Below are positions 1 to 49,887 of a DNA stretch of 49,887 nucleotides, in pieces. The notes under the pieces are model-generated. The model was not told the origin of the DNA, ran no database searches, and saw nothing but the letters and a program-made list of their open reading frames with translations. Source of the DNA: Elusimicrobiota bacterium. Its GTDB lineage: Bacteria; Elusimicrobiota; Elusimicrobia; UBA1565; UBA9628. The stretch lies in the NCBI GenBank assembly GCA_016234805.1, contig JACRNU010000059.1, positions 1-49,887 of the forward strand, written 5' to 3'. The stretch's first letter is position 1, and each line of letters begins with the position of its first letter. The position numbers were made by a program, and so were the translations under genes.

Positions 1-270
1 CCCCACCGTCTGCGGCTCTCCGTCCTCCCCAGGCAGCACCAAGTCCAGCCGCCTGACCACGTTCTCGATCGGGAGGTCTCGGTACAGTCCCATCCCGATT
101 GCGAGCCACACCACCTCCTGAACCGGCAGCTTCCGTTTGCTAAAGATCGCCACGCCGTGCGTCGCCGCTGCCAATTCGATCCATTCTGTATCAACCTGCG
201 ACTTCAGCCCCTCGAACGACGCCGGAAGCGTGCCGTCGCCCAAGGAGACAAGCGACGATGCCAGCCCCAT
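1..270 (-). CDS. IS4-family transposase, N-terminal 90 codons (partial)
   Basis: The minus-strand frame opens at the ATG at 270 and runs off the window without a stop. It reads MGLASSLVSLGDG, then a helix-rich segment with LPVQEVVWLAIGMGLYRD and ENVVRRLDL. This is the pattern of the IS4 transposase N-terminal domain (Pfam Nterm_IS4), in which a V-V-W-L core is followed by L(Y/F)RD and VVRRL. The DDE catalytic domain would lie beyond the left edge. Nothing visible shows whether the copy is intact. Confidence 0.85.
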   Translation of the reverse strand, partial: MGLASSLVSLGDGTLPASFEGLKSQVDTEWIELAAATHGVAIFSKRKLPVQEVVWLAIGMGLYRDLPIENVVRRLDLVLPGEDGEPQTVG

Positions 271-328
271 GGGTATCCCCCTCTCGGCGTTCAAGGGAAC
301 ACTCTACCATTTCTCGTCGAGAGGCCGG

Positions 329-346
329 CTTAAGTGAACGGCATTG
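329..346. repeat. Terminal inverted repeat of the IS4-family element
   Basis: This 18-bp sequence is close to the canonical IS4 end (15/18, from memory) and lies just upstream of the transposase start. The host junction should be at 346/347, and the target-site duplicate should begin at 347. Confidence 0.75.
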
Positions 347-545
347 AGCTTAAGCCAGGATTTTCCATTCTTCATTGAGGTCCTCTCGACGCATCGCAGG
401 AATCACAAGCCACGATTGGCGAAATATCAGGCGTTTTCGTCAGTCCACAGACATCTCGACGTCCCGCAGGACGGAATACAGCGTATGATATCATAGTCGG
501 CAGGGCCAGGGATTCCGTCGAGGACCACTTCCGGTAACAATTAAA

Positions 546-573
546 GGGGCCCCGCTGCAGGCAGCGGGGCCCC
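546..573 (-). terminator. Rho-independent terminator after the serine protease gene
   Basis: Perfect 12-bp stem (GGGGCCCCGCTG at 546-557 with its complement at 562-573) around a 4-nt loop. Read on the minus strand it is followed by TTTAATTG. It lies about 20 bp beyond the protease stop codon at 595, in the right orientation to end that transcript. The T-run is short. Confidence 0.75.
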
Positions 574-594
574 CGGGTCCTTCCTTAATAACAG

Positions 595-1533
595 CTACTG
601 CGTCAGGCTGTTCCCCAGCAGGTCCAGGAACGCCTTGTTGACCGTGACGGCCTTGAGCGCCTCGGGGGTCGTGGCCGGGATCTGCGAAGACAGGGCGGAG
701 ACCTTGGTCACGTCCTCCCCGCGGCAGCCCTCGTCTGGGCACTTGTTGGAGACCTGGCAGGAGCCCTTCCAGACGTAGTCGTTCTCGCCGCGGACCAGGA
801 TGCCCTCCACGAGCCCCGTGCCGGCGTTGAAGACCGCGGAACCGGAGTTGCCGCCGTAAGTATCGAGGTTCGCCACGAAGTAGCCGTCGGGCGACGCGTC
901 GCGGACCTTGGCCCCGCCCGCGATCTTGGTCGGCAGGCCGGCCGGATGGCCGATGACGAACAAGGGCGTGCCGTTCCCGATCTTCCCGGACCGGTTGAGC
1001 GCGAGAGGCTTGTGATCGAGGACCGGACGGTCGAGCTTGATAAGGGCCCAATCAGCGCCCGTGCCCACCTGCTCGCGGCCCAGGAGCTGGCTGCAGCCGT
1101 AGACCTCGCCGGCCGGAACGCTCTCCGGGTTGGCCCCCTTCTTCGTGATGGCGAACCCGAAGACGAACTTCGTGCTCTTGCAGGCGTAGTCGCTCTTCAC
1201 GCAGTGGCCGGCGGTCATGAGCAGGTCAGGCCCCACGAGCGAGCCCGAGCAGAACGCGCCCGTGCGCTGGTCGAAGAAAGGCTCCTCAGGGCAGAGGCTG
1301 TAGTCCTCGGCGTAGGAGACCGTGGTCAGCATGGCCTTGGGGCCCTCGACCCGGACCGAGCCCGCGGAGAAAAGTCCGACCGTGGAATCGGCGAAGCCCA
1401 GGAGCTTCGGATTCGTCACCTGATAGATGTCCAGGCGGTCGTCGTCGCCGTAGATGACTTCGGACTCCTGGGCCGAGACCCGGCCCAGACACGCGAAAAG
1501 AAGCACGGCCAGCACGCACCCAAGTTTTTTCAT
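595..1533 (-). CDS. Exported trypsin-like (S1 family) serine protease
   Basis: The 312-residue product starts MKKLG with a signal peptide (hydrophobic core to about residue 20, AXA-like SAQ). The catalytic triad is visible: His in TAGHCV (about residue 110), Asp in ADWALIKLD (about 158) and Ser in GNSGSAVF (about 229). Several paired cysteines suggest disulfides in the periplasm or outside the cell. The frame extends six codons upstream (MCYTPG), but the MKKLG start gives a clean signal peptide. An extended -10 (TGC-TATACT) ends 6 nt before this ATG, so the transcript may have almost no leader. A terminator follows at 546-573. The substrate cannot be told. Confidence 0.88.
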   Translation of the reverse strand: MKKLGCVLAVLLFACLGRVSAQESEVIYGDDDRLDIYQVTNPKLLGFADSTVGLFSAGSVRVEGPKAMLTTVSYAEDYSLCPEEPFFDQRTGAFCSGSLVGPDLLMTAGHCVKSDYACKSTKFVFGFAITKKGANPESVPAGEVYGCSQLLGREQVGTGADWALIKLDRPVLDHKPLALNRSGKIGNGTPLFVIGHPAGLPTKIAGGAKVRDASPDGYFVANLDTYGGNSGSAVFNAGTGLVEGILVRGENDYVWKGSCQVSNKCPDEGCRGEDVTKVSALSSQIPATTPEALKAVTVNKAFLDLLGNSLTQ

Positions 1534-1603
1534 GCCTGGAGTATAGCACACTTACGGGCCGAAAGGCCTAGCCGGGCCTGGGCCATTGGACCTGGATGGG
1601 AGG

Positions 1604-2809
1604 TCAGAGCTTGAAGCTGAAGCCCGCGTAATAGTGCCGGCTCTGGAAGTTGTACCGGTAGGTCCTCTCGTGCCTGGTGCTGGAGGAGCTCACGCGCTCG
1701 GAGCCCTGGACCTTCAGGGAGAGATATTCCGTCAGGACCAGGGACACGCCGTAGCTCCAGATGTGGTCATTGGTGTTGACCGCCTCGCCGTCCCGGTAGG
1801 CCCCGTTCTCCTCCTGGGCTCGGCGCCGCGGGTACTCCCTGCGCTCGAAGTCGTACGAGACGCTCGCCTCGAGCCTGCCGGCTTTCAGGCGCACGAACGG
1901 GCCTGCCGTGAAGCCGTGGTAGTCGTAATAGCGCGGGTTGAATTTCAACCGGCCGACATCATAGTGGTTCTGGTTGGAGATCAAGCCGGAGAATCCGGAA
2001 TGGGCTCCGGCCGAGGGCTCGAAGGATATCTTCCCCAGGCTCCACCCGCGCCACCGGTGCTGCAGGCCCATGTCCCCGCTCCAGGCCAGGTCGCCGCGGG
2101 TGTCGTCGATGAAGATCCCCGCCGCGGTCATGACCTTCTGGTCAGGAAAGACCCGGTAGGAGCCGTTGACCGAGCCTGTCAGCAGGCCTCCCTCCCAGGG
2201 GAGCCAGTCCAATGCCAGGGTGTAGTCGAGGGCGTTGAAGTCGAGGACGGCCCGGCCGCCCCGTATCTCCGAGCCGAACCTCTGGGCCGCGAGGGACTCG
2301 AAATTATAGAACCGGACGGCGTAGAAGGCGATGGTGTTCCGGAGAGAGCGCAGCCTCTCGCCCACGCGCTCGAACTCGATCCCCCCGGAGACCTTGTGGT
2401 GATTGAAGAGTCCCTGGCCGAGCGCTTCCCCCGCGACCTCGCTGAGCATCTCGTTCTTGAACGCGCAGTAGGGCTTGGCCAGGATGGAGTCGGTGAAGGC
2501 ATGGACCCACTTGAGGTGGATCATGTTGTCCAAGGCCTGGTGGGTCAGGAAGCTCCCGCCCACGACCTCCCTCGCCTCGTAGGTCCGCCGGTACTGCCCC
2601 GCGATCGTGGGGATGAAGGAGTCCCGGTCCGAGAACCTGACCGCGGGGGTGAGGGACCAGAAGACGTTGCCCCCGAAGTTGGACGCCGCCCCCGCCATCG
2701 TGGACCGGCCGCCCAGGACGTCGACCCGCAGGAGCGGCACGAACTCCGCCGCCCCGGCCGGAGACGACAGGGCCCACAGGAGCGCCGCGGCGACGGCGGG
2801 CCGCCTCAC
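1604..2809 (-). CDS. Probable outer-membrane beta-barrel protein
   Basis: The 401-residue product starts at a GTG that overlaps the upstream gene stop (GTGA). The N-terminus VRRPAVAAALLWALSSPAGAA looks like a signal peptide cut after an AXA site. The rest is rich in alternating aromatic/hydrophobic and polar residues with many Tyr and Arg, such as YRYNFQSRHYYAGFSFKL at the end. A final aromatic-X-hydrophobic strand (FSFKL) is typical of outer-membrane barrels. No family was recognised by motif. Translational coupling to the FecR-domain protein suggests the two are made together and may form an envelope assembly. A start further upstream is unlikely because the longer frame is low-complexity out-of-frame sequence. 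Confidence 0.65.
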   Translation of the reverse strand: MRRPAVAAALLWALSSPAGAAEFVPLLRVDVLGGRSTMAGAASNFGGNVFWSLTPAVRFSDRDSFIPTIAGQYRRTYEAREVVGGSFLTHQALDNMIHLKWVHAFTDSILAKPYCAFKNEMLSEVAGEALGQGLFNHHKVSGGIEFERVGERLRSLRNTIAFYAVRFYNFESLAAQRFGSEIRGGRAVLDFNALDYTLALDWLPWEGGLLTGSVNGSYRVFPDQKVMTAAGIFIDDTRGDLAWSGDMGLQHRWRGWSLGKISFEPSAGAHSGFSGLISNQNHYDVGRLKFNPRYYDYHGFTAGPFVRLKAGRLEASVSYDFERREYPRRRAQEENGAYRDGEAVNTNDHIWSYGVSLVLTEYLSLKVQGSERVSSSSTRHERTYRYNFQSRHYYAGFSFKL

Positions 2810-5259
2810 CAGACGAGCCCTCCCCCGCCGGCCGCTGGGGCCCGGGCGCCGGAGGCCTCCCCCTTGACGAGTCCCGCGGCCAGGTGGAGCGACGGGACCA
2901 GCACCAGGTCGAGCTTGCCCCCGATGAACATCGAGCCCGAGACCCGGCGCTCGAAGACGCCCTTCCCGTAGAGGTCCGCGACCACGTTGTAGCCTTTCGT
3001 GGATCCGCCCGCGGATTGGGTCAGGGCCTCGGCCGCCCTCCCGCGGTCGTCGAGCGTCACGCGGTCCTCCTCGAGCCACGCCCTGGGGCTGGCGGCCGCG
3101 AAAGCCAGCAGTGCCGCGTCCGCGGCCCCGGTCACGCCCACCACGGCGGCCTCGCCCGCGTCCACGACGCCGTCGTTGTCCGCGTCGGAGAAGAAGTGGG
3201 TGTCCCCCGTGTTGTCCAGACAGGCGGCATCGACGCCCTGGCAGCCCGCGCCCGGGAGGGCCACGGTCGCCGTGCCGTTGAGGCGGCTGACCTTGTCGTG
3301 AAACACGTTGGCCGCCGCGCAGTTCCCGTACCGGCAGCCCGCGCCCGCCTCGGTGTCCTCCGCGAAGTCGAGGATGCCGTTGCCGTTGGTGTCCCGGAAA
3401 TTGACGAACCACTTCCTCTCCAGGAAGCGGCTCCGGGAGGCGTCCGGCGCGGTGAAGCCCACGACCTCGGCCTTTCCCGTGGCGTTGCCCGAGCCGTCCG
3501 CGGGGTTCAGGGACAAGAACGAGTATTCGTAGTAGGTGGCCAGAACCGTCCCGGGCACGGCCACGTCCCGGACGCGGACCTCGATGGGCTGGAGGCGGGC
3601 GAACATCCCGGAGACCAGGGTCCCGGCGGTCGTCCCGTTGTCCGCCGGCCGGAACGTCGGATCCGTATAGACGCGCTGGATGCCCTCCGAGGCGCCGTTG
3701 ACGAACTCGTAGGCGTTGCCGAAAAGCGTCTGGTACGCGGGCTTGACCGCCGGCGCGTCGTAGCGGCCCGCGGCCGGATCGTAGACCGGCCCCGGCACCA
3801 GGGTGACCGCCAGGGCGTCGCCATCCACGCCCACCCTCGTCACCGTGTCCACGGAGTTCGACTGCGTCCAGAGATACTTGACCGCCCAGTAGGCTGGCTT
3901 GGCCGCGGAGGGGCTGTAGAAGAGGTCTCCGGCCGCATCGAGCTCCGTCGGCAGGACCATGTTCGCCTCGACCTGCAGGGTGCCGTAATCGAGCCGGCCT
4001 TCGCGGCTGTTGAGCGTGATGACCTTGAACGACTTCGGGTCGGGACGGGTGAGGTATTCCTCGACCCGGACCCTGCCCCCTGTCGCGTCCACGAGCACAT
4101 GGCCCTCCTGGTACTGGGAGGCCCTGACCTCGAAGACGGAAGCGGACTCGAGCGCGTCCCGCGACAGGGACCGGTGCACCTCGCGCTCCGCTTCGGCCCT
4201 GAAATCCCCGGCAAGTGCGGCCCGCTGGCGGGGCCCATCCGAGACGGCCGCCTTAGGAGCCGCGCCGACCTCCTCTCCCCCGCCCGGGGTCTCAACCGGC
4301 TCCTCCCGTTCGGCCTCAGGGGCCTCCTCGGGCGGAGCCGTGAACGCGGGCCCGAAGAGCTCGACCGGCCCCATCCGGCCGCCAGAAACCTCGACGCTCT
4401 CCCTGGCCTTGAGCTTCTTCTTAGCGCCGACCGCGTACACCAGGACCTCTCCCGCCTCCACCGAAACCTTCACGCGGCGATCGCTGGTGGCCGACACCGA
4501 GAACTTCTCGTCCGCCTTGGCGACCACGGCCGCGCCCGGAGCCCGCACCTCGAACTTGCGCCGCGCGCGCCACGAGACCTTGGCCGAGACCTTGCCCTGG
4601 AAGAGGCCGACCGCGATATGGTCGAACTTGTCCTTCTCGATGGAGAGGATGGAGAACGGCGACATCTCGACCTTGGACCCTTCGTGGAACTCCGCCGTGA
4701 CTCCGGCGTCCGCGTAGGTCTGCAGCCGGTCGCCGCGCTTGAACTCCTCTCCTCCGCCGGACACCTCCCGCCAATCCTTCCGGCCCGCGGACAGGATCTC
4801 GACGAATCCCTTGACCGCCGTGAGCCTGGCGGTCTCATCAGGCTCCTCCGGGGCCGGCTTCTTCGCGATCGCCGGAGTCGCGGCCGGCCCGAAAGGGTTC
4901 TCCACCGGGGTCTCGGGCCCCGGAGCCGCGGGCTCGGGCGGCTTAGCCGCGGCCTTCTTGCCGGCGCGCATGGCAGGCTTGCGCCTGGCTTTCTTCGCCT
5001 TCACGGGCTTGGACCCAGGAGGCTCCGCGAAGGACTCGGCTTCAGGCGCCGTCTCTTCCGGCGCCGGGGCCACTGCCGCCGGGGACGCAGGCTTGCGCTT
5101 TCCCGACTTGCGCTTAGACTTGACCGCCTCGCTCGTGATGACCGGCGCGGCCCCTGGTTCGGTTTCAACGGCCGCGTCCGCGCCATGAACGCCGGGCGCG
5201 GGCAGGATCAGTCCGCCGGCGACGCCGAGAAGCAGAGCAAGAAGAACGCGCCTGGCCAT
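2806..5259 (-). CDS. Large exported FecR-domain protein with calcium-binding-like repeats
   Basis: The 817-residue product has a signal peptide (MARRVLLALLLGVAGGLILPAPG). A Lys/Pro/Ala-rich linker runs over about 35-135. A FecR-type domain at about 140-280 includes VKGFVEI, GDRLQTYADAGVTAEF and FQGKVSAKV. The long C-terminal part carries two EF-hand/dockerin-like loops, DTNGNGILDF (about 622) and DADNDGVVDAGE (about 690). FecR domains outside iron signalling are common in secreted repeat or adhesin-like proteins. There is no transmembrane anti-sigma part and no adjacent sigma factor, so an iron-sensing role is not supported. It overlaps the downstream barrel gene by 4 nt. A 29-bp repeat fragment lies in the signal-peptide region (5178-5206). 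Confidence 0.75.
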   Translation of the reverse strand: MARRVLLALLLGVAGGLILPAPGVHGADAAVETEPGAAPVITSEAVKSKRKSGKRKPASPAAVAPAPEETAPEAESFAEPPGSKPVKAKKARRKPAMRAGKKAAAKPPEPAAPGPETPVENPFGPAATPAIAKKPAPEEPDETARLTAVKGFVEILSAGRKDWREVSGGGEEFKRGDRLQTYADAGVTAEFHEGSKVEMSPFSILSIEKDKFDHIAVGLFQGKVSAKVSWRARRKFEVRAPGAAVVAKADEKFSVSATSDRRVKVSVEAGEVLVYAVGAKKKLKARESVEVSGGRMGPVELFGPAFTAPPEEAPEAEREEPVETPGGGEEVGAAPKAAVSDGPRQRAALAGDFRAEAEREVHRSLSRDALESASVFEVRASQYQEGHVLVDATGGRVRVEEYLTRPDPKSFKVITLNSREGRLDYGTLQVEANMVLPTELDAAGDLFYSPSAAKPAYWAVKYLWTQSNSVDTVTRVGVDGDALAVTLVPGPVYDPAAGRYDAPAVKPAYQTLFGNAYEFVNGASEGIQRVYTDPTFRPADNGTTAGTLVSGMFARLQPIEVRVRDVAVPGTVLATYYEYSFLSLNPADGSGNATGKAEVVGFTAPDASRSRFLERKWFVNFRDTNGNGILDFAEDTEAGAGCRYGNCAAANVFHDKVSRLNGTATVALPGAGCQGVDAACLDNTGDTHFFSDADNDGVVDAGEAAVVGVTGAADAALLAFAAASPRAWLEEDRVTLDDRGRAAEALTQSAGGSTKGYNVVADLYGKGVFERRVSGSMFIGGKLDLVLVPSLHLAAGLVKGEASGARAPAAGGGGLVW
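5178..5206 (-). repeat. Dispersed GC-rich repeat, short copy D
   Basis: 29 bp differing from 8312-8340 (copy A) at one position. It falls in the signal peptide of the FecR-domain protein and is read in the same sense as copies B and C (APGV-x-GA). It may be a fragment, or chance similarity in GC-rich code. Confidence 0.45.
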
Positions 5260-5350
5260 GGGGCACTTATTGTATAGATGAATCTTGTTACTATAATATT
5301 GAAGGCCATTGGACGGCCGGGAGGATGAACCGTCTACAAGAAGCTGACGC

Positions 5351-6415
5351 TCATCCCCACACGCCGGGGATGGCCCGGCCGCACTTGGGGCAGGAGCCCC
5401 GGCCGTCCTCCACCCCCACCCGGAGGCGCGAGCCCATGACGCGGAAGCCCTTCCGCTCGACGAGAACCGTGCCGCACCCCGGACAGACGGTGTCCTCCAG
5501 GCCGGAGGCGCCCGCAAGGTTGCCGGCGTAGACGAAGCGCAGGCCCGCGGCCCTGCCGATCTCTGCGGCCTTGAACAGCGTCGACGCGGAAGTGCGCTCC
5601 TCCCCGGCCATCCGATAGTCCCGGTGATAAGCGGTGACGTGCCAGGGGATGTCGGGAGAGAGCGAGACGAGGAACCGGGCGATGTCCCCGAGCTCCCTGT
5701 CCGTGTCATTGACCCCCGGGATGACCAGGGTCACGACCTCGACCCAGAATCCGCGCTCCAGGAGCGTCTTGAGCGTGTCGAGCACGGCCTTGAGCGGCCC
5801 GCCCATGAGCTTCCGGTAGGTTCCCTCGTCGAAGCACTTGAGGTCCACCTTGAAGAAATCCACCCAAGGCTTGAGGAAAGCGATAGCCTCGGGCGTGGCG
5901 TTGCCGTTGGAGACGAAGCAGCACCGCAAGCCGGACTTCCGGGCCTCCCCGAAGACCTCGACCGCCCACTCGGAGGTGATGAGGGGCTCGTTGTAAGTCG
6001 ATGCCACGGTCCGGCAGCCGTGGTCCACCGCGGCCTTGACGATGTCCCGGGCGGAGCACTCCCGGACCTCGAGCCCGGCGGACGGGTCCCGCCCGGCCTG
6101 GCTCGAGACCCAATTCTGGCAGAACTCGCAGGAGTAGCAGCACCCGAGCATGCCGAAGGACAGCGCCCTGGACCCGGGCAGGACATGGAAGAACGGCTTC
6201 TTCTCAATGGGGTCCGCCTGGAGGCCCGCGACGTAGCCGCGGGGGACCATGAGCTCCCCGCCGCCGTGGAAACGGACGCGGCACGCGCCGGCCTGCCCGT
6301 CCTTGAGCTTGCACCGGAGGCCGCACGCGAAGCACTCGAGCCTGCCGTCCGGCAGGACCCGGAACAACTCCCCCCGCGCCGTCAGGCGCCTGAGCGCGTC
6401 CCCATGGCCCCTCAT
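5351..6415 (-). CDS. AmmeMemoRadiSam-system radical SAM enzyme
   Basis: 354 residues. The N-terminal zinc-ribbon-like part has CFACGLRCKL and CRVRF. The radical SAM cluster motif CCYSCEFCQNW (CX3CX2C) follows at about residue 96-106. SNGNATPEA and the C-terminal CPKCG also fit this family. This is the COG1180 (PflA-like) branch known as the AmmeMemoRadiSam system, usually linked to AMMECR1 and Memo proteins; neither partner is in this window. The family reaction is unsettled, so no substrate is given. It is divergent from thrB with only 38 bp between the starts. It ends in a second CXXC pair typical of the family. Confidence 0.85.
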   Translation of the reverse strand: MRGHGDALRRLTARGELFRVLPDGRLECFACGLRCKLKDGQAGACRVRFHGGGELMVPRGYVAGLQADPIEKKPFFHVLPGSRALSFGMLGCCYSCEFCQNWVSSQAGRDPSAGLEVRECSARDIVKAAVDHGCRTVASTYNEPLITSEWAVEVFGEARKSGLRCCFVSNGNATPEAIAFLKPWVDFFKVDLKCFDEGTYRKLMGGPLKAVLDTLKTLLERGFWVEVVTLVIPGVNDTDRELGDIARFLVSLSPDIPWHVTAYHRDYRMAGEERTSASTLFKAAEIGRAAGLRFVYAGNLAGASGLEDTVCPGCGTVLVERKGFRVMGSRLRVGVEDGRGSCPKCGRAIPGVWG

Positions 6416-6453
6416 CCACGATGACCATACAATTTTTGTAGACTAATGGCTCG

Positions 6454-7383
6454 ATGAACAACGGCATCCGACGCATCCTCGTCAAGGTCCCGGGTTCGAC
6501 GAGCAACATGGGGCCGGGCTTCGACTGCATCGGCCTGGCGATCGGGCTGTGCAACGAGGTCCTGCTCGAGGCCCACCCGGACCCGGGCGAGCCCGTCTGC
6601 GAGACCACGGGCGAGGGAGCGGGCCGCCTTCCCTCGGGCCGGGAGAACCTGCTGCTGCGCGCGGCCAGCCTCATCCTCCCGGACCTCACCCGTCACCGTC
6701 TCGTGTTCAAGGCCCACAACCGCGTGCCGATCTCTCGGGGCATCGGGTCGAGCGGCGCCGCCATCGTCGCGGGCCTGCTCGCCGCCAACCACATCTTCGG
6801 CAGGCCTCGGTTCTCCCTTGACGACCTCTTCGAACGCGCCATCTCCCTGGAGGGGCACCCGGACAACGTGGCGGCCGCCATCTACGGCGGACTCGTGGTC
6901 TCGGTCAAGTCCCGCTCCGGCTTCATCCCCTTCCCGCTCAAGCCGCACCGGTCCCTCGTCGCGGTGCTGTGCATCCCCGAACTCGAGCTCTCCACCGCGC
7001 AGGCGCGCGCCGTCCTGCCGCAGGACTACTCGCGCCGCGCCGCTGTCCTCAACGTCTCGCGGGCGCTGGTCCTCTCCTCGGCTCTCGAGCGCGGCCTCTG
7101 GGACAGGCTGGAGGAAGCCATGGGCGACGAGTTCCACCAGCCCTACCGCGCCGACCTCGTGCCCGGGTTCGAGGACGTTCTTTCCGCGGCCCGCGACCAC
7201 GCCGGGTGCGGAGCCGCGCTCTCCGGGGCGGGATCCTCCATGCTCGCCCTGTGCCGCCGGGGCCCGGGGGCGGCGCGCATCGGCCGGGCCATGCAGCAGG
7301 CTTTCGCGCGCCACCGGGTGAAGAGCCGCTTCCTCGTTCTCCCGGCGGACCGCCGGGGCGCGCGGATCTCGAGGCTCGGATGA
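6454..7383 (+). CDS. thrB: Homoserine kinase
   Basis: The 309-residue GHMP-family kinase has the N-terminal substrate strand KVPGSTSNMGPGFDCIGLA, the ATP-binding motif PISRGIGSSGAA (about 92-103) and the C-terminal glycine motif ALSGAGSS. It phosphorylates L-homoserine with ATP in threonine synthesis in the cytoplasm. Its stop overlaps the start of lysC (ATGA), so the two are translationally coupled: aspartate activation and a late threonine step from one transcript. Length is normal for the family. No threonine synthase or homoserine dehydrogenase is nearby. Confidence 0.93.
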   Translation: MNNGIRRILVKVPGSTSNMGPGFDCIGLAIGLCNEVLLEAHPDPGEPVCETTGEGAGRLPSGRENLLLRAASLILPDLTRHRLVFKAHNRVPISRGIGSSGAAIVAGLLAANHIFGRPRFSLDDLFERAISLEGHPDNVAAAIYGGLVVSVKSRSGFIPFPLKPHRSLVAVLCIPELELSTAQARAVLPQDYSRRAAVLNVSRALVLSSALERGLWDRLEEAMGDEFHQPYRADLVPGFEDVLSAARDHAGCGAALSGAGSSMLALCRRGPGAARIGRAMQQAFARHRVKSRFLVLPADRRGARISRLG

Positions 7384-8684
7384 GGATCAAGGTCCTCAAG
7401 TTCGGCGGCACCTCCGTGGCCGACCCCGAGAAGATCCACCGCGCCGCCGAGCGCGCGGCCGCCGACCGCCGCCGGGGGTGGGGAGTCGTGGTGGTGGTCT
7501 CGGCTCCGGGAGAGATGACGGACGAGCTCCTGGCCCTGGGCCGGCGCGTCTCAGCGGCCCCGCCTCCCCGGGAGACCGACCAGCTCATCGCCACGGGCGA
7601 GGTCGTGGGCGCGGCCCTCTTCGCCATGGCCTGCGCCGGGCTCGGGAACCCGGCCGTCTCGCTCACGGGCCCCCAGGCCGGCATCGACGCGGCCGGCCCC
7701 CACGGCAACGCACGGCTCAACCGCATCCGGCCGGCCCGGATCCTCTCGGAGCTCAGGGCCGGACGCGTCGTGGTCGTCGCGGGCTTCCAAGGGGCGGGGC
7801 CGGGAGGCGACATCGCTACCCTCGGCCGCGGCGGCTCGGACCTCACGGCCGTGGCGCTGGCCGCGCGCCTCGGGGCGAGCCACTGCGAGATCTTCTCCGA
7901 CGTCAGGGGGGTCTACACCGCGGACCCCAGGATCGTCTCCCGCGCCCGGAAGCTGCGGTCCATCACCTTCGACGAGATGCTCGAGCTCTCCAGCGCCGGA
8001 GCCCAGGTCATGCAGCCGCGCTCCATCGAGCTCGCGCGCTCCGCCCGGATCCCCCTGCAGGTGCGGTCGGCCTTCCACGCGCAGGAGGGGACCTGGATCG
8101 TCCCGAACGAAGACGGGAAGGGAACACGGCGCTCCGAGAAAACGCGGGTGTCGAGCCTCGCCCTGCACAAGGGTTCGGTGCGCCTGAGCATCACGGGCGT
8201 CCCGGACCGGCCGGGAGCCGCGGCGGCCGTGCTCGCACGCCTCGCCGCGGCCGGCGTCCCGCTCGACATGATCCAGCAGGCCGCTGCCCGTGTCAGCCTG
8301 AGGCGGCACGCCCGCGCCAGGAACGCCGGGCGCGGGCAGGCCGCTTCCGGAGGCAAGGGCGCGGCCTGCCTCTCGTTCATGACGGACCGCTCACACGCGG
8401 GCCCCGCCAGGACCGCCCTTCGGGAGGCCGCCCGCGCCCTCCCGGGCAAGACCTGCCGGGTCTCGGAGGACGGCGAGGTCGCCAAGGTCTCCGTGGTGGG
8501 CACGGGCTTCCGCCGCTCCCCCGAGACGGCCGCCCGCGTCTTCGAGGCCCTCTCCCGGCTCCGCATCGATATCCGGATGTTCGCGGCCGCGGACCTGCGC
8601 ATCTCCTGCGTCGTCCCGGCTAAACACGCCGAGGCAGCCCTGCGGGCCCTGCACGGGGCCTTCGGACTGGCCTCCAAGAGGTGA
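7380..8684 (+). CDS. lysC: Aspartate kinase with an in-frame repeat insertion in its first ACT domain
   Basis: The 434-residue product carries the aspartokinase signature KFGGTSV (residues 5-11), GRGGSDLTAVALAARLGA (about 148) and the DVRGVYTADPRIV segment. A C-terminal regulatory region with two ACT domains follows (first from about 265). The kinase makes aspartyl phosphate, the entry to Lys/Thr/Met synthesis. Between MIQQ and CLSFM, where other aspartokinases have a short loop, about 22 basic residues (near 300-321) are encoded by a copy of the dispersed 66-bp repeat (8275-8340). Feedback binding could be altered. The start overlaps the thrB stop; the response regulator follows after 2 nt. 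Confidence 0.92.
   Translation: MRIKVLKFGGTSVADPEKIHRAAERAAADRRRGWGVVVVVSAPGEMTDELLALGRRVSAAPPPRETDQLIATGEVVGAALFAMACAGLGNPAVSLTGPQAGIDAAGPHGNARLNRIRPARILSELRAGRVVVVAGFQGAGPGGDIATLGRGGSDLTAVALAARLGASHCEIFSDVRGVYTADPRIVSRARKLRSITFDEMLELSSAGAQVMQPRSIELARSARIPLQVRSAFHAQEGTWIVPNEDGKGTRRSEKTRVSSLALHKGSVRLSITGVPDRPGAAAAVLARLAAAGVPLDMIQQAAARVSLRRHARARNAGRGQAASGGKGAACLSFMTDRSHAGPARTALREAARALPGKTCRVSEDGEVAKVSVVGTGFRRSPETAARVFEALSRLRIDIRMFAAADLRISCVVPAKHAEAALRALHGAFGLASKR
8275..8340 (-). repeat. Dispersed GC-rich repeat, copy A (inside lysC)
   Basis: The reverse complement of this 66-bp block matches copy B (31978-32043) at 55 of 66 positions by hand alignment, without gaps; most differences fall in one 9-bp internal stretch. 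Both ends carry CCTGC 60 bp apart. The inner part can form a hairpin (GCCCGCGCC against GGCGCGGGC). It is in frame in lysC. A second inverted repeat (GGCAGGCCGC at 8336 against GCGGCCTGCC at 8362) directly follows. Confidence 0.8.
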
Positions 8685-8686
8685 CC

Positions 8687-9055
8687 ATGGGACGCATACT
8701 CGTCGTCGATGATGACAACTCCGTCCGAGACCTCCTCAAGGAGATCCTGGAGATGAACGGCCACCTGGTGGACATGGCCGAGAACGGCAAGATGGCGCTC
8801 GACCTCATCAAGCGCAACCCCTACGATCTCGTCATCATGGACCGCAACATGCCCATGATGGACGGGGTGCAGACCGTGACCATCATCAGGACCAATCCGA
8901 ACCTGTCCGCCATGAAAATCATCATGTGCACTTCCGCGAGCGTGGTCAAGGAGGTCGACGAGGCCTTCAAGGCCGGCGCCAACGATTATCTCGTCAAGCC
9001 CATCGAGATCGCCAAGCTCCTGGCCAAGGTCAACAAGCACCTGCCGACCCCTTGA
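8687..9055 (+). CDS. Single-domain response regulator (CheY-like receiver)
   Basis: 122 residues and only a receiver domain. The acidic pair is in ILVVDDDNS, the phospho-acceptor Asp in LVIMDRNMPMMDG (about residue 51), the switch residue is in MCTSAS, and the conserved Lys is in YLVKPIE. There is no output domain, so it probably acts by protein contact, as in motility or pilus control. The ATG at 8687 is chosen because AGAGGTG lies just upstream; a GTG two codons earlier is possible. It follows lysC by 2 nt and so is likely co-transcribed with thrB-lysC, although no functional link is obvious. No histidine kinase is in the window. Confidence 0.9.
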   Translation: MGRILVVDDDNSVRDLLKEILEMNGHLVDMAENGKMALDLIKRNPYDLVIMDRNMPMMDGVQTVTIIRTNPNLSAMKIIMCTSASVVKEVDEAFKAGANDYLVKPIEIAKLLAKVNKHLPTP

Positions 9056-9080
9056 CTATTGGGCTCGGACCTGTTATAAC
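9052..9080 (+). promoter_or_regulatory. Sigma-70-type promoter of rnd
   Basis: TTGACT (9052-9057), 17-bp spacer, TATAAC (9075-9080). This is close to consensus with ideal spacing. The -35 overlaps the stop codon of the response regulator gene. Initiation would be near 9087, only a few nucleotides before the hairpin at 9093. Confidence 0.7.
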
Positions 9081-9092
9081 TTGGCACGCCAT

Positions 9093-9125
9093 CAGGACCG
9101 CCGAGAAGGGCGGTCCTGCTTTTTT
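9093..9125 (+). terminator. Intrinsic terminator between the response regulator gene and rnd
   Basis: Perfect 10-bp stem (CAGGACCGCC at 9093-9102, complement at 9109-9118) with a 6-nt loop, followed by a run of six Ts. It is well placed to end the thrB-lysC-regulator transcript. It also lies downstream of the rnd promoter, so rnd transcripts must pass it. Confidence 0.8.
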
Positions 9126-9131
9126 ATTTCC

Positions 9132-10268
9132 ATGACCGAACACGACGGCATCCGCGACCCGATCCTCGTCACCGCCCGCGAGCATCTCGAGGAGGTGGCG
9201 GGCGAAATCCACCGGACCGGCCGCGTGGCCGTGGACATCGAGTCCAACAGCTTCTACGTCCACCGCGAAAAGACCTGCCTCGTCCAGATCTCCACGAAGG
9301 ACGCGGACTACATCGTCGACCCGCTGGCGGTGCGGGACATGTCCTCTCTCGGCCCCATGTTCTCCGACCCGGCGACGCAGATCGTCTTCCATGCCGGGGA
9401 ATACGACATCGCCTGCCTCAAGCGCGACTACGCCTTCACCTTCTGCGCCCTCTTCGACACCATGATCGCCAGCCGCCTGCTCGGCTTCAAGGAGCTCGGC
9501 CTGGCCGCGGCCATCGAGAGGCACTTCGGCGTGAAGCTCTCCAAGAAGCTCCAGCGCGCGGACTGGGGCCGCAGACCCCTGACCGACGCCCAGATCCGCT
9601 ACGCCCAGCTCGACACGCACTACCTCCTGCGCCTGGCCGACATCCAGACGGGCCTGCTCAGGGGGAAGGGCCTCGAGGCCGAGGCGGCCGAGGCCTTCGC
9701 CAAGCTCGCGCGCTCCGCTCCCATCGAGAGGATCTTCGACCCCGAGGGATTCTGGAGGCTGGCCCGCGGGCTCAACCCCGACGGCCGCCAGCTCGCGGTC
9801 TTGAGGGAGCTCTACCTCCTGCGCGAGCGCGAGGCCGAGTCCCGCAACCGCGCCACCTTCCGGGTCATGCCGGACGAAGTCCTCCCCCGCCTGGCCATGG
9901 CCCTGCCCCACGACTTCGGTTCCCTGCGGGCCGTGCGCGGCATGACGCCCTACCTGCTCGACAACTACGGGTCCGCGGTCCTCGCCGCGGTCAAGCGGGG
10001 GCTCGCCGGCCCCCCCATCCACCCCGACTCCCGCGAGAAGCCCAAGAAGCGCGACCCGCGCGCCGGCCGCCTCTTCGAGAAGCTCCGCCTGTGGCGGAAG
10101 TCCAAGGGCCAGCAGACCGGCGTGGACCCCGTGGACCTCATGCCCACCGCGGACTTGAAGGCCATCGCCCGCCTCGCGCTCTCCGGCGGCGATCCCCTGG
10201 TCCCCTTGAGCCTCCTCAAGCGCAGCCGCTACGGCGCCGAGATCCTCAAGATCTGCCGGGGACGCTAG
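9132..10268 (+). CDS. rnd: Ribonuclease D (3'-5' exoribonuclease)
   Basis: 378 residues. DEDDy exonuclease motifs are visible: Asp/Glu in VAVDIESNSFY (about 34), Asp in HAGEYDIACL, and Tyr/Asp in RYAQLDTHYLL. They are followed by an HRDC domain (about 205-290). The enzyme trims 3' ends of tRNA precursors and other RNAs in the cytoplasm. The ATG at 9132 gives a normal N-terminus; an upstream frame reaching into the terminator is not used. Gene order and the strong promoter at 9052-9080 suggest a single-gene unit. Confidence 0.9.
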   Translation: MTEHDGIRDPILVTAREHLEEVAGEIHRTGRVAVDIESNSFYVHREKTCLVQISTKDADYIVDPLAVRDMSSLGPMFSDPATQIVFHAGEYDIACLKRDYAFTFCALFDTMIASRLLGFKELGLAAAIERHFGVKLSKKLQRADWGRRPLTDAQIRYAQLDTHYLLRLADIQTGLLRGKGLEAEAAEAFAKLARSAPIERIFDPEGFWRLARGLNPDGRQLAVLRELYLLREREAESRNRATFRVMPDEVLPRLAMALPHDFGSLRAVRGMTPYLLDNYGSAVLAAVKRGLAGPPIHPDSREKPKKRDPRAGRLFEKLRLWRKSKGQQTGVDPVDLMPTADLKAIARLALSGGDPLVPLSLLKRSRYGAEILKICRGR

Positions 10269-10512
10269 ATTCGCAAGAGGCATAAGCGGCTGAATGCAAC
10301 AATAGCCGTTATCGTAAGTACCGCCCCAAAGAGAACCCCCCTCCGACAGCCCATGGGAGCCGCGGATCTGGGCGGGGAAGGCCGGTCCTTCGAAGCCGGT
10401 CAGCGAGCGGACAGACTCCGCGCCTTCCCCACACGAATACCTCCCAAAGCATCGGAATCCGATTATCCGAGCAGTCGAGGAGTGAACAGGCTGGGGGCTT
10501 CCCGGCCCCGAA

Positions 10513-11631
10513 TCATTTCCGGGCGCAGGATGGCCGGCACTTCCTCCCGGCAAGGATCTTCTTCAGGGCAGGCCCGGCTCCGGCCTTCAGGCTGCGCAGA
10601 AGAGCGCAGTTCATCTCCACCTGCCCACCGCCCAGGGTCCGCAGCCAGGCGTCCCATTCAGTGGCAGTCTTCAAGGACTTGTCTTTGGAGCTTGCGTAGT
10701 AGACCACAAGGTCCTGGTCCGGGAAGGAGTCGTGGAACTCGTAGAAGAGGGAGTGTTCCCCCACGCAGACGGGCTTGGTGTGGATGGGCACGGCGAGGGT
10801 CATGGGCACGTGTTTTGGCAGAGTGACCACGATGGAAATCCGGGATGGCGGCGGGGACGCCCACTGGCGCAGAGGGGTCAGATAGTAGATCATCCCGAGA
10901 CCCGAGCCGCCGTTAGCTTCGTCGGCGCCTGAGAACCATGGCGTTGCTCCTTCAGCAATGGCCTCAGAGAAGTTTCCCATGTCCTCTCCGAACGCGTAGG
11001 TCGTCCGCAGGACATAACGGCGCCCCTTCTGGAAAGACGCCTTCCATGCATAACCCAGGGTCTTGTCCTTGCTCTCGGCCCCGACTCCTTCAAGCCACTT
11101 GAGCCGCGTCGGAGCGATCTCCTGCCCGTCGACGTAGGTATGGAAGTCGATGACGCCCGGGCTGGGCGGAAATTCACCCTGGCCCGAAACTTCCCAGTCG
11201 TTAACCGGAAAACCGAACTGCACCTCCGGCGCGTCCTCCAACGCCTCGATCTCATAGACCGCCTCCGCGGTCCACCACGGCGTGAACCCGCTCTTGAGCA
11301 GGTCTCGAAGGTCCTTCGGGCATTCCATCCGACCGCCGATGGCACCAAACTCCTCGGGCCCGAATTCGCCGCCTTTGCCGTCCTTGCCCTCATAGTAGCT
11401 GGCGGGGCTGGAGAATCGGAGTTCGTAGCACGACCGCTGCTTAATGGGGTCGATCTTGAGGTCTTCGCTGAGCACGCGCAGACTGCGGTTCTCGATGGGC
11501 CGCAGCGTGCCGCCGGCCCCCTGGAAGAAGCCGTCGTTGGCCCACGCCGCAATCGGGGCGGCTGCAAGCGTCAGACACAGCACGGCCGCGGCGCTCAAGT
11601 GTCCGGCGGATACGGTTCCTCTTTCGGGCAT
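10513..11631 (-). CDS. Exported DUF4424-like protein
   Basis: 372 residues with a signal peptide (LSAAAVLCLTLAAAPIAAWA). The mature start NDGFFQGAGGTLRPIENRSLRVLSEDL resembles the DUF4424 opening (asparagine-Asp/Ser near the start, a Gly-Gly-Leu segment, then a SEDL motif before beta-rich sequence). Function is unknown for the family; it is periplasmic or surface located. The start is set by AGGAG 7 nt upstream of the ATG. Several Cys (ECPKDL, CVGEH, NCALL, KCRPSC) may form disulfides. The fic gene ends 86 bp upstream on the same strand, so co-transcription is possible. Confidence 0.6.
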   Translation of the reverse strand: MPERGTVSAGHLSAAAVLCLTLAAAPIAAWANDGFFQGAGGTLRPIENRSLRVLSEDLKIDPIKQRSCYELRFSSPASYYEGKDGKGGEFGPEEFGAIGGRMECPKDLRDLLKSGFTPWWTAEAVYEIEALEDAPEVQFGFPVNDWEVSGQGEFPPSPGVIDFHTYVDGQEIAPTRLKWLEGVGAESKDKTLGYAWKASFQKGRRYVLRTTYAFGEDMGNFSEAIAEGATPWFSGADEANGGSGLGMIYYLTPLRQWASPPPSRISIVVTLPKHVPMTLAVPIHTKPVCVGEHSLFYEFHDSFPDQDLVVYYASSKDKSLKTATEWDAWLRTLGGGQVEMNCALLRSLKAGAGPALKKILAGRKCRPSCARK

Positions 11632-11717
11632 GGATTTGTCTCCTGGTACGCCGGTTCGGATTTCGCCAGTCCTATTCCTAAAGGATCGTCCGCCCGTTGC
11701 AGCATCATGCACTGCTT

Positions 11718-12815
11718 TCAGAACAGCCTCTCGTATTCTCGAGCGAGCTTGTACTTGCGCGCCTTCTTGGATGGATCGGCCATGACCAGGAATCCCTGCT
11801 CGGTCCATTTCTGCAGGAGCAAGCGCACGGTCCTCGGCGCAAAAGAGAACAGCGCGGCGAGATCCTGGCTCGTGATGGTCTTCTGCAGCGCGAAAAGCGA
11901 AAGGGCCTTGCGCTGCCGCGGGTCCAGCATTCGCAGCACAGGCGACTTGTCCGACTCCCACCGGCCTTCGGCCTCCTTCGCCTTCTCCTCCACTTTGGCG
12001 AAGGCGTCCACCATACCGTCCACGAAATACTGGATCCAGCCGGTGGTGTCCGCCTCAGCCCTGCCCTCGTAATAGTTGTGCGAGGGTCCCACGGCGATCG
12101 CGTCGTAATAGGCCTGCAGGTCGCGCGCATAGTACTCTTCGAGCGAATAGATACCCTTGAGACCATAGCCCCCTGAATGCAGGATGAAGTTGGCCAGGAG
12201 CCGCGCCGTCCTTCCGTTGCCGTCATAATAGGGATGGATGGTCGCGAACTGACAATGCCCGATCGCGGCCCGGATGGGACAAGGGATCTCCGCTCGAGCG
12301 GCGCCAATCCAATCCACCAGCCCAGCCATGAGTCCAGGCACATCCCTGGCCTCCGGCGGCATGTACACGATGCGGCCCGTCGCGCCGTCCTTGATGACGT
12401 TCTGGCCGTCCCGATAAGGAGTGGGCGAGGCAGTCTTCTTGCCGCCGCCCATGACATGGCCATGGACGAGCCGTATCTGCTCCTCGGCCAGGGGGCGGCC
12501 TTCCCGGGCCGTCTCCTCGATCACGGCCAACGCCCTGTAGTAGCCCTTGACCTCCTTCTCATCGCGCACCCGTCCGGGGAAGTGCTGGCTGCCCGCGATG
12601 ACCTTGGCCACCTCCTTCTCGGAGAGCCGGTTTCCTTCGATCTGCGTGGAGTAATGGGTCGAGAAGAGCCGGGCGGTTTCGCGCAGGCTTGCCAGGACCG
12701 ACGGCGTGAGCGGAAGGTGGTCGACCAGCTCTTTGAGCCCCTCCAGCTTCAGGAGGGCCGAAGCGAGCCTGTTGGTGATCTTGTATCGCGGGCCGAACTT
12801 CCCGGACAGGGTCAT
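11718..12815 (-). CDS. Fic-family protein (AMP transferase) with N-terminal inhibitory helix
   Basis: 365 residues. The inhibitory motif STQIEGN (S/T-x-x-x-E-G/N, about residues 55-61) marks a class II Fic protein, in which this helix blocks ATP until displaced. The catalytic motif is HPYYDGNGRTAR (about 193-204), with Tyr in place of the usual Phe. A C-terminal winged-helix-like region (TITSQDLAALFSFAPRTVRLLLQKW) looks able to bind DNA. Known relatives AMPylate protein Tyr/Thr/Ser residues. A promoter with three phased repeats lies directly upstream, and the winged helix makes self-regulation plausible. No antitoxin gene is adjacent. Confidence 0.9.
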   Translation of the reverse strand: MTLSGKFGPRYKITNRLASALLKLEGLKELVDHLPLTPSVLASLRETARLFSTHYSTQIEGNRLSEKEVAKVIAGSQHFPGRVRDEKEVKGYYRALAVIEETAREGRPLAEEQIRLVHGHVMGGGKKTASPTPYRDGQNVIKDGATGRIVYMPPEARDVPGLMAGLVDWIGAARAEIPCPIRAAIGHCQFATIHPYYDGNGRTARLLANFILHSGGYGLKGIYSLEEYYARDLQAYYDAIAVGPSHNYYEGRAEADTTGWIQYFVDGMVDAFAKVEEKAKEAEGRWESDKSPVLRMLDPRQRKALSLFALQKTITSQDLAALFSFAPRTVRLLLQKWTEQGFLVMADPSKKARKYKLAREYERLF

Positions 12816-12825
12816 GGCAAAGGGA

Positions 12826-12856
12826 TGCCGTTATTATGCCATTAACCTGCCATTAA
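12826..12856. promoter_or_regulatory. Three 11-bp-phased direct repeats over the fic promoter (candidate operator)
   Basis: On the plus strand TGCCGTTAT (12826-12834), TGCCATTAA (12837-12845) and TGCCATTAA (12848-12856) begin exactly 11 bp apart, about one helical turn. They cover the -10 element and the spacer of the fic promoter. Confidence 0.7.
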
Positions 12857-12861
12857 ATCAA
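12833..12861 (-). promoter_or_regulatory. Sigma-70-type promoter of fic
   Basis: Minus strand: TTGATT (12861-12856), 17-bp spacer, CATAAT (12838-12833). Transcription would start near 12826, about 11 nt before the ATG at 12815, leaving a very short leader with no clear Shine-Dalgarno sequence. Confidence 0.65.
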
Positions 12862-12925
12862 TCCGCCTTGGTCACTTAAACGGGCCGAGCCCAGCGGCCG
12901 CACGCAAGCTCGGTTCCCCGGAAAT

Positions 12926-12950
12926 CAAGAGGCGGGCTTGCGGCCTCTTG
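12926..12950 (-). terminator. Candidate terminator of the TonB operon
   Basis: 8-bp stem CAAGAGGC / GCCTCTTG with a 9-nt loop, followed on the minus strand by ATTTCC, about 60 bp after the tonB stop. The T-run is short, so termination is uncertain. Confidence 0.45.
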
Positions 12951-13009
12951 GTTCAGGGTTCCGGCTTCGGCTGATACGAGCGAGGCTGGAAAAAGTTCCA
13001 AACCGAAAG

Positions 13010-13789
13010 TCAGTCTTCGAGCTGGAAGACCACGGACTGCGGGAGCTTCACGGCCACCGGACCCTTCCTGCCCATGGCGGGCGAAAAGCGCATGAGCTTG
13101 GCCACCTCGCCGGCGGCGCGGTCGAAGGCATTGCCCGCGGACTGGAGCACGTCCGCGGAGCCCACCTTGCCCTCCACGGTGATATGCAGGGCCAGGACGA
13201 CCATGCCCTCGCGGCCGGCGCGGCGCTCGCTCTCGGGATAATAGCGCTGGAGCAGGCCGAAGATCTCGTCGCGGTTCAAGAGCTTGGGGTAGCTGAGGAT
13301 AACGCCCGCAGGCCCGTCCCCGGTCCCTCCGGGGACACCGTCATCCCTGCCAGGGCCGGTTCCACCCGGGATGGAGGCCGTGCCCTCCCCTCCGATGACG
13401 CCGCCCGGGCTGGGCGGCGCTTCCTCGAGCTTCTCGATCTTCTTCGTTTCCTGGGTTGGCAGGGTCCAGTCCTGGGGCGCGGGCGTCTGGACCGGAGGCT
13501 TGGGCACCGTGGACTCGGTGGGGATGTTCGGCCCAGGGAACGCTCCAGGGACCAGCCTCTTGGGAGGAGCCAGGGGAGCGGGGCTGCCCAGGGGCTTGGT
13601 GAGGTCGATCTCGATGGGGTCAGGGAGCAGGACCTCGCCCGAGGGCCTGCGGCTCACCGCGAAGAAGAACCCGGCGTGGAGCAGGAGCGAAGCGGCCACG
13701 GCCGCTTCGAAGAGCCGGGGCTGCTCGCCGTCTTCGGCGAACCAACCCGCGAGCGCTCCGGCCGCCACCGGCGTCCCCCCTGGGGTCAT
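13010..13789 (-). CDS. tonB: TonB-like energy transducer
   Basis: 259 residues: a hydrophobic segment near 30-46 (AAVAASLLLHAGFFFAV), a long Pro-rich stretch (about 50-150, with PGGTG repeats) spanning the periplasm, and a C-terminal domain. The C-terminal domain shows GMVVLALHITVEGKVGSADVLQSAG and a final region GPVAVKLPQSVVFQLED, matching TonB/TolA folds. It couples the ExbB-ExbD motor to outer-membrane receptors. The start overlaps the exbD stop by ATGA. No TonB-dependent receptor is in the window. TolA is the alternative, but the C-terminal pattern is TonB-like. Confidence 0.85.
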   Translation of the reverse strand: MTPGGTPVAAGALAGWFAEDGEQPRLFEAAVAASLLLHAGFFFAVSRRPSGEVLLPDPIEIDLTKPLGSPAPLAPPKRLVPGAFPGPNIPTESTVPKPPVQTPAPQDWTLPTQETKKIEKLEEAPPSPGGVIGGEGTASIPGGTGPGRDDGVPGGTGDGPAGVILSYPKLLNRDEIFGLLQRYYPESERRAGREGMVVLALHITVEGKVGSADVLQSAGNAFDRAAGEVAKLMRFSPAMGRKGPVAVKLPQSVVFQLED

Positions 13790-14196
13790 TTGTTTCTGAC
13801 TTCGAGTCCGATCTTCTTGACGCCCGAGCCGCGCACGAGGTCGAGCAGGCCCACGATCTCGCCGTAGGCCAGGGCCTTGTCCGCTGAGAGGGTCACGTGC
13901 ACGCCCGGCGCGGCCATCACGTGCCGTTGAAGGGCCTTGCCGAGCTCGCCCGCGTCCACCTTCTTGCCCTCGAGGAAGGTCTCGCGCTTCTCGTTCATCA
14001 CGATCTGCACCGCCTCGCTGGCGGAGCGGTCATGGTGCGTGGCCTTGGGCACGTCCACCTTGATGGCCCGCCGCTGGATCAGCGGCGCGGTGGCCATGAA
14101 GATGATGAGCACCACGAGGATGATGTCCACCAGGGGCGTGACGTTGATCGCGGTGATCGCGCCTTCGTCGTAACCGCTGGAAGAGGCGCCCGCCAT
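13786..14196 (-). CDS. exbD: ExbD/TolR-type proton channel subunit
   Basis: 136 residues. A single transmembrane helix carries the proton-path Asp in TPLVDIILVVLIIFMATAPL. It is followed by a periplasmic domain with VDVPKATHHD and HVTLSADKALAYGEIVGLLD, the classic ExbD/TolR pattern. It overlaps tonB by 4 nt and follows exbB by 2 nt. Together they form the motor that uses proton flow to drive TonB. Confidence 0.9.
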   Translation of the reverse strand: MAGASSSGYDEGAITAINVTPLVDIILVVLIIFMATAPLIQRRAIKVDVPKATHHDRSASEAVQIVMNEKRETFLEGKKVDAGELGKALQRHVMAAPGVHVTLSADKALAYGEIVGLLDLVRGSGVKKIGLEVRNK

Positions 14197-14198
14197 GG

Positions 14199-14834
<636 letters not shown>

Positions 14835-15644
14835 TTATCTGTCCTTGTATTTCTGCAGATTCAGCAGCGCTCCGGCCAGCTCCACCTTCACCGCGGAGTG
14901 CGTCTCCCGGGTCAGCTCGATCATCAGCTTGCGGTAATCCTCGCCGGAGCCGAGTTCGCCTAGGTACCGCGCGGCCATGGCCCGGACCAGCCAATCCTGG
15001 TCCTGGTAAAGCCTCAGAAGGATCTCACGGCCGTAGGGATCCCCATTGCGCCACAGTCCCTGCGCCGCATAGACGCGCACGGCAGGGGAGAGGTCGTCGC
15101 GAGCGGCGTTCATGAGAGGGAACCGGGCGGAGGGCCCGCCCAGGATGAGCAGGGACTCGACCGCCGCGAAGCGCACCGTCACTCTCTGGTCCTGCAGGCC
15201 CGACAGGAACAGGGAGAGGTAGCGCTGGTCCTTGGTGTAGGCCAGGGCGACCATGGCCGCGGCGCGTGTCTGCTTGTTCGTGCCGAGCTTAACCGTGCGC
15301 TCGAGCTCGGCGGCGAGCTGGAGGTCCTTGACTCCGGCCAGACCCTCGGTGAGAAGGAAACCGAGCTCGGTATAGCGTGTCAGGAGCTTGAAGCCCGTAG
15401 CCGTGGTAAGCTTGCCCAGGGGACCGCCCGAGGCCATAAGCTCCTCCTCGGTGGAGGGCCGGGCGTCCTGCCTAGACTGGAGGAGCCTCAGCAGGTGCGT
15501 GTTGATCTGCGGGTCGATGACCTGGTCCGTTGGGAGACGGTCGCGAGGGGCGGTGATGACCAGGGGCTCGAGCTCGGGCGCGGCAACCGGGGCGGCGGCC
15601 ACGAGAGCCGGGAGAGCGAGAAGGAGCGAAAGCAAGGAACTCAT
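14835..15644 (-). CDS. Exported HEAT-repeat protein
   Basis: 269 residues with a signal peptide (LLSLLLALPALVAAAPVAA). Residues about 100-265 are tandem HEAT/PBS-type helical repeats: VRFAAVESLLILGG, VRVYAAQGLWRNGD, VRAMAARYLGELGS and VKVELAGALLNLQ. Such repeats make protein-binding surfaces. The protein is a paralogue of the next gene upstream (shared V-[RK]-A-M-A-A-R-Y-L-G-E). It overlaps that gene by ATGA and abuts exbB, so it probably works with the motor in the periplasm. No enzymatic motif is seen. Confidence 0.75.
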   Translation of the reverse strand: MSSLLSLLLALPALVAAAPVAAPELEPLVITAPRDRLPTDQVIDPQINTHLLRLLQSRQDARPSTEEELMASGGPLGKLTTATGFKLLTRYTELGFLLTEGLAGVKDLQLAAELERTVKLGTNKQTRAAAMVALAYTKDQRYLSLFLSGLQDQRVTVRFAAVESLLILGGPSARFPLMNAARDDLSPAVRVYAAQGLWRNGDPYGREILLRLYQDQDWLVRAMAARYLGELGSGEDYRKLMIELTRETHSAVKVELAGALLNLQKYKDR

Positions 15645-16549
15645 TGGGGATTCCTCGCCGGCCGGGACTTCCTCCCGAAGAGCTTGAGGGCCGAAACGCA
15701 GTACTCCGCGACCACGAAATCGTTGTTCTGCTCCCTGCCGATCCGGGAGACCAGCGTCCCATAGTCCTCGGCCATGCCGTACTCGCCCAGGTACCGGGCC
15801 GCCATGGCCTTGACCACCCAGATCGGGTGGTCCAAGAACCCCCTCAGCTTGGGTAATCCCCTCGGGTCCCCCAGCTTGGCCAAGCCCGCGGCCGCATAGA
15901 CCCGCAGGACCGGCTCGAAGTCACGCTCGGAAGCCGCAGCCAACAGCGGCGCAGCCATCTCCGGATGGCCCCAAAGGATCAACCCCTCGATCGCTCCGAA
16001 CCGCACTCCCACCTTCAAATGCACCAGGGCCTCGCGGAATATGTCCAGGTGCTTGAGATCCCTGAACCCGGAGACCGCGACGAGCGCGGCTGAGCGGACT
16101 TCGGGGTCGGAGTCCCATCGGGCCAGGGTCACGAGCTGCTCCCGGAACACGGGGTCCTCGTTCATCGAGAGACCCTCCGCGATTGGGACACCGACATTAA
16201 GGTAGCGGTTCTTCAACGCGTAGCCGATGGGCGAGCCGACATCGCGAATCTCGCACATGGCCGACGGCATGGGCCCGCTGCATCCGGACCAGTCCATGCG
16301 CACCCGGTCCTTGCTTTCCAGGACTCCCAGCAAGGTGTTGCTGATGGCCGGGTCGACCTTCACGGGGCCCGGCTCCGGGGCGGGCTGGTGAGAAGGCTCG
16401 GCCGAGGGCGTCCGTGCCACGGAGGAGGTTGCGGCGTCGTTCCCGGACCCGGCGGCCGCGGTCCCGGAGACCGGGACTCCCGCGCACCCGACCGCGAGGA
16501 GGAGCCCGGCCAGGACGGCGAGAGGGGTCTTCGTCATGGATGTGGTCAT
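15641..16549 (-). CDS. HEAT-repeat lipoprotein
   Basis: 302 residues from the ATG at 16549, which overlaps the yihY stop (TGATG); an ATG four codons later is also possible. The N-terminus has a hydrophobic stretch ending in VGCAG, a lipobox-like site that would lipidate Cys. A Ser/Pro/Ala linker follows, then HEAT repeats (VRSAALVAVSGF, VRFGAIEGLILWG, LRVYAAAGLAKLGD, VKAMAARYLGEYG). It is paralogous to the next gene (14835-15644). Its likely role is periplasmic scaffold or partner of the ExbBD-TonB unit; this is inferred from position only. Confidence 0.75.
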   Translation of the reverse strand: MTTSMTKTPLAVLAGLLLAVGCAGVPVSGTAAAGSGNDAATSSVARTPSAEPSHQPAPEPGPVKVDPAISNTLLGVLESKDRVRMDWSGCSGPMPSAMCEIRDVGSPIGYALKNRYLNVGVPIAEGLSMNEDPVFREQLVTLARWDSDPEVRSAALVAVSGFRDLKHLDIFREALVHLKVGVRFGAIEGLILWGHPEMAAPLLAAASERDFEPVLRVYAAAGLAKLGDPRGLPKLRGFLDHPIWVVKAMAARYLGEYGMAEDYGTLVSRIGREQNNDFVVAEYCVSALKLFGRKSRPARNPQ

Positions 16550-17412
16550 CAGTGGCGCGGGGGAGGAGGAGCCTGCTCGTCGATCATCTTCTGGAGCACG
16601 GCTGCCACCGCGGCTCCGGTGAGGACGATGACCCAGATGATGTAGATCCACACCAGCAAGATGGGCACCGCTCCCAGGGACCCGTAGATCTTGCTGTACG
16701 TGAGCGCCTCCCGCGTGTAGATGCCGTAGCTCACGCGCGCCACGGTCCAGCCGGCTCCGGTCACGACCGCGGCGATGAACGCGGCCTGCCAGTGCACGTG
16801 GCGGTTGGGCACGAGCTTGAACACCACGAAGAAGAAGAGGCTCGCGCCGAAGAAGAAGCCCGTTCCCCCAGGCAGAAGCCTCGAGAAAGGGATATTCATG
16901 GAGGTGCCGGCGCCGACCGAGACGGCCACGGCCAGGGGGCCCATGGTGATGAAGAACCAGTAGTAGGCGACCCGGCGCACGATCCACAGCCCGCCCCGGC
17001 GCATGGGCGCGCGCCAGATGTTGTTGATGGCGCACTCGATGGAGTAGAACATCAGCATGCTCGTGACGATCAGGCCGATGAACCCGGTGATGCCGATGGC
17101 GCCGGTGTGCACGTTGTTGATGAAGCCGCGGATCGCCAGGATGACGGCCTCCTCCGAGCCCTCGGCCAGGTTCTTGATGATCATGGGCTCGATGGCGGAG
17201 TAGATCTTCTCCACGCCGCCGAAGGCCTTGAAGGTCGCGAAGCTCACGGCCAGGGCCGGGATGATGGAGAGGATGGTGGTGTAGGCGAGGCTCGCGGCCT
17301 CGGTGAACATGTTGGTGCCGGAGACCTGCTTGGCGACGTCCTTCAAGAGCACCCGCATCTCGAGGGGCGCCAGGTTGACGCGCTTGCGCATCTCGCGGAC
17401 GTAGTCGCTCAT
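16549..17412 (-). CDS. YihY/BrkB-family inner-membrane protein
   Basis: 287 residues with about six transmembrane helices. The family opening MFTEAASLAYTTILSIIPALAV (Ala-rich first helix with the SLIP-like turn) is clear. GFIGLIVTSMLMF and YGSLGAVPILLVWIYIIWVIVLTG near the end fit BrkB/YihY. These proteins were once mis-called RNase BN; their true function is not settled. It overlaps the DJ-1 gene upstream (ATGA) and the HEAT lipoprotein gene downstream (TGATG). It sits inside the motor operon and could be a membrane partner. Confidence 0.88.
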   Translation of the reverse strand: MSDYVREMRKRVNLAPLEMRVLLKDVAKQVSGTNMFTEAASLAYTTILSIIPALAVSFATFKAFGGVEKIYSAIEPMIIKNLAEGSEEAVILAIRGFINNVHTGAIGITGFIGLIVTSMLMFYSIECAINNIWRAPMRRGGLWIVRRVAYYWFFITMGPLAVAVSVGAGTSMNIPFSRLLPGGTGFFFGASLFFFVVFKLVPNRHVHWQAAFIAAVVTGAGWTVARVSYGIYTREALTYSKIYGSLGAVPILLVWIYIIWVIVLTGAAVAAVLQKMIDEQAPPPPRH

Positions 17413-17933
17413 GCGGCGGCCAGGGCCTTGAGGATCTCCCGGCAGAAGGCCGGCAGGTCCTCGGGCTTGCGGGAGGTGATGAGCCTGCCGTCCACGCACA
17501 CCTCGGCGTCGACCCACTGGGCGCCGGCGTTCCTCACGTCGTCGGCGATGGCGTGGAAGGCCGTGGCGCGGCGGCCCTTGAGCACCCCCGCGGAGGAGAG
17601 GAGCCACGCCCCGTGGCAGATGGAGGCCACGACCTTGTCCGCGGCGAAGACCCCGGCCACGAAGCGGGCGGGCTCGGGATAGCGGCGCATGAAATCCGGA
17701 GCGAACCCGCCCGGGATGACCACGAGGTCGACCCCATCGGGCCTGGTTTCCTTGTAGTCCGTCTCCGCCGTGGCGGGGTAGCCGAACTTGCCCCGGAAGA
17801 CCCTGCCTTTTTCCTGGCCCATGAGCAGGACTCCGGCCCCTTCCTCCTTGAGCCGGAAATAAGGCACCCAGACCTCCAATTCCTGGTACTGCTCCTCGAT
17901 CAGGACGACGGCCTTCTTTCCCTGGAGAGACAT
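17409..17933 (-). CDS. DJ-1/PfpI-family protein
   Basis: 174 residues. The nucleophile elbow ASICHGAWLL (Cys about 107) and the acidic residue in LIEEQYQELE (about 14-20) are in place, and VDLVVIPGGFAPD is typical. Members are glyoxalase/deglycase-like or chaperone-like enzymes in the cytoplasm. It is the second gene of a long minus-strand operon, 21 bp after the membrane-protein gene and overlapping yihY by 4 nt. Whether it acts as protease, deglycase or chaperone cannot be read from sequence. Confidence 0.9.
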   Translation of the reverse strand: MSLQGKKAVVLIEEQYQELEVWVPYFRLKEEGAGVLLMGQEKGRVFRGKFGYPATAETDYKETRPDGVDLVVIPGGFAPDFMRRYPEPARFVAGVFAADKVVASICHGAWLLSSAGVLKGRRATAFHAIADDVRNAGAQWVDAEVCVDGRLITSRKPEDLPAFCREILKALAAA

Positions 17934-17954
17934 GGCGTTTCCCTGCGCATTATA

Positions 17955-18476
17955 TCATTCCCCGCGGTGCCCCAGAGGCCTGGGCACCAGGATGGATTCG
18001 TCTTTCTCCGCCGCGCTCCTGGCCCCGTCCGCGAAGTAGAGGAGCAGCCCGCAGAACACGGCATCGCGCAAGGCCATGCCCCAGAAAGCCGGGAATCGGT
18101 TGGCGAAGAAATAGACGCCCAGGAAGGCGGCCGCGGAAACGACCTTCATGAAGACGAGCGGCCAGAGCACGACCCAGCGCCGCTTGACGTCGAACTGGAG
18201 GAAGACGCACAAAAAGCCCAGGGTCAGGGTCTGCGTCCCTGCCAGAGCCCTCCAGACATGGGACTGCTCCGTGACCGGGTACTCCCTGCCCCCGAGCATG
18301 ACCCCGAGCCAGAGGAAGGGCTCGAGCGCGGACTCGGGGCTCAACAAGCAGGCCGATCCGGTCACGAACGCGTGCAGGGCGATCGCGCCGAAGACCAGCT
18401 GGAAGTAGAGGTACTCCCGGCTCTTCTGCTTGAAGAACCTGTTCGCCGACGCCTTCATCTCATCCAGATAGGACAT
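17955..18476 (-). CDS. Unrecognised four-helix membrane protein
   Basis: 173 residues with about four hydrophobic segments (near 26-45, 75-95, 105-130 and 135-155). The N-terminus (MSYLDEMKASANRFFKQKSREY) is charged and probably cytoplasmic. AGGAGGAG sits just upstream of the ATG at 18476 and sets the start against a longer open frame. No family was recognised; small DoxX-like or DUF membrane proteins are possible. It leads the operon that runs to tonB. Its upstream region to the divergent gene at 18614 is about 140 bp. Confidence 0.65.
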   Translation of the reverse strand: MSYLDEMKASANRFFKQKSREYLYFQLVFGAIALHAFVTGSACLLSPESALEPFLWLGVMLGGREYPVTEQSHVWRALAGTQTLTLGFLCVFLQFDVKRRWVVLWPLVFMKVVSAAAFLGVYFFANRFPAFWGMALRDAVFCGLLLYFADGARSAAEKDESILVPRPLGHRGE

Positions 18477-18613
18477 GGAGACTCCTCCTTGCTCGCGCCA
18501 ATCATACCAAACATAGGTCTTAAGACCCAGCCGGGGCTTCCCCAAAAGACCGGGGCGCCCCCTTCTTGCTGGGGCTATATTGTCCCTGAAAGATGCTTCT
18601 GCCAGGAGGAACT

Positions 18614-19249
18614 ATGGTCCGTGCCATCTTTTCCGTTGCCGTCGCGCTCATGCCGTCTTGGGCTTTCTGCCTGGACGCCGGGCTGCCGGAACTGCCCTCT
18701 TTCGCCTCGGTCAAAGAGCAGGTCTTCGCCCAGAGCGAGCGCCTGCGCGTGAACATGGACGTGCGCGGGTGGTTCGAAGGGGAGCGCTACGACGTCCGCG
18801 ACACCTTCGCCAAGATCGACCTCGAGGTCAGCCGCGGCTACGGCGGCAAGGAGTTCCGCTTCTCCGGCAGCGTGGACGGCCGCTCCTTCAACGGCCGCGT
18901 GGAGAAGCGGAGCGACGGCTCGTGGGAGATATGGGGCGGGGGCTTGAGCGTCACCCTGCGCCAGCGCGGAGCCTCCGACTACGAGATTTCCGGCTATATC
19001 AACGAAGACCAGCCGAACGGCTCCCGCCACATCGACATCGACCTGCGCCAGTGGGGCTCGCCCGGAAGCTTCAGCATCTTCGAGACCGGGGTGAGCATCG
19101 ACGTGCGCAAGTTCGGGTCCGCCGCGAGCCTCACCGGGGACGTCGAGCTCGAGCGCTTCGGCCGCAAGTCCCTGGCCGTCCTTGGCGTCTTCGTCGCGGT
19201 CATCGAGTCCGGGTTCGACGCGCCCAAGGCACCCGCGAACAAGAAGTAG
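18614..19249 (+). CDS. Secreted protein of unknown function
   Basis: 211 residues with a signal peptide (MVRAIFSVAVALMPSWAFC; the Cys at its end could be lipidated, but the lipobox is poor). The mature part is beta-rich with repeated polar/aromatic strands (FSGSVDGRSFNGRVEK, WEIWGGGLSVTLRQRG, FSIFETGVSIDVRKFG), as in small beta-sandwich or barrel proteins. AGGAGGA precedes the ATG. It is divergent from the motor operon. I do not recognise the family. Confidence 0.6.
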   Translation: MVRAIFSVAVALMPSWAFCLDAGLPELPSFASVKEQVFAQSERLRVNMDVRGWFEGERYDVRDTFAKIDLEVSRGYGGKEFRFSGSVDGRSFNGRVEKRSDGSWEIWGGGLSVTLRQRGASDYEISGYINEDQPNGSRHIDIDLRQWGSPGSFSIFETGVSIDVRKFGSAASLTGDVELERFGRKSLAVLGVFVAVIESGFDAPKAPANKK

Positions 19250-19618
19250 CTTCCTCCGCCAGGCTCCGCCTCCAGCAAAGACCCTCCTTCTTCCTGAGAA
19301 ACGGCCCGCGACGATGGCCCCGAGACCAGCCCGCCTCTCCATCCCGCTGGTTTCCTTTAGATTTCCGATGACGGATGTTGCGGATGGCGACTTCTCCGAA
19401 GAGAAGCTGTTGTTTCGTCTGCGCTTTTTTGATTTTACTTTCAGCGCTGGCTGAAGGTGAAGCGCAAGAAAAGCGTTTGTTTCTCTAGACAATCTTGCTT
19501 CCACGTCGCCGTCTTCCCGACGGAATGACGCTACCTCTATCTTGGGCACACTCCGTGGTTCATCATGCCGATGCGGTCCCGACGAAAGGCGCGGGCTGGA
19601 CAGACCGGGTTTTCCGGA
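19250..19618. other. Intergenic stretch with two small hairpins, no gene seen
   Basis: 369 bp with lower GC between 19370 and 19500. No convincing reading frame is present. On the minus strand there is a C(TTCG)G tetraloop hairpin (CTTCTC/GAGAAG, 19391-19406), and a TTCAGC/GCTGAA hairpin lies at 19440-19455. These could mark the 3' end of the cpaB-like transcript or a small RNA; neither is shown. Confidence 0.4.
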
Positions 19619-20035
19619 CTATTGGGCGGGGAACAGTTTCCTGAAGGAAGCCCGTTCCATGGGCTGGATCTCGGAATCCGCCGAGCTCCGGACGCCCAGG
19701 TCGATCAATCCGCCTCGCGCCATGGCATGCGCCAATCCCATGGCGTCTTCAGGCTTCAGCATCAACTGCACAAGTCCGAAGGCCGTGCCTTTGGGACCGA
19801 CGGAAGCCCTCAAGACCAGGACGTTCTGGAGGAGCGTAACGGTTTCCCGCTCCCCTGACTTCGAGTCCACCTCTCGGGTGGAGAGCACATCCACGCGGTC
19901 GCCAGGCACGAGGTCTCTTACCTGCCAGGATTCCAACGCCACGACAAACCCGCGATAGCCGGACTTCACCCGGAACTCCGCGTGGACGACGGCGCAGGCG
20001 AGAACAAGCAAGACGAACGCCGCGGTTGTTTTCAT
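19619..20035 (-). CDS. Small exported CpaB/RcpC-like protein (second of tandem pair)
   Basis: 138 residues with a signal peptide (MKTTAAFVLLVLACAVVHA). The core GYRGFVVALESWQVRDLVPGDRVDVLS and TVTLLQNVLVLRA match the RcpC/CpaB (Flp pilus assembly) domain, where a beta-clip element is followed by PGDRVDV and LLQNV. The usual N-terminal membrane anchor and SAF part of CpaB are missing. It overlaps its paralogue upstream (ATGA). No other Flp pilus gene is here, so a role in pilus assembly is doubtful. Confidence 0.7.
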   Translation of the reverse strand: MKTTAAFVLLVLACAVVHAEFRVKSGYRGFVVALESWQVRDLVPGDRVDVLSTREVDSKSGERETVTLLQNVLVLRASVGPKGTAFGLVQLMLKPEDAMGLAHAMARGGLIDLGVRSSADSEIQPMERASFRKLFPAQ

Positions 20036-20496
20036 TGCTGCTTGAACAATTTCCTGAAACCGAGGCCTTCCATAGGCTTCATCTCATTATCACCTGAAGC
20101 CTTTATCAGGACCCATACCCTCGAACCTTGGCGAACCACGAGCGCAACGTACTGCAATTCATTGGGATTGAGCAACAGGGTCGCTGTCCCGACCCGGCCT
20201 TCGCTGGGCTGGACGACCCGCGAGACAAGGACATTCTGCAGAATAGTGGCGACTTGCTTGGCGCGCTTGAAATCCACCAACAGATCGATCCTGTCGCCTG
20301 GAGAGAGCGCCACGAGCTGTGATGGGTCCAGGGGAAGATTGTAGGCCCGATAGCCGGGAGGCACGGACCTGGACAACCGCTTCTCTGGGTCGAGCCCCGC
20401 CGCATTGTTCTGACCAGGATGCTGCCCGCATCCCGCAAACCCCGCTGACAGGACCAGTAGGGCTGTGAAGAGTTTCTGTCTGGGGTCCATGCGCAT
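20032..20496 (-). CDS. CpaB/RcpC-like lipoprotein (first of tandem pair)
   Basis: 154 residues from the ATG at 20496. A hydrophobic N-terminus ends in GFAGCGQ, a lipobox-like site. The domain shows PPGYRAYNLPLDPSQLVALSPGDRIDLLVDF and TILQNVLVSRV, as in RcpC/CpaB. The C-terminus GLGFRKLFKQQ parallels RASFRKLFPAQ in the downstream copy, showing recent duplication. Its Shine-Dalgarno GGGGGAG lies in a 9-bp hairpin (20501-20522). Starts at 20490 or 20511 are possible. Confidence 0.7.
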   Translation of the reverse strand: MRMDPRQKLFTALLVLSAGFAGCGQHPGQNNAAGLDPEKRLSRSVPPGYRAYNLPLDPSQLVALSPGDRIDLLVDFKRAKQVATILQNVLVSRVVQPSEGRVGTATLLLNPNELQYVALVVRQGSRVWVLIKASGDNEMKPMEGLGFRKLFKQQ

Positions 20497-20500
20497 GCCA

Positions 20501-20522
20501 GGCTCCCCCAAAGGGGGGAGCC
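20501..20522 (-). promoter_or_regulatory. Hairpin covering the ribosome binding site of the cpaB-like gene
   Basis: GGCTCCCCC (20501-20509) pairs with GGGGGAGCC (20514-20522), leaving a 4-nt loop. On the minus-strand RNA the Shine-Dalgarno of the lipoprotein gene (start 20496) is inside the stem. It could limit translation, or simply end transcription in either direction. Confidence 0.5.
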
Positions 20523-20551
20523 TGGGAAAATGTTATCATACGCACGTCAGC

Positions 20552-21808
20552 ATGAGAACAGGATTCGTCCTGCTGTTTCTTTGCGCAAGCTCCCTGGCAC
20601 GACTCGCGTCCGCCCAGCCCGAGGGCGCGCTGTCCCAGCCGGCCCGTCCGCCGGCCTCGGCCGGCGGGGAGTCTTTCTCGCTCGATTCCTACATCCAGAC
20701 CGCCCTGGACAAATCTCCCGAGGTGCGCCAGGCCCGGGAGTCCCACCAGGCCGCGTCCCTCCAGTGGAAGTCCCAGGTGGCAGCCTCGGTCCTGCCGACC
20801 CTCTCCTTCACGCTCCAAGGGCCTCCCTACGGCCACAGCACGCTCAACGGCTACCGGGAGCAGAACCGCCTGAGCCGGGATTCCGCCGGCGCCGGCCTGA
20901 ACTCCATCGAGGGGACCAAGGCCTTCGAGGCGCTCCGGGCCTTCTACGACCTCAACCTCAAGATGAGCCTGCAGGAAGTCACCGATCAGAACCTCTCGGC
21001 GCAGGCTGAGCAATACCGGCTCACCGAGGAGCTCTACCGCAACGGCATGAAGAGCCTCTCGGACCTTCTCAAATCGGAGACGGATTGGCGCTCGGCGGAG
21101 CTGAGGCTCGCTTCGGCCGATGCCGAGACCAAGACGGCCCTCATGCGCTTCAACGTCTTCATCGACAGGACCCCCATGGCGTCGGCGTCTTTGACCGCGG
21201 CGCTCGCGCCGGGCGCGACCGCCCTGCCCGAACTGTCGTCGGACCTGGCCAGGGCCCTGACCCGGAACCCGGACGTGGTCAAGGCGCGCTTCGACCTCGA
21301 CCGCTCCAAGACGGCCATGGACCAGGCCTTCCAGGGAATGACCCCGATCTTCGCCGTGAACGCGACCTTGAACCGCTCGGACCTGGGGCCGGGCAGGCCG
21401 ACGAACCCCAACCCCTACTACCAGATGGGGCTCTCGCTCTCCGCGCCGTTCAACTTCAATTTCGCGTCGCAGTATTTCAGCTACCGCGCCGCGGCCGCGG
21501 AGAAGAAGAGGAGCGCGGCGGCTCTGGCCGCAACGGAGAGGGCGGTCAGCACCGACCTCCACACGGCCTTCATCAGCCTCGAGCGCGCCTACAAGACCCA
21601 CCGCATCTCCATGCAGAAGGAGGAGATCGCGTCCCGCAACCTGGGCATCGTCAACACGCGATATAAGGAAGGCTCGGCCGACGTCATCACCCTGGCCCAG
21701 GCGCAGCTAGACTACCTCTCCGCCCGCGTGGAGCGGGCCCAGGCCCTCAACGACGCCTTCATCAACCGCGCCCTCTACAAGCTCGCGCTGGGAGACAATC
21801 CATGGTAA
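20552..21808 (+). CDS. TolC-family outer-membrane efflux protein
   Basis: 418 residues with a signal peptide (MRTGFVLLFLCASSLARLASA). Two long Ala/Gln/Glu-rich coiled-coil repeats occupy the mature protein (first near 45-220, second near 230-415). They include the family motifs SYIQTALDKSPEVRQAR, YRNGMKSLSDLLKSETD and RYKEGSADVITLAQAQLDYL. Three copies would form the outer-membrane channel and periplasmic tunnel. Its stop overlaps the membrane fusion protein gene by 7 nt. It leads a five-gene exporter operon. The substrate is not deducible. Confidence 0.9.
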   Translation: MRTGFVLLFLCASSLARLASAQPEGALSQPARPPASAGGESFSLDSYIQTALDKSPEVRQARESHQAASLQWKSQVAASVLPTLSFTLQGPPYGHSTLNGYREQNRLSRDSAGAGLNSIEGTKAFEALRAFYDLNLKMSLQEVTDQNLSAQAEQYRLTEELYRNGMKSLSDLLKSETDWRSAELRLASADAETKTALMRFNVFIDRTPMASASLTAALAPGATALPELSSDLARALTRNPDVVKARFDLDRSKTAMDQAFQGMTPIFAVNATLNRSDLGPGRPTNPNPYYQMGLSLSAPFNFNFASQYFSYRAAAAEKKRSAAALAATERAVSTDLHTAFISLERAYKTHRISMQKEEIASRNLGIVNTRYKEGSADVITLAQAQLDYLSARVERAQALNDAFINRALYKLALGDNPW

Positions 21809-22755
21809 GCAGACTCAAAGGGTGGTCCGCCGGCAGGTGGATCGCGATCGTCGTCGGCCTGGCCGTGGCCGGAGGCGGCGGCTACTACGGCTACAAGAAA
21901 TACCGCGACTCCAAGAAGGGCGCGGCCGACGGGGACAACGTCGCGGCCGCGGAGAAGGGCGACATCGAGGTCCACTTCAAGGACTCGGGCGAGCTCACGC
22001 CCAAGCACTCGGTGGACGTGGCCCCCAAGGTCAGCGGAAGGGTCATCGAGCTCTTCGTGGACGAGGGGGCGCGGGTCAGGAAGGGCGACAAGCTCGCGGT
22101 CATCCAGCCCGGCCGCACCGAGACCGAGGGCTACGTCCCGGTGGCGGTCACGAGCCCCATCGACGGCGTGGTCATGCGCTTCCAGCCCAAGGGCAGCTAT
22201 CAGCAGGACAGCACGCTCGCCAAGCTCGGGGACTACGTCATCGGGCTCATGGAGTCCACCAACCCCACCTACCTGCTGACCGTGGCCGACATCTCCAAGC
22301 TCGTGGTCAAGATGAAGATCAGCGAGATGGACATCCTCAAGCTCAAGGAGGGCATGCCCGTCACGGTGGAGGTCGACGCTTTGCCGGAGTCGAAGTTCCC
22401 CTCCAAGGTGACCATGGTCTCTCCCCAAGCGGAGAAGGACCAGAACAACCTCAAGAACTTCAAGGTCGAGGTGAGCCTACAGAAGACGGACCCGCGCCTG
22501 AAGCCCGGCATGACCGCCCGGGTCGACGGCCTGCTCGACACCCGCAAGGGCGTGCTCAAGATCCCGTTGTCCACCGTGTTCGAGGAGAAGGGCGCCGAAG
22601 TCGCCTACCTCGCTCCCGCAGACAAGAAGGCCAAGCCCGTCCAGAAGAAGCTCAAGCTCGGACTGCGCAACGAGACCGAGGTCGAGGTCAAGGACGGCGT
22701 CAAAGAGGGAGAGAAGTTCCTCACCGAAAAGCCGCCGGCGGAAAAAAAATCATAG
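21802..22755 (+). CDS. Membrane fusion protein (HlyD/MacA-type) of an ABC exporter
   Basis: 317 residues: N-terminal membrane anchor (WIAIVVGLAVAGGGGYYGY), then a biotinyl-lipoyl-like half motif (VSGRVIELFVDEGARVRKGDKLAVI). A second half follows with little or no coiled-coil hairpin between them (VAVTSPIDGVVMRFQPKG). Beta-barrel sequence comes next, with a Lys-rich tail. The very short hairpin is unusual for MacA-like proteins and means contact with TolC may differ. It sits between the tolC gene (7-nt overlap) and the ATPase gene (27-bp gap). Confidence 0.85.
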   Translation: MVSRLKGWSAGRWIAIVVGLAVAGGGGYYGYKKYRDSKKGAADGDNVAAAEKGDIEVHFKDSGELTPKHSVDVAPKVSGRVIELFVDEGARVRKGDKLAVIQPGRTETEGYVPVAVTSPIDGVVMRFQPKGSYQQDSTLAKLGDYVIGLMESTNPTYLLTVADISKLVVKMKISEMDILKLKEGMPVTVEVDALPESKFPSKVTMVSPQAEKDQNNLKNFKVEVSLQKTDPRLKPGMTARVDGLLDTRKGVLKIPLSTVFEEKGAEVAYLAPADKKAKPVQKKLKLGLRNETEVEVKDGVKEGEKFLTEKPPAEKKS

Positions 22756-22782
22756 GATGAGGCCGCGACCAGGGGGAGCCGC

Positions 22783-23439
22783 GTGATCCGCTTCGAAGGC
22801 GTCGAGCGCTTCTACGGCGATTTCCAGGCCCTGGCCGGGGTGAGCTTCGAGATCGGCAAGGGCGAGTTCGTCGCGGTCATGGGCCCCTCGGGCTGCGGCA
22901 AATCCACCCTGCTCAACATCGTCGGGCTCCTCGACCGCCCCACCGCGGGACGCTATTTCGTGGACGGCGCGGATGCCTCTCACCTGACGGACGCCAAACG
23001 CACCCTCCTGCGCCGCGCCAAGATCGGCTTCGTGTTCCAGGCCTTCAACCTGCTCCCGCGCCTGAGCGCGCTCGAGAACGTCTGCCTGCCCATGTCCTAC
23101 GCCGGCGTGGCCGCTCACGAGCGCCGGGAGCGCGCCGAGACCCTGCTCGCCCGCGTGGGCCTCAAGAGCAAGACCCGCCGCACGCCGCTCGAGCTCTCCG
23201 GAGGCGAGCGCCAGCGCGTGGGCATCGCGCGCGCCCTGGCCAACGAGCCCGGCGTCATCCTGGCCGACGAGCCCACGGGCAACCTCGACTCCCGGTCCAG
23301 CGCCGAGATCCTCGACTTCTTCAAGGAGCTCCACGCCGAGGGCAGGACCGTGATCCTTGTCACCCACGACGCGGGCATCGGCTCCATGGCCGGCCGGACC
23401 CTGAGGATGAAGGATGGACGGCTCCAGCAGAATCCCTAG
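22783..23439 (+). CDS. MacB/LolD-type ABC transporter ATPase
   Basis: 218 residues from a GTG start with AGGGGGAG upstream. Walker A GPSGCGKST, Q-loop FVFQAFNLLPRLSALENV, signature LSGGERQRVGIARAL, Walker B VILADEPTGNLD and the H-loop LVTHD are all intact. The NLLP-LSALENV text is the MacB/LolD subfamily pattern. It powers the two permeases encoded next and overlaps the first by 26 nt. Confidence 0.93.
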   Translation: MIRFEGVERFYGDFQALAGVSFEIGKGEFVAVMGPSGCGKSTLLNIVGLLDRPTAGRYFVDGADASHLTDAKRTLLRRAKIGFVFQAFNLLPRLSALENVCLPMSYAGVAAHERRERAETLLARVGLKSKTRRTPLELSGGERQRVGIARALANEPGVILADEPTGNLDSRSSAEILDFFKELHAEGRTVILVTHDAGIGSMAGRTLRMKDGRLQQNP

Positions 23440-24787
23440 AAGCCATCCAATAACCCCAGGGCCCTTCGGCCGCGGCGCGAGAGCGCGGCAGGCGGCCCGG
23501 GCAGCCTGGCTGACCCTGGCCGAAGCCTTCAAGACCGGGTTCCGCGAGATCCGCACCAACAAGTTCCGCTCGGTCCTGAGCTTCGCCGCGGTCGCGGTCG
23601 GGGTCGCCTCCCTCATCTACACCCTGGCCCAGGTCAAGGGCATGCAGGACGCCATGCGCCAGGCCATGGAGCTTCTCGGGCCCGGACGCATGGAGGTCGA
23701 GGCCAAGCGCGACTATGTCTCCAAGGGCCTCTCCCGGGGACTGGTCGCCGAGGACGCGGACGCCATCCGCGAGCACGTCCCGGGCCTCTACATGGTCTAC
23801 CCCAGCATCACGCGGTGGGGCACCAGGATCCGCGACGGGCGGAGCAAGTTCGACGACGCCCAGGTCCAGGGCGTCACGCCCGAGTGGCGCAAGCGGGACT
23901 GGGTCTACACCCTGCGAGGCAGGTTCCTCAACGACTGGGACGTGCGCCACTCCGCCCGCGTCTGCGTGGTGGTCGAGCCCGGGGGATGGATCAAGAAGCC
24001 CTTCTGGGCCTCGTTCTGGAACTGGAAGAACGAGTTCGACGAGCACGTGTCGCGGCACGACCTGCTGGGACGGGACCTCCTCATCCAGGACCGGGTCTTC
24101 ACCGTGGTCGGCGCCATCCGCAATCCGCCGCGCGACCTCGACCCGCGCTGGTTCTCTTGGAACCAGCCCGGACTCCTGATGCCCGTGACGACCTTCCAGA
24201 AGGTGTTGGGCAACGACAACGATTCCGCCCCGCCCACTTACGTGGAATCCATCGTGGTGGACACCGGGTCGCAGGAGACCGTGGCAGGCGCCAAGGCCTC
24301 CATCGCGGCCCTGCTCAAGGCCCGGCACCAGGGCGAGGAGGACTTCGACATCAACGATTCCCGGGACATGATCGAGAACGAGCTCGAGGAGGCCAAGAAG
24401 TGGCTCATCGCGGCCATCATCCTCGGCGGGGTCGCGCTCTTCGCGGGCGGCATCGGCATCATGAACGTGACCCTGGCCACCATCTTCTCGCGCATCAAGG
24501 AGATCGGCATCCGCCGCGCCCTGGGCGCGTCCAAGCTCGACATCATGGCCCAGTTCCTGGTCGAGGCGGCCTTGCTGGGGTTCGCGGGCGGCCTGGCCGG
24601 CATCGGCCTGGGCGTGCTGGGCCTGTCCACCTTCGCCAAGGCCGCGGACCGCGACATCGCGACCGTGGCCTGGTACCACGGCTTGATCGGCATGGCCGTG
24701 GCGGCCCTGGTGGCCGCGCTCTTCGCCCTCTACCCGGCCTACCAGGCGAGCAAGCTGGACCCCGTGGAGGCTCTAAGGAGTGAATAG
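23414..24787 (+). CDS. MacB/FtsX-family ABC permease, first copy
   Basis: 457 residues. One N-terminal helix (VLSFAAVAVGVASLIYTLA), a large periplasmic domain (about 75-320), then three C-terminal helices with GGIGIMNVTLATIFSRIKEIGIRRALGASKLDI and YPAYQASKLDPVEALR, the MacB signature. The start overlaps the ATPase gene, giving an unusual basic N-terminal tail (about 45 residues) before the usual FREIRTNKFRS start; an internal start is possible. It is paralogous to the next gene. Confidence 0.9.
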   Translation: MDGSSRIPRSHPITPGPFGRGARARQAARAAWLTLAEAFKTGFREIRTNKFRSVLSFAAVAVGVASLIYTLAQVKGMQDAMRQAMELLGPGRMEVEAKRDYVSKGLSRGLVAEDADAIREHVPGLYMVYPSITRWGTRIRDGRSKFDDAQVQGVTPEWRKRDWVYTLRGRFLNDWDVRHSARVCVVVEPGGWIKKPFWASFWNWKNEFDEHVSRHDLLGRDLLIQDRVFTVVGAIRNPPRDLDPRWFSWNQPGLLMPVTTFQKVLGNDNDSAPPTYVESIVVDTGSQETVAGAKASIAALLKARHQGEEDFDINDSRDMIENELEEAKKWLIAAIILGGVALFAGGIGIMNVTLATIFSRIKEIGIRRALGASKLDIMAQFLVEAALLGFAGGLAGIGLGVLGLSTFAKAADRDIATVAWYHGLIGMAVAALVAALFALYPAYQASKLDPVEALRSE

Positions 24788-24796
24788 GCGAGTGAC

Positions 24797-26080
24797 ATGA
24801 AAATCGCGGAACTCGGCCGGACCGCGTATCTCGAGATCCGGGCCCACAAGGTCCGCTCGGCCCTGACCTGCCTCTCGCTCGCCATCGGGGTCGCGGCCGT
24901 GCTCTACACCTTCTCCCAGACCGGAGGCATGGAAGCCCGGTACGCCAAGTTCATCGAGCTCTCAGGCCCGGGCCGCATCAAGATCGACAAGAAGCAGAAC
25001 TATCAGTCCCGCGGCCTTTCCAAGGGGCTGACCTGGCAGGACGCGGTCCAGCTCCGCAGGACCTTCCCCGAGCTCCACATGGTCTCCCCCGTGGTCCGCC
25101 GCTGGGGCACGCGCATGCGCTTCGGGGGTTTCAAGGACGACAACCTCCTGGCCTGGGGCGTCACCGAGGAGTGGGCCAAGCGCGACTGGGTCTACACGCT
25201 CAAGGGCCGCTACCTCACCAAGGAGGACGTGGACTCCGCCCGCAGGGTGTGCGTCGTCATCCAGCCGGGCGGGTGGATCAAGAAGCCCTGGTGGGCCAAG
25301 TACTTCAAGGTCACGCCCCTCGAGAAGTTCGTCAAGCAGCGGGAGGTCATCGGAAAGGAGATCCACCTAGAGGACCACCTCTTCACGGTCGTGGGCGTCA
25401 TCACCGAGCCTCCCCGCGACAAGGACCCGCGCTGGTTCCGGGAGGGCTTCGGCGGCAACGGCACGGTCCTGGTCCCCATCACCACCTACCAGTACACCCT
25501 GGGACGGCGCTGGGGCAGGCAGGGCGGCCTCGAAGCCGTGGACCAGATCAACGTGGACACGGGCGAGACCGCGACCGTGGGCGTCTACCTCAACCGCATC
25601 CAGATGCTCCTCAAGTCCCGGCACCGCGGGGAGAAGGACTTCGACGTCAAGGACTACCGCGAGGTCATCGCGGGCGCCATGAAGCGCATGCGCGACCGGG
25701 CGAAATCCATCCTCGTCATCGGCATCGTGGCGGTCCTGGCCAGCGGCATCGGCATCATGAACGTGACCCTGGCCACCATCTTCTCGCGCATCCGCGAGAT
25801 CGGCATCCGCAGGGCCCTGGGCGCGACCCGGCTCGACATCGTGGCCCAGTTCGTGGTGGAAGCCACGGCCATGGGCGCCATCGGAGGCCTGGCCGGCACC
25901 GGCCTGGGCTGGCTGTTGGTCGACAAGCTCGCCCCGGACCCGGAGTTCATGGCTCCCGTGGGCGCGGCCTACATCGGGTGGGCGCTCCTCATCGCGCTCG
26001 GCACGGGATTTTTCTTCTCCCTCTACCCCGCCTGGCAGGCCTCGCGCCTCGACCCCGTGGAATCGCTGCGCTACGAATAG
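24797..26080 (+). CDS. MacB/FtsX-family ABC permease, second copy
   Basis: 427 residues with the same fold as the upstream permease: EIRAHKVRSALTCLSLAIGVAAVLYTFSQ, a periplasmic domain with EEWAKRDWVYTLKGRYL, and the C-terminal GIGIMNVTLATIFSRIREIGIRRALGATRLD and YPAWQASRLDPVESLR. It starts 9 bp after the first permease. Two different permeases with one ATPase suggest a heterodimer rather than the MacB homodimer; this is inferred. The whole set (20552-26080) looks like a complete tripartite exporter. Confidence 0.9.
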   Translation: MKIAELGRTAYLEIRAHKVRSALTCLSLAIGVAAVLYTFSQTGGMEARYAKFIELSGPGRIKIDKKQNYQSRGLSKGLTWQDAVQLRRTFPELHMVSPVVRRWGTRMRFGGFKDDNLLAWGVTEEWAKRDWVYTLKGRYLTKEDVDSARRVCVVIQPGGWIKKPWWAKYFKVTPLEKFVKQREVIGKEIHLEDHLFTVVGVITEPPRDKDPRWFREGFGGNGTVLVPITTYQYTLGRRWGRQGGLEAVDQINVDTGETATVGVYLNRIQMLLKSRHRGEKDFDVKDYREVIAGAMKRMRDRAKSILVIGIVAVLASGIGIMNVTLATIFSRIREIGIRRALGATRLDIVAQFVVEATAMGAIGGLAGTGLGWLLVDKLAPDPEFMAPVGAAYIGWALLIALGTGFFFSLYPAWQASRLDPVESLRYE

Positions 26081-26087
26081 GGGACTT

Positions 26088-26831
26088 CTAGATCGTCGAC
26101 AGGAGGATCCGGGAATAGACGCAGAAGAGGAGATATTCCATGGAGAAGGGCTTCACCAGATAATCGAAGGCCCCGTAAGCCCTGCACTCCTCCATCATCT
26201 CGAACCTGCCGTCCCCGGTGACCATCACGACTCCGACGCGGGGATCGAACTCCCGGATGCGCTTGAGCGTTTCGGGCCCGCTCATCTCGGGCATGGCGAC
26301 GTCCAGGAGGACCAGCTGAGGCCGGGCCTTCCTGACCAGCTCCAGGCCCATCTTGCCGTTTTCAGCGGACGCCACCTTGTAGCCGGACAGCGCGAGCACG
26401 CTTTCGATCATCTCGATGACCGCCGGGTCGTCGTCGATCACCGCGATGAGGGGCTTCGGCGCGTCGGGCGGGCGCTTGGCCTCTCGGGAGTCTTTGTGGA
26501 GCTTCTCCACCACCCCGACGACCTCATCGGGCCGGAAGCTCCGGATGCCGAACCTGGGCACTCCGCCCTCCTCCTGCTGGTCCGCCAGCACGCTGAGGAT
26601 GAGGACCTTGGCCTCGCGATCGGCCTTCATGATCTTGCCGAAGAGCGTGAAGCCGTTCGTGTCGGGAAGGACATCGTTGAGCAGGACGAACTCCGGCTTC
26701 ACGCGGCTGAAGGCAGCCAGGGCGGGCCGGCCCTCCTGGAAAACCGCCACCTCGTGATTCTTCTTCATGAGCAAGGAACTCACCTGCCCGGAAATCCCCG
26801 CGTCAGGGTGCACCACGAGTATCTTGCTCAT
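26088..26831 (-). CDS. Two-receiver response regulator with degenerate first domain
   Basis: 247 residues. The first receiver (1-105) has ILVVHPDAG and FVLLNDVLPDTNG: it lacks the usual acidic pair and has Asn where the phospho-acceptor Asp normally sits. The second (about 125-245) is intact: IAVIDDDPA, LVLLDVAMPEMSG, MVTGD and YLVKPFS. No output domain. GGAGG precedes the ATG at 26831. It is convergent with the exporter operon and divergent from dusB. The first domain is probably a phosphate-independent interaction module. Confidence 0.85.
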   Translation of the reverse strand: MSKILVVHPDAGISGQVSSLLMKKNHEVAVFQEGRPALAAFSRVKPEFVLLNDVLPDTNGFTLFGKIMKADREAKVLILSVLADQQEEGGVPRFGIRSFRPDEVVGVVEKLHKDSREAKRPPDAPKPLIAVIDDDPAVIEMIESVLALSGYKVASAENGKMGLELVRKARPQLVLLDVAMPEMSGPETLKRIREFDPRVGVVMVTGDGRFEMMEECRAYGAFDYLVKPFSMEYLLFCVYSRILLSTI

Positions 26832-26921
26832 TCCAGACCTCCGCTCATGTATGCGGTCATGATACTGCCCCATGAGCCCCGGTGTCAACCCGCGGGATCT
26901 CCGGCCGCGCGGATGGACCGC

Positions 26922-26950
26922 TTGACGATGTCTCTCCCGCCGGTTACACT
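26922..26950 (+). promoter_or_regulatory. Sigma-70-type promoter of dusB
   Basis: TTGACG (26922-26927), 17-bp spacer, TACACT (26945-26950), 26 bp before the ATG at 26977. AGGAG lies at about 26955. Confidence 0.6.
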
Positions 26951-26976
26951 ACCTAGGAGCCCGTCCGAGCAATAGC

Positions 26977-27987
26977 ATGCGCCCGCGAAACCCGAGCCTG
27001 AGCCTTATGCTAGGAACCCTTCACCTCCCATCCAGAGTCTTCCAGTCTCCCATGGCGGACTGCACGGACATCGCCTTCAGGCTCGTGGCTCGCGAGCGCG
27101 GCCTGGCCCTGGCGTGCGTGGAGATGATCTCGGCCAACTCCCTGGTCCGCGCCGGCAACAAGACCCTCGACATGCTCAAGACCGCGCCCGAGGACCGGCC
27201 CCTGGCAGCCCAGCTCCTGGGGCACGACCCGGTAATCATGGCCCGAGCCGCGGCCATCCTGGAGGAGCGCGGGTTCGACCTCATCGACATCAACCTGGGC
27301 TGCTCCGTGCCCAAGGTCATCAGGAACGGCGAGGGCTCGTCACTCCTCGAAGAACCCCGGAAGGTCGGCCGGATCTTCGCGGCGGTCGGGAAGGCGCTTA
27401 AGAAGGTCCCCCTGACCGTCAAATTAAGGAAAGGCTTCAAGGATGAGAGTGGGGAGGAGGCCGTAGTGGTGGCCAAGATCGCGCAAGCCGAGGGCCTCGC
27501 GGGCCTGGCCGTGCACGGCCGAACTGGCAAGCAGAACTACTCCGTCCCTTCCGACCACCGAGCCATCGCCCGGGTGAAGGAAGCGGTGACCATCCCGGTC
27601 ATCGGCAACGGCGACATCTTCACCCCTGAAGACGCCCTCCGCATGGTCCGTGAGAGCTCTTGCGACGGGGTCATGGTGGGCCGGGGCGGGCTGGGCAACC
27701 CATGGATATATAGGGAGATCGAGGCCTGCCTTACAGGCTCCCCCAAGCCGGGAAGACCCTCCGTCCGGGAGCGGCGCGACGCCCTGCTCCAGCACCTCGA
27801 CTACGAAGTGCTCCACCTCGGCGAGCGTTCCGCCTTGCTCAACATGCGGCGCATCGGAGGCTGGTATACCACGGGCCTGCCCCGCGCCAAAGGGCTGCGG
27901 GTCTCCCTCTGCACGGCGTCCGATACCGCCTCCATGAGGCAGCTCATCGAAGAGTTCTTCGACGGCCCTGCCGCGCCGCAGCCATGA
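26977..27987 (+). CDS. dusB: tRNA-dihydrouridine synthase (DusB-type)
   Basis: 336 residues of an FMN TIM barrel. FQSPMADCTDIAFRLVARERG opens it. The catalytic Cys is in DINLGCSVPKV (about 109), and LAVHGRTGKQNYS and GVMVGRGGLGNPWI carry the FMN-phosphate binding. It reduces uridine to dihydrouridine in tRNA with NADPH. A later in-frame ATG (codon 11) is an alternative start, and homologues often begin near it. It has its own promoter. Confidence 0.9.
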   Translation: MRPRNPSLSLMLGTLHLPSRVFQSPMADCTDIAFRLVARERGLALACVEMISANSLVRAGNKTLDMLKTAPEDRPLAAQLLGHDPVIMARAAAILEERGFDLIDINLGCSVPKVIRNGEGSSLLEEPRKVGRIFAAVGKALKKVPLTVKLRKGFKDESGEEAVVVAKIAQAEGLAGLAVHGRTGKQNYSVPSDHRAIARVKEAVTIPVIGNGDIFTPEDALRMVRESSCDGVMVGRGGLGNPWIYREIEACLTGSPKPGRPSVRERRDALLQHLDYEVLHLGERSALLNMRRIGGWYTTGLPRAKGLRVSLCTASDTASMRQLIEEFFDGPAAPQP

Positions 27988-28021
27988 GCCCCGCCCCCGC
28001 GAGCCGGGTCGAGCCCGCCTG

Positions 28022-28050
28022 TTGCCTTTCTCTGAGGCTTTTGGCACAAT
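28022..28050 (+). promoter_or_regulatory. Candidate promoter of the 58-residue protein gene
   Basis: TTGCCT (28022-28027), 17-bp spacer, CACAAT (28045-28050), 32 bp before the GTG at 28083. Both boxes match consensus at 4 of 6 positions. Confidence 0.5.
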
Positions 28051-28082
28051 AGCGTCAGCCGCAAATCGCGAGGAGGAACACC

Positions 28083-28259
28083 GTGAAGAAGACCCAGAAG
28101 GAAGAAAAGAAAGACGGGTTCGATCTCAAATCAGCGGGCAAGACCGGGTTGGTGGCCGCGATCGCGGTCCTGGCGGGCGTGGCCATCGCCAAGGCCCTCA
28201 AGAAGCGCTCGGACAAGAACACCGTGAGCAAGCTCGTCGGCAAGCTCAAAGCCCTCTAG
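28083..28259 (+). CDS. Small single-pass membrane protein (58 residues)
   Basis: GTG start with AGGAGG 6 nt upstream. The product begins MKKTQKEEKKDGFDLK, then one hydrophobic helix (about 21-37: GLVAAIAVLAGVAIA), then a Lys-rich tail (KALKKRSDKN) to a TAG at 28259. It has its own promoter-like site and terminator, so it looks like a complete small gene. Very basic ends around one helix suggest an inner-membrane peptide. Function unknown. Confidence 0.65.
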   Translation: MKKTQKEEKKDGFDLKSAGKTGLVAAIAVLAGVAIAKALKKRSDKNTVSKLVGKLKAL

Positions 28260-28267
28260 TCCGCTTC

Positions 28268-28309
28268 GGCGCATGGCGGGATGCTGCCCCCGCCATGCGC
28301 CGCCGTTTT
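28268..28309 (+). terminator. Terminator of the small membrane protein gene
   Basis: Perfect 13-bp stem (28268-28280 with 28289-28301) and an 8-nt loop, followed by GCCGTTTT. It begins 9 bp after the stop codon. Confidence 0.7.
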
Positions 28310-28418
28310 CTCCGCCGTCAACCTGCCGTCGGAACCATCTCCGACCTGGCGGTGTCACATAGCCATGAAGGGTCACCGCGAAGCTCCTCCCCAGGGAGCG
28401 CGCTTTAGGGGGAACGTC

Positions 28419-30752
28419 ATGAACCGTCTCCACACCAGCCTTGCCGTCGTCGTCCTCGTCCTGTCCGCGGCCGTCCCGGCCCACAGCCAAAGGCTCATCG
28501 CCTGGCCCATCGGACGGCCCGCGCCGATCTTCCTGCCCCCCATGCCGAGACCCATGCCGCCTATCCCCAGGCCGGACATGATCCCCCTGCCCCTCAAGGA
28601 GCAGAAGGTCGAGGGCTCCGTGAAGATGCAGGTCGCCCAGCTCTGGATCGAGACGGTCTTCCGCAACGACAGCTCGGCCCGGCTCGAAGGCGAGATCCTC
28701 ATGCCCATCCCGGGCGACGCGGTCATCGACAAGATGGAGATGAAGGTCGGGGACAAGCTCATGAAGGCCGAGCTCTTGAACGCCGATCAGGCCCGCACCA
28801 CCTATGAGAACATCGTCCGCCAGATGCGCGACCCGGCTCTCCTCGAGCTCCAGGGCGAGCGCCTCGTGCGGGCGCGGGTCTATCCCATCGAGCCCAACTC
28901 GACCGTGACCCTGCGCTTCAACTACACCCAGATCCTTCCCAAGGCAGGCGCGCTCTACTCGCTCAAGCTCCCCCTGGCCCGCATCGACGGCACGGGCGGC
29001 GGCAGGTCCGTCAAGGTGGGCTTTGAGTCCCAGGCTCCGATGCGTCTGCTCTACTCCCCCACCCACTCCGTGGACATCGACCGGCAGGGCGACAAGAAGG
29101 CCACCGTGGGCTACAAGACCGGCGGCGCGGAGAGCGAGCTCGTGGTCCTCTACTCGCTCGACGAGGGCAAGATGTCCTCCTCGCTCTTGACCCACCGCGA
29201 GGCCGGCGAGGAGGGCTTTTTCATGCTCAGCCTCTCTCCCACGGTCAAGACCGACGCCAAGGGCCAGCCCAAGGACGTCGTGTTCGTCCTCGACCGCTCC
29301 GGCAGCATGGAGGACGACGGCAAGATGGAGCAGGCCCGCAAGGCCATGAAATCCACCATCAACCGCCTGACCGCGGACGACCGCTTCGGCATCGTGGACT
29401 TCGCGACCGGAGTCGAGTCCATGAGCGAGTCCCTCATCGCGGCGGACGAGGCCGGCAAGAACCGCGGCCGCCGCTACGCGGACAAGATCGAGGCCTCGGG
29501 CGGCACCAACATCAAGGAGGCCATGGACACGGCGCTGGACCTTCTCGCCAAAGCCGGCGCCGCGGCCGGCCGGATGCCCATGCTCGTCTTCCTGACCGAC
29601 GGCCTCCCGACGGTGGGCGAGACCAACACCGACGAATTGCTCCGGGCCGTGCACGGCCGCAACAAGTCGGTTCACGCGCGCTTCTTCTGCCTCGGGGCCG
29701 GCAAGGACGTGAACTCCCTCTTCATCGACAAGCTCGCTCAGGGACAGCGCGGCAGCCGCGACTACGTCCTCCCAGGCGAGGACATCGAGGTCAAGGTCGG
29801 CCAGATGGTGGACCGCATCGCCAAGCCCGCCATCACGGACGTCTCCTTCGAGTGGAACGGAGTCTCGGCCGGCCAGGTCTACCCCAAGGACATCCACGAC
29901 ATCTACCACGGCGACCCCGTGGTCCTCATGGGCCGCTACTCCAAGGAAGGCAAGGGCACGCTCGTGCTCACCGGCAAGACCGCCGGCGGCAGCGTCCGCC
30001 AGGAGTTCCCCCTGGCCCTGCCCAAGGAGCACACCGAGGACGACTACCTGCCCCGGCTCTGGGCCCACCGCAAGGTCGCCCACCTCCTCGACGAGATCCG
30101 GCTCACCGGCTCCAAGAACCCCGAGATCGTCGACGAGGTCATGAAGCTCGCCAAACGCTACGGCATCGTGACGCCCTACACCTCGCTCCTCATCGCCGAA
30201 GACTCGGACATGGCGCAGCTCCGCCAGCGCGGCAGGGTCGTCTTCGACCGGATGGAGGCCGACGCCGGCGGCATGCCCGTTCCCGCCCTCTCCGGTTCGG
30301 CCGGGCCCGAATCCACGCGCAGGGACCGCTTCGCCCTCGACGCGGTGCGCGGCCAGGCCTTCAGCCGCAACCTTATGGCCATGAAGTCCGCGGCCATGGC
30401 CCCGGCCCCGGCCGAATCCCTCGGCCTCATTGCATCCGGGTCCGCGTCCGGCGGCATGGGCGCCATCGACTACGAGGTCAGCGGCGACGCCGGAAGCGGG
30501 GAAGCCAAGCTCAAGAAGCTCGCCACCGAGATGCGCTCCGCGGGCTCCAAGACCTTCTACAAGCGCGGCGACGAGTGGGTCGACGGCGCCTACGAGCTCG
30601 ACAGGAAGCCCGCGGTCACGGAGATCGCGTTCCTGAGCGACGCCTACTTCGAGCTCCTTCGCAAGCACCCGGAGGCCAAGTCGTGGCTGTCCATCGGCCC
30701 CAAGGTGACCTTCGTCATGGGAGGCAAGGCCTACAGGATCGTCGACAAGTAA
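28419..30752 (+). CDS. Exported VIT and VWA domain protein
   Basis: 777 residues with a signal peptide (MNRLHTSLAVVVLVLSAAVPAHS) and a Pro-rich linker. A VIT (inter-alpha-trypsin) domain spans about 58-190 (LWIETVFRNDSSARLEGEI and MKAELLNADQART). A VWA domain at about 285-465 carries the MIDAS motif DRSGSMED and the Thr/Asp segments (GGTNIKEAMD, FLTDGLPTVG). The C-terminal part (about 640-777) is unassigned. Such proteins bind metal and protein partners outside the cytoplasm. GGGGGAAC precedes the ATG at 28419; an earlier frame is rejected because it runs into the terminator. A terminator follows. Confidence 0.88.
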   Translation: MNRLHTSLAVVVLVLSAAVPAHSQRLIAWPIGRPAPIFLPPMPRPMPPIPRPDMIPLPLKEQKVEGSVKMQVAQLWIETVFRNDSSARLEGEILMPIPGDAVIDKMEMKVGDKLMKAELLNADQARTTYENIVRQMRDPALLELQGERLVRARVYPIEPNSTVTLRFNYTQILPKAGALYSLKLPLARIDGTGGGRSVKVGFESQAPMRLLYSPTHSVDIDRQGDKKATVGYKTGGAESELVVLYSLDEGKMSSSLLTHREAGEEGFFMLSLSPTVKTDAKGQPKDVVFVLDRSGSMEDDGKMEQARKAMKSTINRLTADDRFGIVDFATGVESMSESLIAADEAGKNRGRRYADKIEASGGTNIKEAMDTALDLLAKAGAAAGRMPMLVFLTDGLPTVGETNTDELLRAVHGRNKSVHARFFCLGAGKDVNSLFIDKLAQGQRGSRDYVLPGEDIEVKVGQMVDRIAKPAITDVSFEWNGVSAGQVYPKDIHDIYHGDPVVLMGRYSKEGKGTLVLTGKTAGGSVRQEFPLALPKEHTEDDYLPRLWAHRKVAHLLDEIRLTGSKNPEIVDEVMKLAKRYGIVTPYTSLLIAEDSDMAQLRQRGRVVFDRMEADAGGMPVPALSGSAGPESTRRDRFALDAVRGQAFSRNLMAMKSAAMAPAPAESLGLIASGSASGGMGAIDYEVSGDAGSGEAKLKKLATEMRSAGSKTFYKRGDEWVDGAYELDRKPAVTEIAFLSDAYFELLRKHPEAKSWLSIGPKVTFVMGGKAYRIVDK

Positions 30753-30775
30753 GGCGCGCAATCCTCCGAACAGAG

Positions 30776-30809
30776 ACCCCGGCGGGGAATCCCGCCGGGG
30801 TTTCTGTTT
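30776..30809 (+). terminator. Terminator after the VIT-VWA gene
   Basis: Perfect 11-bp stem ACCCCGGCGGG (30776-30786) with its complement at 30791-30801, a GAAT loop, then TTCTGTTT. It lies 23 bp past the stop. Confidence 0.8.
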
Positions 30810-30833
30810 CCAGCAATTGGTATCATTGTCGCC

Positions 30834-31970
30834 ATGCCGGAACGCATCCTCATCATGGGCGGGAGCTTCGACCCTCCCCACAAGGGCCACAAGGCTCTGC
30901 TCCTTGGCGCGGCAAACACCCTCAAGCCCGAGCAGGTCCTGCTCATCCCCGCGTTCCAGGCGCCGCTCAAGGGCATCCCTGGGGCTCCCGCTGGCCAACG
31001 GGTCGAAATGCTCCGGGCCATGGTCTCCGTACTTCCCAAAGGACTGAGGAAGCTCTGCTCCGTCAGCCTCTCCGAGGTCCGCAGCAAGCGCAAGGTGTAC
31101 ACGGTCGAGACCCTCAGGGGCCTGAAGCGAAGGTTCCCCAAGGATGAGCTCCACTTCGTCGTGGGCTCGGACTCCGCGGAGTCGTTCCACTTGTGGCGCG
31201 ACCCCGAAGCCCTCAAGCGCCTGAGTTCGTGGTGGGTCGGCCCCAGACCTGGTTCGGGAACACGTCTTCCGTCCCGCTTCCACAAGCTCCCGGGAAGGTT
31301 CCCGGACATCTCGTCTACGGACATCCGGCTGGCCATCGCCACAGGAGGCAGGTGGAAGAAGCTCGTGCCCAAGCCCGTGGCGGCCCTCATCCGCCGAAAG
31401 CGGCTCTACGGCCTCGCCCTCCTTCGGACGCTCGAGGACACGCTCAAGGACTCGCGCTTCCATCACACCCTGGCCGTGGCGGACATCGCGGTCCGGCTCG
31501 CGGAAAGGCACGGCCTCGACCGCCAGAAGGCGGCTTTGGCCGGCCTGCTCCACGACTGCGCCAAGTGCATGAGCCCGGAGGAGATGGTCTCCCGGGCCCG
31601 CGCCTGGAGGATCAAGGCTCCCCGTCTGGCCGACATCATCCGCCGCCAGCCCAAGCTCCTCCACTCCTACCTCAGCGCGGAAATGGCCCGCCGACGCTTC
31701 GGGATATCGGACCTCGAAGTGTTGAGCGCGGTGCGCAAGCACACCCTCGGAGCCCTCTCCATGTCCCCTCTCGACAAGCTGATCTATGTCGCGGACTCGG
31801 TGTCCGAGGACCGCGGCCACCCGCTGGTCCGCGGCCTGCGCACCATCGCCTTCAGGGACCTCGACGAGGCGCTGACAGCGTGTCTCGAGTCCAAGGTCTC
31901 GTTCGCCCGGTCCAGGAAGTCCTGGCTGCACCCGGTCTCTCTTTCTTTATGGAAAAAAATTCGAGCTTGA
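30834..31970 (+). CDS. nadD: Fusion of nicotinate-nucleotide adenylyltransferase (NadD) and YqeK HD phosphatase
   Basis: 378 residues. Residues 1-185 are NadD: MGGSFDPPHKGH nucleotidyl-transferase motif and ISSTDIR near 165. Residues about 195-375 are a YqeK-type HD domain: FHHTLAVADIAVRLAERHG, AGLLHDCAK, and later LIYVADSVSEDR. NadD makes deamido-NAD; YqeK hydrolyses Ap4A. Fusion of the two is known in several phyla. A -10 (TATCAT) ends 7 nt before the ATG, so the transcript may be nearly leaderless. The 3' end overlaps the next gene by 22 nt. Confidence 0.92.
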   Translation: MPERILIMGGSFDPPHKGHKALLLGAANTLKPEQVLLIPAFQAPLKGIPGAPAGQRVEMLRAMVSVLPKGLRKLCSVSLSEVRSKRKVYTVETLRGLKRRFPKDELHFVVGSDSAESFHLWRDPEALKRLSSWWVGPRPGSGTRLPSRFHKLPGRFPDISSTDIRLAIATGGRWKKLVPKPVAALIRRKRLYGLALLRTLEDTLKDSRFHHTLAVADIAVRLAERHGLDRQKAALAGLLHDCAKCMSPEEMVSRARAWRIKAPRLADIIRRQPKLLHSYLSAEMARRRFGISDLEVLSAVRKHTLGALSMSPLDKLIYVADSVSEDRGHPLVRGLRTIAFRDLDEALTACLESKVSFARSRKSWLHPVSLSLWKKIRA

Positions 31971-33181
31971 CCGCCCGCCTGCTCGCGCCCGGCGTCTCTG
32001 GCGCGAGCGTGCCGCCTCCTTCGAGAACGGGCAGCGGCCTGCTCGCCGGCGCACTCCTGGCCGCGACCGCAGGGGTGTGGTTCGTCGAGACCCGCGCCCC
32101 CCTGGCGGACCGCATCAGGACCCTCCAGCCCTTCGCGGTCTGGACCGTGGTCCGGCCCCCGGCAAGGGAGACGCCCCTGTTCTTCCTGTCCCTGCACCAG
32201 CCTAGCCGAGGCACGGTCGACCTCGTCTTCGTGCCCGGGGACTACAAGCTCGGGCACAAGGAGACCGTGGCCGCGGCCTTCAAGAGGGCCGCGGCCGGCG
32301 CCCAGCCCCTGACCGCGCCCGGCGTCACTGGCGGCAAGGGACCGCCGTCCCCGAAGGCGGGGGCCGTCCTCCGCTCGCCGGAGGGGGCTGGCGCGGGCGT
32401 GCCGCCTCCGCTTGGAACGGGAAGCGGCCTGGCCGCGGCCCGGGCGGTCTGCGCCAGGCTCCACGAACGCCTGTTCTCGCTCCCCTCCATGGGCTGGCTG
32501 GACCTCGGTCAGCCCCGCTTCCTCTATGATGAGCCGGCCTCCTTTCCGGCCGGAGACCCCGCGGTCGTCATGAAGCGCAAGCTCCTCCGCGAATTCGAGG
32601 GCCTTCCCTTCTGGAAGAGCCTCCCTGCCCTCCTGAAGAGGCCTGGCGTGGATGTTCTCCTTCCGCCCGCGCTGGTGCCGGGCGTGGACAGCCTCCTTCC
32701 CAGCCGCTTGCGCGAGCGCGGCGAACGCCTGTCCTACGCCCTGGAGCTCCATCGCGCGAAACCCGGCGCCATCCGGCCGGCATGGCTGCCCGAGGAGGCC
32801 TCCCTCGAGTCTTTCCTCCTCAGAGCCCTCGGCCGGGGGGACGAGTCCCCGCGTCCCAAGGACCGGCCCGTCACGGCCGAGGTCCTCAACGCCACGCCCC
32901 TGAAAGGTATCGCCACGGACGCAACAAAAGTAATAAGATTGAGAGGGGCCGATGTCCTGCAATACGGCAACACGGAGAGAGAGCACCCGGGCACCCTCGT
33001 CTACGACCGCACCGGCCGCTTCGAGAACGCCATGCTGGTGCTGGGCATGATGGGCTGCCCGTCGGCCGAAGCCGTCACGAGGATCCGGGAGCGGACCCTC
33101 GTCGAAGTGAGCGTCATCGTCGGAGAGGACTGCGCGGGAGCCGGCATCCGCCAGCCTCCCGAGAGACAGTCGCGACGTTAG
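31949..33181 (+). CDS. LytR_C-domain protein with two repeat insertions
   Basis: 410 residues. One N-terminal transmembrane helix (AGALLAATAGVWFV, about 33-47), an uncharacterised middle, and a C-terminal LytR_C domain (about 305-400). That domain shows TAEVLNATPLKGIATDATKVIRLRG and LVEVSVIVGEDC. Copies B and C of the dispersed repeat add the Pro/Gly-rich stretches APGVSGASVPPP (about 14-27) and a longer one near 120-160. The ATG at 31949 overlaps nadD. In other bacteria LytR_C proteins in this nadD-to-rsfS neighbourhood are unassigned, and no function is claimed here. Confidence 0.7.
   Translation: MEKNSSLTARLLAPGVSGASVPPPSRTGSGLLAGALLAATAGVWFVETRAPLADRIRTLQPFAVWTVVRPPARETPLFFLSLHQPSRGTVDLVFVPGDYKLGHKETVAAAFKRAAAGAQPLTAPGVTGGKGPPSPKAGAVLRSPEGAGAGVPPPLGTGSGLAAARAVCARLHERLFSLPSMGWLDLGQPRFLYDEPASFPAGDPAVVMKRKLLREFEGLPFWKSLPALLKRPGVDVLLPPALVPGVDSLLPSRLRERGERLSYALELHRAKPGAIRPAWLPEEASLESFLLRALGRGDESPRPKDRPVTAEVLNATPLKGIATDATKVIRLRGADVLQYGNTEREHPGTLVYDRTGRFENAMLVLGMMGCPSAEAVTRIRERTLVEVSVIVGEDCAGAGIRQPPERQSRR
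31978..32043 (+). repeat. Dispersed GC-rich repeat, copy B
   Basis: 66 bp matching copy A in reverse complement at 55/66 positions without gaps. GCCTGCT occurs at both ends exactly 60 bp apart (20 codons), which could be a target duplication or the unit junction of a repeat. In the protein it lies between LTARLL and LLAGALLAA, just before the transmembrane helix. Confidence 0.8.
32308..32432 (+). repeat. Dispersed GC-rich repeat, copy C, interrupted
   Basis: The left part (32308-32333) and right part (32388-32432) align to copy B. Between them lies about 55 bp with CTGGCG at both junctions, as if another short element had inserted and duplicated 6 bp. The inserted part has its own small hairpins (CCCC/GGGG). 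The reading frame stays open. Confidence 0.65.
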
Positions 33182-33218
33182 CCGCCCGCCCAGAGGGCCC
33201 GGCGGCAGAGGAGCGGAC

Positions 33219-34304
33219 ATGGAACTTGTCGAAGTCCTGAAGACCGCGGTGCAGGCCGGGGCGTCGGACATCCACGTCGTCATCGGCAGGCCGCCGATGA
33301 TGCGCTTGAACGGCGAGATGGCGGAGATCCCCGGCTACCCCAAGATCAATCCCGACGAGGCCAAGCGCCTGATCTACTCCATCCTCTTCGAAGAGCAGCG
33401 AGCCAAGTTCGAGGAGCACTGGGAGCTCGACACCAGCTTCAGCGTCCCGGGGCTCTCCCGGTTCCGCGTCAACGTCCTGCTCCAAAAGAACGGAGTCGAG
33501 GCCGTCATGCGCGTCATCTCATCCAAGATCCCGACCCCGGAGCAGCTCCGGCTCTCCCCGGCCGTCATCAAGATGTCGGACCTCCCCCGCGGGCTCGTGC
33601 TCGTCACCGGCCCCACGGGTTCGGGCAAGTCCACGACCCTGGCCTGCATCATCGAGCTCATCAACCAGGCCATGACGGGCCACATCCTCACCATCGAGGA
33701 CCCCATCGAATTCGTCTACGAATCCAAGAAGAGCATCTTCCGCCAGCGCGAGGTGGGGCAGAACACCAAGTCCTTCAACGACGCCCTCAAGCACGCACTG
33801 CGCCAGGACCCGGACGTCATCCTCGTCGGCGAGATGCGCGACCTCGAGACCATCCAGCTCGCCATCACCGCGGCCGAGACCGGCCACCTCTGCTTCGGCA
33901 CCCTCCACACCCAGGACTGCCCCTCGACCATCGACCGCATCATCGACGTGTTCCCTCCGATCCAGCAGTCGCAGGTGCGGGTCCAGCTCGCGGTCGTGCT
34001 CCAGGGCGTGGTCTGCCAGACCCTTATCCCCAGGCTCGACGGCCAGGGCCGCGTGGCCGCCCGCGAAGTGATGGTTATGACCCCCGCCATCTCGAACCTC
34101 ATCCGCGAGGGCAAGACGCACATGATCTACCAGGCCATCGACACGGGCGCCAAGTTCGGCATGGTCCCCATGGACAAGGCCCTCGCGGACCTCGTTCGGG
34201 AAGGGATCATCGCCCCGGAGGAGGCCCTGCTGCGGGCCCACAACGTGGACACCTTGAAACAGCTCGCGGGCATCAGCTCCCGCTCCAAGGCCACCGCGAT
34301 GTGA
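33219..34304 (+). CDS. pilT: PilT-type pilus retraction ATPase, first copy
   Basis: 361 residues. N-terminal PAS-like domain (ASDIHVVIGRPPMMRLNG), Walker A GPTGSGKSTT (about 132-141), Asp box LTIEDPIEFVY, Walker B PDVILVGEMRDLETI, His box TGHLCFGTLHT, and the retraction motif AISNLIREGKTHMI near the C-terminus (PilT usually AIRNLIRE). It disassembles type IV pili at the inner membrane. It shares about half its residues with the second copy. No pilin or pilB gene is in the window. Confidence 0.93.
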   Translation: MELVEVLKTAVQAGASDIHVVIGRPPMMRLNGEMAEIPGYPKINPDEAKRLIYSILFEEQRAKFEEHWELDTSFSVPGLSRFRVNVLLQKNGVEAVMRVISSKIPTPEQLRLSPAVIKMSDLPRGLVLVTGPTGSGKSTTLACIIELINQAMTGHILTIEDPIEFVYESKKSIFRQREVGQNTKSFNDALKHALRQDPDVILVGEMRDLETIQLAITAAETGHLCFGTLHTQDCPSTIDRIIDVFPPIQQSQVRVQLAVVLQGVVCQTLIPRLDGQGRVAAREVMVMTPAISNLIREGKTHMIYQAIDTGAKFGMVPMDKALADLVREGIIAPEEALLRAHNVDTLKQLAGISSRSKATAM

Positions 34305-34394
34305 GGACCGCCATGACCGAGCCTATGCGAGGAAATGGTCGCATCCATCGCCGTGGGAGGCGACCATGACCGATGACACCCTGAGAGGCAAACC

Positions 34395-35297
34395 ATGATG
34401 GACGACAAGGTCAAGCTCATCAAGTCGGTCCGGCTTCTCGACGGCATCCCCGAGAAGCACCTGACCGCGCTGGCCGAGTTCCTCAGGAGCGTCTCGCTCG
34501 AGGATGGGGCGATCCTCTTCGACGAGGGCTCCAAGGGAGACTGCCTCTACTTCATCTCCGCCGGACAGGTCCGCATCTCCAAGCGCGTCTCCGGAGAGAC
34601 TTTCAAGGACCTCGCCATCATGGGGCCGGGCGACTGCTTCGGCGAGATGGCCCTCATCGACGACGTGGTCCGCTCCGCGCGCGCCACGGCCGTGGGCGCG
34701 GCGGGGCTCTTCGAGCTCAGGCGCGAGGACCTGCACACCTGGCTGGGCTCTCACCCCGAGCTCGCCATGGAGTTCTTCGCCGCCCTGGTCCAGGAACAGT
34801 CCCGCCGCCTGCGCGTGACCTCGACCGAGCTCGCGCTGCTCTACGACCTCTCGAACATCCTGCTCGACCGCATCCCCACGGCCAAGGAGCTCCTGGTCAA
34901 GGTGGTCGAGCACGTCACCCCGCACCTCCAAGGCTCCTGGGCCGCGCAGTCCTCCCTTTACAACATCTACAACCAGGAGATGGAGTTCGTCTCCGCCAAG
35001 GGAACGGCGGATTTCTCCGGGATCCGGGCCAAGCTCCCGGCCCCGGACGAGACGCACAGCGTCTGGGTGGACGAGGCGACCTATTACGTCTCCCTGCCCG
35101 GCGCCAAGCACCCCCTGGGCTTCCTCCTCTTCCGCTCGCAGAATGCCCTCACGGACGACAGCCGCAGCGAGACGGGCCGGACCCTGGCCACCGTGGCCAA
35201 GCTCCTGAGCACGGCGCTCGAGAACATCGAGTTCCGCACCGAGGACTCCCTGCGGGACCGCCTCAAGCAGAAACTCAGCAATGCCACCGGTCTTTAG
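34395..35297 (+). CDS. Cyclic-nucleotide-binding domain protein with a C-terminal sensor-like domain
   Basis: 300 residues. A CRP-type cNMP-binding domain (about 10-130) shows FDEGSKGDCLYFISAGQVRIS and the phosphate-binding cassette FGEMALIDDVVRSARATA. After a coiled region (about 140-165) the C-terminus (about 165-295) looks like a GAF-type domain. There is no DNA-binding helix, so it is not a CRP-like transcription factor. Its place between pilT and rsfS suggests a regulator of pilus retraction; it overlaps rsfS by 17 nt. The ATGATG at 34395 gives two possible starts. Confidence 0.8.
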   Translation: MMDDKVKLIKSVRLLDGIPEKHLTALAEFLRSVSLEDGAILFDEGSKGDCLYFISAGQVRISKRVSGETFKDLAIMGPGDCFGEMALIDDVVRSARATAVGAAGLFELRREDLHTWLGSHPELAMEFFAALVQEQSRRLRVTSTELALLYDLSNILLDRIPTAKELLVKVVEHVTPHLQGSWAAQSSLYNIYNQEMEFVSAKGTADFSGIRAKLPAPDETHSVWVDEATYYVSLPGAKHPLGFLLFRSQNALTDDSRSETGRTLATVAKLLSTALENIEFRTEDSLRDRLKQKLSNATGL

Positions 35298-35682
35298 GCG
35301 CGTCGCGCTCGCGGCCGCCCAGGCGGCCTTCGACAAGAAGGCCGAGGGCATCGTGCTCTATTACGCCGGCTCCTCGCACCCGCTGGCGGACTACCTCCTC
35401 ATCATGACCGCGCTCTCCAACTCCCACATGGAGACCCTCGAGCGCGCGGTCGAGGAATGCCTCAAGATGTCGGGGCTGAGGCCGCTGCGGAGGGCCAAGC
35501 CGGAGAGCGAACACTGGAAGGTCCTCGACTACGGCGATCTCGTGGTCCACATCATGACCCAGGCCTCCCGGGACTTCTACCGGATCGAGAAGCTCTACGG
35601 AGACGCCCGCAAGGTCCACTTCACCAAGCGCCCGCGCCGGGGCCCGGCCCCCTTCGTCCCGAAACCGGCCGGAGGGAACTGA
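35281..35682 (+). CDS. rsfS: Ribosomal silencing factor RsfS
   Basis: 133 residues. The family core is HWKVLDYGDLVVHIMTQASRDFYRIEKLYGDARKV, with YLLIMTALSNSHM before it. RsfS binds ribosomal protein uL14 and blocks subunit joining when nutrients are short. It commonly follows nadD; here lytR_C, pilT and the cNMP gene stand between. It overlaps the previous gene by 17 nt and precedes the second pilT by 2 nt. Confidence 0.9.
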   Translation: MPPVFRRVALAAAQAAFDKKAEGIVLYYAGSSHPLADYLLIMTALSNSHMETLERAVEECLKMSGLRPLRRAKPESEHWKVLDYGDLVVHIMTQASRDFYRIEKLYGDARKVHFTKRPRRGPAPFVPKPAGGN

Positions 35683-35684
35683 CC

Positions 35685-36782
35685 ATGCCGGAGCTCACCG
35701 AAGTCCTCAAAGCCACGGCCCAGATGGGGGCCAGCGACCTGCACCTCACCGTGGGCAAGCCGCCCATGGTGCGCCTGCAGGGCCGGATCCAACCCCTGCC
35801 GGGCACGGCCCCGATCGACGCCGAGGAGTGCAAGCGCATGGTCTACTCCGTCCTCCTCGAAGACCAGCGCGCGCGCTTCGAGGCGGCCTGGGAGCTCGAC
35901 TGCTCCATCTCCCTCAAGGGGATCTCCCGGTTCCGGGTCAACGCCTTCATCCATAAGAGCGGGGTCTCGGCCGTGTTCCGGACCATCCCGTCGCACATCC
36001 CCACGCCGGCGGAGCTGGGCCTCATGCCGGCCATGGCCAACCTCATCGACCTGCCCCGTGGCCTCGTGCTCGTCACCGGCCCGACCGGCTCGGGCAAGTC
36101 CACGACCATGGCCTCCCTCGTCGAGCTCATCAATCAAAAGCACAACAAGCACGTCCTCACCATCGAGGACCCCATCGAGTTCGCCTACGAGGACAAGAAC
36201 TCCATCATCCTCCAGCGCGAGGTCGGCCAGCACACCAAGTCCTTCTCCGAAGCCCTGCGTCACTCCCTGCGCCAGGACCCGGACGTCATCCTCATCGGCG
36301 AGCTCCGCGACCTCGAGACCATCCAGCTCGCAATCAGCGCGGCCGAGACCGGGCACCTCTGCTTCGCCACCCTGCACACCCAGGACGCCCCGACCACGGT
36401 CGACCGGATCATCGACGTGTTCCCGCCGAGCCAGCAGCAGCAGGTCCGCGTCCAGATCTCCACGGAGCTCCAGGCCGTCATCAGCCAGACCCTCCTGCCC
36501 CGCAAGGACGGCCAGGGCCGCATCTGCGCGCGCGAGTTCATGCGGGTGACCCCTGCCATCGGCAACATCATCCGGGAGGGCAAGACCCACCTCATCTACG
36601 CCGCCATCGAGGCCGGCAGCAAGTTCGGCATGATCTCCATGGACCAGTACCTGGCCCTGCTGGTGAAGCAGAATCTCGCGTCGCTCGACGACGCGATGAA
36701 GGTCGCCCACGACCCTTCGACCGTGCGCAAGCTGGCGGGGATGACGTCGGAGGAGACCGCAGCATCACAAAGGGGCGAGTAG
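35685..36782 (+). CDS. pilT: PilT-type pilus retraction ATPase, second copy
   Basis: 365 residues with all ATPase motifs: GPTGSGKSTT, LTIEDPIEFAY, PDVILIGELRDLETI, TGHLCFATLHT, and AIGNIIREGKTHLI in place of AIRNLIRE. The ATG at 35685 has GGAGGG upstream. Two pilT genes with a cNMP-binding protein between them suggest two retraction motors (PilT and PilU-like) under shared control; which is the PilU-type cannot be decided by eye. argS starts 4 bp after it. Confidence 0.92.
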   Translation: MPELTEVLKATAQMGASDLHLTVGKPPMVRLQGRIQPLPGTAPIDAEECKRMVYSVLLEDQRARFEAAWELDCSISLKGISRFRVNAFIHKSGVSAVFRTIPSHIPTPAELGLMPAMANLIDLPRGLVLVTGPTGSGKSTTMASLVELINQKHNKHVLTIEDPIEFAYEDKNSIILQREVGQHTKSFSEALRHSLRQDPDVILIGELRDLETIQLAISAAETGHLCFATLHTQDAPTTVDRIIDVFPPSQQQQVRVQISTELQAVISQTLLPRKDGQGRICAREFMRVTPAIGNIIREGKTHLIYAAIEAGSKFGMISMDQYLALLVKQNLASLDDAMKVAHDPSTVRKLAGMTSEETAASQRGE

Positions 36783-36786
36783 CAGC

Positions 36787-38433
36787 ATGATTCTTACCTC
36801 CCTGCGCAGATCCCTGCTGGACAAGCTCAAGGCCTTTCCCAAGCTCAAGGAAACGGCCCCCAACCTCGGGATGCTGGCCTTCCCCCCCAAGCACATCCTG
36901 GGGGACGTGAGCCTCAACTGGCCGATGGCCTGCGCCAAGGCCATGGGGACGGCGCCGCTGGACCTGGCCCACGAGATGGCCAAGGCGTTCTCCGGCATCG
37001 TCGAGGTCGAGAACATCACCGTGACTCCGCCGGGCTTCGTGAACCTCAAGCTCCGCGACTCGGCCCTATGCGCCAACCTCATGGCCATCAACCTCGCGCC
37101 GACCAAGTACGGGGCCGGCACCGCGGCCGTCAAACGCTCCGTCCTGATCGAGTTCGTTTCCGCCAACCCCACCGGTCCCCTGCACCTGGCCTCCGGCCGC
37201 GGGGCGACCCTCGGGGACAGCGTCGCGCGCATACTGCGGCGCCTGGGCCACAAGGTCCATTGCGAGTACTACGTCAACGACGGCGGGGGCCGGGTGCGGC
37301 TCCTGGGACAGTCCCTGCAGGCCCGCTACGACGAGCTCCACGGGAAGCCCTCCCAGGTCCCGGAGGACGGCTACCGGGGCGACTACCTCAAGGACATCGC
37401 GGCCGCTCTGCCTCCCGAGGCCGCCTCGTGGGGACCCGAGGAGTTCGGCCGCCACGCCATGGCGGTCAACCTCGACAGCCACAAGGCCGACATGACGTCC
37501 TTCGGCGTGGATTTCGACCGCTGGTTCCATGAGAGCGAGCTCTACGACTCCAAGGCCGTGGAACAGACCCTAGCGGACCTCAAGGCCCGCGGCATGGTCT
37601 ACGACAAGGAAGGCGCGGTCTGGCTCGGCACGACCGGCGCGGCCGGCTCGGAGGACGACAAGGACCGGGTCCTGGTGAAAGGTGACGGCAATCCCACTTA
37701 CTTCCTCCCGGACATCGCCTACCATCGGGACAAGTACGGCCGGGGCTTCACCGAGGTCATCGACATCCTCGGCGCCGACCACCACGGCTACGTCCCGCGC
37801 ATGAAGGCCGCGGTCGCCGCCCTCGGGCACGACCCCGCGACCTGCCACATGATCATCCATCAGCTCGTGCACCTCTTCCGCGGGACCACGCCCGTCAAGA
37901 TGTCCAAGCGGGCCGGCGAGTTCGTGACCCTCCGGGAGGTGATGGAGGAGGTCGGCACGGACGCCTGCAGGTTCTTCTTCGCGCAGAGGACGGCCGACGC
38001 GCACCTCAACTTCGACCTGGACCTGGCCAAGAAGAAGTCCTCCGAGAACCCGGTCTTCTACTGCCAGTACGTGCATGCCCGTGTCTGCTCCATCTTCAAG
38101 GAAGGCATCAAGGCGGGCGTCATCCACGCCGGCGAACGGCTCCACCCCACGCCCGAACTCCTCGCGGAGAGGGATGAGCGCGCCATCCTCATCACCCTGG
38201 CCTGGTTCCCCGAGTTCCTCAAGGTCAGCGAGCGCGACCTCTCCCCCCACCAGCTGGCCGCCTACCTCCTGGAGCTCGCCGGGCTCTTCCACGCCTTCTA
38301 CGAGGAGCATCGCGTGGTCGACACCGCCGAGCCGCGCCTGTCGCAGGCGCGCCTTGCGCTCTGCGAGGGCGTCAAGAACGTGATGGCAGAGGGATTGGGC
38401 CTGCTGGGAGTCTCCACCCCGCAGGAGATGTGA
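36787..38433 (+). CDS. argS: Arginyl-tRNA synthetase
   Basis: 548 residues, class I. The N-terminal additional domain (VNLKLRD) is followed by the HIGH-like segment SANPTGPLHLASGRG (about 120-134) and VHCEYYVNDGGGR. KMSKRAGEF is near 371 and the anticodon-binding domain is at the end (AAYLLELAGLFHAFYEEH). It charges tRNA-Arg. It is the last gene of the nadD-to-argS run. A weak hairpin follows at 38445-38462. Confidence 0.95.
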   Translation: MILTSLRRSLLDKLKAFPKLKETAPNLGMLAFPPKHILGDVSLNWPMACAKAMGTAPLDLAHEMAKAFSGIVEVENITVTPPGFVNLKLRDSALCANLMAINLAPTKYGAGTAAVKRSVLIEFVSANPTGPLHLASGRGATLGDSVARILRRLGHKVHCEYYVNDGGGRVRLLGQSLQARYDELHGKPSQVPEDGYRGDYLKDIAAALPPEAASWGPEEFGRHAMAVNLDSHKADMTSFGVDFDRWFHESELYDSKAVEQTLADLKARGMVYDKEGAVWLGTTGAAGSEDDKDRVLVKGDGNPTYFLPDIAYHRDKYGRGFTEVIDILGADHHGYVPRMKAAVAALGHDPATCHMIIHQLVHLFRGTTPVKMSKRAGEFVTLREVMEEVGTDACRFFFAQRTADAHLNFDLDLAKKKSSENPVFYCQYVHARVCSIFKEGIKAGVIHAGERLHPTPELLAERDERAILITLAWFPEFLKVSERDLSPHQLAAYLLELAGLFHAFYEEHRVVDTAEPRLSQARLALCEGVKNVMAEGLGLLGVSTPQEM

Positions 38434-38477
38434 GCAGGCCGGTCCCTCCGGAAGCCCGGAGGAGGTGGCGCGCCTGC
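38434..38477. repeat. Imperfect inverted repeat between argS and the isochorismatase-like gene
   Basis: Outer arms GCAGGC (38434-38439) and GCCTGC (38472-38477) enclose a 7-bp hairpin CCTCCGG/CCGGAGG (38445-38451/38456-38462). It could be a bidirectional terminator without a T-run, or a small relative of the palindromic sequence following copy A in lysC. Confidence 0.4.
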
Positions 38478-38514
38478 CGGGAACTCGCCTCGTACCACGA
38501 ACGCTTGGCCAGGC

Positions 38515-39069
38515 CTATCTGATCAGGGCCTGCACGGCCTTGAAAGCGGGGTGACGAGCGTCCCTCATCATCTCGAAGAGCGCCATCTCCACGCAGCAGG
38601 GCACCGCGCCCGAGCCCGTCATCTTCTCCATGGCGGCAGCGCGGTCGGCCGGATTCCGCGAGGACACCGCGTCGGAGACCACGTGCGGCTCATAGCCAGC
38701 GTCGAGCAGGCCGTGCACGGTCTGGTTGACGCAGACATGAGCCTCGATGCCCGCGACCAGGACTTGCCTCCTGCCCAGGGCTTGGAGCGCCTTGAACAGG
38801 GCCTCGTCGCCCAGGCATCCGAAGGAGGTCTTCTCGAGCACGCGAGCCTCCGCCGGAACGGCTTCAAGGATTTCCCGAACGGTCCGACCGAGTCCCTTGG
38901 GGTACTGCTCGCTGACCACGATCGGCAGGGAAAGCGCCTTGGCGGCCTCGACCAGGACCCTGACGGACCGGATCACCTGGTCCATCCCGTGGATGACGGC
39001 CCGGAATTTCTCCTGGATGTCCACCACCAGGAGCACGGTCTGCTCGGCTTTCAGCATGCGGTTCGGCAT
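38515..39069 (-). CDS. Isochorismatase-family hydrolase
   Basis: 184 residues. The cysteine-hydrolase triad is visible: Asp in LLVVDIQEKF (about 13-18), Lys in VLEKTSFGCL (about 83) and Cys in VAGIEAHVCVNQT (about 118). Members split amides or imides (nicotinamidase-like) or enol ethers; the substrate is not predictable here. The ATG at 39069 has GGGAGGAAG upstream and lies inside the 3' end of the HD gene (19-nt overlap). It is last in the ettA operon. Confidence 0.88.
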   Translation of the reverse strand: MPNRMLKAEQTVLLVVDIQEKFRAVIHGMDQVIRSVRVLVEAAKALSLPIVVSEQYPKGLGRTVREILEAVPAEARVLEKTSFGCLGDEALFKALQALGRRQVLVAGIEAHVCVNQTVHGLLDAGYEPHVVSDAVSSRNPADRAAAMEKMTGSGAVPCCVEMALFEMMRDARHPAFKAVQALIR

Positions 39070-39521
39070 GGCTTCCTCCCGGACAGACGACCCCTCGCGG
39101 ACCGGGTCAGGGCCTTCCATGCCCGCCGGTACTTCTCGAGCCGCGCGCGGTCCTTCGGCCCGGGACGCGTGATGCGGGAGAGGTCCATGTTGTCCGCCAG
39201 GTCCGCGAGCTTGATCCTGCGGGCCCGGGGGTCGCTGCCGGCCCTGGCGATGAAGACCTCGTAGGATTCGCCCTCGCGCTTCGTCAGCCGGTCCACGGTG
39301 CGCACCACGGCCGCCGGAAACCCCAGGGCTTTCAGCCTTTTCAGGGAGATCCCGCAATCCTCGACCACGTCGTGCAGGACCGCGGCCATGCGATCGTGAT
39401 CCGTCTTCATCGCCGCCATGACGCGCAGGGGATGAAGGATGTAGGGGGCGCCGGCCTTGTCCTTCTGGCCGCGGTGGGCCCGCACCGCGAGAAGGATCGC
39501 ATCCTCGAGTCGGACTCCCAC
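39051..39521 (-). CDS. MESH1/SpoT-like HD-domain hydrolase
   Basis: 156 residues from a GTG at 39521, 2 nt after the receiver gene. It carries the (p)ppGpp-hydrolase HD set: AVRAHRGQKDKAGAPYILHPLRV, MAAVLHDVVED, TVDRLTKREGESY and RRIKLADLADNMD. There is no synthetase, TGS or ACT part. Known small relatives (MESH1, SAH) hydrolyse (p)ppGpp, and MESH1 also acts on NADPH. Linkage to ettA and a receiver fits control of growth by nutrient state. Confidence 0.8.
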   Translation of the reverse strand: MGVRLEDAILLAVRAHRGQKDKAGAPYILHPLRVMAAMKTDHDRMAAVLHDVVEDCGISLKRLKALGFPAAVVRTVDRLTKREGESYEVFIARAGSDPRARRIKLADLADNMDLSRITRPGPKDRARLEKYRRAWKALTRSARGRLSGRKPCRTAC

Positions 39522-39523
39522 GC

Positions 39524-39939
39524 CTACCGCCTCTTGAGGGACTGGGTCTTGGTGCACAGGTGCACGGCGCCGATGAGCATGTCGTGGTTGAGCGGCTTGG
39601 CCTGGCACTGGAAGACGTTGGGGTCCCTGACGGCCTGGGCCACGGCCGGGTCCTTGGACGCGTAGGCCGTGATGACGATGACGGACGGCTTGGGGCCCTG
39701 GAGCTTGTTGAGGTGCTGGAGCACCCCGAGCCCGCCGCAGCCCGGCATGATGAGGTCCAGGATGATGACGTCGGGCTTGTCCTCGAGCTTCTTGATGGCG
39801 TCCTCGCCGCAAGCGGCCGTGGTGACGACGAAGCCCGCTGTCTTCACCAGGAGCTCGACGAGGCTGAGGATCCCCTCGTCGTCGTCCACGACGAGCACCT
39901 TCTTGCCGCGGGGGTCGGTGGGGACGAATTGGTCGGTCA

Positions 39940-39940
<1 letters not shown>
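39524..39940 (-). CDS. Single-domain response regulator
   Basis: 138 residues. Receiver motifs are KVLVVDDDEG (acidic residues), VIILDLIMPGCGG (phospho-acceptor about 58), VIVITAYAS and CQAKPLNHD (Lys). A C-terminal tail LCTKTQSLKRR has no output domain. The start codon overlaps the ettA stop (TGATG) and the HD gene follows by 2 nt, so ettA, receiver and HD hydrolase are translated in series. No kinase is near. Confidence 0.88.
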
Positions 39941-41640
<1,700 letters not shown>

Positions 41641-41881
41641 GTTATCATGTTCAGGGCCTCCAGGCCGAGGGCGCCTTCGTCTACGAGACCTGGTTCCGGC
41701 ACAAATGACGCAGGTCAGGCTTGACCCGGAGCATTAGCTCCGCTAATACTCCGGCTCACCATTTCACCTGTTGGCTGAACACCATTGACAGCGAGCCGCC
41801 ACAGAGGTAGAGTAGGCCTGTCGCCCGCTGACGCAAGGAGGGGCCCCGCGCGGGGTCATTAAGCGGGCCCGGGAGTGGACC
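41641..41881 (+). promoter_or_regulatory. Control region upstream of citrate synthase
   Basis: No gene is seen. Promoter 1: TTGACC (41721-41726), 17 bp, TAATAC (41744-41749), the latter a weak match. Promoter 2: TTGACA (41785-41790), 17 bp, TAGAGT (41808-41813), with a consensus -35. An inverted repeat AGCATTAGC / GCTAATACT (41730-41750, 3-nt spacer, 8 of 9 pairs) covers promoter 1. Downstream, GCCCGCT (41823-41829) can pair with AGCGGGC (41862-41868) around a second GC hairpin, ending just before the GGGAG site of gltA. Confidence 0.6.
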
Positions 41882-43210
41882 ATGCCTAACTTAAAAGAAC
41901 GACTTTTCACGAAGATCAAGGAGTGGCGGCCCAGGACGACCAAGCTCCTCAAGGAGTTCGGCCACGTCAAGCTCGACGAGGTGACCATCGAGCAGTGCAT
42001 CGGCGGCATGCGGGACATCAAGTCCCTCGTGACCGACATCTCCTACCTCGACCCGCAGGAAGGCATCCGCTTCCGCGGCTTCCTCATCCCGGAGCTCCTA
42101 CAGAAGCTCCCCAAGGTCCCGGGCGGCGAGATGCCCTACGTCGAAGGGCTCTTCTACCTCCTGCTGACCGGCGACGTCCCCACCCAGGCCGAGGTCGCGG
42201 AGATCCATGAGGAGTTCCGCAAGCGCGCCGCGGTCCCGACCTACATCTGGGACATCCTGGCCGCCATGCCCAAGGACTCTCATCCGATGACCATGTTCTC
42301 CACCGCTGTCCTCGCCCTGCAGAAGGAGTCCCTCTTCGCCAAGGCCTACGAGGGTGGCCTGCACAAGAACGACTACTGGGACCCCACCTACGAGGACGCC
42401 CTCAACTGCGTGGCCAAGCTGCCGGCCATCGCGGCCCACATCTACCGCCTCAAGTACCACGGCGGGAAGTTCATCACATCGGACCCGAAGCTCGACTTCG
42501 GCGGCGACTTCGCCCACATGATGGGCGTGGGCAAGCCCTACGACGACGTGTCCCGCCTCTACTTCATCCTGCACAGCGACCACGAGAGCGGCAACGTCTC
42601 CGCGCACACCGGCCATCTGGTGGCGAGCGCGCTGTCCGACATGTACTACGCGCTCTCGGCCTGCCTCAACGGGCTCGCGGGCCCGCTGCACGGCCTGGCC
42701 AACCAGGAGGTCCTGCGCTGGATCCAGGGCGTCATGGACAAGATGGGCGGCAAGATCCCGACCGAGGACGAGATGAAGAAGTTCGTCAATGAGACCCTCG
42801 ACGGCGGCCAGGTCGTCCCGGGCTTCGGCCACGCGGTCCTGCGCAAGACCGACCCGCGCTACAGCGCCCAGAGGGAGTTCTGCGAGAAGCACCTGCCCAA
42901 CGACCCCATCTTCAAGTACGTCGATGTCCTCTTCAAGGTCGTTCCGCCGATCCTCCTGGCTCGGGGCAAGGCCAAGAACCCCTGGCCGAACGTGGACGCG
43001 CAGTCCGGCGTCATCCAGTGGCACTACGGCGTGCGGGAGTACGACTTCTACACCGTGCTCTTCGGCGTGGGCCGCGCCCTGGGAGTCTCCGCCAACCTCG
43101 TGTGGGACCGGGCCCTGGGCTACGCCCTCGAGAGGCCCAAGTCCATGACCACGGAGATGCTCGAGGCGGTCGCGGCCAAGGCCCAGACCCCTGCCGGAGC
43201 CAAGGCCTAG
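41882..43210 (+). CDS. gltA: Citrate synthase, eukaryotic (mitochondrial) type
   Basis: 442 residues. Condenses oxaloacetate and acetyl-CoA. The text is strikingly like animal mitochondrial enzymes: EGIRFRGFLIPE, LHSDHESGNVSAHTGHLV, GLAGPLHGLANQEVL, VVPGFGHAVLRKTDPRY, GKAKNPWPNVDAQSG and ERPKSM. The catalytic residues His (SAHTGH, about 243), His (GFGHAV, about 316) and Asp (NVDAQSG, about 373) are kept. There is no mitochondrial leader. A similar type is known in Geobacter. Its stop overlaps the convergent next gene (CTAG). Confidence 0.95.
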   Translation: MPNLKERLFTKIKEWRPRTTKLLKEFGHVKLDEVTIEQCIGGMRDIKSLVTDISYLDPQEGIRFRGFLIPELLQKLPKVPGGEMPYVEGLFYLLLTGDVPTQAEVAEIHEEFRKRAAVPTYIWDILAAMPKDSHPMTMFSTAVLALQKESLFAKAYEGGLHKNDYWDPTYEDALNCVAKLPAIAAHIYRLKYHGGKFITSDPKLDFGGDFAHMMGVGKPYDDVSRLYFILHSDHESGNVSAHTGHLVASALSDMYYALSACLNGLAGPLHGLANQEVLRWIQGVMDKMGGKIPTEDEMKKFVNETLDGGQVVPGFGHAVLRKTDPRYSAQREFCEKHLPNDPIFKYVDVLFKVVPPILLARGKAKNPWPNVDAQSGVIQWHYGVREYDFYTVLFGVGRALGVSANLVWDRALGYALERPKSMTTEMLEAVAAKAQTPAGAKA

Positions 43211-44166
43211 CGGCCCGGAGGAGCCGGCGCCAGGCAGGGCACGAGGAAGATCTCGGGAGCCTTCTGTTCAGGCGCCTTTTTGGGGACGAATTCGGTCCCG
43301 TAAAGGAAACCGCTGGCGTCCGGGAGGTAAGCGATGCTTTCCTGCTGGATGAGGTCCTTGAGGGGGACGCGGGAGAAGTCCTTCCCCTCATCGAGGGACT
43401 CCGGGACCGGTCCGTCCGAGAGGTCCAGACCGAATTCGAGGACGTTGTGGTAGGTCAGCAGGAGGAACCCCTTGCCGTCCGGCGCGATGTCCATGGCGGT
43501 CACGATTCCGCCGAACTTGTCCTTGTCCTTGTTGATGGCCGGGACGTCGATCTCACCCCACGGCTCCATGGTCTGGACCCCGTCGGCCTTGCCCATGACC
43601 TTGCTCTTCGCAAGCCGGAACACCTTGGCGGGCTTGGCGCCCTTCTTCCTGGGCGTCTCCTTCGTGACGATGAAGAGGTCGCCGTTGGGGTGGACCGCCA
43701 AGGCCTCGGCATTGTGCGCCCCGTCCGGGTAGCGCAGGCGCAGGACCTTGAGCGGCTTGACCCTCGGAGGGAAATCCTTGCGCTCCTCGACCAGGGCGAT
43801 CGAGAAGTCCTCCCGGTGGGCCGCGTTGTCCCCCGTGTCCCCCAGGAACAGGCAGGTCGCGTTGCCGCACGGCCCGAGCGAGGCGTCCTCCGTGTCCCAG
43901 GGGAAGAACCTCTCCACGTAGACCCTCTTCAATCCTCCGCCGGCCATGTCGGAGATGAAGAACCAGGGTCCGCCGCCCGAGTCGTTATGATGGTAGAGCC
44001 GCTCCCACTTCCCGGACACGGCCAGGCCGCTCGCCTCGGGAAGCAGGGCGGGGTCCAAGGCCCCGACCTGGCGGGCCTCACCCCACTGGGGACACCTGCC
44101 CGCGGACGCGGGCGCGACGAGGAGGGCGGCGGCAAAGACGAGAGCGCTCATCCTGGGACGCCCCAT
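43207..44166 (-). CDS. Secreted protein, possible beta-propeller
   Basis: 319 residues with a signal peptide (MSALVFAAALLVAPASAG; starts at 44166 or 44151). Repeated segments such as EASGLAVSG, LYHHNDSGGG, LFLGDTGDN, NAEALAVHPNGDLFIVTKE, AMDIAPDGKGFLLLTYHN and SIAYLPDASGFLYGTEF look like propeller blades, as in phytase-like or esterase-like secreted proteins. Active-site residues are not evident. Function unknown. It is convergent with gltA. Confidence 0.65.
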   Translation of the reverse strand: MGRPRMSALVFAAALLVAPASAGRCPQWGEARQVGALDPALLPEASGLAVSGKWERLYHHNDSGGGPWFFISDMAGGGLKRVYVERFFPWDTEDASLGPCGNATCLFLGDTGDNAAHREDFSIALVEERKDFPPRVKPLKVLRLRYPDGAHNAEALAVHPNGDLFIVTKETPRKKGAKPAKVFRLAKSKVMGKADGVQTMEPWGEIDVPAINKDKDKFGGIVTAMDIAPDGKGFLLLTYHNVLEFGLDLSDGPVPESLDEGKDFSRVPLKDLIQQESIAYLPDASGFLYGTEFVPKKAPEQKAPEIFLVPCLAPAPPGR

Positions 44167-44203
44167 TCTACCGAATTGCCCGGCCCAGCGCCTACCGCGG
44201 AAT

Positions 44204-44596
44204 CTACGGCTGGTAGAGGACGCCCTCGATCCGCAGCCGCCTCATGCCCGCGGGCACGGGCGGGACCACGACGTCTCCCTCCCGGCATCCGAGGAGCCCG
44301 GTGCCGACCGGAGCCAGGATCGAGAGCTTTCCGGCGTCGATGTCCGCGTCGTCGGGATAGACGAGGGAGAAGACGAACTCGTCGCCGCTGTCGAGGTCGC
44401 GGAAGCGGACCTTCGAGTTCATGGTCACGGTCCCCGGCGGGATGTTCTTGGGATCGACAACAACGGCGCGGTCGAGCTCCCTCTCGAGCCCGGCGAGGCA
44501 GCCCTGATCCAACGACCCGTAGGCGCGCGCCCTGAAGATGAGTTCGCGAAGCTTTTTGGCGTCCTGTTCGGAAACGGCGATCGTGATTGAAGCCAT
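44204..44596 (-). CDS. rnk: Rnk-type nucleoside diphosphate kinase regulator (GreA/GreB C-terminal domain)
   Basis: 130 residues from the ATG at 44596 with GGAGG upstream. A short N-terminal coiled-coil (ITIAVSEQDAKKLRELIFRARAYG, about 3-27) precedes a GreA/GreB FKBP-like C-terminal domain with VTMNSKVRFRDLDSGDEFVFSLVYPDDADIDAGKLSILAPVGTGLLGCREGDVV. The coiled-coil is too short to reach the RNA polymerase active site as GreA does. Rnk proteins bind polymerase; their link to Ndk levels is known from Pseudomonas. Confidence 0.88.
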   Translation of the reverse strand: MASITIAVSEQDAKKLRELIFRARAYGSLDQGCLAGLERELDRAVVVDPKNIPPGTVTMNSKVRFRDLDSGDEFVFSLVYPDDADIDAGKLSILAPVGTGLLGCREGDVVVPPVPAGMRRLRIEGVLYQP

Positions 44597-44660
44597 GCAA
44601 CCTCCGTCCATCCGGCCCCGGATCGGACGGAAATACTACGGCATCTATGTTAGGATAAAC

Positions 44661-44680
44661 CCGTATTTATTGATATACGG
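44661..44680. repeat. Inverted repeat between hemB and rnk
   Basis: CCGTAT (44661-44666) and ATACGG (44675-44680) flank an AT-rich 8 bp. The stretch also carries the near-repeat GTAGTATT(T)CCGT on the minus strand twice. It may be a weak hemB terminator or an rnk operator. Confidence 0.4.
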
Positions 44681-44688
44681 AATACTAC

Positions 44689-45708
44689 CTACTTCCCCCG
44701 CCGGCTCCCGGCCCGGGAGAACGCGGCGTCCGCAGCCTCCCTCAGCCACCGGGCGGCGTCTACGGCATGGTAGGTGATGACAAAGTCCGCGCCGGCGCGC
44801 TTGATGCAGAGCAGGGACTCCATGGCGGCCCGGCGCTCGTCGATCCAGCCCCGCCCGGCCGCGGCCTTGATCATGGCGTACTCGCCTGACACGGAGTAGG
44901 CCGCGCACGGGACCCGGAAAGCGTCGGCTACCCGGCGCAGGACGTCCAGATAGGCCAGGGCCGGCTTGACCATGACCATGTCCGCGCCCTCCTGGATGTC
45001 GAGCGAGACCTCGCGCATGGCTTCGCGCAGGTTCGCGGGATCCATCTGATAGGACGAGCGGTCCCCGAAGCTCGGCGGAGACTCGGCCGCGTCGCGGAAC
45101 GGACCGTAGAAGGCGCTGGCGTACTTCGCGGCATAGGCGAGGATGGCGGTGGACTCACGACCCGAGGCGTCGAGGGCCTTGCGGATGGCCGCGACCTGGC
45201 CGTCCATCATGCCGCTGGGAGCCACGATGTCGCACCCTGCCTCGGCCTGGCTCACCGCGGTCTTGGCCGAGAGCTCGAGGGTGGCGTCATTGAGGACCTC
45301 TCCCTTCTGGACCACGCCGCAATGGCCGTGATCCATGTACTCGCAGAAGCACAGGTCCGCGATGACCGCAACGCCGGGGAACTTGGCCTTGATGGCCCGG
45401 GCCGCGACTTGGACCACGCCGTCCGCGGCGTAGGCGCCGCTGGCCTCGGCGTCCTTCTTGTCCGGGATGCCGAAGAGGATGACGGCCCTGATGCCGGACG
45501 CGATTGCCGGAACCAACGCCTTGACCGCCTGGTCCGTCGAGAACTGGAACACCCCAGGCATGGACTTGATGGCCCGCTTCTCGTTCTTCCCCGGCCGGAT
45601 GAACAGGGGAAGCACGAGGTCCGCAGGCTCGAGGATGGTCTCGCGCGCCAGGCCCCGCAGGGCCGGCGTGCGGCGCAGCCGTCTCAACCGCTCAGAGGGG
45701 AAGCTCAT
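44689..45708 (-). CDS. hemB: Porphobilinogen synthase (5-aminolevulinate dehydratase)
   Basis: 339 residues. The Zn-binding stretch [15 protein letters not shown] (about 117-131), the first Lys in [16 protein letters not shown] and the Schiff-base Lys in [11 protein letters not shown] identify HemB. It joins two 5-aminolevulinate molecules in tetrapyrrole synthesis. The Cys-rich site marks the zinc-dependent type. The start at 45708 is 24 bp from the divergent guaB GTG, with a TATAAT/ATTATA box between them. Confidence 0.95.
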
Positions 45709-45719
45709 GGATGGATTTT

Positions 45720-45729
45720 ACTATAATGA
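45720..45729 (+). promoter_or_regulatory. Near-consensus -10 between hemB and guaB
   Basis: TATAAT at 45722-45727 lies 5 nt before the guaB GTG (45733). The same box reads TATAGT in the hemB direction. No convincing -35 is seen. A transcript from here would begin at or very near the guaB start codon. Confidence 0.45.
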
Positions 45730-45732
45730 GGC

Positions 45733-47151
45733 GTGAAAGAAGGCATCACCTTCAGCGACGTCCTGCTCGTTCCCAAGCGCTCCACGGTCTCCTCGCGCAA
45801 GAACGTGGACATCTCAGGCCGCTTCTCCCGCGGCATCAATCTCAAGTGCCCCATCGTCTCGGCCAACATGGACACCGTGACCGAAGCCGAGATGGCCATC
45901 GCCATGGCCCAGGCCGGGGGGCTGGGCATCATCCACCGCTTCCTCACCATCGAGGAGGAGGCGGCCCAGGTCGCCAAGGTCAAGCGCACGGAGAACGTCA
46001 TCATCGAGGAACCCTACACCGTCTCCCCACGCGACACCATCGCCTCGGCCCGGGACCTCATGCGGCGCAAGGAGGTGGGCGGCCTGCTCGTGGTGGCGGA
46101 GGGCCGCAAGCTCGTGGGCGTGCTCTCCGAGCGCGACATCCAGTTCCACGAGGACGGCTCCGCCCAGGTCAAGAGCGTGATGTCCTCCAAGCTCGTCACG
46201 GCGCGGCCCGGCATCACCCTCGACCAGGCGCAGAAAGTCCTTGCCGAGCACAAGATCGAGAAGCTCCCGGTGGTCGACGCCAACGGCATCCTCAGGGGGC
46301 TCATCACGGCCAAGGACATCAAGAAGAAGAAGCTCCACCCGGACGCGTCCCAGGATGCCAAGGGCAGGCTCCTCGTGGGCGCCGCGGTCGGCGTGGTCGG
46401 AGATTTCATGGACCGCTGCGCGGCGCTCCTTTCCGCCGGGGCCGACGTCCTGGTGCTCGACGTGGCGCACGGCCACACCGATCATGTCATCGAAGCCGTG
46501 GAGAAGATCAAGAAGCGCTGGTCCTCGGCTGAGCTCGTGGCCGGCAACGTGGCCACCTTCGAGGGCGGCCGGGACCTCATCGAGGCCGGCGCCGACGGGG
46601 TCAAGGTCGGCGTGGGTCCGGGCTCGATCTGCTCGACCCGCATCGTCTCAGGCGCGGGCGTGCCCCAGCTCACGGCCGTCATGGACTGCGCCAAGGCCGC
46701 GGCCAAGCGCGGCGTGCCGGTCATCGCGGACGGCGGCGTGCGCGACCCCGGGGACATCACCAAGGCCATGGCGGCCGGCGCCTCATCCGTCATGGTGGGC
46801 AGCCTCCTGGCCGGCACGGACGAGAGCCCGGGCCTCATGGTGGTCCGGGGCGGCATGAAGTACAAGCTCTACCGCGGCATGGCTTCTTTGACCGCGACCC
46901 TCTCCCGCCGCATCACCGAGACCGGGGTGACCCGCCGCATCGAAGACGAAGAAGCAGCAGAGGTCGTGGCCGAGGGCGTGGAATCCATGGTGCCTTTCCG
47001 CGGCCGCGCGAGCGAAGTGGTCCACCAGCTCGCCGGAGGTCTGCGCTCGGGCATGAGCTACTGCGGGGCCAGGACCATCGCCGAGCTCTGGAGCAAGGCC
47101 GAGTTCATCCGCATCACCCCGGCTGCCTGGGCTGAGTCCCTGCCCAAATGA
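45733..47151 (+). CDS. guaB: Inosine-5'-monophosphate dehydrogenase
   Basis: 472 residues from a GTG. The TIM-barrel catalytic region is interrupted by two CBS domains (about 90-205). The catalytic Cys loop is [13 protein letters not shown] (about 298), with NAD/IMP motifs [11 protein letters not shown] and a flap at the C-terminus ([25 protein letters not shown]). It makes XMP for GMP synthesis. It is divergent from hemB, and guaA is not adjacent. Confidence 0.95.
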
Positions 47152-47155
47152 AACG

Positions 47156-47215
47156 GGTGCCTGGCATTGTATTTTGCATTTTCTCATGAAAATGCAAAAT
47201 ACAATGCCAGGCACC
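47156..47215. repeat. Perfect palindrome with 28-bp arms and 4-nt loop
   Basis: The arms 47156-47183 and 47188-47215 are fully complementary; the loop is TCAT. They begin GGTGCCTGGCATTG, a motif I have seen at the ends of repetitive or MITE-like sequences in other bacteria (from memory). The sequence is more AT-rich than its flanks. It begins 5 bp after guaB and covers every plausible start codon of the pduS-like gene. No T-run follows. Confidence 0.9.
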
Positions 47216-48520
47216 ATCCGCAAGGCCGGCGTGGTCGGCGCCGGAGGAGCGGGCTTCCCCACGCACGTCAAAGCCCTTGCCAAGGCTGAGATCGTGATCT
47301 CCAATGGCGCCGAGTGCGAGCCCCTCCTGCATAAGGACAAGGAGCTCATGAAGCGCCACGCCCCACTCCTGGTCGAGGGCCTGGAAACCATGATGGCCGC
47401 GACTGGAGCGAAAAAAGGCGTGCTCGCGGTCAAAGCCAAGTACAGGGACGTGGTCGCTGCTTGCGAGAAAGCCATCCAGGGCAGGCCAAGCCTCTCGGTC
47501 TTTCAGCTCGGTGACTTCTACCCGGCAGGCGACGAATACACCCTGGTCTACGAGGTCACGGGCAAGCTCATCCCACCAGCGGGCCTGCCCCTCCAGGTCG
47601 GAGCAGTGGTGGACAATGTCGAGACCCTCATCAACGTCGCTCTTGCCAAGAAACAGCCCGTGACGGACACCTATCTCACCGTGACCGGAGCGGTCCACAA
47701 GCCTGTCACTCTCAAGCTCCCGATCGGGACCTCCGTAGCCGAAGCCATCGGATTCGCCGGCGGAGCCAAGGTCTCCCTGTTCGGGGTGCTCGAGAGCGCC
47801 ATGATGGGCAGGGTCATGGACCCTGCCGAGCCCGTGACCAAGACCACGGGCGGGCTCATCATCCTCCCCGTTGACCACAGCCTCCTGCGCAAGAAGACCG
47901 CCTCAGCCCAGCGCATCAGCCGCATCGGCAAGTCCGCCTGCGACCAGTGCTCTTTCTGCACCGAATTCTGCCCGCGCTACCTCCTGGGCTACGCCATCGA
48001 GCCCCACAAGGTCATGCGCAGCCTCGGCTTTTCCGACAGCAACCGCAAACCCTTGAGCGAGTGGGCCCTGCTCTGCTGCGAATGCTCCTTGTGCTCCCTC
48101 TACGCCTGCCCTGAGGACCTCGACCCTAAGAACGTGTGCGTCGGAGCCAAAGCCTCCTTGCGGGAGCAAGGCATGGACTGGAAAAAATCCTCCCTGGCAG
48201 GAGGAAAGGCTCCCTCTGTCCATCCCATGCTGCCCTTCCGCAAGGTGCCCATAGACAGGCTCACCCGCAAGCTCGGGCTCTGGGACTACCGGGCTGAAGC
48301 GCCCCTGGATGAGACTGCCCGTCATGTGAAATCCGTAGCCATCCCCTTAAAGCAAGGCCTGGGCGTCCCTGCCCAAGCCTGCGTGGCCGCGGGACAAAAA
48401 GTAGCCAAAGGGGACCTCATCGCCAGCGTACCGGAAGGCAAGCTCGGCGCAGCAGTCCACGCCAGCATCGACGGCACGGTCAAATCCGTGGATTCCCGAG
48501 TCCTGATCGAGGCCCCATGA
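47186..48520 (+). CDS. pduS: PduS-like cobalamin reductase / RnfC-like Fe-S flavoprotein
   Basis: 444 residues from the ATG at 47186; ATGs at 47192 and 47204 are also in frame, and all lie in the palindrome. Near the start, GVVGAGGAGFPTHVKA is the PduS/RnfC FMN/NADH motif. Two 4Fe-4S sites follow: CDQCSFCTEFCP (about 251) and CCECSLCSLYACP (about 295). A final soluble lipoyl/SLBB-like part has QACVAAGQKVAKGDLIAS. In Pdu microcompartments PduS reduces cobalamin and contacts PduT. No other rnf gene is present. It overlaps pduT by 4 nt. Confidence 0.85.
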   Translation: MKMQNTMPGTIRKAGVVGAGGAGFPTHVKALAKAEIVISNGAECEPLLHKDKELMKRHAPLLVEGLETMMAATGAKKGVLAVKAKYRDVVAACEKAIQGRPSLSVFQLGDFYPAGDEYTLVYEVTGKLIPPAGLPLQVGAVVDNVETLINVALAKKQPVTDTYLTVTGAVHKPVTLKLPIGTSVAEAIGFAGGAKVSLFGVLESAMMGRVMDPAEPVTKTTGGLIILPVDHSLLRKKTASAQRISRIGKSACDQCSFCTEFCPRYLLGYAIEPHKVMRSLGFSDSNRKPLSEWALLCCECSLCSLYACPEDLDPKNVCVGAKASLREQGMDWKKSSLAGGKAPSVHPMLPFRKVPIDRLTRKLGLWDYRAEAPLDETARHVKSVAIPLKQGLGVPAQACVAAGQKVAKGDLIASVPEGKLGAAVHASIDGTVKSVDSRVLIEAP

Positions 48521-49077
48521 CCAAATCCGAGTTCCAGTCCGTCGGCGGAGTCGAGACCAGCTCCATGGCCAAGGGATTCGCCGTGACCGACACCATGCTC
48601 AAGGCAGCGGATGTAAAACTCCTGGTCAGCCGCACCATCTGTCCCGGCAAGTTCATCGTGCTCGTGGCCGGCCAGGTCGCGGACGTCAACGCCTCGGTGG
48701 CTGCCGGAGCCTCGGCTGCCGCGGAATCCCTGGTGGACCAGTTCAGCATCCCCAACATCGACCCGGACATCTTCCCGGCCATCGAAGGCACGACCCAGGT
48801 CTCCGAGCTCGAAGCCCTGGGCATCATCGAGACCTTCTCCGTGGCCTCCCTCATCGAAGCCGCGGACGCCGCGGCCAAGGCCGCCAGCATCAGGCTCATC
48901 GAGATCAAGCTCGCCATGGCCATGGGCGGCAAGGGCCTCGTGACCTTCACCGGCAGCGTGGCCGCCGTCGAGACCGCGGCCTCGGCCGCTGCCGAGAACG
49001 CCGGGGCCAAGGGACTGCTCGGCCAGAAGGTCGTCATCCCCAAGCCCCGGCCCGAGCTCCTGCGGGAATTAATCTAG
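48517..49077 (+). CDS. pduT: PduT-like tandem BMC-domain shell protein
   Basis: 186 residues with two BMC domains (about 8-85 and 100-180). Each opens with the family strand (GGVETSSMAKGFAVTDTMLKAADV; LGIIETFSVASLIEAADAAAKAA). LLVSRTICPGKF carries the Cys (about 42) that in PduT trimers holds a 4Fe-4S cluster at the central pore. It overlaps pduS (ATGA), pointing to an electron path across a shell. Its stop overlaps the convergent peptidase gene (CTAG). Confidence 0.88.
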   Translation: MTKSEFQSVGGVETSSMAKGFAVTDTMLKAADVKLLVSRTICPGKFIVLVAGQVADVNASVAAGASAAAESLVDQFSIPNIDPDIFPAIEGTTQVSELEALGIIETFSVASLIEAADAAAKAASIRLIEIKLAMAMGGKGLVTFTGSVAAVETAASAAAENAGAKGLLGQKVVIPKPRPELLRELI

Positions 49078-49887
49078 CGCCGGGACGCCAGCGCCCGGAC
49101 GGCCTGAAGAGCGCCCTCGGTCGCGAGCGCCATCCTGCGGTAGTCCAGCGTCTCCGGCGTGTCGGTGGGCTTGTGGTAGTTCTTGTTGCGGAAGAAGGCC
49201 GTGTCCGTGATCATGACCGCCTGATAGCCCTGATCCCAGAACGAGGCGTGGTCCGAATAATCGATGCCCTGGACGAAGGGCGGGGCCGTGATGGAATACA
49301 CCGGCAGGCCGAAGCCTCGCATGGCTGCCTTGATCGGCCTCGCCAGGGACCGGGATGACTGGTCCGTGACGATCCCGATGAAATTCGCCTGGTCGGGATA
49401 GAACAGGTCGAAGACGATTGAGGGCGTTCCCTGGCTGTCCGGCTCGTCCGAGTAGAAGCCGAGCATCTCGAGGGAGATCATCGCGCGGACCCGCACCCCT
49501 GCTTTTTTGAGCGCAGCGGCGTGCTGGGCGCTGCCCATGAAAGAGGTCCCGAACAGGGGAGGTTCCTCCATAGTATAGGCCGCCAGGTCCACGCGCATGG
49601 CGAGCGGCTCCGCCTTGAGGAGACGGGTGAGCTCGAGCAGAACGGCCACGCCGCTGGCGTTGTCGTCGGCCGCGGGGAAGGGCCCGAAGGCGTCGTAATG
49701 CGCGCCCACGACCACGCGTTCCTCGGAGTCGGGCCCGAAGGTCGCTATCACGTTGCGGAAAGGTCCCTTCATGACCTTCTTGTTGCGCTGGTCCCACCAG
49801 GGGACGCGATAGGCCTGCTCGGAGACCGCGCCGCCCGAAGCCTCGAACTCACCCTTGATGTAGTCCGCGACTCGGTCCAGGATCTCC
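49074..49887 (-). CDS. M28-family zinc peptidase, N-terminus cut by window edge
   Basis: At least 270 residues; the frame is open to the edge with no forced start. Metal and catalytic residues are visible: His in VVGAHYDAFG, Asp in AADDNASGVAVLLELTRLL, Glu pair in TMEEPP, Asp in GIDYSDHASFWDQG, and His in NYHKPTDT. M28 enzymes are aminopeptidases or glutaminyl cyclase-like and are often exported; a signal peptide would lie outside the window. Confidence 0.85.
   Translation of the reverse strand, partial: EILDRVADYIKGEFEASGGAVSEQAYRVPWWDQRNKKVMKGPFRNVIATFGPDSEERVVVGAHYDAFGPFPAADDNASGVAVLLELTRLLKAEPLAMRVDLAAYTMEEPPLFGTSFMGSAQHAAALKKAGVRVRAMISLEMLGFYSDEPDSQGTPSIVFDLFYPDQANFIGIVTDQSSRSLARPIKAAMRGFGLPVYSITAPPFVQGIDYSDHASFWDQGYQAVMITDTAFFRNKNYHKPTDTPETLDYRRMALATEGALQAVRALASRR

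Follow-up and report, generated by a model that had tools for sequence, protein, structure and literature searches.

What does a pduS–pduT gene pair serve when no other microcompartment gene lies beside it? This question is raised by the window studied here, which is the entire contig C42 (49,887 bp) of a draft Elusimicrobiota MAG (3.42 Mb, 128 contigs, 92% complete). The pduS-like gene (47186..48520, + strand), assigned by profile domains and Cys motifs, starts with ATG and encodes 444 aa; an alternative in-frame TTG start lies at 47174. The pduT-like gene (48517..49077, + strand) encodes a tandem BMC protein (BMC-T) of 186 aa with two BMC domains (8e-41). The stop of pduS and the start of pduT overlap by 4 nt (ATGA), and the pair is only about 0.8 kb from the contig end. 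It is flanked by guaB (IMP dehydrogenase, 45733..47151, + strand) and by an M28 peptidase gene (49074..49887, − strand) that is cut by the contig end. Family HMMs for BMC-H, BMC-P, PduL, AldDH, DeoC and RpiB identified none of these in any window ORF; the BMC-H models matched the PduT ORF only, and the genome-wide BMC-P matches were all on one other contig. An earlier note on this DNA had described a PduS-like reductase gene overlapping that of a PduT-like shell protein with the cluster Cys, neighboured by guaB and a peptidase and with no other microcompartment gene in the window, and this description holds in full. guaB adjoins pduST in the same genus alone, and beyond a genus no neighbour of the pair is conserved; on these grounds the idea that guaB or the peptidase is functionally tied to the pair was rejected. 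Elsewhere in the window, two long ORFs on the − strand (28131-31931, 1266 aa, and 20159-21601, 480 aa) had no Pfam match.

PduS is defined by a set of four Pfam domains: Complex1_51K, SLBB, a Fer4 dicluster and RnfC_N (PMC6325248). The set is complete in the window ORF, where Complex1_51K (6e-45), SLBB, Fer4_17 and RnfC_N were found. The NADH/FMN domain carries a GAGGAG motif, and the protein has an RnfC-type barrel domain. Two [4Fe-4S] motifs, C256xxC259xxC262xxxC266 and C301xxC304xxC307xxxxC312 (numbered from the TTG at 47174), have the same spacings as those of Citrobacter freundii PduS (PMC2982820), and their Cys residues are kept in 21/21 relatives. By family, as judged from these domains and motifs, the window protein is a PduS-type reductase with FMN and two [4Fe-4S] clusters, and NADH-dependent activity is predicted for it.

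The PduT-like protein aligned over nearly its full length with the solved structures 3nwg (1.6e-49), 3pac (2.4e-45) and 3n79 (4.9e-43). Its pore residue Cys42 (TICPGKF) aligns to the cluster Cys of the solved PduT 3pac, and chain 3n79 has a Ser at this position. The pore Cys that marks the PduT family, in the context C-P-G-K-Y/F, is therefore present as Cys42, and it is invariant in 91/91 PduT. The full-length match to TIGR02526 (eut_PduT) reached 116.5 bits against a cut-off of 250.3 bits, which places the protein in a distant subfamily; both PduS and PduT score under the NCBIfam equivalog cut-offs. By sequence comparison, the likeness of the two proteins to PduS and PduT is far above chance level.

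The genome was searched with BMC-domain and BMC-P profiles, which revealed one further region, at about 142-151 kb of contig C84. The genes of this region begin with a 5'-nucleotidase, a HAD phosphatase, triosephosphate isomerase (TIM), PduL, BMC-H and BMC-P, continue with an aldehyde dehydrogenase (AldDH), BMC-T, RpiB and a C14 caspase-like peptidase, and end with two BMC-P, DeoC, a small protein, BMC-H and another small protein. Two BMC-H, three BMC-P and one BMC-T genes were counted. SPU metabolosomes are defined by DeoC and RpiB with AldDH, PduL and TIM, and deoxyribose-phosphate or DNA catabolism has been proposed as their function (PMC4207490; PMC8217296). At C84, a DeoC-type aldolase (PF01791), which passed the curated deoC cut-off, and an RpiB-type isomerase (PF02502) occur together with BMC-H and BMC-P. 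The compartment type is SPU, not Eut and probably not Pdu. The genome gave no match to EutB (PF06751) of the EutBC ammonia lyase, and a Eut-type compartment was rejected because this match was missing while the control genomes, E. coli included, gave one. The B12 diol dehydratase (PF02286) had no match in the genome, as in the control genomes, and a Pdu-type compartment is unlikely here. pduS is absent from the C84 locus; in a genome-wide search the window copy was the sole full-length PduS. The C84 BMC-T reads IARGK where PduT reads ICPGK and thus has no cluster-ligand Cys. A full set of BMC-H, BMC-P and signature enzymes is therefore encoded elsewhere in the genome, and the earlier note's suggestion that the pair is a satellite of such a compartment agrees with this locus, which has neither pduS nor a Cys-bearing BMC-T. 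The note had named a full Pdu- or Eut-type locus elsewhere, lacking its own pduST, as the finding that would refute its reading of a pair with no other microcompartment gene; a locus of this sort did turn up, of the SPU type, and it refutes that reading.

The co-occurrence of PduS and BMC genes was analysed in 77 related Elusimicrobiota genomes, with full-length PduS counted at >50% identity; the relatives were placed in Elusimicrobia/Elusimicrobiota by a scan of named genomes. Full-length PduS was present in 21/77 genomes, all of them BMC-bearing (21/54), and in 0/23 BMC-less genomes (Fisher p 1.7e-4, uncorrected for kinship). SPU loci without PduS were common (33/54 BMC-bearing relatives). 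Six BMC domains (from two BMC-H and two tandem proteins) were counted in 19 genomes, and every one of these has PduS. Genomes with four domains lack it, the fragmented assembly G041 excepted; the assembly G029, where three domains were counted, is fragmented too. The 21 main loci that were fetched share one SPU gene order, and the satellites consist of the pduS–pduT pair alone. Cys42 was found in 21/21 satellite PduT and in 0/21 main-locus BMC-T. The pair and the main locus lie on different contigs in 21/21 PduS-bearing relatives. Some relatives have contigs long enough to place the two far apart, such as G047, in which each lies well inside its own contig of about 135 kb; in the source MAG, given the contig ends, the separation could be as small as about 9 kb. 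The earlier note had asked whether the pair is conserved alone in relatives. It does stand alone at its own locus in all 21, but in each of them shell genes are present on another contig.

The pair is not detached everywhere in the class. At eight loci in other Elusimicrobia, it heads the SPU operon in the order pduS–pduT–TIM–pduL–BMC-H and onwards, as far as the contig permits. Class-wide (families f12 and f15 and others), a distance of 2.3-11 kb separates the pair from BMC-H in 35 genomes, and in 11 the two are on separate contigs. Four further assemblies with the pair gave no BMC-H match in the search, probably due to contig breaks. In the PduS tree, satellite and operon-linked PduS grouped in a single clade apart from those of other phyla (SH-aLRT 95), which indicates that by descent the window pair is part of the SPU module. 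In the best tree, operon-linked PduS was nested inside satellite PduS. The AU test did not reject the satellites as a single clade (p 0.43), and either attachment or detachment may have come first.

Based on the identity of the genes, their conserved Fe-S ligands, the SPU locus without its own pduS, the co-occurrence with BMC genes, the steady separation in relatives and the shared PduS clade, we firmly believe that the pair forms a satellite operon of two genes, very probably the redox module of the SPU-type metabolosome encoded on a different contig of this genome. In published descriptions (PMC4207490; PMC8217296), a BMC satellite locus encodes a shell protein, in some cases together with an enzyme, at a distance from a main locus that carries BMC-H and BMC-P, and the window has this layout, with no BMC-P or BMC-H, a distal position and a main locus elsewhere. 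The detached redox module itself belongs to an already known kind. The satellites detailed in these papers differ from it, being shell-only, EUT modules or aldolase/AldDh. PduS and PduT go unmentioned in the main text of PMC8217296, whose supplements may list this satellite. Satellite module and redox role taken together, we consider the following explanation likely.

In this scheme, PduT trimers would be part of the shell, their pore holding a [4Fe-4S] cluster, and PduS would dock on PduT from inside. DeoC would cleave deoxyribose-5-phosphate to yield acetaldehyde, and the luminal acylating AldDH would make NADH. PduS may then oxidise this NADH, and the PduT cluster would receive the electrons by way of the FMN and the two clusters of PduS. 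From there they would reach a cytosolic acceptor, so that luminal NAD+ could be regenerated without an encapsulated alcohol dehydrogenase. By analogy, we lean slightly towards this electron-export step. C. freundii PduS is an NADH-dependent protein whose cofactors are FMN and two [4Fe-4S] clusters, and its N-terminus mediates binding to PduT (PMC2982820), and the PduT cluster, with a potential of +99 mV, is suited to NADH-derived electrons (PMC6325248). The conserved genes of the main locus include no recognisable alcohol dehydrogenase, which fits NAD+ regeneration by PduS. Against this role, the 33/54 BMC-bearing relatives without the pair indicate that the module is not needed for NAD+ recycling generally and is a conditional addition. 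A similar lumen–cytosol path has been proposed for GRM loci (Ferlez 2019, PMC6325248), where pduS is nearly always beside pduT and no B12 enzyme is present; there the two genes lie inside the loci, and the signature enzyme is another one. The role of PduS and PduT outside B12-dependent compartments is a stated question in the literature (PMC6325248, PMC4207490). One bacterial class offers a natural comparison, in which the same SPU compartment occurs with or without the pair, linked or unlinked, and this makes the electron-export idea testable.

Electrons might also move inward, with PduST reducing a luminal acceptor, for example an aldehyde to an alcohol. Axen et al. suggest that, in SPU loci lacking an alcohol dehydrogenase, PduS might reduce the aldehyde to alcohol (PMC4207490). 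Against this, a cluster at +99 mV is better placed to take NADH-derived electrons (PMC6325248), and we regard the inward direction as unlikely. The SPU loci with in-operon PduS in Atribacteria and the SPU-like loci of Latescibacteria (PMC4207490) share DeoC, RpiB, AldDH, PduL, TIM and PduS with the present system, together with the absence of an alcohol dehydrogenase. They differ in their linkage, since in the order of the window genome the pair is detached in every PduS-bearing genome examined.

It is rather improbable that PduS acts mainly as a corrin (B12) reductase for a B12 enzyme. In the Pdu system PduS does reduce cobalamin (PMC2982820), and a PF01923 cobalamin adenosyltransferase is present in this genome, but this family is widespread in bacteria. 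EutB had no match here although the controls matched; the missing diol dehydratase match weighs less, as the controls gave none either. No B12 enzyme was recognised among the SPU locus genes, and DeoC does not need cobalamin (PMC4207490). The pair resembles that of the Citrobacter and Salmonella Pdu systems in the four PduS domains, the two tetra-Cys motifs, the tandem BMC protein with a pore Cys and the adjacency of the genes. It differs from them in having neither a diol dehydratase match (none in the controls either) nor a recognised B12 enzyme in the compartment, in scoring under the NCBIfam equivalogs, and in being encoded away from the main locus.

The pair could instead be a relic or an idle duplicate left by a rearrangement, no longer expressed with the compartment and with its start occluded by a palindromic repeat. 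An inverted repeat (47156..47215) with perfect 28-bp arms and a 4-nt loop indeed covers the pduS start region in the source genome, with a predicted hairpin of -50.4 kcal/mol. The main-locus AldDH gene is also interrupted. It occurs as two ORFs (L011:4579-5984; C84 at about 144.6-146.0 kb) because about 45 nt appear to have been lost together with a frameshift, whereas 20/20 relatives have the gene in one frame; this may be a real mutation, with the pathway broken here, or a wrong assembly. However, both frames of the pair are intact, all Fe-S ligands are kept, and PduS and PduT are 75% and 86% identical to the same-genus copy, whose pduS has no such repeat. We therefore hold a relic to be very unlikely, and the repeat is probably not part of the PduS/PduT system. 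The palindrome GGTGCCTGGCATTGTATTTTGCATTTTC spans the pduS start; a related one occurs at the guaB start of a same-genus genome (L117, around 1468-1520), and another in the source genome between clpP and the neighbouring gene (L076, around 5104-5160). These look like a small palindromic repeat family landing near gene starts.

The earlier note's other proposal, a stand-alone Fe-S shell-type protein with its reductase acting outside any compartment, might draw on the lack of BMC genes beside the pair and on the recurrence of isolated pairs in many phyla, but it is extremely improbable and was rejected by the genome-wide searches and the co-occurrence data, as the genome itself holds a full BMC locus, the pair is missing from all BMC-less relatives, all 35 other-phyla genomes with isolated pduST have BMC-P elsewhere, and, apart from the four assemblies without a BMC-H match, probably due to contig breaks, no examined genome with the pair is demonstrably without BMC shell genes.

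Many pduST pairs without a flanking BMC gene were found in Ignavibacteriota, Bacteroidota, Acidobacteriota, Verrucomicrobiota and others. An SPU association had been expected, but in the fetched regions DeoC or RpiB was beside the best BMC-P in 0/35. AldDH was beside it in 7/35 regions, six of them also with PduL. Across the regions as a whole, bare BMC-P clusters predominated, and these look like the FRAG or BMC-P-triplet types as given in the 2021 catalogue (PMC8217296); compartment typing in these phyla rests on narrow HMMs and is tentative. The data indicate that detached pduST is common and accompanies several compartment types, and the general interest of the pair lies in how widespread this arrangement is. 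PduS–PduT may, somewhat speculatively, be a portable two-gene redox plug-in for microcompartments generally, often kept off the main locus in many phyla. If true, it pairs with differing compartments (SPU here; fragmented-shell, BMC-P-triplet or AldDH/PduL elsewhere), and cross-shell electron exchange can be acquired or lost, and perhaps controlled, independently of the compartment. Annotation contig by contig can miss half a compartment.

Several further features of the SPU loci were observed. The C14 caspase-domain peptidase, which is lipoprotein-like, lies between RpiB and BMC-P in the SPU operon (L011:7006-8424). At least four related genomes have copies akin to it in their SPU loci, and two of these genomes have one copy on each side of RpiB. 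In most relatives from the family and order, the genes of the 5'-nucleotidase and the HAD/AphA-like phosphatase (L011:5-2281) directly precede the SPU operon, and nucleotides as the feed would fit this arrangement. Families f14 and f9 have two RpiB-type genes in tandem in their SPU loci (L107, L108). Two same-genus genomes carry an 8-10 kb insertion between AldDH and BMC-T (L103:5778-13341 and the matching stretch of L114), which in L103 encodes a large, apparently secreted protein of 1181 aa as well as proteins resembling tail fibres.
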